A stretch of DNA of 64,000 bases from a virus, in the IMG/VR virus record IMGVR_UViG_3300030202_002193, positions 20,539 through 84,538 of that record. The stretch is one strand, 5' to 3'. The notes under the pieces were generated by a model, which did not search any database, was not told where the DNA came from, and saw only the letters and a list, made by a program, of their open reading frames with translations. Position 1 is the first letter of the stretch. Each line of letters opens with the position of its first letter. A program made the position numbers and the translations under genes. Shown in pieces: positions 1 through 64,000 of this stretch.

Positions 1-888
1 TCTACCGTTCAAGAAGATACTTAGTTTTCTATTTGATGCGTTAAAGGTACAGGCAACATGAAAAGTATCTTCAGTATAAATTGCCATTTGTTCATCTTTA
101 ATATATAGATTAGTTCCATCATCTATGCTAGTAGAATAGGAAGTAGTTAGTACAACAGATTGACTTCCAGTAGAACCTCCTAGAGTATTAATTGTGCCTA
201 GCGAAACAATCTCCCCTCCACTAACAATAAACACTTCTTGTTTATTGCCCGCAAACAAATCTGCGGCTTCGCTTGTGGTGAAATTAGTTCCACTATGACT
301 AGAAATGGTAGCAACCTTTTTGTATTTTTTTCTGCCATCTGCATCTACAAATATACCATTCGTATGAGTAAATTGCCTACCGTTTCTAGCAGGTAAAATT
401 ATTTCATCAGTAGTATAAGTTTCAGTACTGCTTCCTAACTTTAGTCTAACTCTAATCTTATATCTAGCAGGTTCGTTTTCGTTATGTAAAGTAGAATTAA
501 CTAAAGATATTTGAAAATTAGTATTATAAAATAACATCATTTCGTGTGTTAATCTAGCAGTTCTTGAAAGATATTTTTCACTTTGGTAATTGGCTTCATT
601 TCCGGCAGTATAGACCGATTGAGAAAGTGCTGGCATAACTTTGTTACTACTATATGTTGGGCGGGTTCTTGAAGAATAAGTGCCATGACCGTTTATTTCA
701 TATGGCGTAATTATTGATTCAAAGGTAAATGAATCTTCATGCGCCCACAATCCGTAGGCTACATCGTTTGCAGTAGAAGAATCTCCTCCGGAATCTGCTA
801 CATTGTCACTGTAGCCTATCTTAACATGTCCGTTACACATAACAGGAAAAACCAACGCCCGTTGTTTTCCTGTAAGTATCTCATACAT
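1..888 (-). CDS. Tail fibre / receptor-binding protein with LamG-like domain (partial)
   Basis: Open frame of 296 codons starting at ATG 888 (GAGGTGATTAA just upstream) and running off the left edge, so the C-terminus is missing. The protein is Ser/Thr/Asn-rich and beta-rich. The last visible part (FHVACTFNASNRKLSIFLNG) fits the 'WHHVAxTF...LYxDG' signature of LamG/concanavalin-like lectin domains, common in phage tail fibres. It is the last gene of the minus-strand tail cluster, downstream of the tape measure, where distal-tail and fibre proteins usually lie. Function as a host-binding or distal tail protein is inferred from the domain and position. Confidence 0.6.
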   Translation of the reverse strand, partial: MYEILTGKQRALVFPVMCNGHVKIGYSDNVADSGGDSSTANDVAYGLWAHEDSFTFESIITPYEINGHGTYSSRTRPTYSSNKVMPALSQSVYTAGNEANYQSEKYLSRTARLTHEMMLFYNTNFQISLVNSTLHNENEPARYKIRVRLKLGSSTETYTTDEIILPARNGRQFTHTNGIFVDADGRKKYKKVATISSHSGTNFTTSEAADLFAGNKQEVFIVSGGEIVSLGTINTLGGSTGSQSVVLTTSYSTSIDDGTNLYIKDEQMAIYTEDTFHVACTFNASNRKLSIFLNGR

Positions 889-897
889 TTAATCACC

Positions 898-1521
898 TCA
901 AGGGAATACTGTTGCTACTTCAAATTGCATATTAAATGAAACCTCTACAGTATCAGAAGTAAAATCACAACCGAACTGTCTAATAAATCCTTTAACTCCG
1001 TCCGAAGTAGAAGAAGTAGGAAAGGCACTAGGCATAGGAACTAAGTAATTATCTAATTCATTGGCTTCTCCCCTAGAATGAAAAGTCCAAGGAATATTTC
1101 TTTCTGTAACTTGTGTAAAGGTTTCATCCACTGTAGAAGGAATCAAAAAGACTAATTCATCAAATGCTTGATGTATTGCTGCTCCTGTAGAATCTACTCC
1201 CGAAGCAATCATTTGAGCAATTTCGTGAGCAGTATAATTTAATGCTGCATTACCTGCATCAAATATCGTATTATGACCACCCTTTCCATTTTTAGTTATT
1301 GTAGCGGGCATAATAAAACCTTGAAGGGTAATGGTTTTACTAGACATTCCTAAATCCAAAGCCGCAGTAGTCGCTTCTCCAAAAGTTAAACCGCTTACTG
1401 GAACCGGAAGAGAAGGTATTTGTTTATCAGTAGAAATACTAACGCTAGTAACATTTAGAGGGATTACATTTTGCGTTAAACTTCCTTTATTTGCTTTAGT
1501 TTTTAGATATACATAACTCAT
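898..1521 (-). CDS. Probable distal tail protein
   Basis: 207 residues, start ATG 1521 with GGTGATTAA upstream. Soluble and beta-strand rich, without cysteine clusters or membrane segments; the C-terminal part (FGCDFTSDTVEVSFNMQFEV) ends in beta strands as in tail-tube or distal-tail folds. It sits directly after the tape measure gene, where siphoviruses encode the distal tail (Dit-like) protein. No family was recognised from the sequence; the assignment is by position and fold character only. Confidence 0.45.
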   Translation of the reverse strand: MSYVYLKTKANKGSLTQNVIPLNVTSVSISTDKQIPSLPVPVSGLTFGEATTAALDLGMSSKTITLQGFIMPATITKNGKGGHNTIFDAGNAALNYTAHEIAQMIASGVDSTGAAIHQAFDELVFLIPSTVDETFTQVTERNIPWTFHSRGEANELDNYLVPMPSAFPTSSTSDGVKGFIRQFGCDFTSDTVEVSFNMQFEVATVFP

Positions 1522-1525
1522 TTAA

Positions 1526-2929
1526 TCACCCCAATGTTCTAGAAGAAGTACTTCTATTAATTTTATTATTTACCATATCCCCTATCTTATTTGCGATTCT
1601 TCTCATTTCTCCATCGGAAGTATCTCTAGCATTAATGGTAATGTTGATATTAGTAACGCCACCGCCACCGCCAACCATACTCCTACTTTTTCTATTAGAA
1701 TGTACTTTAGAACCTGCTGGAAGATTTACTAGTTCCGGACCCTTTTCTCCTACAAGAGCCATTCCTCCATGAGAAGTACCTCCAGCATGGAAAACATCCC
1801 AATCGGATAGTTTATCCCAAAGCCACATTGCTATAACCATTACTCCTCCGATTATAATTGCTGGTAGAAGTATTGGTAGACCATACATCCATAATACCAT
1901 AGCGGCCAAAGCACCTAAAGCAATTAAAGCCCATTGTTGCCAACTTAACCCCTTAAACCAATCAATAGCCGCATTCCAAGCATCTTCAGCAAGTTGAGCC
2001 AAAGCAGAAAGACCTCCCATTAAAACAGTATATCCAAACTTTAGCAAGATATATGCACCGGCTACTAGTAAATCTAACATTGCAAATGCTAAATCTAAAA
2101 GAGAAGCATCTCCCATAAAGAAATCAAATATAGTAGAGAAACTTTCCCAAACAGTATCTATGGCAGTTGATATACTTTCAAAAAATCCTTCGAATGGTTC
2201 TATGAATCCAGTGTATAGAGACTGAACAGTACTCCAAAAAACCTTGAGGAATGTGCCTACTGCCATTATAACTAACATGGAAATAATAAAGAAGTTGAAG
2301 GCTTTAGATAATATAGTTCTTGCTAATTTCATAACTCCTAAAATAAGCCCCCCACTTTTACCAATCCAAGTAAATTTATTTCTTTTAAGCCAAGACAAAG
2401 CATTTCCACCTTTTTCTCTAGCACCTTTTCCAAAGGCCTGAATTTGGTCTAATCTTTTATTAACTGCTTCTTTACGCCGACCAGCAAATCCTTTAGCCCC
2501 AACTCTAATACTTGTGGATTTATCGTCCATAATTCCTTTTATTCCTATTTGTTTGAAATCGCTTACCAAGCCCTTCATTCCCTTACCCATACTTTCGAAA
2601 GAAGGTATGTTTAGTTTTTCTGCAAAATTAGGGATTTTTAGTTTAGATAATTGCTTAATGCCTTTTCCTAGTAAAGAATTTTTTTTCATTATTTGTCCCA
2701 TAGTAGTATCGTAAACCTTTCCTGTTGAAAGTAAACCGGTCTTGAATTTATTCAATATTGTAAAACTGCCCCTAAAGGTATAAAGAAAACTTTTAGCAAA
2801 TCCCTTAAACCCGTCTTGGGCATTCATAAAGCCCGAAACCGCTTTACCTGCTTTAGTAAGTACGCCTTCGTATTTTTCAGCAGCCTTTTCTGCCTTTTTC
2901 ATGTCTTCTATCATTCTTTCAAAAGACAT
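1526..2929 (-). CDS. Tail tape measure protein
   Basis: 467 residues. The N-terminal ~190 residues are basic and helical. Hydrophobic membrane-like segments follow at roughly 205-240 and 285-385. The C-terminus holds the tape-measure-type GG-x-GGMALVGEKGPELVNLP segment, which resembles the 'GE.GPElv.lP.Gs' motif shared by many phage tape measures. It lies immediately after the two overlapping tail assembly chaperone frames, the canonical position. Tape measures set tail length and pass through the host envelope during DNA entry. At 467 residues it is short for the class, suggesting a short tail. Confidence 0.85.
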   Translation of the reverse strand: MSFERMIEDMKKAEKAAEKYEGVLTKAGKAVSGFMNAQDGFKGFAKSFLYTFRGSFTILNKFKTGLLSTGKVYDTTMGQIMKKNSLLGKGIKQLSKLKIPNFAEKLNIPSFESMGKGMKGLVSDFKQIGIKGIMDDKSTSIRVGAKGFAGRRKEAVNKRLDQIQAFGKGAREKGGNALSWLKRNKFTWIGKSGGLILGVMKLARTILSKAFNFFIISMLVIMAVGTFLKVFWSTVQSLYTGFIEPFEGFFESISTAIDTVWESFSTIFDFFMGDASLLDLAFAMLDLLVAGAYILLKFGYTVLMGGLSALAQLAEDAWNAAIDWFKGLSWQQWALIALGALAAMVLWMYGLPILLPAIIIGGVMVIAMWLWDKLSDWDVFHAGGTSHGGMALVGEKGPELVNLPAGSKVHSNRKSRSMVGGGGGVTNINITINARDTSDGEMRRIANKIGDMVNNKINRSTSSRTLG

Positions 2930-2933
2930 ACTA

Positions 2934-3140
2934 TCACTTCATTTTCTTGGTTTGCTTTTGCATTTCTTCCGCTTTAATTTCTTCAACGATTCCATGTATT
3001 GCTAATAAATCCTGTACTAATTGGGCTGGCATCTGATAAATTTCTAATGGGCTTATCCCTAACGCTTGTGCCAAGGAGTAGACGACTAAGAGGCTTCCTG
3101 TTTGGGCATCTGCTTTTCCAGCCCTAATGTTTCGCCTCAT
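2934..3140 (-). CDS. Tail assembly chaperone, frameshift extension (GT-like)
   Basis: 68-codon frame that starts with an ATG overlapping the stop of the upstream chaperone gene (TAATG). It is helical with a charged C-terminus (EEIKAEEMQKQTKKMK). A slippery A-AAA-AAC heptamer lies just before the upstream stop and would bring ribosomes into this frame without a gap, so the main product is probably a ~193-residue fusion of the two frames, as for lambda G/GT. Translation from its own ATG is also possible. Confidence 0.7.
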   Translation of the reverse strand: MRRNIRAGKADAQTGSLLVVYSLAQALGISPLEIYQMPAQLVQDLLAIHGIVEEIKAEEMQKQTKKMK

Positions 3141-3514
3141 TACTCGTTTTTTTCTTCATCCCCCGACATTAATTCGAAAGGATTAGGCATCACTTCTTTT
3201 ATTTGATTCCCTACAAAGGGAGTGAGTCTGATTAAATCAACCGTGGATAGGCTCGGTTCAGTTCTTTCTATGAAGTTCTCAATCATATAACGATACATTG
3301 CATTCAAATCCAAATCAAAAGTTTGGCTTTTTGCATCAATGTTCATTAAGGAATTAGCGGCCTTTTCTACTTCTAGCCAAGTCGGTTCCTTAATCCAAAT
3401 CTTTAGGTATTCGTCACTATCCGGTGCTACTTGAATCCAGTGGCACTTTGCTTCTGTGAGTGCAAACATTACACTCTTGTTACTTACTATTTTTTTGTTT
3501 AACATATCTTCCAC
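3140..3514 (-). CDS. Tail assembly chaperone (G-like)
   Basis: 124 residues, between the tail tube gene and the tape measure gene, the standard place of the G-type chaperone that coats the tape measure during tail assembly. Its size and the helical, acidic C-terminus (FELMSGDEEKNE) fit the class. The last sense codons GAA AAA AAC GAG before TAA hold a canonical -1 slippery heptamer. The family is assigned from context and the frameshift arrangement rather than from a sequence signature. Confidence 0.75.
   Translation of the reverse strand: MEDMLNKKIVSNKSVMFALTEAKCHWIQVAPDSDEYLKIWIKEPTWLEVEKAANSLMNIDAKSQTFDLDLNAMYRYMIENFIERTEPSLSTVDLIRLTPFVGNQIKEVMPNPFELMSGDEEKNE
3146..3152 (-). other. -1 ribosomal frameshift site (A AAA AAC)
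   Basis: On the minus strand the chaperone gene reads GAA AAA AAC GAG TAA; A|AAA|AAC is phased exactly as a -1 slippery heptamer. After slipping, the frame reads CGA GTA ATG AGG and continues without a stop to position 2934. Programmed -1 frameshifting between the G and T frames is widespread in long-tailed phages; use in this virus is inferred. Confidence 0.75.
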
Positions 3515-3554
3515 CTACTAAACCAACAAACGAACAAACGGTGTTGGTGGAATA

Positions 3555-3659
3555 TCATTCTGTAGTTTCTTCTTTAATTACCTCTTTCTTTGGTCGGCCC
3601 TTTTTCTTAGATTCAGATTTTCTTTTTTCTGCTAATTTTCTTTTTTCGTACATATCCAT
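3555..3659 (-). CDS. Small basic AT-hook-like protein
   Basis: 34-residue frame with ATG 3659 preceded by GGGTGATTTTG, in the gap between the tail tube and the tail chaperone. Composition is strongly basic (MDMYEKRKLAEKRKSESK then KKGRPKKEV). The core G-R-P flanked by Lys is the AT-hook pattern that binds the minor groove of A/T-rich DNA, though a short Lys-rich peptide can match it by chance. The good ribosome site and tight packing with its neighbours support a real gene; function unknown. Confidence 0.55.
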   Translation of the reverse strand: MDMYEKRKLAEKRKSESKKKGRPKKEVIKEETTE

Positions 3660-3664
3660 CAAAA

Positions 3665-5290
3665 TCACCCTTGTAATTTCCAATGAGTTTTGACAGTACA
3701 TTCTTTCAAATCTCTAGGCTTTACCTTTGCTTCAACAGTAATTGGCCCTTTATCTTCCGGTATTGTAAAGGTTGCACTTTCTAGGAAATAGTTCTTGAAG
3801 GAGATATTAATTTCTTCTCCATTAGGCTTGTCGAATTGCAAATCAATTAGTCCATCAGTGGCAAAGTTAGTTCCATTTGTAACTGCGCTAGTTCCTGTGT
3901 TTTCATTTCTATTGAATAATTCTTCAAAGAGCAAATCATCTGTAACTAAAGCAGTAAAAGACAATTCGTACATTCTATTGGATGGAATAGCATCTTGAAT
4001 AGAAGTATTCCCAACCCCAATGAATCTCTTTTCCTGTAGGTTATTATTAATCGTTAGAGTAAGATTTGTAATCTTTAAGAACTGCTGGCCGAATGCACTG
4101 AAACTTCCTCTAGAGAAAAAGAATGGTTCTAAAAACTCGTCAGATTCATAATTAAATAACAAAGTATTATCCAAACCTGCACCGCCCCTAGACTCATAAT
4201 TCTCATTTTGCTTTAGTTTATGAACGGCCCTTGTGTTTAACTCCATAGTCATTTTAACTTCTTCATTTTCATTAGCGGTCATAGTAAAGGTATTTACTCT
4301 ATTTCCTCTAGCAATTCGTACAAAATTAGTGTCTTCTAGCGTTGCATTAGTATTGGTATGATATGGGGTATCACCAGACAATTTGCTAATAGTCTGCTCT
4401 AAAGAAAACGAAGGAAGTTCGTCATTATTAGATTCTTTGAATTCGTAAGTAATTGCTTTAGTTATGCTTGAAGGAGTAACAGGAACATCTAGTTTTTCTA
4501 TCTTCGATTGTAAATCCACATGTTTTAGAATAGGAGGAGTTAGCGCAGTACTAGAAACTCCGGTAGCCGCATAGCCGGTCTTATAGAAAATAGGTCCACC
4601 TTGTTCTGTATGGGTTTCTAAAGTTTTAGCACCCGCCCCTTGGTCGTTAGAATCAATATAAATCTCACCAGCAGTACCCGCTAAAGGGTTGGTTATGGTG
4701 GAGTTTAACATGGTAGCGGTTAGGCTATCACATTTTCCTAAAGCATAATAAAGCCAAGCACCGTGATTCGCCATAAAGTTTAGACTACCACCACTAGCAG
4801 TTTCTATTCCCTTGTATTGGTAAGTCATGTTTCTTGAGCCGCCAAGAGCAAGGTTCATTTGCTTTACTTCAACTTCTACATTAGGAAATTCTGCACTTTC
4901 TAAAAGACCAAGCCAATTATCAGCATTTAGTCTAGCAGTAGAAGAACCAGTAGAATATCTTTGGCCAACGCAAGGTGCGCCATATGGCCTAATCACACAA
5001 AAATATCCGCTAGTAGCAGTAGCAGTATGGGCCGGAGTAATCTGTATAGAAGTAGAAGAATTTCCCGTAATAGTACAAATAGAATTAGGAGTGGTAGCCG
5101 AACTATTGTATATTTCTACAGTGCATCCTACATAAATATCTTCCACTAAAAGATAAGAATTTTGGAAATCTGCTACAGGAATTAGGTTAGTGGTACTACT
5201 AGTACTATCGTTCAATTCTATGTATAAATGCGTTTCAGGAATGAATGTTAAACTTGCGCCGCTTCCTAAAAATATATCTGTGTTTGTCAT
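3665..5290 (-). CDS. Major tail tube protein (probable)
   Basis: 541 residues, start ATG 5290. Thr/Ser/Asn-rich and beta-strand rich, with no membrane segment or cysteine cluster. It is followed by the chaperone/tape-measure cassette, the position of the major tail protein. At this length it is well above a minimal tube protein (about 200 residues), so it probably carries extra surface domains. A decorated tube or tail-sheath-like protein is the alternative; no contractile-tail genes were recognised, which favours a tube. Confidence 0.65.
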   Translation of the reverse strand: MTNTDIFLGSGASLTFIPETHLYIELNDSTSSTTNLIPVADFQNSYLLVEDIYVGCTVEIYNSSATTPNSICTITGNSSTSIQITPAHTATATSGYFCVIRPYGAPCVGQRYSTGSSTARLNADNWLGLLESAEFPNVEVEVKQMNLALGGSRNMTYQYKGIETASGGSLNFMANHGAWLYYALGKCDSLTATMLNSTITNPLAGTAGEIYIDSNDQGAGAKTLETHTEQGGPIFYKTGYAATGVSSTALTPPILKHVDLQSKIEKLDVPVTPSSITKAITYEFKESNNDELPSFSLEQTISKLSGDTPYHTNTNATLEDTNFVRIARGNRVNTFTMTANENEEVKMTMELNTRAVHKLKQNENYESRGGAGLDNTLLFNYESDEFLEPFFFSRGSFSAFGQQFLKITNLTLTINNNLQEKRFIGVGNTSIQDAIPSNRMYELSFTALVTDDLLFEELFNRNENTGTSAVTNGTNFATDGLIDLQFDKPNGEEINISFKNYFLESATFTIPEDKGPITVEAKVKPRDLKECTVKTHWKLQG

Positions 5291-5315
5291 GTTCTTCCTC
5301 TCCCTTACTTACTTA

Positions 5316-5828
5316 CTATGGGACCGAGAGTGCGAATCTTTTTACTTCTATGCTAATTTTATATCCGAAAATTCTTTTCTTCCTGTCATTTGATTCGCTT
5401 CTAGCCCCAACAAAAATCTGATTAAATCTAGAACCGTCGCTCGCAGTATATCCGGTTCGCTTCCCCTCAAGCACATGACGAGTAATCAAGTATAAAGCCC
5501 TTAGCCTATCTTTGCCAAAGTCAGCGTCCGTTCCGGCTCTTTCATCTTGAACATGTCGAATGTGAATTGTAAACGAATAACTTTCGTTGCGTACATCATA
5601 ATGTACTGTCGGATAATCTACAGTTTGACTATCTTCAAAAATGACAATTAAATCTTTTAATGATAAATCGTATCGACTTCCACGGTTTGCTTCCATACTT
5701 CGAATGTCAATTATATTTGGCTTACCAATATGGTCACTAGAAATTGTACCTGCGCTTTGTAAAGTAGTAGCGGAACTAGACCAATTATTATCTAAGAGGT
5801 CAATTAATAGACTAACTTCATCCATCAT
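5316..5828 (-). CDS. Tail completion / head-tail joining protein
   Basis: 170 residues with a mixed alpha/beta pattern (VHYDVRNESYSFTIHIRHV ... KDRLRALYLITRHVLEGKR ... IFGYKISIEVKRFA) like phage tail-terminator or neck proteins. It lies between the connector region and the tail tube gene, where these are encoded. Overlaps the next upstream gene by four bases (ATGA), so translation is coupled. Assigned from position and fold character. Confidence 0.5.
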   Translation of the reverse strand: MMDEVSLLIDLLDNNWSSSATTLQSAGTISSDHIGKPNIIDIRSMEANRGSRYDLSLKDLIVIFEDSQTVDYPTVHYDVRNESYSFTIHIRHVQDERAGTDADFGKDRLRALYLITRHVLEGKRTGYTASDGSRFNQIFVGARSESNDRKKRIFGYKISIEVKRFALSVP

Positions 5829-6034
5829 TCCATCCCCTTGAGTGCTTCTTCTAGCCTATCTTTCATTACTCTTTCCATATATTCAGCAATCTTGGCTTCT
5901 GCATTTGCAATCATTTCACCTTCAGAAAATGTAAAATCTACTCTTAGCAATTTAGATATTTCTAACATTTGTAGATTTCTTTCTTTTTCTATTTCTAGAT
6001 ATTTCTGAAATTGTTGAGAAAGATTGCCAAACAT
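5825..6034 (-). CDS. Small helical protein of the neck region
   Basis: 69 residues, acidic and almost entirely alpha-helical (MFGNLSQQFQKYLEIEKERN ... EALKGME), probably coiled coil. ATG 6034 follows a GTGATAAT sequence. It lies between a tagged small protein and the tail-completion gene; function not recognised. Confidence 0.6.
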   Translation of the reverse strand: MFGNLSQQFQKYLEIEKERNLQMLEISKLLRVDFTFSEGEMIANAEAKIAEYMERVMKDRLEEALKGME

Positions 6035-6041
6035 ATTATCA

Positions 6042-6314
6042 CTACTTAAATTCTACCCAAATAGTGTCTTGGCTAGTCTGTTGTATTTTATATTCTGGAT
6101 GATTATTAATTTCATTAATAAAATCTTGAGGAGTAATTCCATGCGGATGTGCAGAAACCACATTTGGTCTCCTATCTTTATTCTCGTCAAATCTAACCAT
6201 GACGGCATTAGGTCGGCTTTGTTGTAGAACATATTTAACCAATTTAATAAAACTTCTAGGGCGCATCGGCCCCGCTTGCGGTAGTTCGTTTTTAATTATT
6301 TTTTTCCAATCCAT
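6042..6314 (-). CDS. Tagged small protein (MDWKKIIK N-terminus)
   Basis: 90 residues. ATG 6314 has GAGTGATTAAT upstream; an in-frame upstream start adding three residues is less well placed. The N-terminus MDWKKIIKNELPQ is a member of the W-K-x-I-L-K tag shared by about 20 proteins of this virus. The body holds a basic segment (RPRSFIKLVKYVLQQSRPN) and a short beta-rich C-terminus. This is the most distal tagged gene, inside the neck cluster. Function unknown. Confidence 0.65.
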   Translation of the reverse strand: MDWKKIIKNELPQAGPMRPRSFIKLVKYVLQQSRPNAVMVRFDENKDRRPNVVSAHPHGITPQDFINEINNHPEYKIQQTSQDTIWVEFK

Positions 6315-6319
6315 ATTAA

Positions 6320-7441
6320 TCACTCAATAATATACACAATATCCTTCTTACCATCTAGTATTTCCATAGCCTCTTTCTTCAAGATGTCATACTTTTCCTT
6401 AGTGGTAATGTTAGCCCCTGTTTCAGCAATAAGAATAGTTTGGTCATCATGTCGTAATATTTCTGCGGCGGCTAATTTTGTAGCGGCTTCGTGTATTGCA
6501 GAAGGAACTCTAGAATCTCCAGCAATGTATGAAACAATTACGGAGTTTTCTGTATGATAAGGATAGTCTTTCAAGAAGAATAGCCTTCCTTCATTTCCAA
6601 TTTTCCAAAAACTTCCTATTCTTTTCATGTCTTGCTTATCTGTAAATTGGTCAATAGTAATGGAATCGGCAACGCTTCCGGAAGTAACAGTAGCCGCTAT
6701 AACACAATCAGAACCATCCTCTCCTTCTAAAAGAGATGAGATGTTAATTTTAGTTCCATCATCGGGGTCGCTACTTGCATAAAAGAAATCTGAAACATTA
6801 AAGTTAGTAGCACCATCTTCAGTCAATTCCTTTCTGTTATCTGCCCCAGTAAAAGAAGCAGTTTTAGCAGGGTATTGTTCGTTAATTAGGGAAACTATTT
6901 CTCTAACAGTAGTCTTAGTTCCAAATTTTTTATTAAAATTAGAATCAGACAAAGAAGAACCTACATTATTGCTGGCAGTTAAAGTAAATGTAGTAGACCC
7001 ATCAGGTAATGTTAAGGTTATCGTGTCTAATTTAGCGTAGTCTAAAATCTGAATGCTTCCCGATGCCGATGCTAATTCCTTATATCCGCTACCCTGCCAA
7101 ACCTGTAAACTTACAATTTTTCTAACTTTCATATGTTGTAACTGAACGAACCCTACATATCCGCCATAGTAAGAATCCGCAGGGTTTCTACTAAAATTAA
7201 AATTATGGACTTCATGCTCATGTCTAATAGGACGATAAGAACGCTTAACCTTATCATCAATCATTCCCTCTACCCGTTTAATTATAGAACCTACTTGTGT
7301 TTGCGTAGGATTAGTACCAGCACCAAAGGCCGGTATCTGTAGTAAGTCTGAAATCGCCCCCTTATCTGTATAAAATCCTTGTCCTATCGAATAGTCTGCG
7401 TTAATTGTAGTATAGTCGCTAGGGGAAAATACGGTTGGCAT
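6320..7441 (-). CDS. Head-tail connector (adaptor) protein
   Basis: 373 residues from ATG 7441. The N-terminal part (VGSIIKRVEGMIDDKVKRSY) and C-terminal helices (AIHEAATKLAAAEILRHDDQ, KYDILKKEAMEIL) match the helical layout of HK97 gp6-type adaptors that bind under the portal. The middle ~200 residues form a beta-rich insertion that enlarges it well beyond the usual ~100-150 residues. Located between the capsid and tail modules. Role in closing the head and docking the tail is inferred from layout and position. Confidence 0.6.
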   Translation of the reverse strand: MPTVFSPSDYTTINADYSIGQGFYTDKGAISDLLQIPAFGAGTNPTQTQVGSIIKRVEGMIDDKVKRSYRPIRHEHEVHNFNFSRNPADSYYGGYVGFVQLQHMKVRKIVSLQVWQGSGYKELASASGSIQILDYAKLDTITLTLPDGSTTFTLTASNNVGSSLSDSNFNKKFGTKTTVREIVSLINEQYPAKTASFTGADNRKELTEDGATNFNVSDFFYASSDPDDGTKINISSLLEGEDGSDCVIAATVTSGSVADSITIDQFTDKQDMKRIGSFWKIGNEGRLFFLKDYPYHTENSVIVSYIAGDSRVPSAIHEAATKLAAAEILRHDDQTILIAETGANITTKEKYDILKKEAMEILDGKKDIVYIIE

Positions 7442-7442
7442 A

Positions 7443-8951
7443 TCAAGCACCTTCTTCTATTTCGTCTTTTACTGAATCGAACCTATCCAGTATTTCTTCT
7501 ATATGGTCGGAAAGCCTTTCGTTAAAACGATATTCCCTATTCAAACTCTCCCTACTCTCCTTTAATTTAGTATATCTTTCTTCGATGTCTTTAGATATAC
7601 TTTGTATTACTTCCATACTAATCCCTTCTGATTCTTCTGACGATAATTTATCTTCTAATTCGGATAGGGCTTCTTTTTGCTTTTGCTCATATTCCTTTTC
7701 AGTTTCGATTTCAGTTTGGGCTTCGTTCATTATCTTATTATATTCTTTAATGGCATCGGATAAGATTTTAGATTCACTATCACTTAATCCCCTGTCTGAA
7801 ATTGCTTCCGAAGTTATTTCTGATTTTCCTTTGCCTTTAGTCCTTTGATAAGTAGGTTTAGAAAACGGGCTAATATCAAAAGTCCCTATTCTTACAGATT
7901 TAATCTTTACTTCATATTTGAAAGATTTAGTTTCTTCAAGGGGGTCAATTTTTTTAACCATTCCAGTAATATAGACTTCGTAAGTTTCATCCATAAGAGG
8001 GTCTGCCTTATTCATTTCTGCTAAATATTTTATTAATTCATCAGATACTCTACCTACAATAGAATCCATTTCTGATTCTATTATTTCTTTAATATCGTCT
8101 AATTTATCCTTTTTATTATCTTCAGTTATTTTACCAGTAGTTAATATTTGTTTAACTTTAGATAGATTTAATTCATGCGTACCTCTTAATTTTGACAAAG
8201 ATACTGATTCAGTACTCTTTAATATCCTTTTACCTGTACTTCTATAATTTACATTGGGGTAGATTCTTTTTAGAAACTTTGTTCTTTCTTCAGTATTATT
8301 ATATTCTGAAAAGTACAGTACGGATTTATCTTTACCGGTAGAGGTTATTTCTATAGTTGGCAAACCAGAAGTCTCTCCTATATTTATTTCAAAATATGGT
8401 TCAAAGTCAGGTTTTTTCATAAACATGCTAGGCAAGGAAGGCACATCTGCCCCAAAATCTCTAGTTTGAGGAATGTTTCTAAGTGAAGAAATATATTCCT
8501 GTGCCTGTTCGGTGTCTGCATAGTCTTCGCCTAGATTATAAGGACCAGTAAACTGTTCCGGTTCTTCTTCCGTAACCTTTCCAAATAAACTATATCCTAT
8601 AATTTTTAATAAGTTATCAGATTCTCTCATATCCTCTAAAGTAAAATCTTTAACCTCATCAAACACCCTACTTCTTCTTAGAGACCTATACATAATTGGT
8701 TCGGGCTTTCCTCTTTTAGCCAAATCTAAAATCTTCTCTTTTTCTATTCCTTCTAGAATCTTTAGGCCTTCTTCTACAAAAGCATCATTATCAAATTGTA
8801 TAGAAGTATTGATGGCAGATTTTTCTGCAATGCCGGTTATTTCCCCATCTTTGAATCCAGTTCTTCCAACTATAGTATCTTTGATTTTTTCAGTAAAATC
8901 TGTTGGCCAATTTCTAATAGAGCCATCGGAATCAATTACTTTAGTCGGCAT
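7443..8951 (-). CDS. Large structural protein with coiled-coil C-terminus, unknown
   Basis: 502 residues, starting MPTKVIDSDGSIRNWPTDFT. Mixed N-terminal half, then a long Glu/Lys-rich helical C-terminal region (about 385-500) with coiled-coil character. Stop and next start are separated by one base from the connector gene, so they are co-translated. No family recognised; its place between capsid and connector genes suggests a neck or minor head protein. Confidence 0.6.
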   Translation of the reverse strand: MPTKVIDSDGSIRNWPTDFTEKIKDTIVGRTGFKDGEITGIAEKSAINTSIQFDNDAFVEEGLKILEGIEKEKILDLAKRGKPEPIMYRSLRRSRVFDEVKDFTLEDMRESDNLLKIIGYSLFGKVTEEEPEQFTGPYNLGEDYADTEQAQEYISSLRNIPQTRDFGADVPSLPSMFMKKPDFEPYFEINIGETSGLPTIEITSTGKDKSVLYFSEYNNTEERTKFLKRIYPNVNYRSTGKRILKSTESVSLSKLRGTHELNLSKVKQILTTGKITEDNKKDKLDDIKEIIESEMDSIVGRVSDELIKYLAEMNKADPLMDETYEVYITGMVKKIDPLEETKSFKYEVKIKSVRIGTFDISPFSKPTYQRTKGKGKSEITSEAISDRGLSDSESKILSDAIKEYNKIMNEAQTEIETEKEYEQKQKEALSELEDKLSSEESEGISMEVIQSISKDIEERYTKLKESRESLNREYRFNERLSDHIEEILDRFDSVKDEIEEGA

Positions 8952-8961
8952 TTAATTCAAC

Positions 8962-9615
8962 TCACATTAGCCACTTAGCCCAAGCCGCACCTTTCTGAAT
9001 TGCGCCACCTAATCCTAATCCGGACTTTGGTGGTTCGTAACTCATCTGACCATTAGCATCTAACCAATATGGCCGACCATACATATCTTGCCCATTAGGA
9101 GGAATCGGATAGCCCGAACCATTGTTCATAGCACCTTGCATTTGTTGGTATTGTTGAGTTTGTCCCGTTACTCCAGCAAGAGCCATACCTGCTGAAACCT
9201 GTTGTTGCCCACCGCCAAATCCTTGAGATTCTAAGAATTGAGACTTAGCCATCTTTCTCTGATTAATTACTTCGGCATCAATAGCAGAATTCAATAGATT
9301 CATTATATCTAATTCTATGTTAGCGGCAGTAATTCCCTCAAATTCCCTTAAAGAATCAGGATGGATTCTAATACTTTTAGTGGTATCGTCTTGAATAAAC
9401 TGCAATTTAGTCAGCATTCTACTAACTACTCTTTCGGTAACATCTTCCATAAGTGTTTCTAAACACTTCAAAAACTTATCTCCGTGGTATTGGAAAAACT
9501 CTTCCACATGGTTATCCTGTAAAGAAAGTAAATTATTTACATTCTTGAATTGTTGGTCGCTCTGTGCTTGTACTGCTCCTAATACTGCGCCGTTACTTGT
9601 TCCTAATATCCCCAT
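8962..9615 (-). CDS. Minor virion protein with Gln/Gly-rich linker
   Basis: 217 residues. Residues ~20-125 are helical (HVEEFFQYHGDKFLKCLETL). They are followed by a low-complexity Gln/Gly/Met segment and a Pro/Gly/Tyr-rich tail ending in a hydrophobic AWAKWLM. Such tails are common in proteins that line connectors or are injected. Start ATG 9615 follows a GGAGAGGATTAAT ribosome site. Function unknown. Confidence 0.55.
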   Translation of the reverse strand: MGILGTSNGAVLGAVQAQSDQQFKNVNNLLSLQDNHVEEFFQYHGDKFLKCLETLMEDVTERVVSRMLTKLQFIQDDTTKSIRIHPDSLREFEGITAANIELDIMNLLNSAIDAEVINQRKMAKSQFLESQGFGGGQQQVSAGMALAGVTGQTQQYQQMQGAMNNGSGYPIPPNGQDMYGRPYWLDANGQMSYEPPKSGLGLGGAIQKGAAWAKWLM

Positions 9616-9616
9616 A

Positions 9617-10258
9617 TTAATCCTCTCCTTCTGCTTGTACCCCTTGTTTAATCATTAGATGGTTTAGTCTGTTAGTCAATATATTAATTTCCCCAACGAT
9701 AGTAATTGCTTCTTCAGTAGGCGTACTATTATCTCCTAATGTGGGAGGTTTAATAAGCCATCCGGCGGAAACTAAACTAGACACATCTTCTTTACTTAAT
9801 GTATTTAATGGGCCTCTCCTATTCATTTTTGGAATTTTTGGAATAAATGCTTTGAATTCTAAACCATGTTGTTCTGCCAAAATCTGTTGTTGCAACATTT
9901 CCATTTGTCTATGTATTCCGGAATGTTTGGGACAGTATGTTCCTCGCATTGGCCTACCTTTGGTTACATGAGATAAAGGAATTGGTGGCCGCATATAGTC
10001 TCCGCTATCCCATGTATGGTGCATTCCGCAAACCACGCAACGGTCCTTTAGATTAAACTTGTAACTATATTTAATTTTCAAAAAGGATTTCTTTTCCGGT
10101 ACTAAAACCTTAACCAATTCTTTCAATTGTTTCTTTGGTTTTATGTTGATGCACTTATATTCTTCTATCGGCCCACTTGCTCTTGCTCTTTGCAACGGTG
10201 GCAAAAATGCCGACGGTGCAGTTGTATTCATTTGTCCTATTATATTTTGTTGAAACAT
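9617..10258 (-). CDS. Zinc-binding minor structural protein
   Basis: 213 residues, ATG 10258 after GAGGAATGAAAA. A CVVCGMHH ... YCPKHSGIH segment (about residues 73-118) provides a C-x2-C and C-x2-H set typical of a zinc knuckle. The C-terminal half is helical. It sits between tagged small genes and the neck cluster. Function unknown. Confidence 0.55.
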   Translation of the reverse strand: MFQQNIIGQMNTTAPSAFLPPLQRARASGPIEEYKCINIKPKKQLKELVKVLVPEKKSFLKIKYSYKFNLKDRCVVCGMHHTWDSGDYMRPPIPLSHVTKGRPMRGTYCPKHSGIHRQMEMLQQQILAEQHGLEFKAFIPKIPKMNRRGPLNTLSKEDVSSLVSAGWLIKPPTLGDNSTPTEEAITIVGEINILTNRLNHLMIKQGVQAEGED

Positions 10259-10273
10259 TTTTCATTCCTCAGT

Positions 10274-10678
10274 TTACATATAGTCCGGTATATCCCAAGA
10301 CCCATAAGAAGTATTCTTATCCCACATCTGTAGCATTTCTCCACTTTGGGCATCATCGGGAACAAAATTATATCCTTGATTATCTAAAGCATATGCGATT
10401 AAATGATAGAGATTTTCGCCATATCCTCTTCTCATAAATCTAGAGTCTGTTCTAACATCTTTTGCTTGAAAGGTATCGTCATCTATCTTTTCTGCATAAG
10501 CCCTTGTTATTTGCCTACCTTCTTTATCAATAATATTAGCATCCAAAGATTCATCGTGAATAGAAACTGACATTTTTAATTTTTCATCACTTTTGTTGTC
10601 TAGAAACATGGCAGTTGTTTCATCTCCCCTAATAACTATATTAGAAATGCGGTTTTGTTTTAATATTTTTTGCCACAT
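10274..10678 (-). CDS. Tagged protein with GNAT-like C-terminal segment
   Basis: 134 residues from ATG 10678 (MWQKILKQNRISN), carrying the shared N-terminal tag. The C-terminal region MRRGYGENLYHLIAYALDNQ followed by a Met/Trp-ending helix recalls the R-x-x-G-x-G/A loop and following helix of GNAT acetyltransferases, but the match is partial. The upstream DNA (TGTTTTAATATTTTTTGCC on the plus strand) is duplicated at the next gene, so the tag was copied as DNA. Alternative: a non-catalytic small virion protein. Confidence 0.5.
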   Translation of the reverse strand: MWQKILKQNRISNIVIRGDETTAMFLDNKSDEKLKMSVSIHDESLDANIIDKEGRQITRAYAEKIDDDTFQAKDVRTDSRFMRRGYGENLYHLIAYALDNQGYNFVPDDAQSGEMLQMWDKNTSYGSWDIPDYM

Positions 10679-10696
10679 AGTAATCAATAATCCTCT

Positions 10697-11065
10697 TTAA
10701 TATCTTTCATCTAGTTCAAACTTACCTTCTAATTTGTTTCGGGTTCCCTCGGCAGTATTGGATTGTCTAGTATCGGGAACATAGTTTTTGGAAGGAGATT
10801 CTTCTTCTTTTAGTTTAATAACATAATACATGGTTGGGGAAGCAAGACTTTGAAATACTCCATCTTCCATTTTAACTACCTTTCCCTCTTTAGCACTACC
10901 AACAACAGTATAATTTATTTCTTTGGCCATTTTTTTTATCCAAGCAAAAGCATCATCCCTGTCTGTAAAGTCCTTTGTTTCAGGTTCATAGTCTCCATCA
11001 CTGTCTTGTAATTTGAGATATAACACTATTTCGTTATCCTTTTGTTTTAATATTTTTTGCCACAT
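10697..11065 (-). CDS. Tagged small protein (MWQKILKQ)
   Basis: 122 residues, ATG 11065. Its first seven residues are identical to those of the following tagged gene (MWQKILKQ), and the coding DNA for them is identical too. The body contains an alpha/beta segment (DDAFAWIKKMAKEINYTVVG), and the C-terminus is acidic. No family recognised. Confidence 0.6.
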   Translation of the reverse strand: MWQKILKQKDNEIVLYLKLQDSDGDYEPETKDFTDRDDAFAWIKKMAKEINYTVVGSAKEGKVVKMEDGVFQSLASPTMYYVIKLKEEESPSKNYVPDTRQSNTAEGTRNKLEGKFELDERY

Positions 11066-11075
11066 TTTAATTCCT

Positions 11076-11435
11076 CTAATTTTCTTCTATTATTGAATAT
11101 CTATCCTCTTGTTCTTTTCGCATATATGTAATTGTCTTTACATGAATATTTCTGCTATATCTTTTAATTACTAAATATGCGTTTTTCTTTTTCTGCCTAA
11201 CTAATTTTACAATGATTGTAGTTTTTTTCGGTAGTTGTCCTCGATTAAGTTTTCTTTCTATAGCGTTTTTGATTCTTTTCATTTTAATATCGGGGAATCT
11301 TAATTGTAAATTGTCACTAAAATGTTTGGTTAAAAAAATCTTTACTTTCTCTCCATTATTTAATTTTAAAAAATATTGTTCGGCAGTTTCTTTGATACTG
11401 TCGTATGGGTTTACCTTTAGAATCATTTTCCACAT
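11076..11435 (-). CDS. Tagged basic protein, possible nuclease-toxin-like domain
   Basis: 119 residues, ATG 11435, N-terminus MWKMILKVNPYDS. The body has a His early on (TKHFSDNLQLRFPDIKMKRI), then a long helix and two basic beta strands (TTIIVKLV, AYLVIKRY, NIHVKTITYM). This recalls small RelE/BECR-fold RNases that some phages carry as packaged or fused toxins; catalytic residues cannot be fixed from sequence alone. With the N-terminal tag, an injected effector is one possibility. Function uncertain. Confidence 0.5.
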   Translation of the reverse strand: MWKMILKVNPYDSIKETAEQYFLKLNNGEKVKIFLTKHFSDNLQLRFPDIKMKRIKNAIERKLNRGQLPKKTTIIVKLVRQKKKNAYLVIKRYSRNIHVKTITYMRKEQEDRYSIIEEN

Positions 11436-11440
11436 AGTAA

Positions 11441-12103
11441 TCAATAATCCTTCAGCATCGTCATTACTCCACGATACACCATTTCCGGTTGAGATTTAGC
11501 CGACACAATATATTTGAATGTTGGGATGCCCTTATCATTAAGCCGTTGCATCCCATATTTGAAAGGTCCGAATATAGGATGGTCTTGTATGTCTCCGTCA
11601 TATTTGTGTTTTTCTCCCCAAATATCGTATTTATTAGCCCATATAGCAACTGCTATAGGGTAGTCTTGTTCTTTTTTCTTTTTTCTATTGGGCCAAGTAT
11701 TAGCACAAATGGCATCTACTAAAAATTTCCAAGCGAGTTGGTGGTCTAGATTAGCCCCGCTATCTAAATGTCTATGGTCAATCATAAAAATAATGTAATT
11801 CACCTTTCTTTTCTTCATATCAGAAATCCATTCTTTCCAATAGAATGATTCTCCCCCGACATCTGCTGATTTTAGAGTATGGATTTCTCCTTCAATTTTT
11901 ATTGTTTTTCTAGTTCCTTTATGAAGGCCGACTGTTCTTTTTTTAATTTCAGGAACTTCTCCTCTAGTTCTAAGTTGATGATTAAGAGTTGTCTTTCCTA
12001 CCATAGTTGCCCCATAAATTCCAAATTGTATGGCGTGTATTCTTTTGTAAAATGCTATCGCCGCTTCTGTTATTACAATAGCGAAACCTGCTAGTACTGA
12101 CAC
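11441..12103 (-). CDS. Membrane-anchored Arf/Ras-like small GTPase
   Basis: About 220 residues; GTG 12103 is preferred because GGTGAT ends five bases upstream (a TTG six bases earlier would overlap that site). A hydrophobic N-terminal helix (VLAGFAIVITEAAIAFY) is followed by the G1 P-loop GATMVGKTT, G3 DVGGE (Arf-like DVGGQ variant), G4 NKYD and G5 SAKS, all correctly spaced for a small GTPase. Arf-type GTPases switch membrane association with nucleotide. It overlaps the preceding small membrane-protein gene and precedes a tagged gene, so it is in the late virion operon. A GTPase in this position is unexpected. Confidence 0.75.
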   Translation of the reverse strand: MSVLAGFAIVITEAAIAFYKRIHAIQFGIYGATMVGKTTLNHQLRTRGEVPEIKKRTVGLHKGTRKTIKIEGEIHTLKSADVGGESFYWKEWISDMKKRKVNYIIFMIDHRHLDSGANLDHQLAWKFLVDAICANTWPNRKKKKEQDYPIAVAIWANKYDIWGEKHKYDGDIQDHPIFGPFKYGMQRLNDKGIPTFKYIVSAKSQPEMVYRGVMTMLKDY

Positions 12104-12105
12104 AT

Positions 12106-12327
12106 TCAATCACCAAAGGTATGTGACCATGCAGATTGTAGGCCGTCTAAGCACCATCCTAAGATATTGATATCAAATACTCCTAATATATTTCCAATTA
12201 GAAATGACGCTAACGCCGCACAACTTCCCCAAAAATAAGCCCTAAATCTTAGAAACCAAATATCAGCAGAATGCGCTCTTTGCAAATCATATGCCATTGC
12301 GCCTTCATCAAAGCCAGTAAAAACCAT
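12106..12327 (-). CDS. Small membrane protein of GTPase cassette
   Basis: 73 residues, ATG 12327 after GAGGTGAAGCCTC. One clear hydrophobic segment (FWGSCAALASFLIGNILGVF) and a second weaker one. The stop overlaps the GTPase start region, so the two are probably translated together. Likely a membrane partner of the GTPase or a virion membrane/penetration protein. Confidence 0.6.
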   Translation of the reverse strand: MVFTGFDEGAMAYDLQRAHSADIWFLRFRAYFWGSCAALASFLIGNILGVFDINILGWCLDGLQSAWSHTFGD

Positions 12328-12338
12328 GAGGCTTCACC

Positions 12339-12737
12339 TCATCTTTCAATGGCGGCCAAAAACTCATTGCCTACGCCTTCGGTTTCTAAAGAGGAAACTA
12401 ATTGAGTAGGTGGAACATTAAAGGTATTACTATGAGTCTTTAGGGTCTCTCGTATTTTTCCCTTCTGTTCTTCTTCCTTTCTTTTCTGCGCCCAAAAATG
12501 ATTCACTCTTCTATCTAGCAAATACATTTCAATTTTTTCATTAAGGGCTAAATCAAATACTGCTTTTAGAATCATGATGGCCCCTACTGTAATTAGCCCA
12601 AATAAAGTTGCGTGGGCTAAAGTCGTGTAAGGGAATTCTGTTCCATAATTAGCATAAAAGAAAACATTTGCTCCGCTAACCGTCCCTACGAATAGGATAG
12701 TCATAACTAGGCGTGTATCGTGTTGTAGTGCTGGCAT
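12339..12737 (-). CDS. Two-helix membrane protein of GTPase cassette
   Basis: 132 residues, ATG 12737 after GAGGTTTTTTT. Two transmembrane helices (LVMTILFVGTVSGANVFFY and LFGLITVGAIMILKAVFDLA) are followed by a charged cytoplasmic tail (NHFWAQKRKEEEQKGKIRET). Lies between a capsid-region beta protein and the small membrane protein. Could be a holin-like or envelope-interaction protein; no family recognised. Confidence 0.6.
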   Translation of the reverse strand: MPALQHDTRLVMTILFVGTVSGANVFFYANYGTEFPYTTLAHATLFGLITVGAIMILKAVFDLALNEKIEMYLLDRRVNHFWAQKRKEEEQKGKIRETLKTHSNTFNVPPTQLVSSLETEGVGNEFLAAIER

Positions 12738-12746
12738 AAAAAAACC

Positions 12747-13070
12747 TCAATTAAATTCTACGGAAACTGCATGTCGTGTGGAAGCATCAGGGCTTCCCTC
12801 ACTATTTGCAATTTGCAAATAGAGTCCTTCTCTAGCCAAAACTCCGTGCATATCATATTCTAGATTAACAGGACCGGATGGTACGCTAAACACAAACCTA
12901 GCCAATTCTGTATTATTCGTTAAGGTAGAATCTTTTGAATCCCAAACCTTTATCGTAATTACATCGGGGCCACCGGCTTCTGCCGCTACATGTATGCTTT
13001 TTAATCTACATTGATGTGCCGCTATTACTGCGCTCGCCGTTAAAACTCCACTAGACCTGCAACTATCCAT
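12747..13070 (-). CDS. Small beta-rich virion protein (decoration-like)
   Basis: 107 residues, ATG 13070 after GGAGAGATTGAT. Beta-strand rich (CRLKSIHVAAEAGGPDVITI, YLQIANSEG, RHAVSVEFN), without Lys-rich or membrane segments. Located three genes after the major capsid protein among other small head proteins. Likely a surface or head-completion protein; function inferred from position. Confidence 0.5.
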   Translation of the reverse strand: MDSCRSSGVLTASAVIAAHQCRLKSIHVAAEAGGPDVITIKVWDSKDSTLTNNTELARFVFSVPSGPVNLEYDMHGVLAREGLYLQIANSEGSPDASTRHAVSVEFN

Positions 13071-13119
13071 ATCAATCTCTCCGTATATCCGTAATGCCGA
13101 TAATACTTGAAGATGTTGG

Positions 13120-13503
13120 TCATTCAGAATCTTCAGATTCTTCTACAACTTCTTCAGTTTTTGTCGGTACTACTACTTCTTTTACCTTTTTAGCGGCTTT
13201 CTTAGCACTTGTTTTTGCTTTTGTTGCCACCGTTTTCTTAGGTAAGAGGAGTTTAACCAAGTCTTCGCCTGTAGGAACAGTAGGAAGATTTAGAATGCCT
13301 TGCGACATTCCTAAAAGTTTCTCACTCAATTCCAATAGTTCTTCTTCATCGGACTCTTCAAATGTAATGAGAAGGTTGGGGTCTTGCATTTTTAGCAGAC
13401 CTTTTAGTGCGGAGATTTCACAAGAGTCTTCCCTTGTTATTTCTTCTCGCCCAATTCTCAACCTTCCCATTACAGAAGACTCACTAAGAATAATCTTAGC
13501 CAA
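13120..13503 (-). CDS. Head-region protein with Lys/Ala-rich tail
   Basis: 127 residues starting at TTG 13503, which is supported by a strong GAGGTGAAATAA ribosome site. The N-terminal ~80 residues are mixed alpha/beta and acidic. The C-terminus is a histone-H1-like Lys/Ala repeat (TKAKTSAKKAAKKVKEV) ending in an acidic cluster. The Lys/Ala tail suggests contact with packaged DNA or with the capsid interior; function unknown. Confidence 0.55.
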   Translation of the reverse strand: MAKIILSESSVMGRLRIGREEITREDSCEISALKGLLKMQDPNLLITFEESDEEELLELSEKLLGMSQGILNLPTVPTGEDLVKLLLPKKTVATKAKTSAKKAAKKVKEVVVPTKTEEVVEESEDSE

Positions 13504-13513
13504 TTATTTCACC

Positions 13514-13855
13514 TCAAATGTTTCCGTATGCTCGGATTCTAATGGTAGTATCGGTAATATCTCCCGATGCTTGGGCATTAGTACCATCCATATTAACTAG
13601 ATATAGATGGAATCCGCCTTCGTAAAGTCCAGCCGCAGTACATTCTGCTGAAGCAGAGTAAGTAGCAGGTAGAGAATTTCCTGTAATTGTTACAGAAGTC
13701 AATTCTCCTAGTCCTAAAGAACTAGCACTAACTACTTCGCCTCCAGCAGTATATGTTGTTACTACAATAGCCGCATCCACGAAATACTCATCTCCGGAAA
13801 CTCTAGGCCTTGTCTGCCCTTTATGGTCAGCCAACAATGTTACAGTATGTGCCAA
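13514..13855 (-). CDS. Capsid decoration protein (probable)
   Basis: 113 residues from TTG 13855, preceded by GAGGTGTTTTAA. Beta-rich, Gly/Thr/Ala-rich, with the layout of a small cement/decoration protein (AHTVTLLADHKGQTRPRVSG ... TIRIRAYGNI). It directly follows the major capsid gene, the usual place of decoration proteins. Two consecutive TTG starts with strong ribosome sites (this gene and the next) are notable. Confidence 0.55.
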   Translation of the reverse strand: MAHTVTLLADHKGQTRPRVSGDEYFVDAAIVVTTYTAGGEVVSASSLGLGELTSVTITGNSLPATYSASAECTAAGLYEGGFHLYLVNMDGTNAQASGDITDTTIRIRAYGNI

Positions 13856-13865
13856 TTAAAACACC

Positions 13866-15209
13866 TCACTGAATGTTGGTAATTTTACCTTGACCCTTGA
13901 AGAAAGAACAACCCATTTCACCGATAGTACGGTAAAGTGCTTGGTTTCCTAGACGACCAACACCGAATGGGTTTCCGTTGGAAATACCATCTTCGAAGTA
14001 TTGTGTAGGTTTCATAACTGCCAACCAAATGTGGTCAGTATCAAGGAATAGCAAATCGCTTAGTTTGCTAGATGCGCCTCCTGTAGAAGCCATATCCTTA
14101 CAAGGAATTAGTGGGATGTCGTAGTATGTTGCAACTCTAAATCCAACTTCAGCACCCTTTACTCCACGAACTCCATTTACAGTAGGAACGATTTCCTTTC
14201 TATCCATGAATCTTTCTTGGCTTTGTAGCAAATCAGCAACCGCTTGAATAGTATCATATCCTGTTAGAATTACCTTTGGAGAACCGCCAGCAATTCGCAA
14301 GTTGCGAATCATGTTGTTAAGTAGAGTTAGAGTTAGAGAACGAACATCTCCACTAGCATATCCACTTCCAAAGTCTACTTCAGCATCTAGGAAAGAAGCC
14401 GCAGAGAATCTTTCATCTCCGTAAATCTTACCCAAGTTGTTTGATGCACTTGTGGTATCGGTTGCAATAACTCCACCATCAATAGCCAAAAGTTCTGCAC
14501 GACTTGTAACAATCTTGTTTAGTGAAAGATAGTTTCTCTCGATGTTAGATAATGCAGATACTTCACCATAGTTTTCTAGTGGAGTTAGAAGCATCATGTT
14601 TTGTGCTTCTGCGTGAGCAATTCCCATATCTTCACGCATTTGCGCTCTGATGTCACCAATTCCATCATCAATCTTTGCCATTTCCATAGCCAACTCGGAG
14701 AAGTCGAATTGATGTGCAACAGTCTTAGGACTCATAAATAGTTGAGCGTAAGTAGGAGCCATAGAACCTAGACCGTCTGCCGCAGTAGAAAGTCCAGCGT
14801 TTTCTGCTACACCACCGATTTCGTCAAATTGTGCATCATCAGCACCAATTCCACCGCCAGTACCATCTCTCTGTAGTGATTCAGCAAGTGTGTTTCCGGA
14901 ACCACCGAAAGGTCGGCTTTTCAAAACTCTCCATCCGGAAGAAGTGTAAGGTCTCTTTGCAATCATTGAAAGAGCATTTACTTCACGGTTTAGCATTGAC
15001 CAAACCTTTTGTCCGTAAAGAACATTGTAAAGTCCGGTTGTTGTAGAAATTCCTGTTACGCCGCTTGCGCCAGCGTCAGCGATATCGTGAGCAGTTTGTA
15101 CTCCTTGTACCACTCCCGCTTGCTTTAGAATATCGTTGCCGCCAAATGCGCCACCGAATCCGTATGTTTCTGCTTCTAAGTCTCTAATAGTGTTAATATA
15201 TCCTGTCAT
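13866..15209 (-). CDS. Major capsid protein (HK97 fold)
   Basis: 447 residues from ATG 15209 (GAGGGGGAATATAAA upstream; an upstream in-frame start would add nine residues). Long central region with HK97 E-loop/P-domain-like composition, including SPKTVAHQFDFSELAMEM and VKGAEVGFRVATYYDIPLIP, and a C-terminal strand/helix set. Directly downstream of the protease-scaffold gene and upstream of decoration proteins, the classic head order. No cysteine-rich or membrane features. Codon use is more G/C-rich than its neighbours, as expected for a highly expressed gene. Confidence 0.8.
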   Translation of the reverse strand: MTGYINTIRDLEAETYGFGGAFGGNDILKQAGVVQGVQTAHDIADAGASGVTGISTTTGLYNVLYGQKVWSMLNREVNALSMIAKRPYTSSGWRVLKSRPFGGSGNTLAESLQRDGTGGGIGADDAQFDEIGGVAENAGLSTAADGLGSMAPTYAQLFMSPKTVAHQFDFSELAMEMAKIDDGIGDIRAQMREDMGIAHAEAQNMMLLTPLENYGEVSALSNIERNYLSLNKIVTSRAELLAIDGGVIATDTTSASNNLGKIYGDERFSAASFLDAEVDFGSGYASGDVRSLTLTLLNNMIRNLRIAGGSPKVILTGYDTIQAVADLLQSQERFMDRKEIVPTVNGVRGVKGAEVGFRVATYYDIPLIPCKDMASTGGASSKLSDLLFLDTDHIWLAVMKPTQYFEDGISNGNPFGVGRLGNQALYRTIGEMGCSFFKGQGKITNIQ

Positions 15210-15222
15210 TTTATATTCCCCC

Positions 15223-16398
15223 TCAATTTCCAGCAAGCCTGTTCAAGTCGGCCCAACTCATGTTAGCAACATCATCCATTGACGGAATTGCCACGGATGG
15301 TGCAGTTTTGGATTTGAGAATTTCAGATGTTTCCGAAGAAAATGACTTTCTCAATTCAGCCAATTCTTCTTTAAGTGCGCTAACTTCAGACTTTGCATCA
15401 TAGTTAGCCTTGGAAATAATAGTTTCTCTTTCTGAAACTTCAGACTTAAATCTGTTAGCGAAAGTCTTTTCTAAGTTTCCTAGAGCAATCTTTTCTAGTT
15501 GTTCTGCTTTGTATTCTGAATATGCTTTCTCGATTACATCAGGAGAAAGGTTTAGTGAAGTAATTTCACCGTTGTCAAAGGCCTTAATGACCTTTGCTTG
15601 CTTTTCTCCTACTGGCTTGCCACCACTAATTACTACACGGTCAGCAGGTTCCCCTGTTTCTCCTTGTAGCGAAGTTTGTGCCTTGTATTCTACATCCATG
15701 TATTCTGAAGTCTCTACTTCAGCATCCATCAATTCTTCGTCCATAGCCGCCGCATTCATTTCTAAGTCTGCGTCTGCCGCAGGGGATTTCTCCTCTTCTT
15801 CTTTCCTTAGAGTATTGACTTCCTCTAATAGAGTGTCAAGTTCCTCTAATGCCTTTTCTAGTTTGTCGGTCATTTTTGTTCCCTCTTTTTCTTGTTTCAA
15901 AATGTCAAATTTCGCTTCAGGATTAATTCCTTTTTCGCATATGGTGACTTCGTGTAATTCTAGTTTGCTAATTTCGCTATATTCGCCTAATTCCGAATTT
16001 TGCTTCTTAACTTTCCGAAGTGCTTGTCCCCCTATGCTAAAAGACCTTAATGTTCCTTTGCGAATTCCCCTGTTTATTTCTTTTGCTTTTTCGATGTCAT
16101 CTCTTAATTTTATTACTACAAAAAATCCCACATCATCTACTTCAGTTTTCCATATTTTTCCATTTTTATCTCTATATGATTTTACTACTTCTCCTACTTG
16201 GACATTTGAATGGTTTGTCATTACATTTCTAAATTTTGCATTCTCCATGTATTTTTCTACTGCATCTTCTAGTGCTTTAAGTGTGATTAAATCATTTTGC
16301 TTATCTACGATTTCTATGCTTGCATATCCCCCAATCATTAAATCGTCTTGGCTTTTGAGAATCAGGAAATCATTGTTTTGTATAACGGCAGTTTCCAT
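15223..16398 (-). CDS. Prohead protease fused to scaffold
   Basis: 391 residues from ATG 16398. The N-terminal ~165 residues carry a HK97-type prohead protease layout: a His in MTNHSNVQVGEVV, a serine region GTLRSFSIGGQA, and the preceding VDDVGFFVVIKL strand. The C-terminal ~200 residues are acidic, coiled-coil rich (LEKALEELDTLLEEVNTLRK) and end in a Ser/Ala/Pro segment, as expected for an internal scaffold. Fusion of protease and scaffold in one chain is known in several tailed viruses. The protease would process capsid and internal proteins, which bears on the tag hypothesis. Confidence 0.8.
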   Translation of the reverse strand: METAVIQNNDFLILKSQDDLMIGGYASIEIVDKQNDLITLKALEDAVEKYMENAKFRNVMTNHSNVQVGEVVKSYRDKNGKIWKTEVDDVGFFVVIKLRDDIEKAKEINRGIRKGTLRSFSIGGQALRKVKKQNSELGEYSEISKLELHEVTICEKGINPEAKFDILKQEKEGTKMTDKLEKALEELDTLLEEVNTLRKEEEEKSPAADADLEMNAAAMDEELMDAEVETSEYMDVEYKAQTSLQGETGEPADRVVISGGKPVGEKQAKVIKAFDNGEITSLNLSPDVIEKAYSEYKAEQLEKIALGNLEKTFANRFKSEVSERETIISKANYDAKSEVSALKEELAELRKSFSSETSEILKSKTAPSVAIPSMDDVANMSWADLNRLAGN

Positions 16399-16438
16399 TT
16401 TCCTCAACTCTTCGTTTTTTAATTAGGTATTTAATGCT

Positions 16439-18952
16439 TTAGGGTTTTTCCGTATTTATTGACAACTTTGCATATTTATCGTTATTGATATTCCAAATCC
16501 CTTTATCGCCTTCTTTGTCTGCTGGCTCTTGTTTATAGCCAGTCCAAGCCAACCACATTTCTTTATCGTCTACTGGGATTACTCTAAAGTGCATTTTAGT
16601 TTCAAATTTATTCCCCTTTATGAAATACTCATGGTAGCCATCTCTTTGTATTCCTAGAGTAATATCTCCTTCGTCTATTACTTTGGAATCAGGGGAGATG
16701 GTAGTAGCGACTTCAGCAGGGAATTTCCCCGCTTTACCGAATAGGTTGAATATATCATCATCCGAATTAATATCAATAGTCCAATACATTGTCTCTTCAG
16801 ATAATTTAATCGCAAATGTTAGGTTATCGTCCTTTCTAGAATATACCTTAAACTGGCCCTCCCTATATTCTGAAGGAGTTTGATATTCTTCTTCACTTAA
16901 CATTATCTTATCAGAATCCGCCATGAATTTTTTCTCCTTATGGCTAAAAGTAATTCCATCTCTAGAATTAAACCATTGAGTTAATTTACCCATATTGCTA
17001 TCCAATATACTATCATATAACCTTCCGACATCCTTAACTAAAAAATTATGTAGTTCTTTCACAGTCATAGGCCCTCTTTCTTTCAATCTTTGAAATACTG
17101 AAACAGTTAATTCACTTTGTTTAGTTTTCATTATGTTTTCTGCATCGGCCTTCCAAGAATTTAAATTCATCATAGCATGTTTAGACATTAGATTATCTTC
17201 TTCGAATTCATACAAAGCAAAGCCGTCCATAGATTTTAGAATTGCTTCCCCATGAACATAATCTGTAATCAGAATTCCTTTTTCTAAAGCCTTGGCCTTG
17301 AACTTCAGACTCTTTTTAGTTTCCTTAGATAGCATCTCTAATGTAACTATCTTATCAGGATATTCTACTTCGGGTATTTCTATAACACTAGAACCATAAA
17401 TGGTATATTTCTCACCATTGGTTTTTACTTCGTCCACCTTAACTCTAAGTATGTCTCCTATATCTACATCCACTTTGGTATTATTTGCCTTACCTACATT
17501 CATATATTTTATTTTATCTAATTCTTTAATGTGCTTTCCTTCTCCTTCTGCCGGACCAGCACCCAATGTGTATGAAAACATATTTGATTTTGTTTTCTTT
17601 TTATCTAAGACGATTAAATCTAAATCGACAAATTTCTTCCACTTAACCCATTTAGGATTTTTCTTAGTGCCTATGTAATATGTAGAAGTAATGTCTTTAA
17701 TAACCACTCCTTCAGCAGTAGGCATCTCCATAATTTCTTTACTATATTCTTCAATGTCTTTTATGCTATCCGCAATTCTAGTATCTTTCTTGGAAGGGAA
17801 TTGCAAATGGTCATCCGAGTGCATGGAATAATTATTGAATAGAATGTTTATTCTTTCGGATAGTTCTTCTGAAGCCATATTTCTCTCATCATGTCTCATG
17901 ATATCAAAAACATGAGCCTTTAATTCAGCATCCTGATATTGGTTCTTGAATACATGGGAAATAGTATCTGCACGATGTAGGGCTTCTTCTCCATCGAACA
18001 AAATTAATTCTGCATCAAGAATACAATCTCCGAAGTGCTTTCTCTTAATTACCTCGACTTGCCTTTCACATTTGTCAGTAATGTCCTTTTCATTGTAAGA
18101 ATATATTTTTACATTGTTATCTATCTTGTGAATCTGTATTCTCATACCATCATATTTTTCTTGAACAACCCATTCTCCGCTAAAGCCTTGTAATTCTTTG
18201 AGGTCATCTATCTCAAATATTCTATACATTGGCTTATTAGGTATTATGAAATCTACTTGGGCCTTTTCTTCTTGAGATTTTTCTGCTTTTTTAATCTCTA
18301 CACCTAATAGGCGATTCCATTCTTCCTCCGTGTTTTTAGATAGGAAGAATAGTTTTAGTAGAGATAGACCATTCTTAAATCTAGATTCTATTTTCTTAGA
18401 ATCCTTTCCATCTCCATAATGCTCTGTAATATATAACGGGATATCTTTAGGGTCTAAGTCTAATCCTTTTAGACCAATAGTAATATCGTCCGGCTCTATA
18501 TCTTTTATTGAATATAATTCATCAGATAAAACTTCATCATCGTTTCGTAGGGCATAATGAATAAACTTAATCATAGTCCCGCTATCTTCCATTAATGCTT
18601 CTAGGACATTTCCTTTGAAGCGTTTTGCAAATGGGTCTTGAACTTCGTCTGATTCGAAGCGTAGCATTTTAATTGCATTGTAGACCTTCTCGGCAGTAGG
18701 AGTTTCAGGATTCATTGCATCTTTAGATTGTAAGATGTCTTCTGCTAGGTATTGTTCTAGTTGCCCGCCCAAGTAATCTAAATTATCGTATTCATCTCTT
18801 AGGTCTTCTATTGTTTTTCTCCATCTAGAGCCATAGGTTTTAGAATCACTCTTAGCAGATAGGTAGGCCACTCTAGTCTTTTCGAAGAGAGAGAGGATTT
18901 TATCAGAAACGGATTCAGTTTCCTTCTCAAATAGAAGGCCGGTCAGTGGCAT
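16439..18952 (-). CDS. Large multidomain ATP-dependent DNA ligase
   Basis: 837 residues. The nucleotidyltransferase core shows motif I EKYDGMR (Lys266 the AMP acceptor), DAELILFDG, EGVVIKD and KWVKWKK. N-terminal ~230 residues are helical. After the ligase OB part come a winged-helix-like segment (SVFQRLKERGPMTVKELHNF) and a C-terminal beta-rich domain (TFAIKLSEETMYWTIDINSD ... HEYFIKGNKF ... DKEMWLAWTGYK) that resembles a divergent LigD-type 3'-phosphoesterase. It is one of two ligases in the window and is unusual in being embedded in the head cluster, next to the protease gene. It may act on packaged or incoming DNA; that role is inference. Confidence 0.8.
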   Translation of the reverse strand: MPLTGLLFEKETESVSDKILSLFEKTRVAYLSAKSDSKTYGSRWRKTIEDLRDEYDNLDYLGGQLEQYLAEDILQSKDAMNPETPTAEKVYNAIKMLRFESDEVQDPFAKRFKGNVLEALMEDSGTMIKFIHYALRNDDEVLSDELYSIKDIEPDDITIGLKGLDLDPKDIPLYITEHYGDGKDSKKIESRFKNGLSLLKLFFLSKNTEEEWNRLLGVEIKKAEKSQEEKAQVDFIIPNKPMYRIFEIDDLKELQGFSGEWVVQEKYDGMRIQIHKIDNNVKIYSYNEKDITDKCERQVEVIKRKHFGDCILDAELILFDGEEALHRADTISHVFKNQYQDAELKAHVFDIMRHDERNMASEELSERINILFNNYSMHSDDHLQFPSKKDTRIADSIKDIEEYSKEIMEMPTAEGVVIKDITSTYYIGTKKNPKWVKWKKFVDLDLIVLDKKKTKSNMFSYTLGAGPAEGEGKHIKELDKIKYMNVGKANNTKVDVDIGDILRVKVDEVKTNGEKYTIYGSSVIEIPEVEYPDKIVTLEMLSKETKKSLKFKAKALEKGILITDYVHGEAILKSMDGFALYEFEEDNLMSKHAMMNLNSWKADAENIMKTKQSELTVSVFQRLKERGPMTVKELHNFLVKDVGRLYDSILDSNMGKLTQWFNSRDGITFSHKEKKFMADSDKIMLSEEEYQTPSEYREGQFKVYSRKDDNLTFAIKLSEETMYWTIDINSDDDIFNLFGKAGKFPAEVATTISPDSKVIDEGDITLGIQRDGYHEYFIKGNKFETKMHFRVIPVDDKEMWLAWTGYKQEPADKEGDKGIWNINNDKYAKLSINTEKP

Positions 18953-18958
18953 AAGGCA

Positions 18959-19375
18959 TCACTTATAGATAGTCTTTATTGTATTAGCGTCATTTTTTAT
19001 TGCGAACACTTTTACAGGTTGAATATCGGGTATGCTTCTTCCTCTTTTTGTAGGTATCTTTTTTAGATTTCTAAAGGACTCAACTTCTCTTTTTCCGTCC
19101 TTAAAATAAATAACATCATATCCTATTATTTCTTTTTCTGCCTTCTTAATCTTATATTCCTCTTCTACACCTGCAAGACCGTAGCCTTCCTTGTCTTGAT
19201 TAGGAACTTTAATAGTGACATTTTCAGCCTTTGGTCTTTTGACCTTAACTTCTTCTTCATCCACTTCCAAAGGCATTCTATCTCTGTTTTCTTCTAGTAG
19301 AGTTTGCTTTGCAATTCTAGCGGCTCTAATTGCTCGCTGAATTTTTGCTTCTTCTTTTGTCATTCTTTCCGGCAT
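18959..19375 (-). CDS. Basic small protein, unknown
   Basis: 138 residues; ATG 19375 is chosen because AAGGTGAGTAAA lies upstream, giving MPERMTKEEAKIQRAIRAAR. Strongly charged and helical at the N-terminus (RIAKQTLLEENRDRMPLEVD), beta-rich later (EIIGYDVIYFKDGKREVESF). Part of a run of small co-translated genes between portal and protease. Function not recognised. Confidence 0.55.
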   Translation of the reverse strand: MPERMTKEEAKIQRAIRAARIAKQTLLEENRDRMPLEVDEEEVKVKRPKAENVTIKVPNQDKEGYGLAGVEEEYKIKKAEKEIIGYDVIYFKDGKREVESFRNLKKIPTKRGRSIPDIQPVKVFAIKNDANTIKTIYK

Positions 19376-19376
19376 T

Positions 19377-19568
19377 TTACTCACCTTCGTATTTACCTTT
19401 TCGTAAAAGTTTATTAATTTCACCTAGCACTTTGAATCTATCATCATAAGATATTCTACCAGCCTCTTCTGCTAATATCAACAAACTATTTAATTGAGAC
19501 AAAACTTCATTAAGTTGCTTCATGTATTCCTTATCGTCTTTCTTAATATCGTAATAATCCCAAGTCAT
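19377..19568 (-). CDS. Small acidic helical protein (MTWDYYD)
   Basis: 63 residues from ATG 19568, with AGGTGAGTGAA upstream. Its N-terminus MTWDYYDIKKDDKEY resembles that of the next two genes (MTWDYYNEKEIKK, MNWDWYEDIIK), a W-D-Y variant of the shared tag. Helical; function unknown. Confidence 0.55.
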   Translation of the reverse strand: MTWDYYDIKKDDKEYMKQLNEVLSQLNSLLILAEEAGRISYDDRFKVLGEINKLLRKGKYEGE

Positions 19569-19573
19569 TTCAC

Positions 19574-19837
19574 TCACCTATTCTCCATAATATCTTCAAC
19601 CGTCACTTCAATGAGAGTTTCTTCGCCCTCATCATCTTGTACTTCAGTAGAATATTTTTCACCAATAGCCTGTTTTAGAATATCTTCAACCATCATATGT
19701 AATTCTCTTTCAGTTATACCGATTTCTTCCGGAAGTACATCTTCTCCGTTCCTTTCCAAAAGAACGCTAACTCTCATAGACATACTAAATATATCACTCT
19801 TTTTTATTTCTTTTTCATTGTAATAGTCCCAAGTCAT
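19574..19837 (-). CDS. Small acidic helical protein (MTWDYYN)
   Basis: 87 residues, ATG 19837 preceded by GGAGGGTTCTAG. N-terminus MTWDYYNEKEIKKS parallels its neighbour, which suggests duplication. Otherwise a helical acidic protein (PEEIGITERELHMMVEDILK). Overlaps the next upstream gene by four bases. Confidence 0.55.
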   Translation of the reverse strand: MTWDYYNEKEIKKSDIFSMSMRVSVLLERNGEDVLPEEIGITERELHMMVEDILKQAIGEKYSTEVQDDEGEETLIEVTVEDIMENR

Positions 19838-20073
19838 CTAGAACCCTCCGCCTTCTTAATTATCTTAGCCATATCATCAAAAGACATTCCGCTTACATCG
19901 TCCATAGAGAATGAAGATGCCATCTTATTATTCATAGATGGAGTAGGACTGTTAGTTACTACAAGTCCTGACTTCATTAGAACATTGTCATTATCGTATG
20001 CTACTTTTTCTAATTGTTGTACTCGATTCACTAATTCTTTTAGCAAGAGTAATACTTCGTTTTCTTCTGTCAT
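19834..20073 (-). CDS. Small helical protein with Met/Asp-rich C-terminus
   Basis: 79 residues (MTEENEVLLLLKELVNRVQQ), with a leucine-rich N-terminal helix of coiled-coil character and a Ser/Met/Asp-rich C-terminal half. Overlaps both neighbours by four bases (ATGA), so it belongs to one translationally coupled operon. Function unknown. Confidence 0.5.
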   Translation of the reverse strand: MTEENEVLLLLKELVNRVQQLEKVAYDNDNVLMKSGLVVTNSPTPSMNNKMASSFSMDDVSGMSFDDMAKIIKKAEGSR

Positions 20074-20408
20074 CTCAAGTCGCCTCCTTTCTTTGGATAT
20101 ACTAATTTTCGAATCTGCCTGTAGAGGGTTTCGTACTCTTTACGGAGTTTGCTGGCCGTGGCTATTATATCTAGGTTGCTCTCATCCATAGTTTTCATCT
20201 TCTTAGATAATGTTTCATCAGACTTTATTAAATCTAATTCTTTCATCATATCCAATAGTTCGCCTAATTTTGTGAAATCTTGCCCGAAGTATTCCGTAGG
20301 CTCTGCCGCCTGTAGGGTTTTCTTAAACGCTTTCTTTTCCTCTTTGTCTAAAGAAGATAATATATCTCCTTCTGCCTTAATTATATCTTCATACCAGTCC
20401 CAATTCAT
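20070..20408 (-). CDS. Helical protein with W-D-W-Y tag variant
   Basis: 112 residues from ATG 20408 (AAGGTGAATAAC upstream). N-terminus MNWDWYEDIIKAEGD, a variant of the shared tag, followed by Lys/Leu-rich helices to a basic C-terminus. Encoded between the coiled-coil protein and the small-gene run. Function unknown. Confidence 0.55.
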   Translation of the reverse strand: MNWDWYEDIIKAEGDILSSLDKEEKKAFKKTLQAAEPTEYFGQDFTKLGELLDMMKELDLIKSDETLSKKMKTMDESNLDIIATASKLRKEYETLYRQIRKLVYPKKGGDLR

Positions 20409-20409
20409 G

Positions 20410-22164
20410 TTATTCACCTTTCATTAACTCCTTTCCTTTGTTAGTTAATCGTATAACTTCTCTTTTTAATTTAAGAACTTCTTTTACCTCTTCTTGTATA
20501 TCCATCAAATCCTTCTCTGTTAAAGATTTTTTATTTAATTCCATAACTACCTCTAGATTTAGGTCCGAATCTTCTTCTAAATATAGCGGAGAGTCTAACA
20601 AGCCAATAAAATAATTAGCAGTATTTTCTAAGAGTTTTTCATTTTTTCTTAAATATTCTTTCATCTGAACCATTTCTAGACCAATTTTTCTTCCTATTGA
20701 TATTAACATCCTTTCATATTTAGTTAGCGCAGTTATATATTCTCCATAAAACGGTACGGGTTTTCCATCAACCATTATATTTCCTTTCACATCGTTAGGG
20801 TTGAATGTCTTAACTAATTCCTTCATTGTCTTTTTAATAGGTCTAGGCAAAGTTATCTCATGCTTCAATCTAATTATTTTTTGATTTAATTCTTTTATGT
20901 TATTTATTTGGCCGCTATGTTCGTCCATCAGACCGCTTTCTATTTTACTTCTAATGCTAGTAGAATCCGCTTTTTCTAGAATGGCTAATTTTTCTTTTAA
21001 CTTGTCTCCTTGTATAGTTATAATCTGTAGTACTCTATTAGCCTCTTTAATGTCGGGTTCTAATTCTTTTTTACCTTCTACATATTCTGTTGCGGATAGT
21101 TGGCCAAGAGAATCTTCCTTTTCTTTTAATGATTTTAACTTAGTTTTGGTAGAATTAAACCTCTCCTTCATCTCTTCCAGTTGTGATTTTATTTCTGAAA
21201 TTTCCCCTTCAATTTTATTTTGGTAATTTACCATTTCTGCTTCTATATCAATAGCCGCATGTTTTTCCAACTGCTTATTCAGTTCTTTTTTCCTTTCAGT
21301 TAGTAGGCGTATTTCCCCTTCAACACCACTAAAAGCACTATCTAAACTATCTTTAGAAATAATAGGCCCTTCTACTTTAATATGTGCCATTGGATTTTCC
21401 TCTTTTTTAGGCATAGTAATTTTTCTAAGAAGTTGAGACTTTATATTTTTAATATATGCGGCAATGTCTCCGGATTGCTTGATGTGGAAGGTAGGGTATT
21501 CTCCAAAGGACTCTACAAACAGTTCTATTAGAACATCGTATAAAGTGGTCATAATTGGATAAGGTTTCTCTTCTAAACCAATTAGGGACTCACCAAAAAT
21601 TTCATCCATGTACTTTGTTATATTTTCAATGTCTGATTCATCTATAGTTATTATGATAATCTTAGTGCGTTCTTCAGATTCTTCATATTTTATATCCGGA
21701 GGTGGAGAGAAATATTCCTGTATTCCATGTAATACTTTTGCGCTTTGTATATTTTCCATGCTTTCTTCTATAGTAAAGATAGAAGAATGTAGAGTAGATT
21801 TAACTTCTTCTTCAAACAATGCAGTTTTAAGCCTAGACTGAACATCTTTAGGATTTATCTTTGTGTCTTCTGCGTCTTTTATATCGTCAAGGATGTAGTC
21901 TACTTCTTTCAATTTTCTAAAAGAATACAGTATTCTTTCTAATTTCAGTTTTGGAGTACCGGCCCCTCTAATCGAAGAACCTAATTTATTTAATCTAGTA
22001 GCCCTAGCCTCAAAAGTTTTATCTTTTTTCATAGACTCTAAAACTTTTAGTGCAGAAACATAAGTTCGATAGTTTGAGTTTTGGGACTTAATATATTCTT
22101 CTCTTCTTTTTTCTGACTGGGTTTGGCCTGTTACAGAATACTTATCTTGTTTCAAAACGGCCAC
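20410..22164 (-). CDS. Large coiled-coil structural protein
   Basis: 584 residues from a GTG start at 22164, supported by GAAGGTGATACC. The middle (residues ~260-400) is heptad-rich coiled coil (EGEIRLLTERKKELNKQLEK). It follows the portal and a small Lys-rich gene and precedes the small-gene run. Its size and coiled-coil character fit an internal or minor head protein; no family recognised. Confidence 0.6.
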   Translation of the reverse strand: MAVLKQDKYSVTGQTQSEKRREEYIKSQNSNYRTYVSALKVLESMKKDKTFEARATRLNKLGSSIRGAGTPKLKLERILYSFRKLKEVDYILDDIKDAEDTKINPKDVQSRLKTALFEEEVKSTLHSSIFTIEESMENIQSAKVLHGIQEYFSPPPDIKYEESEERTKIIIITIDESDIENITKYMDEIFGESLIGLEEKPYPIMTTLYDVLIELFVESFGEYPTFHIKQSGDIAAYIKNIKSQLLRKITMPKKEENPMAHIKVEGPIISKDSLDSAFSGVEGEIRLLTERKKELNKQLEKHAAIDIEAEMVNYQNKIEGEISEIKSQLEEMKERFNSTKTKLKSLKEKEDSLGQLSATEYVEGKKELEPDIKEANRVLQIITIQGDKLKEKLAILEKADSTSIRSKIESGLMDEHSGQINNIKELNQKIIRLKHEITLPRPIKKTMKELVKTFNPNDVKGNIMVDGKPVPFYGEYITALTKYERMLISIGRKIGLEMVQMKEYLRKNEKLLENTANYFIGLLDSPLYLEEDSDLNLEVVMELNKKSLTEKDLMDIQEEVKEVLKLKREVIRLTNKGKELMKGE

Positions 22165-22174
22165 GGTATCACCT

Positions 22175-22402
22175 TCAGAACGGAATGTTTTCTTTTCGGT
22201 TGCGTCTTTTCTTAGGAAGAAGAACTACATCGGGAACATCGGTTCCTGTCCTTTTTGCCTTATGTGTAGTTCTAGCATCAACACCCGCAATATCAAAGTC
22301 CCGATTCTTTTTCACGGTTCTAGTATCTGCGGCATTTTGGGTCTTAATCTTAGATAGTTCCTTTCTTAGTCGTATTTCTTTTTGTTTCGAATCTTCTGTC
22401 AT
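22175..22402 (-). CDS. Small basic protein next to portal
   Basis: 75 residues from ATG 22402 (GAGTTGGTTGAT upstream). Highly basic: MTEDSKQKEIRLRKELSKIK at the start and KKRRNRKENIPF at the end. It overlaps no gene and lies just after the portal stop. Basic portal-adjacent proteins may contact DNA; function unknown. Confidence 0.55.
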   Translation of the reverse strand: MTEDSKQKEIRLRKELSKIKTQNAADTRTVKKNRDFDIAGVDARTTHKAKRTGTDVPDVVLLPKKRRNRKENIPF

Positions 22403-22403
22403 A

Positions 22404-24044
22404 TCAACCAACTCTTCTTTCTGTTCTTGAATCTACATTCTGATTTCCGGCTTCTCTAGGAAGTCCAGTAAACCTCTTATCCGGCCCTGTCTCCATACTC
22501 GGTTTATTTCTAGTTGCCGGTGGTTGCGATTTTCCGCCTTGTGCCATTTGTTGTTCCATCATCTGCCCCATTTGGGAAGCATCGAAATTAGTTCCAGCGT
22601 AGGGGTCCAATTCTATTTCCCCTCCTTCTTCACCTTCTCCGCCACCCATTTCGTTTTCTTTAGGTTCAGGTTTGGAGAAAGTGAAATTTCCATCTTCATC
22701 CATTTCAACTTCAAATCCTAGATTTTTAGTAGAGGCCGCAATATTAACTTCTATCTCCCTTTGCCGAAGTTTTGCTATTTCATCCTCTTCTTCGCTAGGC
22801 GGTAGTCTCAAATCCCAATCAGTAATTCCAAATTGAGTAGTTAAGAACGGGAATACATATTCATTGTAAACATTCTGTGCCATTTGTACTGCTCGATTAG
22901 TTACAAGAATCTGCATACCTTCATTATTTAATCCTCCACTAGCAGTAGAATCTGCCATGAATATTTTACTAACTCCGTAGAATGCAGAAATCCTATCTCT
23001 CAAATCATCTTTAACTGCAACATATTCCATTTCTTTTAGACTATCCATAAACTTAATCCATTCAATAGAACCCTTGCCGCCTTCTGCTTCTATTCCCATT
23101 ACTGGAATATAGTGAGGGTCTTGTTCCATTCTTTCTTTAACCCCACGCCAAAAACTCATCATGGATTCCATGTTTCTAGTTTGAACTGCAAGCATTCCTC
23201 TTGGCATCCTACTTTTAGTATAAGAGGCATTTACATAATTTTCCATAGCAAGTAAAGTCATAATATGGTTGTATAAAGTAAGAACTGGAGAAAGACCGTA
23301 TAGCCTACTAGGACTATATTTACTAAAGTGTAATACTTCTCCCTTAATGAAATACTGGTCATCTCCTTTTGCTCTATTAACATAATGAACAGGGTACAAT
23401 GAATCTCCACAAACTTCGCAACTATCATGTGCTTCAGAAGCAATAAATTCTCTATGATGAATACAAGTAAATCCTTTAGTTCCTCTTACACCATCTTCAT
23501 CTGCATAAATGTGCATAGTAACAGGGTCTCCTCTAAAGATTTCTTTTATCCTGTGCATTCTTATCTTCCCATTGCCATCAATATAATATTCCTTGACAAA
23601 TACAATATAGGCATCATCCATGATATTCAAATCATCTTCTAACTCTTTAAGTACATCAATGAATAACTGTTCTGACGAATTGACATATCCTTCCAGAAAC
23701 TTCTCCGCATATTCTAATTGCTTTACATCGGGTAATTGTAGATTAGTACTTTCACATCTAGAACATTCTTGGACGGGCCGTTGGTGTTCTTTACCGCAAT
23801 CCTGACATCTTGCTTCATAGGACTTCTCCCAAGTATATCCTCTACGGAATACTTCTTGCTTTAATTGAGTTAAACAAGTTCTAGTAATTACAGAGTTTTG
23901 CACTATATTATAGATGAGTGGTCCGTTTAGCATTTGGGCTGGAGTTTTTTCCTGTATGCCAATATTGTAGATTTCCCTATCAGTAGGAGTAGGAGTGGTC
24001 TTCCTAAATAAATTAGTCAAAGAGAATCTTCGCTTTTCTGCCAT
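22404..24044 (-). CDS. Portal protein with zinc-binding insertions
   Basis: 546 residues, ATG 24044. Contains a portal-type body (VLHFSKYSPSRLYGLSPVLT ... HIMTLLAMENYVNASYTKSR ... GVSKIFMADSTASGGLNNEG), matching the clip/stem region of HK97-like portals that bind terminase and connector. Two cysteine clusters are inserted before it: CQDCGKEH ... CSRC near residue 80, and CIHHRE ... CEVCG near residue 200, each a C-x2-C zinc-ribbon half. The C-terminus is acidic and Met/Gln-rich. Located right after the terminase region. Confidence 0.8.
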   Translation of the reverse strand: MAEKRRFSLTNLFRKTTPTPTDREIYNIGIQEKTPAQMLNGPLIYNIVQNSVITRTCLTQLKQEVFRRGYTWEKSYEARCQDCGKEHQRPVQECSRCESTNLQLPDVKQLEYAEKFLEGYVNSSEQLFIDVLKELEDDLNIMDDAYIVFVKEYYIDGNGKIRMHRIKEIFRGDPVTMHIYADEDGVRGTKGFTCIHHREFIASEAHDSCEVCGDSLYPVHYVNRAKGDDQYFIKGEVLHFSKYSPSRLYGLSPVLTLYNHIMTLLAMENYVNASYTKSRMPRGMLAVQTRNMESMMSFWRGVKERMEQDPHYIPVMGIEAEGGKGSIEWIKFMDSLKEMEYVAVKDDLRDRISAFYGVSKIFMADSTASGGLNNEGMQILVTNRAVQMAQNVYNEYVFPFLTTQFGITDWDLRLPPSEEEDEIAKLRQREIEVNIAASTKNLGFEVEMDEDGNFTFSKPEPKENEMGGGEGEEGGEIELDPYAGTNFDASQMGQMMEQQMAQGGKSQPPATRNKPSMETGPDKRFTGLPREAGNQNVDSRTERRVG

Positions 24045-24070
24045 GTCTACACCCTATCCTTACGACCCGC

Positions 24071-24199
24071 CTATCTTTTATCAATGCTTCCTTGAGGATT
24101 ATCCTTTGTAGGCTTCCCTGCTTTGACCCAACAACTGTCACAATATCCATATGGATTCTTTTGCTTAATAGTGTAGCAAATTCCACAATAAGTACTCAT
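24071..24199 (-). CDS. Small zinc-ribbon protein
   Basis: 42 residues from ATG 24199, overlapping the stop of the gene before it by four bases: MSTYCGICYTIKQKNPYGYC then DSCWVKAGKPTKDN. Four cysteines in C-x2-C and C-x2-C pairs make a compact zinc ribbon. Lies between the LAGLIDADG protein and the portal. Function unknown. Confidence 0.6.
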   Translation of the reverse strand: MSTYCGICYTIKQKNPYGYCDSCWVKAGKPTKDNPQGSIDKR

Positions 24200-25797
24200 A
24201 TTATATTGCCCTCCATATCTATTTTTGTTCCATCGGCTCTAACTTCATGATAACTATACGCATTAACTAACCATCCGGTAGTATCACTAATCCAATTAAC
24301 TAAAGCGTCCTGTATGGTGTCGGTATCATCTTCTTCTTCAATTCCTAATTCTTCGGCAGTTACGGCCATTTGCTGAAATAAGTCTAATTCTTCATCAGCG
24401 TCGTAATCAACTTCAGTAATTACAAAAGTTCTTTCTTGTTGCTTAACTATCATTCCACCAATATTTTCTAATTCATCCATTATACTCATCTTACAATTAT
24501 CATGCAACTTTGCTACTGTTTCTATGTCTATACCATCTTTGGTGAAATCAAAACCAACATGGTCTTTATGATTTTCATATTTCATTAGTTTGAAGATTTC
24601 ATCACATCTACCCTTATACCAATCAGCCTTCTTGTGTGATTTTTTCATGCGAATTAATTCTAAAAGTAGTTCTGCGTTTTTACCCTTCATTCTAAAATGA
24701 GGTAGGCACTTATTCAGTAATTCCCCAACATCTGCTTGAGAATAAAAGTTTAGGCGATTAACAGGCCTAGTATTTTGTGGGGATTTTTGGTCTAAGTGTA
24801 AGCGACCGATTCCTAATGCTTTATGAATCTCAATCATAAATGCCTTCCCCCTATCTCCCGTCGCTACTAATCCAACTCTAGGATTCATGTTTCTATCGAC
24901 TGTAATGTAGCCATCTGAATCAATGAATGCGGCAGTATAAGCATATATGTTCTTCTTAATTTCATTATCTAATTTATAATATGAACCATCAATATCGGTT
25001 ATGTCTAACTTCTTAATTAGTTGAGGAATTATTTTCATCGTATTTCTTTTGTAAAGTCTAGTCGGCATACTATCTAGGATTTCTCTTGCACTAATTCCTT
25101 GGTGGCTACAAACTGCCTTTAGAATAAAATCATTAGTTTCTTCTTTTATTGTTTTACGGATTTTAGATAAGTCACTAACTTGTTTTCTGAATTCTCTTTT
25201 AGCATTATTCATAGTTTTTTGCAAAGAAGAATATTTTTTTCCATATACCATGTCTTTCTGTTCTAGTTGTGCCTCCCAAAACTTACAAATGGAATCTATC
25301 ATTTTCCTTCTATTTTCTACATCCTTAATTCCGTGGATTTTTAACAGGTCGCCTTCAGTATAGCGCATTTGTTGTAGGGCGGGTTTGTATGGTTTGAGCC
25401 AATAAATGCTATTTACGCATTTGTCTAAGTGGTCGGAATATCCATCAATTAAGGTATCAATGGCCTTAGACATCTTATTCCTATGTTCTCCCTTTAGTTT
25501 TCTTCGTTCCTTTCTCATTGTCTTGATAATATCCGGAACATAAGTATCTTGAACTAAATATTTATCAGGAAAAATATCTAAGTGTTTTCTTGCTTGAGAA
25601 GCATTGATTCTAAACTCTTGACTTATTTTGGTAATGGCTTCAGATTCATCTACTATGTTCAACCCTTGAATAAAACTAGTTAGTTTAATATCTAAGGATT
25701 GCTCAATTTCAGATTTAGCATTTTCAGCCTCTTCTTCTAAATCAGCCACCTGCTCTAGTCTTTGAGCCGCTTCTCTTTTTTCATCCGGAGTTGCCAT
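24196..25797 (-). CDS. LAGLIDADG-domain protein between terminase and portal
   Basis: 533 residues, ATG 25797 with GGTGATATT upstream. N-terminal ~280 residues are charged and helical; around residues 285-300 the sequence YTAAFIDSDGYITVDRN is a LAGLIDADG signature with the acidic DSDG pair, followed by a DNA-binding-like half (PRVGLVATGDRGKAFMIEIH). A single such motif suggests homodimer or a half-domain. The C-terminus is acidic (VDYDADEELDLFQQMAVTAE). Homing endonuclease or a domesticated DNA-binding packaging/portal-region protein are both possible. Its position between terL and portal, and its virion-gene size, argue for domestication; this is inference. Confidence 0.6.
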   Translation of the reverse strand: MATPDEKREAAQRLEQVADLEEEAENAKSEIEQSLDIKLTSFIQGLNIVDESEAITKISQEFRINASQARKHLDIFPDKYLVQDTYVPDIIKTMRKERRKLKGEHRNKMSKAIDTLIDGYSDHLDKCVNSIYWLKPYKPALQQMRYTEGDLLKIHGIKDVENRRKMIDSICKFWEAQLEQKDMVYGKKYSSLQKTMNNAKREFRKQVSDLSKIRKTIKEETNDFILKAVCSHQGISAREILDSMPTRLYKRNTMKIIPQLIKKLDITDIDGSYYKLDNEIKKNIYAYTAAFIDSDGYITVDRNMNPRVGLVATGDRGKAFMIEIHKALGIGRLHLDQKSPQNTRPVNRLNFYSQADVGELLNKCLPHFRMKGKNAELLLELIRMKKSHKKADWYKGRCDEIFKLMKYENHKDHVGFDFTKDGIDIETVAKLHDNCKMSIMDELENIGGMIVKQQERTFVITEVDYDADEELDLFQQMAVTAEELGIEEEDDTDTIQDALVNWISDTTGWLVNAYSYHEVRADGTKIDMEGNII

Positions 25798-25806
25798 AAT
25801 ATCACC

Positions 25807-27261
25807 TTAAAAGTTCAGGCCCATAATTCCTCTTCCGGCAAACGGTTTTGGTGCTACCGGCTTATCGTCAAAGATACCCAAATCGTCTAAATGAATAAAC
25901 TTCTCGCTCATAGTATAAGTGGCGGCATTGGCCAAGGCTAAACTCATTACCATATCGTCGTGCGCCCCTATGCCTTCAAACTTGCCTCCTTCAGTAATAG
26001 CAAACATAGACAATTCTTCTATCAAAGTTGAAGTAACTCGCCTACTTTCTTCATTCCCGTATGGAAGTCTCATTTTACCATTTTCGAAATTCATTTGTAG
26101 GTTAAGAATAATCTCTTGTTTTTTCTTTCTAGTGGTTGTGAAGTCATGAACATTAATATCAGATACATGCTTTAATTCTTGGGTGAAAGACTTCGCAAAG
26201 ATATTAGTTTCGAACAATACTACTTCGGGATTGAAAATCTTACCTATCATTTTTACTTTCTCTATGTTCTGCCGGAATTCTACATTCTTAGCCCTATCAA
26301 CATATACTACAGTTTTATTATCGTTTTCGTCTACTTCTAATACTGTGATAACATTGTAGTCTCCATCAGTAGAAATGGCAGGGTCTACCCCCACATAATA
26401 TTTGAAATCCTTTCTTCTATGTGGTTTTAATATGTAATCTTTAGACTTGGCATTATCTAAGTATTCGGGATTGAATAGAGAAGTTCCTGTAGACATAGGA
26501 ACACAAAGATATTCTCTAGTGAACGCAATTGTACCAATCTCTCCCTTTCTTAACATTAAGGAATTGTAATCCCATCTATCAGGCCAAAGAGGTTCATTAA
26601 GTGCATTTAGGCAGGGATAGGTTCTAACCTCATAGACTTCATTTTCTGCAAGTTGAGAATAAATATCTGTATAACTAAACGGAGTACCGATTACTCTTAA
26701 TGATGCAGAATGGTGAAGAGTGGGAATCATATCACTGTAAAACCAATCAGTGACTTTCTGTATAGCAGACATTGAAAATTCTTTCAAAGGGTCGTCAATA
26801 ACAATTTCATTTGGGTGAAGTCCACGAATCTGTGAGCCTACAGACCTTGCTAGTAATTCATTGCCGTTAGTTAATCGAATATGCCCTACTGACCAGCCCC
26901 TAATAGGTTTGAATTTTTGTAGCATCGGGTGACTAAAATATTTGTCAATCTCTCGCATGTGTACTAGAGTCTGCTTTTGGTTAGAAGAAATGTAAAGCAT
27001 TTGGTAGCCTTTAGGTTGAAAGATTAAATTCCATATTACCCAACAGTGCATGAATACAGATTTTCCGTGGTCACGACTACAAATTAAAACTGTACGCTGA
27101 GTACTATTCATTAATTCTAACCACTCTTCCATATAATGTGGATAGAAATATTTGTCAATCCCCATAGCAGGGCCACAAACATGTTGAAAGAAATAAGGGA
27201 AGGAGTTTCTAGATAATTCGAAATCCATCTGATGTTCTAGATTAAATGCTTCGATTTCCAT
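25807..27261 (-). CDS. terL: Terminase large subunit
   Basis: 484 residues, ATG 27261. The ATPase half has Walker-type SRDHGKS (about residue 63), motor-like GYQMLYISSNQKQTLVHMR and a Walker B EIVIDDP. The nuclease half has GVDPAISTDGDYN, VVLFETN and the terminal GAHDDMVMSLALA acidic triad region. Length and order fit phage terminases that pump DNA into the prohead and cut it. Its stop is close to the LAGLIDADG gene; the small subunit candidate lies far upstream near 35 kb. Confidence 0.92.
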   Translation of the reverse strand: MEIEAFNLEHQMDFELSRNSFPYFFQHVCGPAMGIDKYFYPHYMEEWLELMNSTQRTVLICSRDHGKSVFMHCWVIWNLIFQPKGYQMLYISSNQKQTLVHMREIDKYFSHPMLQKFKPIRGWSVGHIRLTNGNELLARSVGSQIRGLHPNEIVIDDPLKEFSMSAIQKVTDWFYSDMIPTLHHSASLRVIGTPFSYTDIYSQLAENEVYEVRTYPCLNALNEPLWPDRWDYNSLMLRKGEIGTIAFTREYLCVPMSTGTSLFNPEYLDNAKSKDYILKPHRRKDFKYYVGVDPAISTDGDYNVITVLEVDENDNKTVVYVDRAKNVEFRQNIEKVKMIGKIFNPEVVLFETNIFAKSFTQELKHVSDINVHDFTTTRKKKQEIILNLQMNFENGKMRLPYGNEESRRVTSTLIEELSMFAITEGGKFEGIGAHDDMVMSLALANAATYTMSEKFIHLDDLGIFDDKPVAPKPFAGRGIMGLNF

Positions 27262-27854
27262 TATTGTTCACCTTTAGTTTTTTTGTAGTAACTACTTTCT
27301 TCTTCAACAGTAAGGGGCCTCCCTTCTTCTCTTTTAATATCTTCAAGAGTTGGTTGCCCTTTACCTTGATTTCTATACATTTCGAAATAATTGTCAATTA
27401 TTGTTCTTTTACTTCTTCTATCAACAATATTTTTTCTTTTAGACTGTTTCTTTTCTCTCTCTATTTTTCTTCTTTCTGCAAGTTGTGTTTTCCTATATGT
27501 TAAGGCTTCATCTATTTTCTTCTGTCGGTCATATACATAGTTATAACCTCTTCGTAAATATTTTATTTTAGTTAGTATTTCTTCGTCACTTAATCTATAA
27601 TTGGGAGTACGAAATAGTCTACTCACCTCGTCATGAAATCTCACTCCGTCTTCTTGTTTCAACACCCTTTGCCACTTTTTTATTCTTGGGTCATGAATCA
27701 TCTTTTCTGCATCTTTAGCGGCAATACCTCTATCTCTCAAGTCTCTGTATTCATGCCAAAAATTCGGAACTCCGTATGCTCCGGCAATTTGATTAAATGC
27801 AACTCGCTTGTAATTATACAAGAAGTAGGCTTGCTCTAAAGACTGGAACGACAT
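27261..27854 (-). CDS. Charged protein upstream of terminase
   Basis: 197 residues, basic and helical. An internal KKWQRVLKQEDG recalls the shared N-terminal tag but is not at the start. The central region is Arg/Lys-rich (KTQLAERRKIEREKKQSKRK), suggesting nucleic acid binding. Its stop overlaps the terminase start by one base. Possibly a terminase partner; no family recognised. Confidence 0.55.
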   Translation of the reverse strand: MSFQSLEQAYFLYNYKRVAFNQIAGAYGVPNFWHEYRDLRDRGIAAKDAEKMIHDPRIKKWQRVLKQEDGVRFHDEVSRLFRTPNYRLSDEEILTKIKYLRRGYNYVYDRQKKIDEALTYRKTQLAERRKIEREKKQSKRKNIVDRRSKRTIIDNYFEMYRNQGKGQPTLEDIKREEGRPLTVEEESSYYKKTKGEQ

Positions 27855-28208
27855 CTAACTACCCTTCCGCCATTTCTTATTCTTCTTCTCTTTGGTTTTA
27901 CTTGGACTCCACTTTACTTTATCAGCCCAATATGCCGCAGACATCTTTCCACGCTTGATGTTCTTAGCATGGCGAGATTTGAAAGCCCTTCTTTGTCCGG
28001 CAGTTTGATTTGTCTTAACTCCCTTTTGTCCGAACTTGATGTACTTGGCTTTCTTTCCTTCAAAGGCCATAACATGATGTGATTTTCCCGAACTGTCATT
28101 TAATCTCTGAGGTTTATTTAATCCTTTAAGTCCCTTTTTCTTAGCCCGTTCAAGTGCCTTCGACCTAGCACTTTTAGGTTTCTTTTTGAGAATAGTTTGC
28201 CAACTCAT
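27855..28208 (-). CDS. Tagged basic protein of a marine-phage family
   Basis: 117 residues, ATG 28208 after GAAGAGGGAAGAATC. The N-terminus MSWQTILKKKPKSA is the shared tag. The rest (GKSHHVMAFEGKKAKYIKFG, AFKSRHAKNIKRGKMSAAYW, ADKVKW) matches from memory a basic family seen in many marine phages, with the F-K-x-R-H-x-K-N-I and AAYWA signatures. Lys content is very high, suggesting DNA contact. Located just before the terminase region. Confidence 0.6.
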   Translation of the reverse strand: MSWQTILKKKPKSARSKALERAKKKGLKGLNKPQRLNDSSGKSHHVMAFEGKKAKYIKFGQKGVKTNQTAGQRRAFKSRHAKNIKRGKMSAAYWADKVKWSPSKTKEKKNKKWRKGS

Positions 28209-28612
28209 GATTCTTCCCTCTTCATTTGGTTTTTCTTAGACTTCTTATCGTCTTTGATAGGTCCACCTTTGGCCCAAGTATAGCAAGTTCTATCTTCATG
28301 ACACTTGAAATCGTGCATCCAACAATATCCTAATCCACCTTTTACATCTACGATAGGCATACAATCTTTCATCCTTGGACTAATATCAAAAGCGATGCAA
28401 TTAGAACACTTAGATTTCTTAGCGGCTTCAACTGATGTGTCCCAATGTTCCGCTACCTTCTCCCAATAATCAGCAGGTTCATCTATATTCAAAGGACCGT
28501 ATTTTATATCCTCATCCTCGATAGCGGCATCTCTATTCTTTGTGTTTAGTTTTAGATTCTTAGTTGCCGGAGGGCAAGTTAATTGCTTCAATAAGATTTG
28601 CCAATCATTCAT
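28205..28612 (-). CDS. Tagged cysteine-rich (Fe-S or zinc) protein
   Basis: 135 residues from ATG 28612 (MNDWQILLKQLTCPP). After the tag and a charged linker, a cysteine-rich core CSNCIAFDISPRMKDC ... GYCWMHDFKCHEDRTC holds seven cysteines in the pattern of a small metal-binding protein resembling a family in marine phages. The C-terminus is Lys-rich. Could be an Fe-S or zinc protein; its cofactor cannot be set from sequence alone. Confidence 0.6.
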   Translation of the reverse strand: MNDWQILLKQLTCPPATKNLKLNTKNRDAAIEDEDIKYGPLNIDEPADYWEKVAEHWDTSVEAAKKSKCSNCIAFDISPRMKDCMPIVDVKGGLGYCWMHDFKCHEDRTCYTWAKGGPIKDDKKSKKNQMKREES

Positions 28613-28970
28613 CTTCCTCATCCTCTTCTTCCTCTTCAGGAAGCGGTAGTCCATCTAAAAGAATATAATCTCCACTCTTATGTTGAACAACATTTTCCAT
28701 AGAATCTAACAGTCCTTCTAGTTCTTCTCCGGACATCTTAGTTGCTTCTTCTAGTGGTTCTAGACCCGAAGCCCCTCCTTCTTTTTCCAAAGTAGAAACT
28801 ATTGTTTCTTCTGCACCTTCAGACTTTTTCGCCCGTAAGTGTTTGAAATCTTCACCAGTAATTTCTCCATCACCGTCTGCGTCAATGTTTTTTTGTTTTC
28901 CATACAGAATCTTTTCTGTCTCTATTTTTTCTGTTCCGCAATGTGCTTTCAATACTTTTTTCCAATTCAT
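28605..28970 (-). CDS. Tagged acidic protein
   Basis: 121 residues, MNWKKVLKAHCGTEK at the start, the shared tag. Residues ~32-40 (DADGDGEITGEDF) match an EF-hand/dockerin-like calcium loop. The C-terminus is a long acidic run (EEEEEDEEDE). Location in the tagged cluster; function unknown. Confidence 0.55.
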   Translation of the reverse strand: MNWKKVLKAHCGTEKIETEKILYGKQKNIDADGDGEITGEDFKHLRAKKSEGAEETIVSTLEKEGGASGLEPLEEATKMSGEELEGLLDSMENVVQHKSGDYILLDGLPLPEEEEEDEEDE

Positions 28971-28983
28971 TTAATCCTCTCCT

Positions 28984-29355
28984 TTAACATGCCCCACAAG
29001 TAGGTCGGCACTTTCTTTTTTTACCTTTAGAAGCATCTTCTCTTCCACAAGGTTTTGGCCCACTTTTATTACCGCAGGTTCCGCAAGCAATCCAACCGCC
29101 TTGAGTTTTTTCTCCTTTCTTTTGCTTTCCGCCTCTTCTATTAAACCAAGCATGAAGACCGCCCTTTCTTTCTTTCTTAGTATGGGGGTCTGCCTTTTTG
29201 ACTTTACCTTGTCGGCATCTAACAATAAATCCGGATTTGTATGCGGAACTTTTCATCCCGTATTTTTCATCGGCTAGTTTAGCACATCTATCCTTTTTCT
29301 CGCCTTTGCTATTGTGAGTAGCGGTAGCCTTTACTTTAAGAATATCTTGCCACAT
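28984..29355 (-). CDS. Tagged basic Gly/Cys-rich protein of a phage family
   Basis: 123 residues, ATG 29355 after GGTGAGAGAT, N-terminus MWQDILKVKATATHN. The body (DRCAKLADEKYGMKSSAYKS, GGLHAWFNRRGGK, WIACGTCGNK, GPKPCGREDASKG, RPTCGAC) resembles from memory a conserved phage and giant-virus family, basic with a Cys-rich C-terminus. Like the 27855 gene it pairs the virus tag with a widespread small basic virion-type protein. Confidence 0.6.
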   Translation of the reverse strand: MWQDILKVKATATHNSKGEKKDRCAKLADEKYGMKSSAYKSGFIVRCRQGKVKKADPHTKKERKGGLHAWFNRRGGKQKKGEKTQGGWIACGTCGNKSGPKPCGREDASKGKKRKCRPTCGAC

Positions 29356-29360
29356 ATCTC

Positions 29361-31661
29361 TCACCTAAATTGTGCCTTCACTTGATATACAATTTCTTCA
29401 GATACTCCTAGAGATTTAGCAATATCAGAAAACGAATTAACTTCAGTAACTATTTTATCTACTTCAGAATGTGACAAATCAACATGGAACTCCTTATACA
29501 TCTTAGTAATAACTTCTTCAGAATGTTCGATAGTCAAGGGTCTAAAAGCATAAACGGCTTCCAAGCCCTTTATTTCTCTAATAATATCATGGGCTTTTAA
29601 TAAAGATTTGAGAATAACTGGTAGATTTTCTGCCCTTCTCAATAAATCCTTTAATTTGCTAACTTCGTTCTTCATCCCTGCTCTTTCAATAAGACCTCTA
29701 TGTTTCATTAAATAGGCCGGTAAAATAAATAGGGGAAAGGGTTTTCCTGAAGCATAGTCTGTACGATATTGTTTTTCTCTTTCACTAATTAACTTCTTAT
29801 TGAACTTTCTATCTCCAATTTCTTGTCCCATTTCGTCATATAAATATTTAATTATAGCCGCCATATGGTTATCATTTTCTTCTTGTAAGTCAAATAAAGC
29901 AGTAAGAGCAGTAGCGGCATCTTCTCCCTTTTGAGTTAATTCCATATCTAGCCCACCTTCTCCGCTAATTACTGCGTTAAGGAACTTGTAGATAGCGGTA
30001 ATATGGGACTTTTTCACTATGAATCTATTATTTAAGATATTAGAATACGCAGTACCCGATAATGTCTGAACGCCTAAATTGGATGCACCTGCTGAAATTC
30101 TAAAAGCCCCTACTGATTTAACGAAATCTACTTCTGCTATGGGTAATTTACCACTATAACTAGGGGAGAGATAATAGGCATCAATAGCCTCTAATAACTC
30201 CTTAAATGCTTCTCTAGCCTTTTTCATTTCGCCCTTATGCCCTGCTTGCATAGGGGCTTCCGAAGGTAGGCCTTCTTCTACTGAAAAGTTTCGTCTAACG
30301 CTTTTACTAGGTAGCATCGGAGGGAACTCGAATAATAAATTTCCTACTGTTTCTAAAAATTCTAATATGTTAGAAGTATTGTTCTCACCATCTACGGTGC
30401 TTCCTTTAGGAAGATGCTCTATTATATTGTGAGGTAAATAGAATTCAGAAATATCCGATGTAATAGTTTCTTTCATTTCCTCAATATCTTTCTGTATTCT
30501 AGGAGACATTAGAACTCCTAAATCCGAATATTGGGCATTCGCATTTTCAATAGACCCTATAATGTAGTCATGGATTTCTTCAAATCCTTTCTTAGTAATG
30601 GCTATTGTCTTTTTAGATAAATCAGATTTAGGGGAATTGAAGTAATAAGATAGTAAGGGGTCTACTTCCTTTCCTTCTCCTTCTAAAAATCTTAGGAGTT
30701 CATCGTCTTGAGAACTATTTGTCAATGTGGGGTCTATCATAGAAAAATCTTGGCCATCCGTCTTAGCGGCAGTTCGTAACTCCATTTGCATTTGGGAATT
30801 AACATCCCCTGCTATTTCTCCAGTCTCTTTCTTTTCTTCTTCTAATATCTCTTTATGTAAATTGTAGGCGGTTTCTAAACTAACTATATACGAATATGCC
30901 CTACCTAATGGTACTGAAGTACTTACTGTAACTGGGTCAAATCTATGCACATAACTCAAATCTTTGTCCTTGAATTCCAAAAGACTAGATAATAAGTCAT
31001 CCCATTTAGCATCTACCTCTTTGCCTTCAAACATTTGTTCTAACTGTTCCATCATTGGTTTCATTAATATATTTTCTAAAGCATTTTTAAGTTTTTTATA
31101 TTTACCAGCAACATCTCCCCAATATTTGTAGATGACATCTCTATTCTGTACGGAACTTAGTGGTAGGCCCCCAAGGTAACTATCTATTTTAATAGCCTTA
31201 GTAGATTTTTTTCCAGTAATAGCATAAGCCTTGGTTTCATCTATTGCATCTAATAAAACATCCACATTATGTTGTATTATAATATCAGAAGGGGTGACAG
31301 GGGGATTATTTTTTAGGGCCACCTGTATAACCTGTAGATTTTTTTCTAAAGCAGTTATGTCCTTTTCAGGATTGTTGGTAGTAGAAAATAATCTAATGTT
31401 TGTTGGTAGTTTTCCCTTTAAGGCGGTGGTTTTAGTAATAGTTTTGTTACTCTTCGTTTTGATTCTTACGCCCTTCAGAGCCTTTTCGAACATTTGAAAT
31501 GGACTATCAGAGCGACTAATTTTATCTTTTAGTTCTTGGATTTTAGCATCTGCCCCTTCTCCAAACTCTTCCCTCATGTCAGCAAAGATTTCTGCCTGTT
31601 CTGTTTTTCTTTGGCTTTTAGGGAGTCTAGATAATCTATCTGCAATTTCGTCAATGTTCAT
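29361..31661 (-). CDS. Large helical late protein, unknown
   Basis: 766 residues, ATG 31661 after GGAGGTCCAAGC. Predominantly helical, with long Ser/Glu/Lys stretches; no cysteine cluster, membrane segment or known catalytic motif. Starts without the tag (MNIDEIADRLSRLPKSQRKT). Overlaps the preceding large gene by four bases. Very large late proteins in this place could be internal head or injected proteins; that is inference. Confidence 0.6.
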   Translation of the reverse strand: MNIDEIADRLSRLPKSQRKTEQAEIFADMREEFGEGADAKIQELKDKISRSDSPFQMFEKALKGVRIKTKSNKTITKTTALKGKLPTNIRLFSTTNNPEKDITALEKNLQVIQVALKNNPPVTPSDIIIQHNVDVLLDAIDETKAYAITGKKSTKAIKIDSYLGGLPLSSVQNRDVIYKYWGDVAGKYKKLKNALENILMKPMMEQLEQMFEGKEVDAKWDDLLSSLLEFKDKDLSYVHRFDPVTVSTSVPLGRAYSYIVSLETAYNLHKEILEEEKKETGEIAGDVNSQMQMELRTAAKTDGQDFSMIDPTLTNSSQDDELLRFLEGEGKEVDPLLSYYFNSPKSDLSKKTIAITKKGFEEIHDYIIGSIENANAQYSDLGVLMSPRIQKDIEEMKETITSDISEFYLPHNIIEHLPKGSTVDGENNTSNILEFLETVGNLLFEFPPMLPSKSVRRNFSVEEGLPSEAPMQAGHKGEMKKAREAFKELLEAIDAYYLSPSYSGKLPIAEVDFVKSVGAFRISAGASNLGVQTLSGTAYSNILNNRFIVKKSHITAIYKFLNAVISGEGGLDMELTQKGEDAATALTALFDLQEENDNHMAAIIKYLYDEMGQEIGDRKFNKKLISEREKQYRTDYASGKPFPLFILPAYLMKHRGLIERAGMKNEVSKLKDLLRRAENLPVILKSLLKAHDIIREIKGLEAVYAFRPLTIEHSEEVITKMYKEFHVDLSHSEVDKIVTEVNSFSDIAKSLGVSEEIVYQVKAQFR

Positions 31662-33715
31662 GCTTGGACCTCCGTAACAATGTTCTTGTCTAGTAGTTTA
31701 TTTAATAACTTCTTCGGAAGTTGGCCTTTACCGTCACCGACTCCCTTAGAGTTTATTATCTTGCGAAGATTCTCTTCAAAGAAATATATTAGGGCATTTC
31801 TATAGGCAAGTATTCTTCCCTGTATAGTTGATTCTAATTCATCAATTAGTTTTCTTTTATCCTTCGCCTTATCTATCCTCTCATAGAACCCTAAAACAGA
31901 ATCACTTCCAGTACTTCCTAGTAAAGAATCTAACTTAGCAAAAAATGGAATTAGTTTTTTAGGACTTAGTGAAGATAATGTAAGGGAGCCTCCTAGGGGT
32001 TCTCTAGCCGTTTTTACTAGAGGATAAGAAAGCATTAGTTGTCTAAACCCTGTCTCTGATAATAAAGAAGCAACAGATGAAGAAATCTCAAGACGAGTCA
32101 ATTCTTTTTCCGGTAAATTACCTTTTAAGTTACTAAGTAAGTCTTTAATTTCAGACGGCACAAACTCTTCTATTTCTCCATCCTCTTCTCCGACTATTTT
32201 GAATCTTCTAAGTGAGCCTATCATGACTTCTTCGAAATCTATAGTAGTTTTATCCTCTAAAATATCTCCCACTAATAATTCCTTAACTCCTATATTTTCT
32301 ATTGCCTCGTCTAATACTCTTTTCATTTTAGGAGATACAGTAGTAGACATCTCTTCCGCATTCGCTTCACTTATATCTTCTATATCTACTTGTTTCATGA
32401 ACCATCTCTTGAAAGGTTCCGGTTGTTCAGGAACTTCCTCAGAATCCAAATCAATTTCTATTCCGAATAAAGGAGTGGAAACTTTTCCAGATTCTTCATT
32501 GAATACTTTCATAGCATCTTCTAATAGTAAAGGCCTTAATTTACCAGCATCAATAATCTCCAACTTTTTAGTTTGTGTCAATAAAGTATCGAACCAATTC
32601 GGTCCATCAATGGCAGTAAGTAATAGGCTCAAATAGGGGTTTGTTCGTAAACTCCCCCCTGCTTTTGTAGGGAATACTAAGTCTTGTACCAAAGAAGAAG
32701 ATAGGGTAATTTCTTCTCCTCTTTCTGTAATTTTCATATCTACTCCCTTTGGAATAAATATAGAAGACTTGACACCTTTGGTTTTACTAACAGTTTCTAT
32801 AAATTCTGTAAGCATTCGGTTATCAAATTGATTTACTTCATAGAATTTAGCATCAGGTATGGTTAATTTTCTACTAACTCCGGCAGATTCTATTGTTGGT
32901 ACATATGATTTAATTTCTACTAAAATAGGGTTCAGAATCTCTTTGAATTGTCTACCATCTGTTATTGCTGAAAGTCTTCTAAATTCCTCGGCATAGGTTC
33001 TGAGAGAAGTAGGTTTCATCCTACCCATACTGCCTTCGCCGGTAAAATCTATATTTCTGTCTTCATCTAAGAAGAAAGAGTTCCAATTTTTCATCCATTC
33101 TCCTACTGTTAGATTAGGATAGTGGATTACCCAAGACCGTTCCTTAATTCCTAGCCAAAGTACTTTTCCTTGGATAATTTTAGCAAATTTTTCTAAAAGT
33201 TTCTTAGAAGGGTTTCCAGCCTTAAAATATAATATGCTACCCTTGTCTATTTTCTGCAAATCTCTCTGCAATTGCCGTAAATCTTCATCTCGCATTATTT
33301 TAGGGTATTTTTGCGCCAATTTCAAAAATTCGTCGATTTTATCGGTATTTCCGCCCTCTTTTATCTCTTGAGCGAGAGTATTCAGTTTTACTCTAGGACT
33401 ATCCGCACTTTGTCTCTTTTTTGTGCCATATCTTTCTACAAGTAGGTCCATTTTTTGCTTCATTGGCGCAATATCCATGTTTTCCCTGAATCTTGGAGTA
33501 AATTCTCTAACAAATCCGTCCTTATCTTTAGAATATTTATCCAATGCTTCGATTAATTTGTTAAAATCTCTTCTTTTTTGGTTTTCTGTAGGAGAATCTC
33601 GCATATCATCAAGAATTGGCAGTTGAGTTTCTAAAATATCTAAAGAAAATGCGGGAGAAAGCATCCCTTGGACTAAATCTATGGCAGTTTGCCTCTTCAA
33701 TAACTCGGTCCACAT
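31658..33715 (-). CDS. Large tagged late protein, unknown
   Basis: 685 residues, ATG 33715, N-terminus MWTELLKRQTAIDLV, a tag variant. Helical, with many Leu/Glu/Lys heptad-like stretches and no recognised catalytic motif. It is the largest tagged protein. The pair with the 766-residue gene behind it is translationally coupled. If the tag targets cargo to the capsid, this would be its bulkiest cargo. Confidence 0.6.
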   Translation of the reverse strand: MWTELLKRQTAIDLVQGMLSPAFSLDILETQLPILDDMRDSPTENQKRRDFNKLIEALDKYSKDKDGFVREFTPRFRENMDIAPMKQKMDLLVERYGTKKRQSADSPRVKLNTLAQEIKEGGNTDKIDEFLKLAQKYPKIMRDEDLRQLQRDLQKIDKGSILYFKAGNPSKKLLEKFAKIIQGKVLWLGIKERSWVIHYPNLTVGEWMKNWNSFFLDEDRNIDFTGEGSMGRMKPTSLRTYAEEFRRLSAITDGRQFKEILNPILVEIKSYVPTIESAGVSRKLTIPDAKFYEVNQFDNRMLTEFIETVSKTKGVKSSIFIPKGVDMKITERGEEITLSSSLVQDLVFPTKAGGSLRTNPYLSLLLTAIDGPNWFDTLLTQTKKLEIIDAGKLRPLLLEDAMKVFNEESGKVSTPLFGIEIDLDSEEVPEQPEPFKRWFMKQVDIEDISEANAEEMSTTVSPKMKRVLDEAIENIGVKELLVGDILEDKTTIDFEEVMIGSLRRFKIVGEEDGEIEEFVPSEIKDLLSNLKGNLPEKELTRLEISSSVASLLSETGFRQLMLSYPLVKTAREPLGGSLTLSSLSPKKLIPFFAKLDSLLGSTGSDSVLGFYERIDKAKDKRKLIDELESTIQGRILAYRNALIYFFEENLRKIINSKGVGDGKGQLPKKLLNKLLDKNIVTEVQA

Positions 33716-33721
33716 GAAAAC

Positions 33722-34024
33722 TCACTTAGAATCCCTACTTCCACGCCTTCTAATAATTATTTTTGCCGACAATTGGCCCATTTTTGCCCTAATTGCCTTT
33801 AATTTTTCTGAAATAGTGTTAATTTTTAGAGAAATCTGCTCATCCTCTTCAGAAGTCTTTGCATTTTTTCTCGCTATACTTAGTTTGGAAAGTTCGCCCT
33901 CTATTTCTCGCATTTTCTTTACCATACTATCCATTTTTTTCTGCAATTCCGAGTCATAATCTGTAACTTGAAAGCGTTTCCTCTGCTCTCTACGGATTCT
34001 TTTCAGTATATCTTCCCAACTCAT
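33722..34024 (-). CDS. Tagged coiled-coil protein
   Basis: 100 residues, ATG 34024. Upstream DNA reads AGGAGGAATTACAATGAG, identical to three neighbouring tagged genes. N-terminus MSWEDILKRIRREQRK, then a long coiled coil (LQKKMDSMVKKMREIEGELS) and a basic end (RRRGSRDSK). Function unknown. Confidence 0.6.
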   Translation of the reverse strand: MSWEDILKRIRREQRKRFQVTDYDSELQKKMDSMVKKMREIEGELSKLSIARKNAKTSEEDEQISLKINTISEKLKAIRAKMGQLSAKIIIRRRGSRDSK

Positions 34025-34035
34025 TGTAATTCCTC

Positions 34036-34281
34036 CTAGATATTATATTCTAACTCTCTTGTAGAAATATGTATTTCTTCTAATCTCTTTAGCCTATCTT
34101 GTAAATCAGCAAATTCTTCTTGCGCCCTTTCCATATCTTTTTCTTCAAGAATAAGAGTTTCGATATACTTTAGATGTTCATATAAGTCTGCAAATCTATC
34201 AACGCCTAGTTCCATAATCACTTTGATGTAATACCTAACATCGTCATAGATGTCTTTCTTTAGAAGATTTTTCCAACTCAT
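34036..34281 (-). CDS. Tagged helical protein
   Basis: 81 residues, ATG 34281, same upstream cassette AGGAGGAATTACA as its neighbours. N-terminus MSWKNLLKKDIYDDV; helical acidic body (HLKYIETLILEEKDMERAQE). Function unknown. Confidence 0.6.
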   Translation of the reverse strand: MSWKNLLKKDIYDDVRYYIKVIMELGVDRFADLYEHLKYIETLILEEKDMERAQEEFADLQDRLKRLEEIHISTRELEYNI

Positions 34282-34292
34282 TGTAATTCCTC

Positions 34293-34616
34293 CTAGGCAT
34301 AATCCTCTAATATGGTATCAACATCTTCAGAATAATTTTCTGCAACTATATCCCAATCTACATCATTAATAGAATCTGTTGAACCATCATAATCTTCCCT
34401 TTCTAATTCTTCCATAAAACCTTCCATGTGCATCATAACATTAGGAAGCCAATTTGCCAACTTATCCATGAGTTCTTCTTTTTCATATCCCGACATAACT
34501 AGAGATTCAATATATGCTAATACCTTTCTATAAGTCTCTTCTTCATTCATTATCCAAAGTTCAGCAGAACGAGTAGCAGTATCTATTTTTTTTCTAATGA
34601 TATTTTTCCAACTCAT
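34293..34616 (-). CDS. Tagged acidic protein
   Basis: 107 residues. ATG 34616, placed by the AGGAGGAATTACA cassette directly upstream; an in-frame upstream start would add nine residues. N-terminus MSWKNIIRKKIDTATR, then acidic helical body (MNEEETYRKVLAYIESLVMS) and acidic C-terminus (SEDVDTILEDYA). Function unknown. Confidence 0.6.
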   Translation of the reverse strand: MSWKNIIRKKIDTATRSAELWIMNEEETYRKVLAYIESLVMSGYEKEELMDKLANWLPNVMMHMEGFMEELEREDYDGSTDSINDVDWDIVAENYSEDVDTILEDYA

Positions 34617-34632
34617 TGTAATTCCTCCTGCA

Positions 34633-34857
34633 TCAAATTTCAACTACACTATCGTAAGCACTTTCAAATCCCTCATCATCTAAGGCAAGGCAATTCCTAC
34701 AAGAATAGCCCTCAGAGGGTTCATTGGGTCTAAAATTATCATCACTGAATCTTCTAAAATCAGATACATAATACTCTGCCCTGCCTGTGCAATTAGGAGA
34801 ACGCCTTATGTCACACCTTAACTTTTTATCTTCTTTCAAAATTTTCTTCCAACTCAT
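34633..34857 (-). CDS. Tagged small zinc protein
   Basis: 74 residues, ATG 34857, cassette AGGAGGAATTACA upstream. N-terminus MSWKKILKEDKKLRCDIRR; four cysteines (CDIRRSPNCTG ... CRNC) form a possible zinc site. Overlaps the small-terminase candidate by four bases. Confidence 0.6.
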   Translation of the reverse strand: MSWKKILKEDKKLRCDIRRSPNCTGRAEYYVSDFRRFSDDNFRPNEPSEGYSCRNCLALDDEGFESAYDSVVEI

Positions 34858-35513
34858 TGTAATTCCTCCTGCATTTGTTTCTTTACATCAAGCCAAACTT
34901 CGGGATGGTTTTGTGCCAATACCTTTTGTACGACTTGCATTTGGTGAACGATAATTGTATCTTGTCTACGGTGAACCAACTTGCCCTTGAACTCCATAAT
35001 ATATTTCAAACTTTCACGAACTTCTCTAGCCAACTTAACCAAAGCATCTAGTTCTTTGTGACTTAAATCATCTTGACCAAATAACTCATCCACCTTAGCA
35101 TCCAATCTTTGAACATTCAGACTTAACATCTCAATCTCATTGACTTCTTTCTTTGCTATGATATTAGCCGCAGACTTCTGCACTAGTGGAGCCAAGTGGT
35201 TTTTCATGTGCCTTTGTACTTGTGTCTTAGAAATGCTTAGAGTTTCAGCAATGGCTTCTGAAGTAACTTCTCCGGAACTCAATGCTTTTTCATAGTGACT
35301 TCTCATAGGGTCGGTACAAAAACCACATCTAGGATTGCTACTGTTTTGATAATCGCCCATGTGATTTCTTTGGTGTTGGGCGGCAGTTCCGCTTCTCCAA
35401 CCTTCTCTTTTATCTAAGTCATCACAAGATATTGACATAGAATCTATTTCAGATTCCAATTCATCTCTTGCCTCATGTTGGCAAAACTTACAACGCTTGC
35501 GGGTTACTGTCAT
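34854..35513 (-). CDS. Zinc-finger protein, small terminase candidate
   Basis: 219 residues from ATG 35513 (GTGATATT upstream). Two repeats of a C-x2-C ... H-x3-H zinc finger: CKFCQHE ... HQRNH and CGFCTDP ... HMKNH. The second includes a helix-turn-helix-like TSEAIAETLSISKTQVQRHM. A long coiled-coil C-terminus follows (LNVQRLDAKVDELFGQDDLS ... KQMQEELQ). Zinc-finger/HTH plus coiled-coil oligomerisation fits a small terminase that recognises packaging DNA, though the gene lies about 8 kb from terL and has many small genes between. Alternatively a late transcription regulator. Confidence 0.5.
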   Translation of the reverse strand: MTVTRKRCKFCQHEARDELESEIDSMSISCDDLDKREGWRSGTAAQHQRNHMGDYQNSSNPRCGFCTDPMRSHYEKALSSGEVTSEAIAETLSISKTQVQRHMKNHLAPLVQKSAANIIAKKEVNEIEMLSLNVQRLDAKVDELFGQDDLSHKELDALVKLAREVRESLKYIMEFKGKLVHRRQDTIIVHQMQVVQKVLAQNHPEVWLDVKKQMQEELQ

Positions 35514-35517
35514 AATA

Positions 35518-36843
35518 TCACGCCTGTTCAATTAAATGAATTGTATATTTAGCCACCTGTTCTAGTTGAGGTTCAGTTAAAAGGTTAATATCTTCTGTTC
35601 TATTAGGATGAACCCCACCTCTTGTTGTAGGCCTATCATATTTCATAACAAGTTTTTCTATTTCTCTACTTATACTTCCTATTTTAGCCCCTCGGCTAAA
35701 TTGGTGTAGTCTAGATAATTTTGCAGACAACTCTATACTTTTACCCCTATTAACCAAATTTTGCATATAGGGTCGTAGTTGTTTTGCAATTGCTATAGGT
35801 AAATCATATTCTACTAACATTGCCAGCCATTGAGGATAATTCTCTGTACGCTTTACAATATCTAGCCAAGATTTAGCAACCGGTACTCCTTCCTTTCTAG
35901 GTCTTTTATCTACGACCTTACCATGAATGTAGAATCCACCGACCTTCTTCTTAGTGGAAGCGAGATACGCCCTTTCTACAATGGCAGGTGAAACCTTAAC
36001 AGTAAATTCCTCTACATCTCCAGTCACTTCTTCTTCAGAAAATCCACTCAATCTTCTAACTATTGCTTCTTCTGCTTCACCAGTCACGCCAAACTTTTGA
36101 CTTGCCAATTTTCCAGCAATTGCCTTAGCATTAATTACTCCCTCTTTAACTAAAGCCGGAGTTAATTGGCTTTCTAAGAATTGCTTAACCTGAGACAACT
36201 TATACAATTCTTTAGGATTAGAAACTCTAGTAATTTCAAATGTAATATCTGCCTCTTCTAACTCTTTAAGTGCATCTTCTAAAATATATTTCAATCCTTT
36301 TGGACTCTCTTTAGAATATACTACTTGATGAGGAGGAGGAGTAGGGGGGTTGTTTACATCATAACTATACCAAGACTTAGGAACTGGGGTGTCGCCCTTA
36401 AACTTCTTACTATATTTTACAAACTCCGCAGTTTTCCAATGCCCGTAAACTTTTCTCTTACCTATGTTTTTTCCTGATTTGTCATATATGTTGATGTGAT
36501 ATGGTATCATGGCAGGGTCAGCCTTAGTACCTTTAGCCGCATCAATAAATTTCAAATATGCTTTAAGATAATCTATTTCTTTTGTTCCTATGAAATCATC
36601 ATAGTCCATAATTTCCATAAGTCTTGGCAAATGGTCTCGATGGCCTCTAGAAGCACCTTCGATTGTTTCCATTCCAGTTCGTCTTGTGACAGTGTTGGAG
36701 GACTTAATTCCGTGTCGTAGAATAAAATCTACTCCTTCTAATTCCTTCCATTCCTGAAACTCTTTGAAAAAATTAGTAGACTTCAATTCCTGTTGAGCAG
36801 TATTGCCATTCTTAGTCTTAGTCTTTTTCTTCATCTTTGGCAT
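35518..36843 (-). CDS. Conserved-looking late protein, unknown
   Basis: 441 residues, ATG 36843; basic start MPKMKKKTKTKNGN. A Pro-rich linker (NNPPTPPPHQVVY) separates the N- and C-terminal parts, and a His-containing end (RPTTRGGVHPNRTEDINLLT) may bind nucleic acid. No catalytic motif identified. The next gene upstream overlaps its start by 26 bases. Confidence 0.55.
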   Translation of the reverse strand: MPKMKKKTKTKNGNTAQQELKSTNFFKEFQEWKELEGVDFILRHGIKSSNTVTRRTGMETIEGASRGHRDHLPRLMEIMDYDDFIGTKEIDYLKAYLKFIDAAKGTKADPAMIPYHINIYDKSGKNIGKRKVYGHWKTAEFVKYSKKFKGDTPVPKSWYSYDVNNPPTPPPHQVVYSKESPKGLKYILEDALKELEEADITFEITRVSNPKELYKLSQVKQFLESQLTPALVKEGVINAKAIAGKLASQKFGVTGEAEEAIVRRLSGFSEEEVTGDVEEFTVKVSPAIVERAYLASTKKKVGGFYIHGKVVDKRPRKEGVPVAKSWLDIVKRTENYPQWLAMLVEYDLPIAIAKQLRPYMQNLVNRGKSIELSAKLSRLHQFSRGAKIGSISREIEKLVMKYDRPTTRGGVHPNRTEDINLLTEPQLEQVAKYTIHLIEQA

Positions 36844-37183
36844 TTTTATTACCTCCTATTCTGCCTTCACTAAAAAGAGGTTTATGAGCCGCACTACTTG
36901 TAGTTACCGTTCCAGCAACCTTTTCCATTTCTCCATTCAAAGAATCTAAAATTGTAGGGAGTACTGATTGTAGGTCGTAGACATTCGTATTAAAATCGCC
37001 ATAATTTACCCTATATGCCGAACCGCCCCTTCTCTTAACTGTGATTTTTCCCCTATCAGAATCCAAAGTAAAATTGTCCCCTGCCCTACTGCTACCACCT
37101 GAAATCTCCCCACCGATTATATTTTGAATGTTTTGTAGAAACATCCTAGGGGTCATCATCTTTAATACATTTTTCCAAGTCAT
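36818..37183 (-). CDS. Tagged small protein
   Basis: 121 residues, MTWKNVLKMMTPRMF at the start. Gly/Ser-rich body (GGEISGGSSRAGDNFTLDSD) and basic/acidic C-terminus; the 26-base overlap with the following gene is unusual but both frames look protein-like. Function unknown. Confidence 0.55.
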   Translation of the reverse strand: MTWKNVLKMMTPRMFLQNIQNIIGGEISGGSSRAGDNFTLDSDRGKITVKRRGGSAYRVNYGDFNTNVYDLQSVLPTILDSLNGEMEKVAGTVTTSSAAHKPLFSEGRIGGNKNAKDEEKD

Positions 37184-37440
37184 TTCTTTCCCCTCTCTAA
37201 TCGGTCTTGTAATTGAATAAGTTCCGGCATAATTTCCATATATTGTTTCAACATGTCTTCATCGTTGCCTAAATATTTTTCAAGAAAAATCTGTTTCATA
37301 ACTGGGTCTCTTTTGATTTGATAATACACGGCTCTACTGTTCCTACCAGAATTTTTTATCATATTGTCTAATTGAACAATTTTGGTTCTAATTTTCTTAG
37401 TGGAATATTTTTTTTCTTTGAGGATAGTTTCCCACCTCAT
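37180..37440 (-). CDS. Tagged helical protein
   Basis: 86 residues, MRWETILKEKKYSTKK; helical, with a Met/Gln-rich C-terminus (YMEIMPELIQLQDRLERGKK). Overlaps both neighbours by four bases in the ATGA style. Function unknown. Confidence 0.55.
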   Translation of the reverse strand: MRWETILKEKKYSTKKIRTKIVQLDNMIKNSGRNSRAVYYQIKRDPVMKQIFLEKYLGNDEDMLKQYMEIMPELIQLQDRLERGKK

Positions 37441-37604
37441 TCTTTATTCCTCCTGAATACTTTAGCCCATGCTTGAGCCTTAGTTAAAGTGGTAGTCTTT
37501 TTCTTTTGGCCTGTAACTAAACAAGTACCATAATCATTCTCAACTTTGTCAAGTTTAGCAGATTCATTATCTAACCAGCCCTCTAAATAATTGCATCGTG
37601 TCAT
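37437..37604 (-). CDS. Small protein with two cysteines
   Basis: 55 residues from ATG 37604 (MTRCNYLEGWLDNESAKLDK), basic C-terminus. Start and stop are embedded in the overlapping gene chain (ATGA at 37440), so it is probably real though too short for most predictions. Not tagged. Confidence 0.5.
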   Translation of the reverse strand: MTRCNYLEGWLDNESAKLDKVENDYGTCLVTGQKKKTTTLTKAQAWAKVFRRNKE

Positions 37605-37606
37605 AT

Positions 37607-37864
37607 TTAATCCCTCGATGTAAATGCCCTTCCGCTTCCCATTCTAGGAGGGACTTTTTTATTTGCATTCCTCGTCCTTTCAATTAAGGGGTGAGTTTTT
37701 AATTCCTTTTTAGGAACAGGAGGAGTAGCGTCTGCATGTTCTTCTCTCTGATGCCCAACCAATTCTTTTAGAGAACTGTATTTCTTACCACAAATAGAAC
37801 AAACTTCTTTTTTGTGGGCATCAGATGGAATATATCCTATTTTAACAATATCTTTCCATGACAT
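37607..37864 (-). CDS. Tagged zinc-finger protein
   Basis: 85 residues from ATG 37864. N-terminus MSWKDIVKIGYIPSD is the tag. The body has a classical C2H2-like finger, CSICGKKYSSLKELVGHQREEH (C-x2-C, H-x4-H), with a basic Pro-rich C-terminus. It is the clearest DNA- or RNA-binding member of the tagged set. Confidence 0.65.
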   Translation of the reverse strand: MSWKDIVKIGYIPSDAHKKEVCSICGKKYSSLKELVGHQREEHADATPPVPKKELKTHPLIERTRNANKKVPPRMGSGRAFTSRD

Positions 37865-37869
37865 ATTAA

Positions 37870-38289
37870 TCACCAACTAATATCTACGCTCTTGATATAG
37901 AATTCACCATCTTTTCGCCCTATCTCAATATCAGCCTCCGGCATGATATACGAACCCATACTCACTTTATCCAATTTTTCCACTTCTATATTTTCTGAAG
38001 TTTTCAATTCTAAATCTAAAGCCAATTCTTCTACTTCTTCTCCAATATCTTCAATAGAAGAAATACTAACAACAACAGATTGCACACTAGGTTGATTCAA
38101 TTCCAAACCATCTCCATCAACTTCAATACTCATACTCCAATTAACTGTTACACTATACCAATCAATATCAATATCAATATCAGAACCACTTCCTCTATAA
38201 GTAACCATAGTATTGTGATTTCTATTAGGTTTTACAGTAGTTTCAAAGGTATAACTCTCTAAAGCACCCTTCAGTATATCTTTCCACAT
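37870..38289 (-). CDS. Tagged beta-rich protein
   Basis: 139 residues from ATG 38289, GGTGATATT upstream (an upstream in-frame start would add eleven residues). N-terminus MWKDILKGALESYTF. The rest is beta-strand rich (DIDIDWYSVTVNWSMSIEVD) and acidic. The start cassette matches the next two tagged genes at DNA level. Function unknown. Confidence 0.55.
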   Translation of the reverse strand: MWKDILKGALESYTFETTVKPNRNHNTMVTYRGSGSDIDIDIDWYSVTVNWSMSIEVDGDGLELNQPSVQSVVVSISSIEDIGEEVEELALDLELKTSENIEVEKLDKVSMGSYIMPEADIEIGRKDGEFYIKSVDISW

Positions 38290-38318
38290 AATATCACCAA
38301 AATTTTCCCGTATTTTTT

Positions 38319-38573
38319 TCAAGTCCTCGAAAGGACATCTGCCTCTCCAGCAGATTCAGAAATATCCTTTATCATTTCTTCTGCAATATCACTTATTGCT
38401 AAAAGAACCGCATCCTCCGCACTAACGGAATGCTCAAATTGCCTTTCCATCATCTTTGCATCTTCACCCGCTTTATCTGATAAATCGCTCATAAGATTTC
38501 TTATTTCGCTTTCTAATGCTTGTCTAAGAGTACTAGTCATAGTGTAGCGTTTTTTAATCGTATCTTTCCACAT
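38319..38573 (-). CDS. Tagged acidic helical protein
   Basis: 84 residues from ATG 38573. N-terminus MWKDTIKKRYTMTST, then acidic helices (EIRNLMSDLSDKAGEDAKMM). A longer in-frame upstream reading runs over the neighbouring gene's DNA in another frame and is rejected. The start cassette (TTTCGGGGAATTTTT before ATG) recurs at neighbouring tagged genes. Confidence 0.55.
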   Translation of the reverse strand: MWKDTIKKRYTMTSTLRQALESEIRNLMSDLSDKAGEDAKMMERQFEHSVSAEDAVLLAISDIAEEMIKDISESAGEADVLSRT

Positions 38574-38595
38574 AAAAATTCCCCGAAATTTTTTT

Positions 38596-38808
38596 TCAGT
38601 AGCCTCGTATATTCTGCAAAATATCAGATAATTTATCAATACAATAGGCCAGCATTTTTGGCTTTTCAAGCGCATGTCTATCTTCAGCCTTATCACTGAT
38701 TTCATTACACAAATCTTGTATTTCCTCAACCATACTTTCAACGGTGTCCGTTGGGGCATAGTTTCTATATTCGTCATCTTCTTTCTTTATCTCGTTTTTC
38801 CAACTCAT
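38596..38808 (-). CDS. Tagged acidic protein
   Basis: 70 residues from ATG 38808, N-terminus MSWKNEIKKEDDEYRNY; a longer upstream reading (from 38868) runs in another frame across the tag-only mini-gene and is rejected. Helical and acidic. Lies between that mini-gene and the 84-residue tagged gene. Function unknown. Confidence 0.55.
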   Translation of the reverse strand: MSWKNEIKKEDDEYRNYAPTDTVESMVEEIQDLCNEISDKAEDRHALEKPKMLAYCIDKLSDILQNIRGY

Positions 38809-38813
38809 TTTTC

Positions 38814-38870
38814 TCACCAAAATTTTCCGTAATTTTTTTTCAATTCTTCTTTTAGTATATCTTTCCACAT
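38814..38870 (-). CDS. 18-residue tag-only mini-gene
   Basis: MWKDILKEELKKNYGKFW, ATG 38870 with GGAGATTTTTAC upstream, stop at 38814. It is the first gene of the large minus-strand late block and consists of little more than the tag shared by about 20 downstream proteins. The ribosome site and placement argue that it is translated. It could be a free tag peptide, a leader peptide or a remnant of a duplicated gene. Confidence 0.5.
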   Translation of the reverse strand: MWKDILKEELKKNYGKFW

Positions 38871-39175
38871 GTAAAAATCTCCAAAAATTTCCCGTAATTT
38901 GTTCGTCACTAGCGCAATTTTTCTTTTTTTTAATTTACTATTCCCAGAATAAGGTTTTTTAATTTACTTTTTTATTTTATTATATTTTAATTTGCGATAT
39001 TTTCTTGTTTTTGGTATTGTTGCAAACTTTTAATTTGAATCATTTCGCATAGCGTTTGACTTCTTGATGTTAAGAGGCTAAAGTAACATGGTATTTAGTA
39101 TTTATTAGATAATAAGGGTGCAAAAGTCTAATTGGAGGGATTAAAGAATCGTTTGTTAAAAAAAAGATTTTTGAT
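38871..39175 (-). promoter_or_regulatory. A/T-rich late promoter region
   Basis: Gene-free, very A/T-rich stretch before the first gene of the late block. On the minus strand it contains TTTTAAAATATAATAAAATA and other TATA-like runs, the expected archaeal promoter composition. No conserved element of the palindrome family lies close to the 38870 start, so the late block may use its own promoter. Exact start is not determined. Confidence 0.4.
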
Positions 39176-39200
39176 ACAAAGCCATATGGTTGTGCTTTGT
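39176..39200. promoter_or_regulatory. Palindromic element, copy A
   Basis: ACAAAG CCATATGG TTGTG CTTTGT, a shortened member of the family below, with the CCATATGG core. It lies between a small gene and the late block, about 300 bases before the first late gene. Confidence 0.55.
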
Positions 39201-39217
39201 TAACGCCCCGAAGGGTA

Positions 39218-39556
39218 CTATGTGGTTAATATTGACCAAGCAGAACTGGCATAGGTTTCTGAATTATCCTCATCCGATTCATACATTATACAAACCATTT
39301 CCAAAATCTTTCTGTTTGGACCTTCGGCTACATCCCAATTAATCGCATCTCTCAATCCATGTTTTTCAACTTCAGATTTGAAAACTTCAAACTCTGCATC
39401 TAGGATTTCTTCAGATGGAATACCATCTCTTTCTCGAACACATTCTCCACATAGAACAGTTACATCTATTTCAGAAAGGTCATCCTCATAATCTGAATAA
39501 TATATTCCATAATCCACTGTATTTCCACATTCACATTGCCCACTTCTCCACGACAT
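39218..39556 (-). CDS. MSW-starting zinc protein under palindrome copy B
   Basis: 112 residues, ATG 39556. Starts MSWRSGQCECGNTVDYG: the MSW beginning of the tag, but then a C-x-C ... C-x2-C zinc set (CECG, CGEC). Acidic helical C-terminus. The start codon lies 38 bases from palindrome copy B, and a TTATTTA box is in between, which fits a promoter of its own. Function unknown. Confidence 0.6.
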   Translation of the reverse strand: MSWRSGQCECGNTVDYGIYYSDYEDDLSEIDVTVLCGECVRERDGIPSEEILDAEFEVFKSEVEKHGLRDAINWDVAEGPNRKILEMVCIMYESDEDNSETYASSAWSILTT

Positions 39557-39593
39557 AATCTAACTCATTTATTCTAAATAAGTAAGGTACTAT

Positions 39594-39621
39594 CAAAGCC
39601 TAGTACCATATGGTTGCTTTG
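39594..39621. promoter_or_regulatory. Palindromic element, copy B
   Basis: CAAAGCC TAGT ACCATATGGT TGCTTTG, 38 bases before the 39556 start. Minus-strand flank reads TACCTTACTTATTTA, the box shared with copies C and F. Confidence 0.75.
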
Positions 39622-39631
39622 TTTTACCCTA

Positions 39632-39663
39632 GAAAAAAGAGGGGGGTTTAACCCCCCCCTCTC
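39632..39663 (-). terminator. Terminator hairpin with T-run
   Basis: GAGGGGGG TTTAA CCCCCCCTC, followed on the minus strand by TTTTTT, downstream of the 39666-39965 gene. Strong G/C stem plus T-run indicates a terminator. Confidence 0.75.
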
Positions 39664-39665
39664 AT

Positions 39666-39965
39666 TTAATCGCCTATCCTAATCCAATTCCCATTCCAAG
39701 CCTCACCGTTTAGATACCATGTGAAATCTTTTTGTTGAATGTGGACCCCTGTTAAACCGTTTAGCCTTTCCTTAGTTGTGTTTGAAGACCATCCACCGTT
39801 TGAAATATATATTCCATCGGCGTTACTGTATGCTATCAGGTTTCCGTGTAGTCTCATTTCAGCCTTAATGTCGTCAATTCTAAGAACTGCCGTATTGCTT
39901 TTTTTGTAGTTGCCAGCCCATGCGTTTTCAAATGCGTGACATGCTTCTCTTGTAATTTTGCGCAT
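39666..39965 (-). CDS. Conserved marine-virus small protein
   Basis: 99 residues, ATG 39965, 38 bases from palindrome copy C. The sequence (MRKITREACHAFENAWAGNY, AVLRIDDIKAEMRLHGNLIA, GGWSSNTTKERLNGLTGVHI, WYLNGEAWNGNW) matches from memory a widely spread phage family starting MRxITRExxxAFxN, function unknown in the family. Own promoter (palindrome C) and own terminator make it a monocistronic unit. Confidence 0.6.
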   Translation of the reverse strand: MRKITREACHAFENAWAGNYKKSNTAVLRIDDIKAEMRLHGNLIAYSNADGIYISNGGWSSNTTKERLNGLTGVHIQQKDFTWYLNGEAWNGNWIRIGD

Positions 39966-40002
39966 ATCTTAATAGAGATTATTTAATTAAGTGAGGTAAT
40001 AT

Positions 40003-40033
40003 CAAAGCCTATTACCATATGGTACTGGCTTTG
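40003..40033. promoter_or_regulatory. Palindromic element, copy C
   Basis: CAAAGCC TATT ACCATATGGT ACT GGCTTTG, 38 bases before the 39965 start. Minus-strand flank TACCTCACTTAATTAAAT holds the shared box and a TATA-like sequence. Confidence 0.75.
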
Positions 40034-40275
40034 TAGAACCCTAAGATAAGAAATCGGGAACAGGGGCTATATTTCGCTGACAAAGGGATGCGCTCACTGA
40101 ATAAGGAGTTAGTTACTTGATACTTTAACTAGTATTTCACAAGAGTCCAACTACCGTTTATTGCTGATTTTGCCACAACCGATGGTTACTTTATAGTCTT
40201 ATTCCGTCATTCTCACCATGTCCCAAAGTTGCCTAGGATTTGCAATGGGGGTATTTCGTGGGTGGGAAAAAAAGC

Positions 40276-40345
40276 GGGGGTCTATGGAATTCTTTAAGCC
40301 CAAAGGTTCCTTAAAAAACATCTCATGGTGTTCTAATAGACCCCC
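40276..40345. ncRNA. Long stem-loop in gene-free DNA
   Basis: GGGGGTCTAT (40276-40285) pairs perfectly with ATAGACCCCC (40336-40345), enclosing a 50-base arm that has its own AAGG/CCTT stem. Protein-coding frames are absent. A structured RNA or a replication/transcription element is likely; the strand is not determined. Confidence 0.4.
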
Positions 40346-40415
40346 TAGAAAGGGATGGAGACAGGGATGGAAAAAATGCGCTTGAAAACACTACAGACAA
40401 TCTCTGTTAGGAATA

Positions 40416-40505
40416 CGCCCTGCCCCCTTAGAATGGGCGAGAGAAAACCTTTATCTGTATGTGAACCATACAGGATGCGACGATTTCGGTAGTTGGCCCA
40501 ACTAC
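40416..40505. ncRNA. Three consecutive hairpins
   Basis: CGCCC/GGGCG (near 40416-40440), CTGTATG/CATACAG (40455-40473, five-base loop) and GTAGTTGG/CCAACTAC (40489-40505), followed by TTTTTTT a few bases on. The chain of stems suggests one folded RNA or a terminator-like element, lying between palindromes C and D in gene-free DNA. Confidence 0.4.
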
Positions 40506-40551
40506 ACGCCATTAGGTTTTTTTATTTGCTCCAAACTCTCATGAAGTGTGG

Positions 40552-40617
40552 TTATACTTCAGGTTCTTCTTCAAGAAAGTCCCATATATCTCTATATGGA
40601 TTCTCTTTACTATTCAA
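40552..40617 (-). CDS. Possible 21-residue microprotein
   Basis: TTG start at 40617 with GAGATGATATTTAC upstream, encoding MNSKENPYRDIWDFLEEEPE plus one residue. Composition is protein-like and the ribosome site matches that of two neighbouring genes, but TTG and short length leave doubt. Lies about 120 bases from palindrome D in the transcribed direction. Confidence 0.3.
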   Translation of the reverse strand: MNSKENPYRDIWDFLEEEPEV

Positions 40618-40734
40618 GTAAATATCATCTCGATTTCCCCCTTTAGTTTAACCACTTCAAGTGGATAATCGGATAGATATTGACTTTGCCACTTGAATAA
40701 CCCAATATATGTATTCGAATTATTAGTAAGGTAG

Positions 40735-40763
40735 ACAAAGCCCTACCATATGGTAGGCTTTGT
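40735..40763. promoter_or_regulatory. Palindromic element, copy D
   Basis: ACAAAGCC C TACCATATGGTA GGCTTTGT, a nearly perfect palindrome. The minus-strand flank CTACCTTACTAATAATTCG repeats the shared box, so it probably drives the gene-free 40.0-40.7 kb stretch on the minus strand. Confidence 0.7.
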
Positions 40764-40780
40764 TAATACCCTGTAAAGGG

Positions 40781-40860
40781 AGCCACCCCCTAGGTCCGAA
40801 GTCCTAGAGGGGGCAAATAGCACAAAATTGTGCTTACAACGGTTGGGAAAACCGAGGATA
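40781..40860 (-). terminator. Terminator hairpin cluster
   Basis: CCCCCTAGG/CCTAGAGGGGG with one bulge, then GCACAA/TTGTGC and CGGTT/AACCG stems downstream of the 40862-41008 gene. End of the small operon served by palindrome E. Confidence 0.55.
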
Positions 40861-40861
40861 A

Positions 40862-41008
40862 TTATTCTTCTTCACCTACAAATGGTGCTAAAAACTCCGC
40901 ACCGAATTGGTCTGCTATATTATCTAACATAGTCAAGTTTTCATCTAACATAATTGCCAACTCTTCTAAAGTATAGTTGCTCATAAATTGTATTACCCTT
41001 TCTTTCAT
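40862..41008 (-). CDS. Small acidic helical protein
   Basis: 48 residues from ATG 41008, overlapping the previous stop in the ATGA style: MKERVIQFMSNYTLEELAIM then acidic. Its coupling to the neighbouring gene supports expression; function unknown. Confidence 0.55.
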   Translation of the reverse strand: MKERVIQFMSNYTLEELAIMLDENLTMLDNIADQFGAEFLAPFVGEEE

Positions 41009-41250
41009 TCTTCTTCATCTCCAACAACGGAAACACTTGAAGAATATCTCCTTGGGTTATTAGCATTAGAAATACTTCTATCAGGGAATAATTGACAACC
41101 TATCGCCACCTTAGCGTAGGGGAATAAGTGATGCCTATACATCTTCTTATTTCGGTTGGCACAATAAGATTGCCACCATCCATCTCCTTCAGCAACTCTT
41201 TCTCTATACTCTTCTATTGGCTTCCCGCCAACTACTTGTTCTTCTTCCAT
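41005..41250 (-). CDS. Small protein of palindrome E operon
   Basis: 81 residues from ATG 41250 (GAGATGATAGAT upstream). Contains a WWQSYCANRNKKMYRHHLF segment with Cys/His/aromatics and an acidic C-terminus. Function unknown. Confidence 0.55.
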   Translation of the reverse strand: MEEEQVVGGKPIEEYRERVAEGDGWWQSYCANRNKKMYRHHLFPYAKVAIGCQLFPDRSISNANNPRRYSSSVSVVGDEEE

Positions 41251-41255
41251 ATCTA

Positions 41256-41447
41256 TCATCTCAAAGTCTTGTCATTAGGGTGATTCCTGTTATGTCTAGC
41301 ATGTCTTTGTGCTAGAGTTAGGCCTAGGTCAGCGATTGACCAAACTAACCTTGTGGTATCTCCGTAATTCTTTTCTGCCAATATAGCCCTAATAGGGCGA
41401 CCCTTGTAAAAGGTAATTGGGTTCTCATATCTAGTTCTCCAACTCAT
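41256..41447 (-). CDS. MSW-starting small basic protein
   Basis: 63 residues, ATG 41447, 54 bases from palindrome E. N-terminus MSWRTRYENPITFYKG shares only the MSW of the tag. Arg-rich throughout, with HARHNRNHPNDKTLR at the end. First gene of a three-gene operon. Function unknown. Confidence 0.55.
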   Translation of the reverse strand: MSWRTRYENPITFYKGRPIRAILAEKNYGDTTRLVWSIADLGLTLAQRHARHNRNHPNDKTLR

Positions 41448-41500
41448 GTTTTTTTCTCCTAGTTAGCGATATCAAATTACACAGATTAAGTTTAAGGTAG

Positions 41501-41531
41501 ACAAAGCACTACCATATGGTACTGGCTTTGT
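41501..41531. promoter_or_regulatory. Palindromic element, copy E
   Basis: ACAAAGC ACT ACCATATGGT ACT GGCTTTGT. Minus-strand flank CTACCTTAAACTTAATC repeats the shared box upstream of the 41447 start. Confidence 0.75.
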
Positions 41532-41533
41532 GG

Positions 41534-41557
41534 ACCCCGATTTTAATAAATTGGGGC
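41534..41557 (-). terminator. Terminator hairpin
   Basis: CCCC-G-ATTT and AAAT-T-GGGG form an eight-base-pair stem with one mismatch just downstream of the 41581-42132 gene. No long T-run follows, so termination efficiency is uncertain. Confidence 0.45.
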
Positions 41558-41580
41558 CGAGCAAAGCAAAACTCGACGAA

Positions 41581-42132
41581 TCAGCCTTGTACCTCCTCGT
41601 TTTGGTCCGAATCGGCGGCTTCTTCTTGTACTTCGTTGGAATAGTCGTAGGACTCCATTGAGTCTACATCTCCACCCCAAACTCCGGCGGAATATCTAAT
41701 CATCATTTGCTTGTCAGCATGTGCGACTAGATAGTTTGCCATTTCTTCAACAGTCTCAAAGGAACATGGGACTCCCTTGTGAATTCTGCCATCGTGCTTG
41801 ATATCCATAGATGCTCCTCTTTTATTCCATGTAGGTAAAAAGACGGTAGCGAAGGCAATAGCGGCCTTCATCAATTTCTTAGCCTTGTGTGAATCCCAAG
41901 CAGTTTGCTTGTCTTCAGGTAAGGTAGGTTGTGAATTGGAAAGGCGAGGTGCGCCTCCAATTGCGTTGTAGTTATTTCTTAGTAGGGGCCAAATCTCCGC
42001 CACTTGTTCCGGCGTTTCTGCTCCTCTAATTCCTGCTATCAGTCCTTGAATGCTAGTTCCTAAAAATCCGCAATCATTGTTTGCGACATAGGCTTCAATA
42101 GCACTAACTTTCTTCATTATTGTTTCACTCAT
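41581..42132 (-). CDS. Regulatory-region protein, unknown
   Basis: 183 residues from ATG 42132; GGAGATGATATT decides this start over a longer upstream reading. Mixed alpha/beta protein (MSETIMKKVSAIEAYVANND, GFLGTSIQGLIAGIRG, WPLLRNNYNAIGGAPRLSNS), no recognised family, acidic C-terminus. It diverges from the 42290 plus-strand gene across palindrome F. Its place at the divergent control point hints at an early regulator, without sequence proof. Confidence 0.55.
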   Translation of the reverse strand: MSETIMKKVSAIEAYVANNDCGFLGTSIQGLIAGIRGAETPEQVAEIWPLLRNNYNAIGGAPRLSNSQPTLPEDKQTAWDSHKAKKLMKAAIAFATVFLPTWNKRGASMDIKHDGRIHKGVPCSFETVEEMANYLVAHADKQMMIRYSAGVWGGDVDSMESYDYSNEVQEEAADSDQNEEVQG

Positions 42133-42216
42133 AATATCATCTCCAAAAGGTTTTGATTCATCGGTTTGCTTTGCTCGACTACCCATAATATGCCACACAA
42201 ATGATAAGGTATTGCT

Positions 42217-42251
42217 ACAAAGCCACCAATACCATATGGTTGTAGGCTTTG
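42217..42251. promoter_or_regulatory. Palindromic element, copy F (divergent)
   Basis: ACAAAGCC ACCAAT ACCATATGGT TGTA GGCTTTG, flanked on both sides by the TACCTTA-type box (minus side CAATACCTTATC, plus side ACAACCTTACTTATTTT). The plus gene starts 38 bases past it at 42290, the minus gene 85 bases away at 42132. Probably a divergent promoter/operator. Confidence 0.75.
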
Positions 42252-42289
42252 ATACAACCTTACTTATTTTACAAGACATTAATCTAATT

Positions 42290-42574
42290 ATGGTAAGCAA
42301 ACCTAACAGTAGAGATATTAGAGAATGGGTTATAGATTTTTGTAACTCATATGAAGACCACAGTTATGATAACATAACCGAATATATTGACGGAATAGTA
42401 CCTTATACATATTTTGAAATCTTGAGCCTTTTCAACAATATGGGGTTGGAAATAACACATGCTCATGTAGGCACTCCTATTTGGGAAATAATGAGAATGG
42501 ATATATTTTACATTTGGGAAGAAAGATTTAGAGAAGACTACGAAGAATATATGTACGAACTTGAGGAGGAATAA
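42290..42574 (+). CDS. First gene of plus block, acidic protein
   Basis: 94 residues from ATG 42290 (no ribosome site; the TTATTTT box about 24 bases upstream suggests a leaderless start). Acidic and aromatic-rich (MVSKPNSRDIREWVIDFCNS, EDYEEYMYELEEE). Follows palindrome F. Function unknown; possibly an early anti-host protein. Confidence 0.55.
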   Translation: MVSKPNSRDIREWVIDFCNSYEDHSYDNITEYIDGIVPYTYFEILSLFNNMGLEITHAHVGTPIWEIMRMDIFYIWEERFREDYEEYMYELEEE

Positions 42575-42576
42575 AT

Positions 42577-42714
42577 ATGTATTACGAAGAAGCATGCCAT
42601 TGTTGTGGTAAAGGAATAACCATCACAGGGGCATATATTGCAAACTATTCTCTTGTATTTTGTGAAGATTGCGGATATGATTCGGAATATTGTCACGGTT
42701 GTTGTGACCCCTAG
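42577..42714 (+). CDS. Small cysteine-rich zinc protein
   Basis: 45 residues from ATG 42577 with GAGGAGGAATAAAT upstream. CHCC ... CEDC ... CHGCC arrangement gives seven cysteines and two His, a compact zinc-ribbon type protein. Too short for usual predictions; co-transcribed with the preceding gene. Confidence 0.6.
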   Translation: MYYEEACHCCGKGITITGAYIANYSLVFCEDCGYDSEYCHGCCDP

Positions 42715-42769
42715 GGTCGCTAAAACAAAGCAAGCCACCTAAAACAACTATAAACCCCTACTCTGAAAA

Positions 42770-43130
42770 AGGCATATTATTAATTCATAAAAAACCATAA
42801 TAAGAAATTAGATATATTTCAATTGGCTCTTATACTATATAGGGGATATAATATGATATATTTTATGGTATAGGATATAACATGTACGGGGTCAGTCTCA
42901 CCGTTTGGTAATGAGACTGAAAATGAGACTGAAAGGATAGGCTTTCAGTACATCATTTATTATTGTATATTCTCATAATCTCATAATCTCATATCATATA
43001 TCTATCCCACCACCCCCTTTCTATCTATATCTCTCTCTCTTAGGCCATGAGACATGAGACATGAGACTGAAGTGGCGAAATTGGCTTCAGTGGTGCGTTT
43101 CTCTTTGTCTCATGGTTTGTCTCATGGTTG
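42770..43130. other. Origin-like A/T-rich and iterated repeat region
   Basis: An A/T-rich stretch (about 42770-42890) is followed by eight TGAGAC/GTCTCA hexamers in both orientations: GTCTCA at 42895, 43107 and 43119; TGAGAC at 42912, 42924, 43048, 43055 and 43062. There are also three TCTCATAA units from 42971, an ACTGAAAG/CTTTCAGT hairpin (42928-42949) and CTGAAG/CTTCAG (about 43067-43090). Iterated sites beside A/T-rich DNA between divergent operons fit a replication origin, possibly also a control region. It lies in a 583-base gene-free gap. Confidence 0.5.
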
Positions 43131-43297
43131 TGGACTAAAGGATATTTTATGGGGGTCGAAGTTTTATCAGTAATAAATATCTAAAAATTAAGGGGGTTCA
43201 TATCTGATAAGTGTATTTTTTACTTGATGGGTATGTGCGTAATAAATACAGACTTCGTGATAAAGGGCTTTATTAGATAATATGAAAGTGGATAAAT

Positions 43298-43774
43298 ATG
43301 AACTGGGAAGATTTTGTTCAAGTGGTAGAATCCTATGTGTGGATTCGTAAGGAAGAATTAGGCGGAATAGTGCAGGTAATAGATTTGCTACTAGATGCAG
43401 GTAAGAATAATGAAGACGAAAGAAGTAATGCAATTGCTTCTGTAAAGGGGCTTCTAAAGGGTAGAGAAGGTTCGCCCTTTAGACAGGGCGTAAGGTCCAC
43501 TAAGCCTATCTCTGTAAAGGTCAATATAGACAAAGTAGGGAAGATGGTAGAAGAGGCTTCTAAGGTGTATTTTAGCATGGTTCCTAATGGGCTTCATCTG
43601 AAACATGGTAAGAGTGGAGGCGGAGGCTTTGCTAGTGCAGAAGAATATGCCAAGGTCGAAAAGAAAAAGGTGATGACAATGCTCTACCGAAGACATACCA
43701 ATGGACTATGGGATGGCACTTTGGAAGGGCTTGGCTATGGAGATACGAATGGGCTTTTTTCTGAAGAGGAATAA
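43298..43774 (+). CDS. Early protein with tag-like start
   Basis: 158 residues from ATG 43298. N-terminus MNWEDFVQVVESYVWIR recalls the W-x-x-I/F tag but on the plus strand. A Gly-rich loop (HGKSGGGGFASAEEYAKVEK) is in the middle. A CTTTATTAGATAA TATA-like box lies about 25 bases upstream, suggesting a leaderless promoter of its own. Function unknown. Confidence 0.55.
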   Translation: MNWEDFVQVVESYVWIRKEELGGIVQVIDLLLDAGKNNEDERSNAIASVKGLLKGREGSPFRQGVRSTKPISVKVNIDKVGKMVEEASKVYFSMVPNGLHLKHGKSGGGGFASAEEYAKVEKKKVMTMLYRRHTNGLWDGTLEGLGYGDTNGLFSEEE

Positions 43775-43788
43775 GAATTGAGATAGAA

Positions 43789-43818
43789 GTGTAACTATTT
43801 TTTAACATAATGTTACAC
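43789..43818 (+). terminator. Hairpin after early gene
   Basis: GTGTAAC ... GTTACAC inverted repeat with TATTTTTTAA in the loop, immediately after the 43298-43774 gene. Probably a transcription end; no T-run after the stem. Confidence 0.4.
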
Positions 43819-43952
43819 ATTAAAGGGGCCACCTAGTTATAAGTGGGGAGAGGGTCTAGGGGTATCTTGTCAAGTTTGAGAAATACCGGATGCAATATCT
43901 TTTGTCATCAACAAACTAGAAATAGGTTTTTCGAAAAAGGCAATTTAACCGA

Positions 43953-44010
43953 GAGGGTAGGGGTCGAGCAAAGGGGCCGTTTACGACAAAAATATGCTCC
44001 CCCTATCCTC
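43953..44010. ncRNA. Long imperfect stem-loop before plus operon
   Basis: GAGGGTAGGGG (43953-43963) pairs with CCCCTATCCTC (44000-44010), 10 of 11 positions, with an internal GTCG/CGAC stem. It is followed by a short frame at 44024. Could be a regulatory RNA or terminator ahead of the plus block; no function known. Confidence 0.35.
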
Positions 44011-44023
44011 ATCAGGTGATAAG

Positions 44024-44119
44024 ATGAAATTCAAACAAACATATCCTAAGACATATAGATTGTTGCAATTAACTGAATTATTAGTTGCAATATATCTAGT
44101 GAATAGATTTGTACTCTAG
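44024..44119 (+). CDS. Possible 31-residue hydrophobic microprotein
   Basis: ATG 44024 with AGGTGATAAG upstream; MKFKQTYPKTYRLLQLTELL then a hydrophobic VAIYLVNRFVL end. The C-terminal half could be a membrane anchor. Short but with a good ribosome site; function unknown. Confidence 0.4.
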   Translation: MKFKQTYPKTYRLLQLTELLVAIYLVNRFVL

Positions 44120-44194
44120 TCGGTTTTTGCAGTAATAATAGGAAAGGTTACTCACGCAGATAGTGGACCTCCAAACCACGAACCTATTCCCGAC
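44119..44194 (+). ncRNA. Nested stem-loops upstream of plus operon
   Basis: GTCGG/CCGAC (44119-44123, 44190-44194), AATAGG/CCTATT (44137-44142, 44183-44188) and GTGG/CCAC (44163-44166, 44176-44179) nest inside each other directly before the 44211 gene. A 5' leader structure, possibly regulatory. It is not a tRNA: the loop is nine bases and there is no T-arm. Confidence 0.4.
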
Positions 44195-44210
44195 ACTTGA
44201 GGTGAATATA

Positions 44211-44438
44211 ATGATAGAATGGATAATGAAATTTTTTACTAAAAAAGAACTTAGGAATCATAGACTCCCTAAGTGTAGCAAGTGTGGGCTAGTCTCACAT
44301 AAAAAAATAAAAATAGAGTTTATAGAAGATGAGCAGATATCAACAATAACTGGTAACTGTTGTAATAGTTGCGAGGAAGAATTAAGCAGGGAATTTAATC
44401 CCCTTTGGATTCCTCCACTTGTATTAAAGGAGAAATAA
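44211..44438 (+). CDS. Small zinc-ribbon protein
   Basis: 75 residues from ATG 44211 with GAGGTGAATATA upstream (a longer upstream reading is rejected by this site). Contains CSKCGLVS ... CCNSCEEE, two C-x2-C pairs of a zinc ribbon, and a basic N-terminus. First gene of the main plus operon. Function unknown. Confidence 0.6.
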   Translation: MIEWIMKFFTKKELRNHRLPKCSKCGLVSHKKIKIEFIEDEQISTITGNCCNSCEEELSREFNPLWIPPLVLKEK

Positions 44439-44440
44439 AT

Positions 44441-44683
44441 ATGAAAGATATAGTAGAATTTTGCGGATATACTTCCGCATATAGTTTGTTGAATGACCAC
44501 ATGAATAAAGCAGAACTATCAGATTTGTTAGAAATAATTGTAGATAGTCCGGAAGATGCAAAGGATTTGGTTTTAGAAGAAGTAGAAAGAATCGCAAAAG
44601 AAGTATTTGAATGGATAGATTGGGAAAAATTACAGGACGATGCAGACGAAGAAGCCTATCAAAGATATAGGGATGGTGATTGA
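44441..44683 (+). CDS. Small acidic protein
   Basis: 80 residues from ATG 44441 (AGGAGAAATAAAT upstream). Acidic helical protein (EEVERIAKEVFEWIDWEKLQ). Stop overlaps the next gene's start by none but is adjacent. Function unknown. Confidence 0.55.
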   Translation: MKDIVEFCGYTSAYSLLNDHMNKAELSDLLEIIVDSPEDAKDLVLEEVERIAKEVFEWIDWEKLQDDADEEAYQRYRDGD

Positions 44684-45148
44684 ATGATTGACACAGACAA
44701 ATACGAAGGACATACGCCTGTGCCGTGGGCTATTGATGTTCACAAAGTAGGAGATAAAGTAAGCGCAATAGTAATCGAATCCAATTGGACTTCGCATGAT
44801 AATTGTGTATTAGCAGAAGTCGAAGTTGAAAACGAATACGCTAACGCAGACGCACAACTGATAGCAGACGCACCACTTCTCTTAGCAGAAGTCAGGCGGT
44901 TGCGTGAACAGAATGAGATGTTGCTTGAAGAATTGAAGAATGATGATACAGGGATGAAGGCAATTGATAGTTTATTAAAAGCAGTAGAAGATAGGAATGA
45001 AGAAGTCAAGCGGTGGAAAGGGAATTGGACTTTCCTCCGTGATTGGTTGGTGAAGCACATCAACAATGAAAAGACCAACCTCACGGCAAGGGCGTTCTCC
45101 GAGTTTTTCCTACAATTGATGGACGGAAGAGATGAGGTGATTGAGTGA
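44684..45148 (+). CDS. Ea22-like phage protein
   Basis: 154 residues. The segment NEYANADAQLIADAPLLLAE followed by VRRLREQNEMLLEEL is the signature of Ead/Ea22-like phage early proteins (function unknown). The middle is coiled coil, the C-terminus mixed. Finding this family in an otherwise archaeal-type virus is a sign of shared phage gene pools. Confidence 0.65.
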   Translation: MIDTDKYEGHTPVPWAIDVHKVGDKVSAIVIESNWTSHDNCVLAEVEVENEYANADAQLIADAPLLLAEVRRLREQNEMLLEELKNDDTGMKAIDSLLKAVEDRNEEVKRWKGNWTFLRDWLVKHINNEKTNLTARAFSEFFLQLMDGRDEVIE

Positions 45149-45594
45149 CTAGATACTACCACGCAACGCCTAAAGAAAACCTATCCTCAATTTTACAGAA
45201 CGGGATAGAAGCAAGGTTTGGAGAAGTATATTGCTCAACGAGTGAGGAAACTTCTGCAAGATGGATATGCTTCACACGGAGAGGAAGTAAGGAGATAATC
45301 ACAATACCATTCAGCAGACCTCAAGGTGATAAGCGAATGCGTTTAGGCGCAGACCACTCACCTGTCTTGACAAAAATACTTGGTGTTGATGAAGAAGGCG
45401 CATCATTTGTTTCAACTGAAACAATACCACCTAAAGATATACTGATAGACCAAATAAATGTTTGGCAGAATCCATTTTACTCACCCGAAGCAGAACAAGC
45501 GTTGCTCAAGGCGTTGAAACAAAACCAAGACATACTAATGCAAGCGGGTGCAGACGCTATTAAGAATGAAATAATAGGAGATGAAGAAGAATGA
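45145..45594 (+). CDS. ADP-ribosyltransferase-like protein
   Basis: 149 residues from GTG 45145, supported by GAGGTGATTGA. The N-terminus TRYYHATPKENLSSILQNGI and following FGEVYCSTSEETSARWI have the 'H-x-T ... NL-x-x-I ... G' layout of ART/DarT/KptA-like folds, with strand-helix order matching. No full catalytic triad can be fixed by eye. Viruses use ADP-ribosylation to modify host proteins or nucleic acids; a role here is inference. Confidence 0.45.
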   Translation: MTRYYHATPKENLSSILQNGIEARFGEVYCSTSEETSARWICFTRRGSKEIITIPFSRPQGDKRMRLGADHSPVLTKILGVDEEGASFVSTETIPPKDILIDQINVWQNPFYSPEAEQALLKALKQNQDILMQAGADAIKNEIIGDEEE

Positions 45595-45857
45595 CCGAAT
45601 GTAGAAGAATGACTAAAGTAACAAAGGGAGATAGAATGCTTCTAGATTCTTTAGAAAGAAGTTATTTAGATACTAGCGAACCCTTTATGGCATCAGAAGC
45701 AATACAGGCTATCTTAGTAACCGGAACTAAAAAGGGTAGGAGTTTTACAATAAAAATTAATACTAAGAAATTGTGCGGTATTTTCAGAAAATCAGACAAC
45801 TACGAGTTGGTAAGAAAAACCAGTGCAGGTAGGATATTTTGGAGGAGAATCGTATGA
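45591..45857 (+). CDS. Winged-helix-like paralogue 1
   Basis: 88 residues, ATG 45591. Ends ELVRKTSAGRIFWRRIV and resembles the protein at 53803 in the pattern A-x2-AI-x-I-(x)n-KKG-R ... W-R-R-V/I, so the two are probably paralogues of a small DNA-binding winged helix. Overlaps both neighbours by four bases or a few. Confidence 0.5.
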   Translation: MTECRRMTKVTKGDRMLLDSLERSYLDTSEPFMASEAIQAILVTGTKKGRSFTIKINTKKLCGIFRKSDNYELVRKTSAGRIFWRRIV

Positions 45858-46066
45858 AATATAACGAATCAGATATCGGAGAGATTGTCGAATATAGTGA
45901 TGATAAAGGCTCTTACTTTGAAGAAAGAATAGTCTTAGTTTATTGTCAAGTTTGTGGGGCTAGATATATCGGGCCTATCAGAGAAGCCGGAGGTTTCTTA
46001 GGGGGCCACGAAGTATTCCACACATGGGAATTCAAAATAGAAATGAACGATGAATTGGAGGTATGA
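45854..46066 (+). CDS. Small zinc-knuckle protein
   Basis: 70 residues from ATG 45854 (GGAGGAGAATCGT upstream). Contains CQVCGARYIG and later HEVF..HTWEF. Function unknown; one of a run of small Cys-containing early genes. Confidence 0.55.
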   Translation: MKYNESDIGEIVEYSDDKGSYFEERIVLVYCQVCGARYIGPIREAGGFLGGHEVFHTWEFKIEMNDELEV

Positions 46067-46069
46067 AAA

Positions 46070-46342
46070 ATGACTGAAGATTATTCAAAGTGGCATACTT
46101 ATGCTGCTAGATTCCTAGACCCAACTACTGCAAGAGGCGCACCAATTTTCTGTAAAGAATGTAATAAGAAGGTGAGAACTTATGTTAGAAACCCTAAGTT
46201 TATTACTCTTAGAGATGGAACGCCTTGGAGAGAATACGATTCTAAATGGGATAGAAAATTTGGTTGTCCTTGTGGTAAATGGAATACCCCTTACTTGAAC
46301 TTAACCGAAGAAGAAATAAAAACATGGAGAGATAAAGAATGA
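46070..46342 (+). CDS. Small zinc-ribbon protein
   Basis: 90 residues, ATG 46070. CKECNKKVRTYVRN ... CPCGKWNTPY gives two C-x2-C/C-x-C sets. Translationally overlapping with the next gene. Function unknown. Confidence 0.55.
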   Translation: MTEDYSKWHTYAARFLDPTTARGAPIFCKECNKKVRTYVRNPKFITLRDGTPWREYDSKWDRKFGCPCGKWNTPYLNLTEEEIKTWRDKE

Positions 46343-46521
46343 TAGTATTTACAAGTTGTAATAAATTTTTTGGGGAATTAGGTTCGGGCATTCCTTGGAA
46401 AGAATGTGGTGGAGAATTAATTAGAACTACAGAATATGATAATACCGGCTCGGTATTATTTTGGTACAGTAAGTGTACTAAGTGTGGCGATTGTAGAAAT
46501 GGTATCGCTTGGCAAAGGTGA
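46339..46521 (+). CDS. Small Cys-rich protein, paralogous start
   Basis: 60 residues, MIVFTSCNKFFGELGSG; CTKCGDCR near the end. The first ~26 bases of coding DNA are identical to the start of the next gene (46526), so part of the gene was duplicated. Likely a zinc-ribbon type. Confidence 0.55.
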   Translation: MIVFTSCNKFFGELGSGIPWKECGGELIRTTEYDNTGSVLFWYSKCTKCGDCRNGIAWQR

Positions 46522-46525
46522 TTAA

Positions 46526-46822
46526 ATGATAGTATTTACAAGTTGTAATAATTGTGGCGCAATAACAAGTTGGGTTAGTAATAGAATGGTAAATGAAACT
46601 ACTTGGCCTTATGCAAAAACTACCCACAGTGTTTCTCAAACATTAATCCCTTGTTGCGGAGACAGTGCTAATCCTTGTGTAACATTTCACATGATTAGTG
46701 TAGATGAATATAATAAGTGCCTAGCGGCTAAAGTGAAAGAAGGGTTTGAAACACACCTAGACTCACTATTTGAAGAAAAGACATATTATGATATGAGGAG
46801 GAATGAATATGAGCAAAGGTAA
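46526..46822 (+). CDS. Small Cys-rich protein, paralogous start
   Basis: 98 residues, ATG 46526 after AGGTGATTAA. MIVFTSCNNCGAITSWVSN begins identically to the preceding gene, then diverges (PCCGDSANPCVTFHMISVDE). Duplicated start with different body, as seen in the late tagged genes. Function unknown. Confidence 0.55.
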   Translation: MIVFTSCNNCGAITSWVSNRMVNETTWPYAKTTHSVSQTLIPCCGDSANPCVTFHMISVDEYNKCLAAKVKEGFETHLDSLFEEKTYYDMRRNEYEQR

Positions 46823-47171
46823 AGAATGGGAAGTTTGTATGAGAAGAAATGGCTCAATTATGATGAAGGTAAATGTAGACCCTGTAATCATGGATAGAGA
46901 TACTTGCATATCAGTTTTATACGATAGCGTTTCTTGGAAAGAGAATGAAGTAATTAAAACAATGAAGAAAAAGGGATTGAAAGACATCTTGAAACAACAG
47001 GCTAGATATCTAGCATATTATGGATATATAGAACATGCACCTCCCAACAGAAAAGAATTAATTGAAGAAAATGAGCGATATAAAGATACTTGGTCATTAG
47101 AGAAATGGGATATGGTTGCTAGAGTTTTCGACAGGCACTTCCCCGATTTCAGATTTTTAGCAGGTGAATAA
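46809..47171 (+). CDS. Small protein, unknown
   Basis: 120 residues from ATG 46809 (GAGGAGGAATGAAT upstream, two residues in from the longest reading). Mixed alpha/beta, MSKGKEWEVCMRRNGSIMMK. Overlaps the preceding gene's end. Function unknown. Confidence 0.55.
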   Translation: MSKGKEWEVCMRRNGSIMMKVNVDPVIMDRDTCISVLYDSVSWKENEVIKTMKKKGLKDILKQQARYLAYYGYIEHAPPNRKELIEENERYKDTWSLEKWDMVARVFDRHFPDFRFLAGE

Positions 47172-47172
47172 G

Positions 47173-47796
47173 ATGAATATATTTGCATTATCAAAATGCC
47201 CTGTAGAAGCGGCTCAACAAATGATAGACAAGCACATAGTCAAAATGCCAACTGAAAGTTGTCAAATGTTACACACTAATTCGCTCTATTTTTTGTTTTG
47301 GAATTGTCATGGTAGGGAACCTTCTCTAAAAGAATTGAAGGAGTTTCACAAGGAATCACATTTTTCCTATATGATGAAACCTGCAATGCTTAACCACCCT
47401 AGCACAATTTGGGCTAGACAAAACAAAGCAAATTACATGTGGCTATACAATCATGCACTTGCACTTTGCAAGGAATACACTTTCAGATATGGTAAGATTC
47501 ATGGTACGGAAAAAAGAGTCTTGGATAGTTTTACCTTTTCTTATGAAGACGAAGACTTAACTCCAGTGACTATTGCTATGGCTGACCAATACAGAATCCC
47601 TCAAGAAAAACATACTTGGGAATTTGTAATTAAAAGTTATCAGCAGTATTATTTAGAAGGCAAATGGAAATTCGCTTCTTGGAAAAAGAACCGAACTCCT
47701 ACTTGGTGGCCCAAAGACCAACACAAGAAAATGAAGAACAAAGAAATATTGCGCTTCAATAAATTATGGAATGCTAGTTTGGAGATGATTAAATGA
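47173..47796 (+). CDS. Conserved marine-phage protein (MNIF/DKHxVKM)
   Basis: 207 residues from ATG 47173 (AGGTGAATAAG). The pattern MNIF ... P-x-EAA ... DKHIVKMPTESCQML ... HPSTIWARQNKANYMWLYNH ... WPKDQHKKMK recalls a family found in many marine phages and bacteria starting MNIFxL...DKHVVKM, function unknown in that family. Its high Trp/His content suggests an enzyme fold. Confidence 0.6.
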   Translation: MNIFALSKCPVEAAQQMIDKHIVKMPTESCQMLHTNSLYFLFWNCHGREPSLKELKEFHKESHFSYMMKPAMLNHPSTIWARQNKANYMWLYNHALALCKEYTFRYGKIHGTEKRVLDSFTFSYEDEDLTPVTIAMADQYRIPQEKHTWEFVIKSYQQYYLEGKWKFASWKKNRTPTWWPKDQHKKMKNKEILRFNKLWNASLEMIK

Positions 47797-48041
47797 TTGA
47801 ATGTTTACAATGTAAAGGTAATAACTTTATCAAAAGTTTTTGCCATGCAACTGAAAGATTTGTTTATGACGATTGTTGGGACTGTCTTTCTGAAGAAATG
47901 TATGAAGCAGAAATTCAAGAAAAGATAAAAATACTCATTAGTAAAGATGAGAATGTAACCGACTTTACAAGAGATTTGGCTAGGTTGTTAATTAGCGAGC
48001 CATTGATTTACGAAGAAATATGGAAATACTTGAGGGATTAA
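47793..48041 (+). CDS. Small zinc protein
   Basis: 82 residues, ATG 47793; CLQCKGNNFIKSFCH ... CWDC forms a zinc-ribbon pattern. Overlaps neighbouring gene by four bases. Function unknown. Confidence 0.55.
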   Translation: MIECLQCKGNNFIKSFCHATERFVYDDCWDCLSEEMYEAEIQEKIKILISKDENVTDFTRDLARLLISEPLIYEEIWKYLRD

Positions 48042-48042
48042 A

Positions 48043-48288
48043 ATGGAAATAGAATTTAGAATAATAGACGACGAGAAATTACCACCGGTAATTATAAAGA
48101 AAGGAGAGAACGACAATCCTAAGATATTGATTAACAATTATCATAAGATTTGGATTTGTCTAAATAGAGGACTGATTAATGGGATATTCGAAGTGTTCCC
48201 AAAGAAGGTAACTGAAATATTAGATGCCCATTTGAGAGAACAGTACCAATATGAGATTATGGATAGAGGAGAAATAGTGGAGGAATAA
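48043..48288 (+). CDS. Small acidic protein
   Basis: 81 residues, ATG 48043 after GAGGGATTAAA. Beta-strand and helix mix (MEIEFRIIDDEKLPPVIIKK); function unknown. Confidence 0.5.
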   Translation: MEIEFRIIDDEKLPPVIIKKGENDNPKILINNYHKIWICLNRGLINGIFEVFPKKVTEILDAHLREQYQYEIMDRGEIVEE

Positions 48289-48290
48289 AT

Positions 48291-48671
48291 ATGGGATATA
48301 GAAGTTATGTATATGTAATTACAGATATAGAAAATAAAGCACTGATAGCCGCACTTAAAGCGGCAAAGCCTGATGAAGAAGAAGAAGGAATTTTTAAGTT
48401 TTGGAATATGTCAAGTGCTAATCGTAAAACAAAAGAAGTAATGCTTTTTGAGTTTCATGAAACCAAATGGTATGAATCATATGATGATGTAAAGGCAGTA
48501 ATGTCAGAAATAAATAAATTAGAAAATGATAAAACTAAATGCGGCTCTTTTGGTTATATTCAAATAGGTGAGAACGATGACGATATAACCCATTTAGGGA
48601 GTCCTTGGGATTATGATATGCACTTGAACAGAAGTGTCGATATGCCCTTTTTAGAAAGAAAGGAGGAATAA
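48291..48671 (+). CDS. MGYRS-type phage protein
   Basis: 126 residues starting MGYRSYVYVITDIENKALI. The MGYRS start and the later TKWYESYDDVKAVMSEINKL ... IGENDDDI pattern match a phage family of unknown function. Highly regular strand/helix order; close to ribosome site GAGGAATAAAT. Confidence 0.6.
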   Translation: MGYRSYVYVITDIENKALIAALKAAKPDEEEEGIFKFWNMSSANRKTKEVMLFEFHETKWYESYDDVKAVMSEINKLENDKTKCGSFGYIQIGENDDDITHLGSPWDYDMHLNRSVDMPFLERKEE

Positions 48672-48673
48672 AT

Positions 48674-48850
48674 ATGGTAGGATTAAAAAATATGGAAAGT
48701 GGACTAGGAAGTTGTATTAACTGCACTGGTGTAAGAGCAAGTACTGTTTGTGATAAAAGTCACAAGCCCATTTGTACTTCATGTGTAAGAATTGTGATTA
48801 AAAATGCAACTCAAGTAGAAGTTAGAGATAGAAGGAGGTATATTAAATGA
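48674..48850 (+). CDS. Small zinc-ribbon protein
   Basis: 58 residues from ATG 48674 (AGGAGGAATAAAT upstream). Cysteines at 14, 17, 26, 34 and 37 (CINC ... CTSC) form a zinc ribbon. Overlaps the next gene's start by four bases. Confidence 0.6.
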   Translation: MVGLKNMESGLGSCINCTGVRASTVCDKSHKPICTSCVRIVIKNATQVEVRDRRRYIK

Positions 48851-49992
48851 CAGATGAATTATTGATTAAGCCTAAGAGAAAATTAGGCACTGGAAGATAT
48901 GATAGGAAGTTAATAGAGAGGATGATTGATTTATCCGTAGCAGACAATTATGAAGATGCGGCTAAAGAATGGATTGCAACCGGTAATGTATATTGGGGAG
49001 ATATTGATGTGCCTAGTTGGTGGGAAGATAGGAGAGGCAGTTGTCTTTGTGGGCATAGCATCGTATATCATTTCGAAGTAGAGAATACAGAAAATGGTGA
49101 AATGATTTTAGTTGGTTCTGACCACATTAATTCTTATCACATTCTAAAGCAAATTGCACTTTCTACAGGAATGCAAGAATCTATGATTACAGATGAAATG
49201 ATAGATGAATGGATGAAGGTAAGAGTCGCTTCTATGATGCAAACTGCTTGGTGGCATAATAACGGTGAAATGTTCACAAGAATGTTTGACGCAGTTAAAG
49301 AATATGATATTAGGGTAAATGTAAGAGTTCTGAAGTGGCAATACAACGGAGAATATATGAGGAATATGCCTGTTACTGCAATACGCAAAGCGGGGAAAGG
49401 TTCTCCATCGGATTCGGACTACAAGATGGCTTCTATCGTTTGGAGATGGAACCATCCTGATAATCCTAAAGCCCAAGTAAATACTAGAGGCTACCCTACC
49501 GATAAACTTTGGACCGATTTAATTATGTTCTATTCTAGAATACAGGAATATATTCAGCAATGTGAAGATGAGGATATGAGGAATGCCCATCTTCTAAAAA
49601 CTGCGGAAAGGCGCAGAATGCTAAATAGCGTTTCCCTAAACTTAATTGAAGAAGATAGGAGGGCAATGGAACAGGCCATATTTGAAGATAGTTGCGACTA
49701 TTTCGGCATTGTTGGATTCCACGATTTCGATATAGAAAATAGCGAAATAGATGATTGGTCTAAGAGGTTTCTAAGGGACACAAAGCAACGGATTATTTCA
49801 GGCTATGACCTATCCACTAGACAGTTAATGAAGTTAGAAGAAATTCTAAGAGATGATACTCCCCCAACCCCTAAGCAAATTAGATATTTACTTAGGTTAG
49901 GTTATGATGGAGAAGTAGAAGGGTTGAGCAGACAAAGGGTTAGCAAATTAATAGATGATTTGATAGCAAAAGGCACAGGACTCGAATACTAA
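48847..49992 (+). CDS. Zinc-containing phage-type protein
   Basis: 381 residues. Near residue 60 the sequence GSCLCGHSIVYHFEVENTEN ... MILVGSDHIN matches a phage C-x-CG ... VGS-H/V domain seen in many phages (function unknown). The C-terminus (PPTPKQIRYLLRLGYDGEVE) resembles small 'T-x-Q-I-x-Y-L-x-x-LG' modules found in phage helicase and host-interaction proteins. Predominantly helical middle. Role unknown. Confidence 0.5.
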   Translation: MTDELLIKPKRKLGTGRYDRKLIERMIDLSVADNYEDAAKEWIATGNVYWGDIDVPSWWEDRRGSCLCGHSIVYHFEVENTENGEMILVGSDHINSYHILKQIALSTGMQESMITDEMIDEWMKVRVASMMQTAWWHNNGEMFTRMFDAVKEYDIRVNVRVLKWQYNGEYMRNMPVTAIRKAGKGSPSDSDYKMASIVWRWNHPDNPKAQVNTRGYPTDKLWTDLIMFYSRIQEYIQQCEDEDMRNAHLLKTAERRRMLNSVSLNLIEEDRRAMEQAIFEDSCDYFGIVGFHDFDIENSEIDDWSKRFLRDTKQRIISGYDLSTRQLMKLEEILRDDTPPTPKQIRYLLRLGYDGEVEGLSRQRVSKLIDDLIAKGTGLEY

Positions 49993-50045
49993 CGCAGGGC
50001 TTTAATAGGTAATGCAAACTAAATAAAATAGAAGAGGTGAATTGT

Positions 50046-50246
50046 ATGATAAGTTTAACAATTTTGAATGAAACAGGACATACTTCGCTATCCCTTGAGG
50101 CTAGTGAAGTTATAGAGCAGATTAATACCCATCCTACAGATTGGGTATTTATTGATGGAGAAATGGTGACAAGAGAGAACCTTTCTTCAGTCAATTGGGA
50201 CGATGTTGATTCAGTTGTTTTGACTCCGGCAATTGTCGGTGGTTGA
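50046..50246 (+). CDS. Ubiquitin-like (ThiS/MoaD-type) protein ending in GG
   Basis: 66 residues; ATG 50046 chosen because AGAGGTGAATTGT lies directly upstream (an in-frame GTG at 50037 would hide that site). Strand MISLTIL, strand HTSLSLEA, helix SEVIEQINTHPTD, then WVFIDGEMVTRENLSSVNW and DDVDSVVLTPAIVGG, with the order and terminal Gly-Gly of ThiS/MoaD-type beta-grasp ubiquitin-like proteins. It would be adenylated at the C-terminal Gly by an E1/ThiF-type enzyme; such an enzyme and a JAMM protease are encoded 2.5 kb downstream in the same gene series. Protein conjugation or sulfur transfer are both possible. Confidence 0.75.
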   Translation: MISLTILNETGHTSLSLEASEVIEQINTHPTDWVFIDGEMVTRENLSSVNWDDVDSVVLTPAIVGG

Positions 50247-50295
50247 ACCAACTCAACGGGAAGGGGGAAGCCCCTATTCTATTGGAGGTTTTTCG

Positions 50296-50559
50296 ATGTA
50301 TTTTAGAAATGCAGAAGAATGTAAAAGAGTGATAGAATCTTTTATGGAAGATTTGAGTCCTCTAGATAGAACAAAACTAAATATCGTTTTCTCCAATTTA
50401 GGAGAAAAGACAGACAGGGAAAAACAATGGAGTATGATACAGGCATTTAGAAAGTGTCTTTGGAGTATTCCTGAAGCGGTAGAAAGAGGGTTTACTAATT
50501 GGTTATTAGAAGAACTACCAAACAGAAAGGCCGCACTAGAATATCATGGGGAAATATAA
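50296..50559 (+). CDS. Small protein after Ubl gene
   Basis: 87 residues from ATG 50296 (GGAGGTTTTTCG upstream). Charged helical protein (FRNAEECKRVIESFMEDLSP). A longer reading from 50233 would overlap the Ubl gene without a ribosome site. Function unknown. Confidence 0.5.
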   Translation: MYFRNAEECKRVIESFMEDLSPLDRTKLNIVFSNLGEKTDREKQWSMIQAFRKCLWSIPEAVERGFTNWLLEELPNRKAALEYHGEI

Positions 50560-50727
50560 ATGAAAGAAAAAGACCCCGAATACGAAGAAAGCAGTTGGTC
50601 GTATAAAAATAGGATTGCGACTAAATGTAGAATATGTGGTAGGCAACTTCTCCTACCCGAAGAAATGAAAAAGGAAGTACATGCAGAATGCGATAAAAAT
50701 TTAGATAATAATACATATATGATGTGA
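50560..50727 (+). CDS. Small zinc-ribbon protein
   Basis: 55 residues from ATG 50560 right after the preceding stop. CRICGRQ and later HAECD form a Cys/His set. Function unknown, in the Ubl/TFB operon. Confidence 0.55.
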   Translation: MKEKDPEYEESSWSYKNRIATKCRICGRQLLLPEEMKKEVHAECDKNLDNNTYMM

Positions 50728-50731
50728 TAAG

Positions 50732-51964
50732 ATGAGATTATACATAAACAATGGAAGTACAGATAGACTAACAACTGAAATAACTATAGAAGAAGGAAGA
50801 GATTTCATACCTAATGGACGCATTTATACTGTAAGTCCAAACTGGAATGCCAAGGGAGACCCCTTGCTTTCAGGATTAAGCAGTTTTTGGCAAAAACGCA
50901 TTAGGTGTAGGTATAACTACGAAAGCGTGCTTAAAATAAAAACCTACCCTATTCATATTAAGAAGAATAAGGGCTATTTCATAAACGGAACTAGAATCGG
51001 AATCAAAGGTATGTCTATGGTCTTAGCGAGACTAACCTATGCTTCGTGTTTAGAACAAAGTGATTCTAAGATGACATCTATTTTTATAGATGCTATGAAT
51101 ATACCCGAACAAGTTTCATATGCGTTAGAAAATCGTGCGCCGTATAGTTTTTATGAAAATTATACTTTGCAAGAAGTACGATTGAATGTAGAGCCTATTG
51201 GGAATAAAAAATATGCGATAGAGATATCTGATTCTATTTGGGGTGAAATTTCACAAAGGGATTTAGTAACCTTTGTCAATACTTATCGTGATAACCTGAA
51301 GAGAGGTTCGTGGAGTCAATTAAGCCCTAAGAAATTATATGGGAAACTTATGCAAGCAGAACCATCCGATTCAGAACTGAAAGTAATGAAAGCCTTTCTT
51401 TCCCAAAACAGAACCCAAGATATAGTCGAAAAAAGAGCAAAGGAATTAATTCAAGAAACTTGTGATTTAATGCCTAACAATTTCTTCTATTACAAGATAG
51501 ATGTAGAGGAAAACGGGACTATAGAGAAGGCAGGGCTGAAAATTACTAACCAAGATAACGAATGGTTATTTATTAGAGGTAGAAAATACGATTGGATGAT
51601 TCGTAAGGCGAGTAATCGTGCTAGTAGACAATCAGTAAATACCTTCGTGTATAATCAAGTAACTAAGAGGGAGAAGACAGGACAAATTAAAAATGAAGAA
51701 GGCGTATGGGTAGACACCTACGAAGAAATAACCTCCTTCCAATGGAGAGGGCCTATTTGCGTAGATAATCTAGCATTTAACGGCGCACAATCTATTGGCG
51801 ACCAAATGGTAGCAAGAGCATATGCCTTCCTGAATGATTCTGTTACTATTAATTTAGTAAGTACAATTAATTCCTATCTAAACAAAAAAGACATGTCTGA
51901 AAATAGATTAGACTTTGAAGGAATGATAATGGATGATGTGGAGTCCTTGATATGTCCTGTGTAG
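50732..51964 (+). CDS. Large protein of Ubl/TFB cluster, unknown
   Basis: 410 residues, ATG 50732 after GTGATAAG. Mixed alpha/beta. A C-terminal stretch SFQWRGPICVDNLAFNG followed by a helix recalls an E2 core (HPN...ICL-D-x-L) in a loose way. It sits between the Ubl and the TFB/E1/JAB genes, so it could be a target, an E2-like partner or an unrelated early protein. The overlap of 13 bases with TFB places it in one operon. Not recognised as any family. Confidence 0.5.
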   Translation: MRLYINNGSTDRLTTEITIEEGRDFIPNGRIYTVSPNWNAKGDPLLSGLSSFWQKRIRCRYNYESVLKIKTYPIHIKKNKGYFINGTRIGIKGMSMVLARLTYASCLEQSDSKMTSIFIDAMNIPEQVSYALENRAPYSFYENYTLQEVRLNVEPIGNKKYAIEISDSIWGEISQRDLVTFVNTYRDNLKRGSWSQLSPKKLYGKLMQAEPSDSELKVMKAFLSQNRTQDIVEKRAKELIQETCDLMPNNFFYYKIDVEENGTIEKAGLKITNQDNEWLFIRGRKYDWMIRKASNRASRQSVNTFVYNQVTKREKTGQIKNEEGVWVDTYEEITSFQWRGPICVDNLAFNGAQSIGDQMVARAYAFLNDSVTINLVSTINSYLNKKDMSENRLDFEGMIMDDVESLICPV

Positions 51965-52782
51965 AGTGTGGTAGTAGTAATTTTAATTTTGATGAAAGAT
52001 TGGGAGAAAGGATTTGTATTAATTGCGGTTTAGTAGAAATAACCGAGATATTTGAACAAAGCGTTTCCCAATACAATTCAAATGGAGAATTAGTTAGAGA
52101 GTCTACCTTTAGGAATACCTTGGGTACTACTAATAGGAATAGATATGATGTTAGCGAAAGCAACATACAGACGGGCCTAGTTTACTGCAATCTAGTTTTG
52201 TCTTCTATCGCAACAAACCATCCTCTTAGAGATAGGGTAGAAGAATGCTATATTTCCCTCTTTAGAGGGAATGTATTTAGTAACAAATACAGTTATGAAA
52301 ATAGAGCAACGGCCTTGGTATATTATGTTTTGAAGGAAAATGGGATTGCTATTAAGATGAGTGATGTTCGTAAGGAATTTGAATGTGATATGCGCAAGGT
52401 GAATAAATTAACTAGGGTGATTGCAAAACACTTTGGTAATTCCGGTGTATATGCTAGGGACAATATAGTTTCTCTTTTAGATAAGACTTCTAGAGAAGTG
52501 AATGATACTGCGGAATTCATTACATTGTGTCAAGAGATGCACATAGCCGTCAATCCTATTTTAGAAGAAAATGATTTTACTAAAGGGAGGACTTATTGTG
52601 CCGCAATATGTCTAATAGTAGCGAGTGCTAATTTAATGCAAATAAAACAAAGGGACTTGGCTAAACGAGCCGGATTTGATATTTCCACGATTCGTGTTCA
52701 GGCTAAGAAGATTCTAGGTATGTTAGGATATAACAATCTAAAAGAAATTAGTGGAAAAACAATAGGAGATATGATAAAATGA
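51952..52782 (+). CDS. tfb: Transcription factor B (TFIIB homologue)
   Basis: 276 residues. Zinc ribbon with Cys3, Cys6, Cys22 and Cys25 (CVECG ... CINCG), then a linker with the B-finger area (NSNGELVRESTFRNTLGTTN), and two cyclin-like repeats (SIATNHPLRDRVEECYISLF; DFTKGRTYCAAICLIVASAN), including a helix-turn-helix end RAGFDISTIRVQAKKILGML. TFB recruits RNA polymerase to TBP-bound TATA promoters in archaea, so this virus could redirect host transcription. Placed directly before the E1-like gene with a four-base overlap. Confidence 0.85.
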   Translation: MSCVECGSSNFNFDERLGERICINCGLVEITEIFEQSVSQYNSNGELVRESTFRNTLGTTNRNRYDVSESNIQTGLVYCNLVLSSIATNHPLRDRVEECYISLFRGNVFSNKYSYENRATALVYYVLKENGIAIKMSDVRKEFECDMRKVNKLTRVIAKHFGNSGVYARDNIVSLLDKTSREVNDTAEFITLCQEMHIAVNPILEENDFTKGRTYCAAICLIVASANLMQIKQRDLAKRAGFDISTIRVQAKKILGMLGYNNLKEISGKTIGDMIK

Positions 52783-53333
52783 GAAAAGTATTAATTATAG
52801 GTGCAGGTGGAATTGGGAGTTTTCTAATTCCTCTATTGAAAAAGACGGGACTGTATAACATTACAGTAGCAGACCCCGACATTGTAGAGAATAAAAATCT
52901 ACCCTACCAAAATTACGAAAGGATAGATGTAAATAAAAATAAAGCGAGTGTTATGTATGAGAGATATGGGCTATCGGGTGCGATTCCTCATAAGATTCTA
53001 ACACTTGGTCAAATGAAAGGATTTGATTTAGTTATATCTTGTGTAGATAATCTAAGTTTACGAAGGACATTATATCGTAGCGATTTTACTTGGTTAGATT
53101 TGAGAGCGCAAGGTCGCAATGCGGCTTTTATCTCTTCAGATTCTAGTCCTGAAATGTGGGACACAATGTTGGCTGGACCTGATGGAAGTTTTTCTTGTCA
53201 AGGAGATTCTTGGGATGGAAGTAATAAAAATGTTCACTTTATGCAAGTGGCAATTGCTGGAATGGCGGCTGAATGGATTCAGCGTTGGTTCAACAAAGAA
53301 GATGTTGGGCTTTTTAAGGTGGTAAATGTATGA
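52779..53333 (+). CDS. E1/ThiF-like adenylating enzyme
   Basis: 184 residues. The Rossmann start has GAGGIGS (residues 8-14), then VADPDIVENKNLPYQNYE (the DxDxVExxNLxRQ equivalent) and VISCVDNLSLRRTLYR. These are the ATP and Ubl-tail binding elements of E1/ThiF/MoeB enzymes. It lacks the two C-x2-C zinc pairs of ThiF/MoeB and is short (184 versus ~245 residues), but keeps a Cys region (FSCQGDSW) that could act in thioester or sulfur transfer. Coupled by ATGA overlaps to TFB and to the JAMM protease gene. Confidence 0.75.
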   Translation: MRKVLIIGAGGIGSFLIPLLKKTGLYNITVADPDIVENKNLPYQNYERIDVNKNKASVMYERYGLSGAIPHKILTLGQMKGFDLVISCVDNLSLRRTLYRSDFTWLDLRAQGRNAAFISSDSSPEMWDTMLAGPDGSFSCQGDSWDGSNKNVHFMQVAIAGMAAEWIQRWFNKEDVGLFKVVNV

Positions 53334-53806
53334 CTAAAATAATGGGAGATGAATTAGGCCCCGACTATAAAGTTGGCATAGTTTCTACTTGGGAATTAAA
53401 TCCTGAAATTACAGAAGAGTTCCTATCTGAAATATGGAAGGCTTCTACAGAAATACTTCCAAAATTGGAAGTTCAAGTTGTTATTGATAATAACGACAGG
53501 CTACACATTAGTAGTGGTACTGCTGGCTATGTTGATTTCAAAGTAGACCCAATCGGAATGAAACTTCCTATCAAGTGTTGGATTCATACCCACCCATTCG
53601 GTTCTGCGTATTTTAGCGGAACTGACATTAGAACAGTTTCTATTTGGGAACCTATGATGGAATCTGCAATAGTATTAGGTGGCAATGGCCACTATGGAGT
53701 TTGGGAAAAATTCAAACCAAAGCAATTGATTATCTATCGAGATTATGAATATGAGAGAGTGCAACTTTGGGGATATGGTACTTATGGATATGGTGAAGAA
53801 GAATGA
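53330..53806 (+). CDS. JAB/JAMM metalloprotease
   Basis: 158 residues. IHTHPFGSAYFSGTD (His86, His88, Ser96, Asp99) is the complete JAMM zinc-protease motif H-x-H-x7-S-x2-D. JAMM enzymes remove ubiquitin-like proteins from targets or process Ubl tails. Together with the Ubl and E1 genes it forms a minimal reversible conjugation set. Overlaps both neighbours by four bases. Confidence 0.8.
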   Translation: MTKIMGDELGPDYKVGIVSTWELNPEITEEFLSEIWKASTEILPKLEVQVVIDNNDRLHISSGTAGYVDFKVDPIGMKLPIKCWIHTHPFGSAYFSGTDIRTVSIWEPMMESAIVLGGNGHYGVWEKFKPKQLIIYRDYEYERVQLWGYGTYGYGEEE

Positions 53807-54063
53807 AATTGAGAAATCGTAGAATATTAGAATACTTATTAGAAGAAGTAGAAATTGGAGATGTAGTCAATTCTCAAGAGGCTATTACTATTCTAATAAA
53901 CAAGAAGGGTAGTGTTCGTAGTGGACGCTCATCTTATGTATATCGAAATATGGCATTTATTCCTAATGTTAGGGGAATGGCACATCTGCTCAGAGTTTCA
54001 GGACACTTTGAAAGGTGCGAAGATAGCCCAAGGAAGAAAACAAATTGGAGGAGAGTATCATGA
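53803..54063 (+). CDS. Winged-helix-like paralogue 2
   Basis: 86 residues, ends HFERCEDSPRKKTNWRRVS. Pattern match with the 45591 protein (AITILINKKGSVRSGRSSYV ... WRRV) suggests a duplicated small DNA-binding winged helix. Encoded after the JAMM gene with a four-base overlap. Confidence 0.5.
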   Translation: MKLRNRRILEYLLEEVEIGDVVNSQEAITILINKKGSVRSGRSSYVYRNMAFIPNVRGMAHLLRVSGHFERCEDSPRKKTNWRRVS

Positions 54064-54332
54064 AGCAATGGATTATTAGGAAGATAATTGGTTTAATGGG
54101 CAGGGTCTATGTTTTCTTAGATAAGTTTCTGACTCACGATACTAGAGAGGTTTTGGGAGTACCGATTGATGAAGACTTTCAGAAAATGTCTAGAAAGCAA
54201 CTCTGTAGATATATCGAAGTCAAACTAGGTTGGGAAGATAATGACTTTTGGAATTTAGAATCAACGCAGAAGATTAGACTATGTTGCCAAGTAGCAAGAT
54301 TAAATAAATTTAGTTTAGGTGAAGAAGAATGA
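54060..54332 (+). CDS. Small helical protein
   Basis: 90 residues from ATG 54060 (GGAGGAGAGTATC upstream). Starts with a hydrophobic helix (MKQWIIRKIIGLMGRVYVFL), then charged. Could be membrane-associated; function unknown. Confidence 0.5.
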   Translation: MKQWIIRKIIGLMGRVYVFLDKFLTHDTREVLGVPIDEDFQKMSRKQLCRYIEVKLGWEDNDFWNLESTQKIRLCCQVARLNKFSLGEEE

Positions 54333-54559
54333 TTAAAACGATAGGAAGATGGATTGGGTTTTTGCCTCTAACAGAAGAAAGCGCAAGCGGAATAAAAAGT
54401 GAAAGTTTGGATAAAGGTATTGTTCATTGGGGAAGTAAAGGAGACACCAATGGATTAAAGATTGGAGATAAAATACACTTCGATATTAACAAGGTCGCCT
54501 ACAAAAGTAGTGACTATTGGATTATTGATGCGGATTATATTTACGGGGTGATTGAATGA
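54329..54559 (+). CDS. Small beta-rich protein
   Basis: 76 residues, ATG 54329. Hydrophobic start (MIKTIGRWIGFLPLTEESAS), then GDKIHFDINKVAYKSSDYWI. Coupled by overlap to the chaperonin gene. Function unknown. Confidence 0.5.
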   Translation: MIKTIGRWIGFLPLTEESASGIKSESLDKGIVHWGSKGDTNGLKIGDKIHFDINKVAYKSSDYWIIDADYIYGVIE

Positions 54560-56064
54560 TTTTATTTGGAGAAGAAGTAAGAGAAAAACTACTACAAGGG
54601 ATTAATCTTGTAGCAGATACAGTAAAGCCGACGCTAGGGCCACAAGCACACAATGTAATCTTGCAAGGTAATCCTCCAATTATTATTAATGACGGAGTTA
54701 CTATTGCTAAGTATGTTTCTCATCCGGACCCATATGTTTCTATGGGAATTAAACTAGTTCAGAACATTGCTTCTAAGGCTCAATCAAATGCAGGTGATGG
54801 AACCACTACTGCCTGTTTAGTTGCGGCGGCTCTTTGTAATGGATTGTCTAAATATAAAATAAATGATATCCATACTGTAAAGTCTAATCTAGAAGAAATT
54901 AGAGATGCGATATTACAAGGCATTGTCGAACAAACTAAAGAAATTAGTGACGAATATATTTTGCATATTGCCACAATTGCATCTAATAACGATGCCACAA
55001 TGGGTAAATTAATTTCAGAAGTAATAGATGTTGTTGGCCGTGATGGAATTATTACGGTGAACGAAGGCAATCAACTAGAAACTACCTTCGAAGTTACAGA
55101 TGGATTAGAAATAGATGAAGGGTATTTTAGTCATTTAATGGCGAATGACCCATCAGGTATTTGTGAATTGAAGAACCCTTTGGTTTTAGCAACTAACAAA
55201 CACCTAATTAATTTTGCAGATATTCTTCCAGCACTAGAACTTGCTTCTAATAAAGGTAGGCCAATTCTTATTTTTGCAAAAGCAATTCAAGGTTCTGCTC
55301 TTAACAATACGGTAATGAATATCGTAGACGGAAGAATACAGGCTTGTATTGTAAAAGCACCGAACTTCGGAGATGCCCAACTAGATGAGTTAGGAGATAT
55401 TGTTGCCTTGATGGGTGGTAAGTTATTCAGTGATGAAAACAATGACGATATCGCTACTGTAAAGTTTGAAGATTTTGGCTCTTGTGAAAGAGTAACTATT
55501 ACTTCAGAATCCACAGTACTAATTGGAGGTAAAGAGAACATAGACGATAGGGTATCTTCTCTTAAATTAAGATACGAAGAAGCAACTTCTAACTATGATA
55601 AACTAAGATTACAAAAGAGGATGAGTAGGCTTCAGGGAGGAGTGGCGGTAATTTCTGTTGGTGCGGCTTCTAGTATAGAAATGAGAGAAACTAAAGAAAG
55701 GTTAGATGACGCTATTAATGCCACCAAAGCCGCTTTATCCGGTGGGATTATTGTAGGCGGAGGAATCGGACTCGCTAATGCTACTACTGTTTTAGATGGA
55801 AAGATACACCCTCAATTAGAAATGATTGTTACGGACGCATTAATGCACCCGTTACTTACCCTTGCAGAAGGAAAGGACTTAGACGCTATTGAGTTAGGAT
55901 TAACTAACACACACGGTTTTAATGCTTTAACTAGAGAGAAGATGTGCTTGTCTAATGCAGGGGTTATTGACCCTGCTAAAGTTACTATCAGCAGTTTCAC
56001 TGTTGCTATGTCTATTGCAATCTTATTCTTAACTACAGATGTAGCAGTATTGTTGGAGGAATAG
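54556..56064 (+). CDS. Group I chaperonin (GroEL/HSP60-like)
   Basis: 502 residues. VKPTLGPQAHNVIL, INDGVTIAKYV, AGDGTTTACLVAAALC, the apical ACIVKAPNFGDAQLDELGDI and the equatorial GGVAVISVGAASSIEMRETK ... DAINATKAALSGGIIVGGGI follow GroEL order closely. It is about 40 residues shorter than GroEL and ends VAVLLEE without the GGM repeat tail. No GroES gene is visible. A virus-encoded group I chaperonin may fold viral capsid or replication proteins; bacterial-type origin suggests gene transfer. Confidence 0.9.
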   Translation: MILFGEEVREKLLQGINLVADTVKPTLGPQAHNVILQGNPPIIINDGVTIAKYVSHPDPYVSMGIKLVQNIASKAQSNAGDGTTTACLVAAALCNGLSKYKINDIHTVKSNLEEIRDAILQGIVEQTKEISDEYILHIATIASNNDATMGKLISEVIDVVGRDGIITVNEGNQLETTFEVTDGLEIDEGYFSHLMANDPSGICELKNPLVLATNKHLINFADILPALELASNKGRPILIFAKAIQGSALNNTVMNIVDGRIQACIVKAPNFGDAQLDELGDIVALMGGKLFSDENNDDIATVKFEDFGSCERVTITSESTVLIGGKENIDDRVSSLKLRYEEATSNYDKLRLQKRMSRLQGGVAVISVGAASSIEMRETKERLDDAINATKAALSGGIIVGGGIGLANATTVLDGKIHPQLEMIVTDALMHPLLTLAEGKDLDAIELGLTNTHGFNALTREKMCLSNAGVIDPAKVTISSFTVAMSIAILFLTTDVAVLLEE

Positions 56065-56066
56065 TA

Positions 56067-56180
56067 ATGTTCGAAGATAAGAACATTGTAAGAATGACTA
56101 TTGTTTACGAAGATGGTTCTATGACCATTCTAACTAAAAACAAAGACGGTTCTATGGCGGTTAAGAGGAGAGAGAAATGA
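56067..56180 (+). CDS. Small protein after chaperonin
   Basis: 37 residues from ATG 56067 (GTTGGAGGAATAGTA upstream): MFEDKNIVRMTIVYEDGSMT then basic. Coupled to the next gene by an ATGA overlap at 56177. Function unknown. Confidence 0.5.
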   Translation: MFEDKNIVRMTIVYEDGSMTILTKNKDGSMAVKRREK

Positions 56181-56275
56181 AACTTTGTCCTAAGTGTGGA
56201 AATGATTGCCTACCCTATTCTTTAAGGAGATGGGGCATGTGCATAGAATGTAAGAAGAGTGAAGTCGATGAATAA
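56177..56275 (+). CDS. Small zinc-ribbon protein
   Basis: 32 residues: MKLCPKCGNDCLPYSLRRWG then CIECKKSEVDE. Four or five cysteines in C-x2-C pairs. Overlaps both neighbours (ATGA, ATGAATAA). Function unknown. Confidence 0.55.
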   Translation: MKLCPKCGNDCLPYSLRRWGMCIECKKSEVDE

Positions 56276-56669
56276 AAGAGCAGTAACCGTTACATTACCA
56301 GCCCCACATGCGGCAGAAGTAAAGTGTCCTATTTGCGAAGGAAACAAATGTAAGGTTTGTAAACTAACAGGGACCATGAAGATTAAAGTCGCCCCCAAGA
56401 TACCTATTCAGAGAGCGCACATAATAAAATATGTTAGAGATAACATACACGAAGTCGCTGGAGAATTAACTAGAATGTATGGCTTAGTACCTGAAGTAGC
56501 AACTAGAGAAATAGTAGAGGTAGAGGAAGGCCAGTATGAAATCGTGCAGATTTCTAGTTTGGGAGGGGCCTGTTGGGTAGCCAATAGATTAGACTCTTTA
56601 GAATCCCCAAGATATTTTATCTCCAAAACAGATTTAGATAAATTTAAGGGAGGGTTAATGATTGAGTGA
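56268..56669 (+). CDS. DnaJ-zinc-finger-like protein
   Basis: 133 residues from ATG 56268. CPICEGNKCKVCKLTGTM holds the C-x2-C-x-G ... C-x2-C-x2-TG arrangement of DnaJ central zinc repeats (CxxCxGxG), one and a half repeats long, without a J domain. Placed near the chaperonin; a chaperone partner is a possibility, but other zinc functions fit too. Confidence 0.5.
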   Translation: MNKRAVTVTLPAPHAAEVKCPICEGNKCKVCKLTGTMKIKVAPKIPIQRAHIIKYVRDNIHEVAGELTRMYGLVPEVATREIVEVEEGQYEIVQISSLGGACWVANRLDSLESPRYFISKTDLDKFKGGLMIE

Positions 56670-56886
56670 TTTAACATTAAGAGGAAGAGTAGCGAGAAAT
56701 GCTACAGATGAGATACAGATATATTCGGGAGAATATTGGAAAAAACAAGTTGTAGATATCAGATGGTATTCTAATGATAAGCCGACTAAAAAGGGCATTA
56801 GAATGAATCTAGAAGAAGCGACTAAGATACATACCATTCTAACTAGAATACTTTCGGAGGAGAGCGAAGATGTGGAAATGGATTAA
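56662..56886 (+). CDS. PC4-like transcriptional coactivator
   Basis: 74 residues from a TTG start at 56662 (GGGAGGGTTAATGA upstream). YWKKQVVDIRWYSNDKPTKK followed by GIRMNLEEATKI matches the PC4/Sub1 core (V-D-I-R-x-Y ... K-K-G-I-x-L). PC4-type proteins bind single-stranded DNA and act in transcription or replication; they occur in some viruses. Together with TFB it forms a viral transcription set. Confidence 0.65.
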   Translation: MSDLTLRGRVARNATDEIQIYSGEYWKKQVVDIRWYSNDKPTKKGIRMNLEEATKIHTILTRILSEESEDVEMD

Positions 56887-57274
56887 GATATACAAAGACG
56901 AAAAGGAATTTGCTAAGTGGGCAAAGACCATTGAGAAGAAACTAAAGGGAGAAATCTTGGACGCATTCAAAGAGGCTTGGCCCTCTCTCTCTAATACTAA
57001 CGAAGCCGTGAGAGGTTCCTTTGTCTATTATTGGGAACTAAGAACTAACATGTCTCAATTTCATAGCATGGCTCAACCAATGTCAATAGGCTATCTAGCA
57101 TATTTAGCAGATGGGGCGCAAAGCGTAGGAAGAGAAGATATTGTAAACTTAGTAAACAATATGATTAGAAATATACCTAGAATAAATTTAGAGATAAGCA
57201 ATTCTCTAGTGGCTAAAATGGGGACTGATAAGGTAGAAGTCCCCGAAGAAGGTGGGAAAGATGAAGAGGAATGA
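56870..57274 (+). CDS. Helical protein, unknown
   Basis: 134 residues, ATG 56870, starting MWKWIKIYKDEKEFAKWAKT, a Trp-rich helix. Helical throughout with acidic C-terminus. Overlaps the PC4-like gene's end. Function unknown. Confidence 0.5.
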   Translation: MWKWIKIYKDEKEFAKWAKTIEKKLKGEILDAFKEAWPSLSNTNEAVRGSFVYYWELRTNMSQFHSMAQPMSIGYLAYLADGAQSVGREDIVNLVNNMIRNIPRINLEISNSLVAKMGTDKVEVPEEGGKDEEE

Positions 57275-57503
57275 ATGGATTCGCATTGGTAGAAAATTAA
57301 CCAAATTAGCGAATAATAAAAACAATAGTGTTTTATATCCTTTTGATGATAAAGAAAAAGAACTGATAAAGGAAATGATTCTAATAATAAATGGAGTGAT
57401 AAAATATGACGATGAAAATGATGTCGAGACTACTAGAGAGTTTGGAGGACAAGAAACCAACACAACAAATATCTTTAGTTTCCAAAGAAATTCTAAAATT
57501 TAA
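57261..57503 (+). CDS. Small basic protein overlapping ligase
   Basis: 80 residues from ATG 57261 (GGTGGGAAAG upstream). Starts MKRNEWIRIGRKLTKLANNK. Its C-terminal third overlaps the ligase start by 98 bases, a long overlap that leaves some doubt; both frames have plausible ribosome sites. Confidence 0.45.
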   Translation: MKRNEWIRIGRKLTKLANNKNNSVLYPFDDKEKELIKEMILIINGVIKYDDENDVETTREFGGQETNTTNIFSFQRNSKI

Positions 57504-58947
57504 GGAATCGGATAGAAGGATAGTATTCCAAATATTATCTTTAGAATATCCTTCCAATAACATTGGTCTATCTAAGGCTAAGAAATGGATTGCTAAATCC
57601 GTAGACGCTTTCGAAGAAGAAATAGATTGGTCCTATAGTATGTCTAATGATATAGGATATGTTGCCCAAGAATTAGATTTACGGAAGACCAACGATAAGG
57701 ACATCCCCCTAAATAGAATACTAAACATTCTTAGTTTAGATTGCGGAGGAATAACCTCGGACGAATACATTCTTTTTTCTTCATTGTTTTCTGAAATGTC
57801 TGCAATAGAAAGAAAGTGGTTTTCTCGATACTGGCTTAGGGTTCCTAGGAACGGTATAAATGTAGGAACGGTACAAAAGATGTTGGCTAAAACCTATGAT
57901 AAGAAACTTTCAGAAGTTAAATCACATCACAATTTTAATGACATATCTACTTTAGTAACATATTATGAAATGGGAGAAACGCCTTCGTGCATTCTCCAAC
58001 ATGGCAAGTTCCTAAAACCTATGCTGGCAAAAGAAATTCCTATGTCCAAGTGGCCAAAGCAAAAAATTGTAGACTATAAATATGATGGGAATAGATACCA
58101 AGTCCATAGAAAAGGCGAAAGTGTTATTGTTTTCAATAGAAAAGGAAAGATTGTAACTCCTCAATTTCCTGACATAGTAGACCTTGTTAGAAAGTACTCT
58201 GTAGATTGTATCTTGGATGGGGAAATTTACCCCATTAAAGACGATGGAAGCCCTGCCGAACACAAAAGGATGGGGACAAGGGTACACTCTAAAGACCATG
58301 CTAAAGCAGTACAGGATTGTCCGGTAAAATGGGTTGCGTTTGATGCCCTAATGATAGATGGAGAAACTTTAACAGATTTACCTTACCACGAAAGGCTAGA
58401 GAAAATGTCTATGGTTCCTGACCAAGCACATAGAATGGAAAAGGGTGGAGATGTTTTAGCATTTTACAATGTAGCAATTAACGATGGTTTCGAAGGGATT
58501 ATTGTTAAAGATGCTAACCATAAATACGAATCGGGCAAGCGGTCAATTTCTTGGGCTAAGTATAAACCTCCTAGAATTGATTTAGATGTAGTGATAACTT
58601 CTGCTAGATACGGAGAAGGGGCTAGGTCGGGATTTTTTGCTTCTTTTGATATTGCAGTAAAAAGCGATGATGGTTTTATGGGCGTAGGTTCTGTAGGAAC
58701 AGGACTTTCTGAAAGAGAAATGATTCAATTAACTAGTAGACTTAGGACACTGATAGAAAGTTACAAAGGGCAGACTTACAACTTTGCCCCAAAGGTAGTG
58801 GTACAGGTTACTGCTGATTTAATTTCTAGAGATAGCAAAGGGAACATTGGTCTAAGGTTCCCACGGATAGTAAGAATAAGAGAAGATAAATATGTTGTAG
58901 ATATAAATACCGTTACTGATGTAATTCAGACCATGACGGGATTTTGA
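57406..58947 (+). CDS. ATP-dependent DNA ligase
   Basis: 513 residues from ATG 57406 (GGAGTGATAAAAT). Nucleotidyltransferase motifs: Lys225 in DYKYDGNRYQ, ILDGEIYPI, VAFDALMIDG, EGIIVKD and SWAKYKP. N-terminal ~190 residues form the DNA-binding domain of archaeal/eukaryotic ligase I type, and a C-terminal OB-fold follows. Order with replication genes RFC and SSB marks it as the replication ligase; the second ligase sits in the head cluster. Confidence 0.9.
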   Translation: MTMKMMSRLLESLEDKKPTQQISLVSKEILKFKESDRRIVFQILSLEYPSNNIGLSKAKKWIAKSVDAFEEEIDWSYSMSNDIGYVAQELDLRKTNDKDIPLNRILNILSLDCGGITSDEYILFSSLFSEMSAIERKWFSRYWLRVPRNGINVGTVQKMLAKTYDKKLSEVKSHHNFNDISTLVTYYEMGETPSCILQHGKFLKPMLAKEIPMSKWPKQKIVDYKYDGNRYQVHRKGESVIVFNRKGKIVTPQFPDIVDLVRKYSVDCILDGEIYPIKDDGSPAEHKRMGTRVHSKDHAKAVQDCPVKWVAFDALMIDGETLTDLPYHERLEKMSMVPDQAHRMEKGGDVLAFYNVAINDGFEGIIVKDANHKYESGKRSISWAKYKPPRIDLDVVITSARYGEGARSGFFASFDIAVKSDDGFMGVGSVGTGLSEREMIQLTSRLRTLIESYKGQTYNFAPKVVVQVTADLISRDSKGNIGLRFPRIVRIREDKYVVDINTVTDVIQTMTGF

Positions 58948-58951
58948 TAAC

Positions 58952-59308
58952 ATGATAGAACCAGAATTATTGAAGTGGGTAGAACAGTATGAAAAGGTGA
59001 CAACGGTCAATTTTATGATTTTTGGGCCTCCTCTTACAGATGAGTATAATGACCTCTTAGCAAAGGGGATTAATTTGCATTTAATTGCAGAACATGAAAT
59101 GCCACTACATATGATATTCATTAAAGAAATAGATGAAGAAGAAGCGAGAGCATTAGATACCTTTCAAGGAACTAATCTTTCGATAGTGCTACCTGAAAAT
59201 AGAGAAGATATCTCTTCTTATGTTAGGGGAGTATGTGAACACTTTTTGAAATATGTTAGACTAAAGAACGAATTTATAGGAACTAGGATAGTGGCTAACA
59301 ATGTTTAA
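58952..59308 (+). CDS. Small protein after ligase, unknown
   Basis: 118 residues, ATG 58952. Mixed alpha/beta with an acidic helix (EIDEEEARALDTFQGTNLSI); no family recognised. Overlaps the LAGLIDADG-like gene by eight bases. Confidence 0.5.
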   Translation: MIEPELLKWVEQYEKVTTVNFMIFGPPLTDEYNDLLAKGINLHLIAEHEMPLHMIFIKEIDEEEARALDTFQGTNLSIVLPENREDISSYVRGVCEHFLKYVRLKNEFIGTRIVANNV

Positions 59309-59699
59309 CGATGATATTTTAATTGGGATTTTTATTGGTTTAGCCAATTGTGACATCAGAGTAGAATCTAATTATAGGGCTAATCTAGGCTACACAATTA
59401 AACCTAGAATACAAATTAGAGGGGAGTTACCTTTTCTAAAACAACTAAGTCATGCTTTAGAAATGCGGCAGATTAGACCTCACCTAAAAGAAAGAGAAGG
59501 CACTAATAGAAATAAACCAATAATAACAATATCTAGAATAGGCGACTTATCTACAGTTTGTGATAAGATACCCGACTACCTAGAAGATGCAAGAAATCAG
59601 TGGAAGGATTTCAAGAGAGTTGTAGAACTAATAAAAAATAAAAAACATTTATCCTTAGAAGGATTAGATGAAATATTAAAAATAAAGGAATTGATTTAA
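59301..59699 (+). CDS. LAGLIDADG-like protein, probably degenerate
   Basis: 132 residues. ILIGIFIGLANCDIRV followed by GYTIKPRIQIRGELPFLKQL, then DFKRVVELIKNKKHLSLEGL has the layout of one LAGLIDADG half, but the usual LIDADG acidic residue is replaced (LANCD). It could be a dead or repurposed homing endonuclease, kept for DNA binding. Lies between ligase and the P-loop/RFC genes. Confidence 0.5.
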   Translation: MFNDDILIGIFIGLANCDIRVESNYRANLGYTIKPRIQIRGELPFLKQLSHALEMRQIRPHLKEREGTNRNKPIITISRIGDLSTVCDKIPDYLEDARNQWKDFKRVVELIKNKKHLSLEGLDEILKIKELI

Positions 59700-60562
59700 T
59701 GGGACTAACTACAATGACAAAAGATAGAACAATTGTAATTACAGGAAAACATGGTAGCGGAAAATCTACTATGGCAAGGGAGATGTTTGAAGATGCTATT
59801 ATCTACTACGCTAATGATATGGAAATATCTGATATTAAATCGGTCCCAAAAGAAAGAGGAATAATTATTGAAGACATACACTACAAGCCTAAGAAAGACC
59901 AGATTCTAAATGTACTTAGAAACTATGGTGGCAAAGTAGTAATGACTTCGCTGAATCAGAAAAGTGTCCCTAGCGATATTAAGAACATGGTTAAGTTCAA
60001 GCGAGCAGGTTCTAATATATATTTAAGAAATGAAATTTCGGAACTAGCACCTAGAAGCGAAGAACCTTTCTCTTTTGAAAAAGATACTTTCTCTATTGTT
60101 CTAGATTATATGAAGGAAAGTAATAGAGATAAGATTGCCAAGATTCTAAAAATTAACAAGCCATCTGATACACAAATAATGTCTTGGCTTGTAGAAAATA
60201 TTCATCCGAATAGATTGATATTCGTAGACGGGGTTGTTAAAAGGAGATGGCCCCAACATTACTTTTATGAAATGTTAGCCTATACATACCAAGGCAGAAA
60301 CTTTAGTAGGCCAGCATATCCTAAAAGAAAAGCATATTCAAAAATACCTTCTCTATGTAGAAGGCTAAAACTAAGAAGCGGGGATGAAAGACTTCTTCGC
60401 CAATTATGTAAAGACGAAGACTTTAGCCGTTGGGCTAAAACTAAACTAAACAACAGTGAGTGTAGATTACTCGGTCTTGGTGAAAAGAAGATAAGAAAAT
60501 CTAAACCTAAAATAAAGATAAGTAAGTTGAGTGATTATTATGCTATGGACGGAAAAATATAG
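59699..60562 (+). CDS. P-loop ATPase upstream of RFC
   Basis: 287 residues. TIVITGKHGSGKSTMAREMF is a Walker A P-loop; RGIIIEDIHYKPK looks like Walker B. The rest is basic and helical, with KKIRKSKPKIKISK at the end. May act in replication initiation or clamp loading; not a known family. Its stop overlaps the RFC start. Confidence 0.6.
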   Translation: MGLTTMTKDRTIVITGKHGSGKSTMAREMFEDAIIYYANDMEISDIKSVPKERGIIIEDIHYKPKKDQILNVLRNYGGKVVMTSLNQKSVPSDIKNMVKFKRAGSNIYLRNEISELAPRSEEPFSFEKDTFSIVLDYMKESNRDKIAKILKINKPSDTQIMSWLVENIHPNRLIFVDGVVKRRWPQHYFYEMLAYTYQGRNFSRPAYPKRKAYSKIPSLCRRLKLRSGDERLLRQLCKDEDFSRWAKTKLNNSECRLLGLGEKKIRKSKPKIKISKLSDYYAMDGKI

Positions 60563-61451
60563 GCCCGCTTTACTAAGCGGAATAAAGGGACAAGAACACT
60601 TCGTAATGGATGCGGAGAATTGGGTAGAATTACAGAACATGCCAAATGTTTTATTTTACGGTACTTCAGGTACAGGTAAAACTGCGGCAGGTTTGGCACT
60701 AGCCAAAACATTACTTGGAGAAAATGCACTAGATAATTTCTTTGAGATTAATGCTTCCGATGATAGAAGATTAGAAACCGTTAGAACTAGAATTAAAGAG
60801 ATTGCTCAAAGTGGCAAACTTGGTAATGTTCCTTTCAGAATAATTCTATTAGATGAAATGGACGGAATGACAAACGATGCACAAAACGCACTGAAAAGAA
60901 TTATGGAAAGATATTCTGAAAATGTTCGTTTTATTATTACTTGTAATGATAGAACCAAGATTATATTTGCACTACAAAGTAGATGTGCAAATTATCATTT
61001 TAAGCCATTATCTCCATCGGTAGTATCTTCAATTCTTACCGACATATTGGAGAAGGAATCAGTCACCAATACCCCATCTGAATCAGAAATGCAGGGCTTT
61101 ATAGGTGTATATGGTGGTGATTTAAGGAGGGCAATAACCGAGTTGCAAGCCGCAATATCATCGGACAAACCCCTCAATGTGCAAGTTCAAGAAGGACTAC
61201 AAGAATATGAAAATATAATAAATGAAATAATCAATAAAAATGCTAACATTCTTACAACACTACACGACTTACTTTACGATGGAAAAACCGTAAAGGACAT
61301 TTGTGTATCTTTACATGATGTTATCATTAATGCTACATTGGATAATAGTACGAAATATAAATTTTTGAGAGTGATAGGAGAAAGCGAATACCGGTCCACT
61401 ACCATGACACCTAGAGTTTTAATCTCTTGGATGGTAGGACAATTGATATGA
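60540..61451 (+). CDS. Replication factor C small subunit (clamp loader)
   Basis: 303 residues from ATG 60540 (GAGTGATTATT). LWTEKYRP box, Walker A FYGTSGTGKTAAGL, RFC-type IILLDEMDGMTNDAQNALKR, sensor 1 RFIITCND, and the SRC motif LQSRCANYHF. It matches archaeal/eukaryotic RFC small subunits, which load PCNA-type clamps. Slightly shorter than cellular RfcS (~320-330). No large subunit is seen in the window. Confidence 0.92.
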   Translation: MLWTEKYRPALLSGIKGQEHFVMDAENWVELQNMPNVLFYGTSGTGKTAAGLALAKTLLGENALDNFFEINASDDRRLETVRTRIKEIAQSGKLGNVPFRIILLDEMDGMTNDAQNALKRIMERYSENVRFIITCNDRTKIIFALQSRCANYHFKPLSPSVVSSILTDILEKESVTNTPSESEMQGFIGVYGGDLRRAITELQAAISSDKPLNVQVQEGLQEYENIINEIINKNANILTTLHDLLYDGKTVKDICVSLHDVIINATLDNSTKYKFLRVIGESEYRSTTMTPRVLISWMVGQLI

Positions 61452-61468
61452 AAAGGAGGAATCTGAAT

Positions 61469-62680
61469 ATGGATGAAAAATTAAAGAACGAAATAGAGCA
61501 AGGAGCAAGTCTTCTTGGACTTAGTGCGGAGGACGCACTAGCCAAGTATGAAGACATTTGCAGAGAAAACGGGGTAGAAACAAACAACCCTATTGGACTT
61601 GGACTTTGGCGAAGTCATGTTGCACAAAGCCGAAGGCAGAAGTCTAAACCTAGTGGTGGCGGAAGCAACCAATTGTCTAAGAAGGCATTTGGTTTCTTTA
61701 TCTCACTTGAGTCTCCTAGAGACACAATGGTTTGGAACAGAAACAAGGCCAAGGAAGAATACGCTAGAAATGCTGATGCGGCATTAGAAGCAGGGCTAAT
61801 CGCTACTGCTGAAGAAACAGATGGTGGATGGAAAATCCTTAGAGTTTTCAAAGGCGACTATCAAGAGAGAATCGTAAAAACTCTACCGGAAGGTGCAGAA
61901 GAAATCGAAGGCAATATGATTATTCCTTTAGATGCTACCGAAAGATATCCTAACGGCGGGACTAACCGAAACTTTGGAAAACCACTACCGGCACAAGAAT
62001 TCCGTCGAACCGGAGTTTTCTATGGAATGGTTGGAGACAGTGTAGAAATGAAACCTTATTTCTTTTCTTACAAGAAAAATGGTTGCCTAGACTTTGCGCC
62101 AAATTGTTTTGAATTCTTACATATGGTTGTAATTAAAAATGAGAACATGGATGACATCTATGGATATACTGAAGTTACTAAGTCTAGTTTAGTTATGAAT
62201 GCAAATCTAGACCCTGAAAACTCTGACTATAGAGACATGTCCGACTTCGATTATGTATCTACTCTTACAGGAGTATTCTCTGACAAGATTACAGAATTAG
62301 TAGACATCGACAGGCAACATGGAAACTTAGCCATGCTACCTGTAAAAGAGAGATATGTAATTACTGACGGTACAGTTTGTAACATGAACATGACTCCGTT
62401 TGGAAATGGAAACCGTGTTCTAAATATTACAGATTTGAATGCAGAATTCGATTATGAAGGCGGAAACAACATGACAACATGTTGGGTTCCTGAACATATC
62501 GAAATTGATTTCGGTATCGGTAGTAACATTATTGTTATTGGTAGGACTTCTCAAAGACAAGGAGATGACGGGCCGGAACCTGTTACAATTAATGTATCGG
62601 GTATTCTAACTGTAGAAAGAGTCGGTTCTCCTGTAGAGATTGAGCAGACTGAAGAAACCAACGACGATTGGTTTAGTTGA
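61469..62680 (+). CDS. Probable ssDNA-binding protein
   Basis: 403 residues from ATG 61469 (AGGAGGAATCTGAAT upstream; longer in-frame readings lack a ribosome site). Beta-rich with OB-fold-like strands (ERIVKTLPEGAEEIEG, EPVTINVSGILTVERVG) and an acidic tail EETNDDWFS like SSB C-termini that recruit partners. Encoded between RFC and the Sak4-like ATPase. SSB/RPA function is inferred from tail, folds and context; no catalytic motif seen. Confidence 0.55.
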   Translation: MDEKLKNEIEQGASLLGLSAEDALAKYEDICRENGVETNNPIGLGLWRSHVAQSRRQKSKPSGGGSNQLSKKAFGFFISLESPRDTMVWNRNKAKEEYARNADAALEAGLIATAEETDGGWKILRVFKGDYQERIVKTLPEGAEEIEGNMIIPLDATERYPNGGTNRNFGKPLPAQEFRRTGVFYGMVGDSVEMKPYFFSYKKNGCLDFAPNCFEFLHMVVIKNENMDDIYGYTEVTKSSLVMNANLDPENSDYRDMSDFDYVSTLTGVFSDKITELVDIDRQHGNLAMLPVKERYVITDGTVCNMNMTPFGNGNRVLNITDLNAEFDYEGGNNMTTCWVPEHIEIDFGIGSNIIVIGRTSQRQGDDGPEPVTINVSGILTVERVGSPVEIEQTEETNDDWFS

Positions 62681-62793
62681 GTTCCAAAGGGCATTTTGTT
62701 GTTGTCCTTCAACGATTAGTGTAAATATATTCTAATGGGAAAAGAATGATATTCGAATGGGTGCGAAGCCCATATTTTTTATGAGGAATTATA

Positions 62794-63057
62794 ATGAGTG
62801 AATTAATAGATGAAAGATATGTTCTGAAATCCGGTAGTTATTTGGCAGATTTGTCAAATGTGGATTTCATTACATGGAGACAGAGTGACGAAGGAATAAT
62901 GCTAAAGTTGCACATAGACCAAAAAGAAATAAGGTTTGTTTGTAATAAGAAATTAGCAGAAGAAATATTAGGGATATGGACTAAGTTTAGAGGACATGAA
63001 ATAAATATGAATGAATATGAGATAGGTGGTATAAATGGCTATAACTGGGAAAAATAA
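62794..63057 (+). CDS. Small beta-rich protein
   Basis: 87 residues, ATG 62794. Strand-rich (YVLKSGSYLADLSNVDFITW), no cysteines beyond one; function unknown. Overlaps the next gene's start. A 113-base gap with no gene precedes it. Confidence 0.5.
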   Translation: MSELIDERYVLKSGSYLADLSNVDFITWRQSDEGIMLKLHIDQKEIRFVCNKKLAEEILGIWTKFRGHEINMNEYEIGGINGYNWEK

Positions 63058-63874
63058 TTTGATGGAAAAAGCAGTATCGGATGCAGAAAAGACGAAGAAG
63101 ACAATCTTTGGTAAAAAGCAAGATGAGTTTAACTCTTCTTTTGCAGAATACATGAAGAAGAAAAGGGAGGCTAGAAAGTCTAGAATGGTTCTAGGAGTTT
63201 GGGGTCAGCCTAAAACTGGCAAGACCGGAATTTCTTTGGATTTCCCTGATAGGAAAATCTATGTTTTAGATTGGGATAGGGGCGTAGAATCAACTTGGTT
63301 TGAATGCCACGATGCTTCAGAAAATATTGAAGTTTATTGTCCGATTGTTTTAGACAAGGATAATGTAATCGACATTAAACAGAGTGAAGAAAACTCTCAC
63401 GCCTTTGTAAAGTATGTTAGAGGGAAATTAGAAGAAGGCGAGAAACCTATCTTTGTTATGGATGGAGTAGACTCTTGGTATGATAAGTGCATTTACAAAG
63501 TAAATCCTAATCCTACAGTCGTAACAAAAATGATGCCATATCAATATGGCCCAAGAAACAAAACTTTCTACCATTTGTTAGAAACTATCTATCATCTTGA
63601 TTGTGATGTAATTTACATTACTCACGAAACTGAAAAGTATCAGGACAATTCTCCGGTTGGTATGATTCCGGCTTGGAGAGATTGGGGCGGAAAACTCGAA
63701 CAGGAGATTCATTGCTCAAGAAAGAAAGTGAAGGGAGAAACACATTTCCTAGCAGAATTAGTTGGTAGTAGAACTAACGGTAATTTAGTTGGAAAGGTTT
63801 GGACTATTCGTAGTGGTTCTCCGCCTAACATTCTTTGGAATGGAATACCGGAATTAAAAGAGGGTAAGATATGA
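63035..63874 (+). CDS. Sak4/RecA-like recombination ATPase
   Basis: 279 residues. LGVWGQPKTGKTGISLDFPD is the Walker A, KIYVLDWDRG and PIFVMDGVDSWYDKC the Walker B region of RecA-like Sak4 annealing/recombination ATPases of phages. A Lys-rich N-terminal extension precedes. In phages Sak4 works with SSB in annealing; the neighbouring SSB-like gene supports this. Confidence 0.75.
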   Translation: MAITGKNNLMEKAVSDAEKTKKTIFGKKQDEFNSSFAEYMKKKREARKSRMVLGVWGQPKTGKTGISLDFPDRKIYVLDWDRGVESTWFECHDASENIEVYCPIVLDKDNVIDIKQSEENSHAFVKYVRGKLEEGEKPIFVMDGVDSWYDKCIYKVNPNPTVVTKMMPYQYGPRNKTFYHLLETIYHLDCDVIYITHETEKYQDNSPVGMIPAWRDWGGKLEQEIHCSRKKVKGETHFLAELVGSRTNGNLVGKVWTIRSGSPPNILWNGIPELKEGKI

Positions 63875-64000
63875 AATTTGCAGTTGATAGTAAAGTAATA
63901 TGTAATGCACTAGATGATATTCAAGGAAAAGGGAAGTACGGGGTCTCTAACAGTAGTTTAGATGATTGCGTCTACCTAACTCTAGAAGGAAATAATCTAG
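63871..64000 (+). CDS. Sliding clamp-like protein (partial)
   Basis: 43 residues to the right edge: MKFAVDSKVICNALDDIQGK, GKYGVSN, CVYLTLEGNNL. Start and strand pattern resemble the first domain of bacterial beta clamps (MKFxV ... L-x-x-AL-x-x-I), although RFC points to an archaeal PCNA system. Too short to settle. Starts in an ATGA overlap with the Sak4 gene. Confidence 0.5.
   Translation, partial: MKFAVDSKVICNALDDIQGKGKYGVSNSSLDDCVYLTLEGNNL

Follow-up and report, generated by a model that had tools for sequence, protein, structure and literature searches.

E1-JAMM pairs are already known from phages and plasmids. In crAss-like phages (e.g. cr126_1 and DAC15), which are tailed viruses, the JAB-ThiF pair lies in the half of the genome given to replication and consists of adjacent genes for an E1 and a JAMM-type metalloprotease, and the PRTRC cassette of bacterial plasmids combines a JAMM-like protein (A), a small Ubl-like protein (C), protein B and a ThiF. 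The CysO/Mec+ and QbsE/QbsD systems also hold a small ubiquitin-like protein (Ubl) with Gly-Gly, an E1 and a JAMM protease, and QbsE has a tail of two residues (GGCF). In archaea, SAMP conjugation proceeds with an E1 and a JAMM protease and no E2, and includes TBP2 turnover (PMC4895103). Archaeal JAMM proteases cut Caldiarchaeum ubiquitin and SAMP precursors after Gly-Gly, and in Caldiarchaeum the Ubl precursor, with residues after Gly-Gly, is found beside a JAMM protease (PMC6043591). Jab genes seldom adjoin Ubl genes in cellular archaea (PMC2948915), and a ThiF gene has been reported as one of the auxiliary genes with the highest prevalence in archaeal viruses (PMC8276007). For a full set with its own Gly-Gly modifier, no description was found in the searchable literature, although an earlier mention in magrovirus papers is possible.

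Magroviruses are a large group whose hosts are abundant marine archaea, and they rank among the virus groups that are abundant in ocean surface waters. The virus examined here is a tailed virus of the magrovirus kind (84.5 kb), of which a window of 64 kb, the whole stretch of DNA analysed, was studied. It carries the gene content of Magrovirales (Aoguangviridae-like), including a split PolB, a GroEL-type chaperonin, TFB, a ligase, RFC and HK97-type head genes, and its genes are laid out in two opposed clusters as in that order; the assignment was made by comparing gene content and layout with a published description (PMC10768690). The TFB and the ligase gave no match to the named magrovirus records of the phage collection, and scans of the 64-kb window with Rfam and for tRNAs returned no matches. 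Ubl, E1 and JAMM genes, which an earlier note on this DNA had reported, are all present as plus-strand ORFs in the following cluster:

50046..50246, plus strand: Ubl of 66 aa (ORF)
50560..50727, plus strand: mini-protein of 55 aa with CxxC...HxxxC, kept in the cluster, with no assigned function (ORF, conservation)
50732..51964, plus strand: conserved protein of 410 aa between Ubl and TFB, with no assigned function (ORF, conservation)
51952..52782, plus strand: TFB, a TFIIB-like transcription factor (TFIIB zinc ribbon; Pfam Zn_Ribbon_TF, 1.7e-7)
52779..53333, plus strand: E1-like adenylyltransferase of the ThiF superfamily, 184 aa (Pfam ThiF, 9.6e-16)
53330..53806, plus strand: JAMM/MPN+ metalloprotease, 158 aa (active-site residues, predicted fold)

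The three genes had been described as all overlapping in an operon with TFB. This holds for TFB, E1 and JAMM, but the Ubl gene, although it belongs to the same co-directional cluster, overlaps none of them: 4-nt ATGA overlaps join only TFB, E1, JAMM and the next ORF, and Ubl lies 2.5 kb upstream of E1 with at least 3 genes between, about 49 nt before the likely next start (ATG 50296). TFB adjoins E1 in relatives too, so that this linkage is conserved; that the trio may tune the viral TFB is suggested by gene adjacency only. The 410-aa protein was considered as an E2-like candidate and rejected, as it matched neither PRTRC B, nor the crAss neighbours, nor Pfam, and showed no E2-like similarity.

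Among 30 related virus records chosen by terminase, the trio was complete in 24, absent from 6 and partial in none, and all 88 distinct loci examined showed the order Ubl, E1, JAMM on one strand. The association of the three genes is far beyond chance, and this strict co-occurrence and fixed order bear out the earlier view that they form one system. Purifying selection acts on each of the three genes, with dN/dS values of 0.04-0.08 (Ubl), 0.13-0.17 (E1) and 0.16-0.25 (JAMM). Since the matched three-gene set is present in nearly every genome tested, the data suggest that magroviruses equip the cells they infect with a viral system for tagging proteins or carrying sulfur.

The Ubl of the window virus ends in AIVGG, with no residue after Gly-Gly and no lysine, which agrees with its first description as a 66-residue protein with a Gly-Gly end. 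A search for relatives gave 188 viral sequences, and VGG, present in all 75 distinct Ubls, is followed by no residue in 14 of them, by 1 in 8 and by 2 in 53. Because 61 of the 75 have 1-2 residues after Gly-Gly, the tailed Ubls look like precursors, in line with those of Caldiarchaeum ubiquitin and the SAMPs; when mapped on the E1 tree, the tail state has switched at least 4-5 times. The lysine count ranges from 0 to 2 across the 75 distinct Ubls, so that chains would be disfavoured and single tagging would suit such an almost lysine-free protein. The AlphaFold2 (AF2) model (pLDDT 83.9) has the order of elements right for a beta-grasp (beta-beta-alpha-beta-beta-helix-beta), and Foldseek returned ubiquitin-like and ThiS matches in PDB that were weak (E of at least 0.03; E. 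coli ThiS at 23-24% identity), with a best match in a viral library at E 4.3e-4 and TM 0.60. The fold match to beta-grasp proteins is suggestive only, and it fits the ThiS/MoaD type assigned at first. There was no Pfam match to the Ubl. It aligns with ThiS from end to end with Gly-Gly in register, yet homology to ThiS or MoaD by sequence is weak, since the alignment scores (p=0.01 and 0.004, respectively) lost significance once Gly-Gly was removed. Homology to PRTRC C, which ends in LGTKG, was rejected, as it showed no similarity to the viral Ubl.

The JAMM protein carries the motif HTHPFGSAYFSGTD, with the Glu and HxH-x7-S-x2-D pattern of its family, and Glu47, His86, His88, Ser96 and Asp99 are invariant in 100% of 104 distinct relatives. 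Its score against Pfam Prok-JAB is under the cut-off (19.4 bits vs 25; E=0.001). The AF2 model (pLDDT 77.5) supports an MPN fold: the PDB matches listed by Foldseek were MPN/JAMM domains or complexes containing one, with Rpn11, Pyrococcus furiosus JAMM1 (TMt 0.51) and Caldiarchaeum Rpn11 among the best. Motif and predicted fold thus uphold its reading as a JAMM protease. The corresponding motif of crAss-like phages, HSHHILGAFFSGTD, resembles the magroviral one.

The E1 was recognised by Pfam ThiF (E=9.6e-16, 58.1 bits vs a cut-off of 28.1) and has the motifs GAGGIGS, DPD, K55, CVDN and SCQG, in agreement with the E1/ThiF-like enzyme first proposed. Its Lys, Asp and Cys, the last in SCQG, are invariant in 100% of 107 distinct relatives, and the ThiF/E1 active-site residues are also kept in 12 PRTRC/phage E1s. 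At 184 aa it is indeed small and devoid of zinc pairs, as none of the 107 distinct relatives has any CxxC. Thus, most catalytic residues are kept in both E1 and JAMM, but the known E1 arginine (NLxRQ) is found in 0 of 107 distinct E1s, and the N-terminal arginine region of MoeB is also missing. It is for this reason that adenylation by the viral E1 is put forward as a proposal.

The viral E1 scored below the cut-offs of the cellular families (ThiF 46.5 vs 275, MoeB 26.3 vs 377 and UbaA 25.6 vs 450 bits), and the best PDB sequence match of its profile is MccB, an E1-like enzyme which acts on a peptide and not on a Ubl. In the E1 tree it groups with the crAss-like phage E1 (93/93 support) and not with E. 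coli MoeB/ThiF, and its similarity is 62 bits to the former vs 29 bits to the latter. When one genome per prokaryote species was scanned, a single relative of the E1 turned up, on a magrovirus contig that had been placed in a Maricaulis MAG; the E1 family therefore appears virus-specific, and a cellular origin from close host homologs was rejected. The E1 profile aligns over its full length with the PRTRC/phage ThiF set (1.7e-26). The earlier note had described neither the Ubl tails of the relatives, nor how widely the set occurs in the virus group, nor that the E1 is linked to those of crAss-like phages and PRTRC plasmids.

Each of the described systems shares part of this arrangement. The crAss-like phages have lost the NLxRQ arginine too, but their hosts are bacterial, their proteins are about twice as long and they have no TFB; a GG-ended Ubl of the magroviral kind was found neither in the whole of cr126_1 nor within 3.5 kb in relatives. 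The PRTRC cassette likewise joins a small protein and a JAMM-like protein to an E1, but the magroviral E1 reaches 45 bits against the PRTRC ThiF cut-off of 144.75 and the 410-aa protein does not match PRTRC B. The archaeal SAMP/Urm1 systems (UbaA, HvJAMM1 and SAMPs) resemble the viral set as an E2-less Ubl, E1 and JAMM with a Gly-Gly end, and the predicted viral JAMM fold is near P. furiosus JAMM1; in contrast, the viral E1 is not UbaA and the viral genes are clustered. The tail of Caldiarchaeum ubiquitin (CsUb) is 9 residues long vs 0-2 in the viruses, and Caldiarchaeum has E2 and RING genes, none of which was found in the virus. In contrast to the bacterial CBASS, Bil and 6A-type Ubl defence operons, no E2 domain was found fused to the viral E1 or among the neighbouring proteins tested, and the PADLOC E1-E2 models match only its nucleotide-binding part.

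We consider it somewhat probable (roughly 55%) that the trio is a virus-encoded E2-less Ubl conjugation and deconjugation module of the SAMP/Urm1-like kind. In most magroviruses the Ubl precursor would at first carry 1-2 residues too many, which the JAMM protease would trim to expose Gly-Gly, whereas in the window virus it would be made already mature. The small E1 would then adenylate the Gly-Gly end, possibly passing the Ubl via the invariant SCQG cysteine, and the activated Ubl would be joined to proteins of the host or the virus in the course of infection. Removal of the Ubl from conjugates by the JAMM would explain why this protease is kept where trimming is needless. We infer this adenylation, trimming, conjugation and removal; what was computed here is the presence of the three genes, their order and conservation, the catalytic signatures, the Ubl tails and the JAMM fold. 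Co-presence, order, invariant residues, tails, an intact JAMM in tailless lineages, purifying selection, low lysine counts, the lack of genes of three sulfur families and the SAMP precedent in archaea speak for conjugation; against it are the absence of E2 and E3 (none was found, and the tested neighbour proteins had no E2-like family match), the loss of the E1 arginine, MccB as the best PDB match of the E1 and a Ubl fold match that is no more than suggestive.

Tailless Ubl lineages, the window virus included, retain an intact JAMM despite at least 4-5 tail switches. Thus, the JAMM must do more than trim, and its other substrate would most simply be conjugates. Retention alone is no proof of protein conjugation, since a CysO-type JAMM cuts a Ubl-cysteine adduct. 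The main rival is a sulfur carrier, in which the JAMM would trim the tail, the E1 would activate Gly-Gly and a thiocarboxylate would hand sulfur on to tRNA, to a nucleotide or to some small molecule, in the manner of QbsE/QbsD (thioquinolobactin) or CysO/Mec+. The residues after Gly-Gly in most Ubls, with viral GGCY and GGSC tails resembling that of QbsE, the JAMM-Ubl pairing known from sulfur systems and the ThiS-like model and alignment of the Ubl would all suit it. However, genes for PALP (cysteine-synthase-like), ATP_bind_3 and rhodanese were absent from 25 of 25 viral records, with positive controls, so that the cysteine synthase and the other tested sulfur partners of the described systems are missing; no sulfur gene was found among the ORFs of the cluster, the E1 has no rhodanese domain, and the tailless lineages keep their JAMM. 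The virus could use sulfur-transfer partners of the host. We regard sulfur transfer, including the tRNA thiolation and CysO-type transfer suggested earlier, as unlikely.

A role in counter-defence or host interference, with no dedicated conjugation cycle, is quite improbable; the host SAMP system would then be blocked by the Ubl and the small E1, both acting as mimics, and host SAMP tags would be stripped off viral proteins by the JAMM. Proposed de-SAMPylases in Borgs are a precedent (PMC12660748), and a reduced E1 without the known ATP-contacting arginine would be in line with it, but a pure mimic would need neither the conserved nucleotide-binding loop, Lys, Asp and Cys of the E1 nor the Gly-Gly of the Ubl, and the three genes always occur together. 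A role of Ubl and JAMM in tail assembly, of the lambda tail I/K kind, is very improbable and was rejected on gene location, as the trio is on the opposite strand amid replication and transcription genes (TFB, chaperonin, ligase and RFC), far from the tail genes (window 1-9 kb), and lambda-type modules have no E1.

Returning to conjugation, we tentatively suggest, at somewhat less than even odds, that a complete, self-contained protein-tagging system forms a core gene set of an archaeal virus order. In it, a viral JAMM would process a virus-specific Ubl made with a short tail, a minimal E1 of the phage type would activate this Ubl with no E2, and its attachment to proteins of host or virus would reprogramme the infected cell. 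With a minimal 184-aa E1, a tail-switching Ubl and a JAMM, how sulfur carriers relate to protein modifiers becomes testable with three small proteins. If the trio does conjugate, archaea would harbour a ubiquitin-like system that is carried by viruses, strongly selected and nearly universal in one abundant virus group of the surface ocean.

We identified the three predicted genes for a small ubiquitin-like protein ending in Gly-Gly (Ubl), an activating enzyme of the ThiF superfamily (E1) and a metalloprotease (JAMM), together referred to as the trio, at these window positions, with their neighbours:

48847-49992 (+): conserved protein of 381 aa without family assignment, in most cases followed by Ubl
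50046-50246: Ubl, 66 aa, C-terminus LTPAIVGG
50560-50727 (+): 55-aa zinc-finger-like mini-protein, no family match
50732-51964 (+): 410-aa protein, no family match
51952-52782 (+): TFB, 4-nt overlap with E1
52779-53333: E1, 4-nt overlap with JAMM
53330-53806: JAMM, also overlapping the next ORF

The earlier note had read the trio as all overlapping in one operon with TFB, which is true of TFB, E1 and JAMM, but not of Ubl, which lies 2.5 kb from E1 with at least three genes between and is separated by 49 nt from the likely start of a neighbouring gene. The motifs it had named, including HTHP-x6-S-x2-D, were correct. The adjacency to TFB is conserved, and almost every relative keeps the 410-aa protein and the mini-protein, possible substrate adaptors, in the stretch from Ubl to TFB.

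The window belongs to an 84.5-kb virus record (G000:20539-84538) with a GC content of 36%. Late genes occupy the - strand of its left half (tail tube, tape measure, capsid protease, SU10-like capsid protein, portal and large terminase), early genes the + strand of its right part (TFB, group I chaperonin, ATP-dependent ligase and RFC-like clamp loader), and a split family B polymerase is encoded elsewhere in the record. This gene layout matches that described for the Aoguangviridae of the order Magrovirales, which have been associated with Poseidoniales, a group of marine archaea (PMC10768690), and the assignment is by gene content. Two DNA ligase candidates were found, one of 837 aa with an ATP-dependent ligase domain within the late block (16439-18952, -) and the 513-aa early-cluster ligase (57406-58947, +). 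A pyrimidine dimer DNA glycosylase-like protein is at 47164-47796 (+). In stretch L326, the late block holds a 2115-aa open reading frame (13286-19630, -), and the sliding-clamp gene adjoining the split polymerase (26-763, +) weakly matches the bacterial beta-clamp (1.5e-4), though the virus is archaeal.

Profile scans of viral contigs retrieved 235 relatives of E1 and 188 of Ubl, and in all 88 distinct loci holding the three genes the order was Ubl-E1-JAMM on one strand. Records for the co-occurrence analysis were picked by terminase, so that their choice was independent of the trio. In the near branch, 19 of the 20 records of at least 76 kb had the full trio and one had none; a distant branch (54% terminase identity) contributed ten records, and here the trio was present in all four above 90 kb and in one of 47 kb, and wholly missing in five fragments no longer than 49 kb, where absence says little because completeness estimates were not given. 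None of these 30 records had a partial set, and the co-occurrence is not chance. A 184.7-kb record (G004, the 184733-base record of L195) holds the complete trio twice, at a distance of about 90 kb, and is probably two genomes joined in assembly; the JAMM found in two frames in another (G002, the record of L193, 24272-24677) is a frameshift or sequencing error.

Lys55, Cys88, Asp90, Arg109, Arg113 and Cys140 (SCQG) were kept in 107/107 distinct E1s, with the nucleotide loop in nearly all, and the JAMM Glu, both His, Ser and Asp in 104/104; a pattern count of intact JAMMs was too low, since it required Leu, Gly or Met before Glu. The dN/dS values against close relatives were 0.04–0.08 for Ubl, 0.13–0.17 for E1 and 0.16–0.25 for JAMM. 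JAMM matched Pfam Prok-JAB under its cut-off, and the best PDB matches of its AlphaFold2 model (pLDDT 77.5) were MPN/JAMM structures, including P. furiosus JAMM1 (TM 0.51 on target), CsRpn11 and AMSH. No Pfam ubiquitin-like family matched any of 15 Ubl members. The Ubl model (pLDDT 84) has its elements in beta-grasp order; its best PDB matches were ubiquitin-like proteins and ThiS, weakly (E 0.03–0.08), while in the viral library an uncharacterised phage protein scored best (E 4.3e-4, TM 0.60), followed more weakly by several giant-virus ubiquitin-like proteins. The alignment to E. coli ThiS reaches matching Gly-Gly ends, its likeness being weak once these are left out. Ubl would probably adopt a beta-grasp fold.

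The magroviral E1 profile scored 35–62 bits on E1s of PRTRC plasmid cassettes and phages, with crAss-like phages at the top; ThiF and MoeB of E. coli reached 29 bits. Over its whole length, the profile could be aligned to the PRTRC/phage set (1.7e-26), whose SC falls on the SCQG cysteine. In a maximum-likelihood tree with long branches and few cellular E1s, magroviral E1s adjoined those of crAss-like and Xanthomonas jumbo phages (93/93). A JAB gene with a motif similar to that of magroviral JAMM adjoins E1 in crAss-like phages and Salmonella phage Arash, and no GG-ended Ubl of the magroviral kind was found in the crAss-like cr126_1 genome. Against one genome per prokaryote species, the sole match of the E1 profile was a mis-binned magrovirus contig; this contig (L178, with TFB, E1, JAMM and GroEL) contaminates a bacterial Maricaulis MAG. 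Therefore, the E1-JAMM core recurs across tailed viruses, and an own GG-ended Ubl has so far been seen only in the magroviral set. Ubl-JAB pairs are known from phage tails (PMC1779556), a ThiF/MoeB gene is among the most prevalent auxiliary genes of archaeal viruses, where ubiquitination was remarked on (PMC8276007), and many de-SAMPylases were proposed in Borgs (PMC12660748). The literature searched, which missed some key magrovirus work, held no account of the three-gene set in archaeal viruses.

All 75 distinct Ubls carry VGG at or near the C-terminus, followed by no residue in 14, one in 8 and two in 53; of the 53 two-residue tails, 45 have Tyr, Leu or Cys at the second position. A tail would have to be removed prior to adenylation, and JAMM is the obvious candidate for cutting it, by analogy with Caldiarchaeum, where JAMM was shown to remove the tail of an archaeal Ubl precursor (PMC6043591). 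The tail state changed at least five times on the E1 tree (four counting strongly supported branches only), and the tailless lineages, including the window virus, retain all JAMM catalytic residues, which implies a second substrate. The simplest would be Ubl conjugates, from which JAMM takes Ubl off; alternatively, it may hydrolyse a small-molecule adduct, as in the sulfur-carrier system CysO/Mec+.

The NLxRQ arginine was found in none of 107 E1s, as it is also lost in some phage E1s, and E1 begins at the first Rossmann strand, without the N-terminal arginine region of MoeB; because both are missing, we only infer its enzymatic activity. Ubl has no lysine in 26 of the 75, including the window virus, one in 47 and two in 2, and E. 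coli ThiS is likewise lysine-free. That the trio is a sulfur carrier is rather unlikely, as genes for PALP (cysteine synthase), ATP_bind_3 (tRNA thiolation) and rhodanese were absent from 25 viral records, with 13–14 control genomes positive. We thus favour a conjugation system, with a probability of roughly 0.55. Since the adjacency to TFB is conserved and archaeal TBP2 is under the control of conjugation by the ubiquitin-like modifier SAMP (PMC4895103), it is a fair guess, no more, that Ubl would target a transcription factor.
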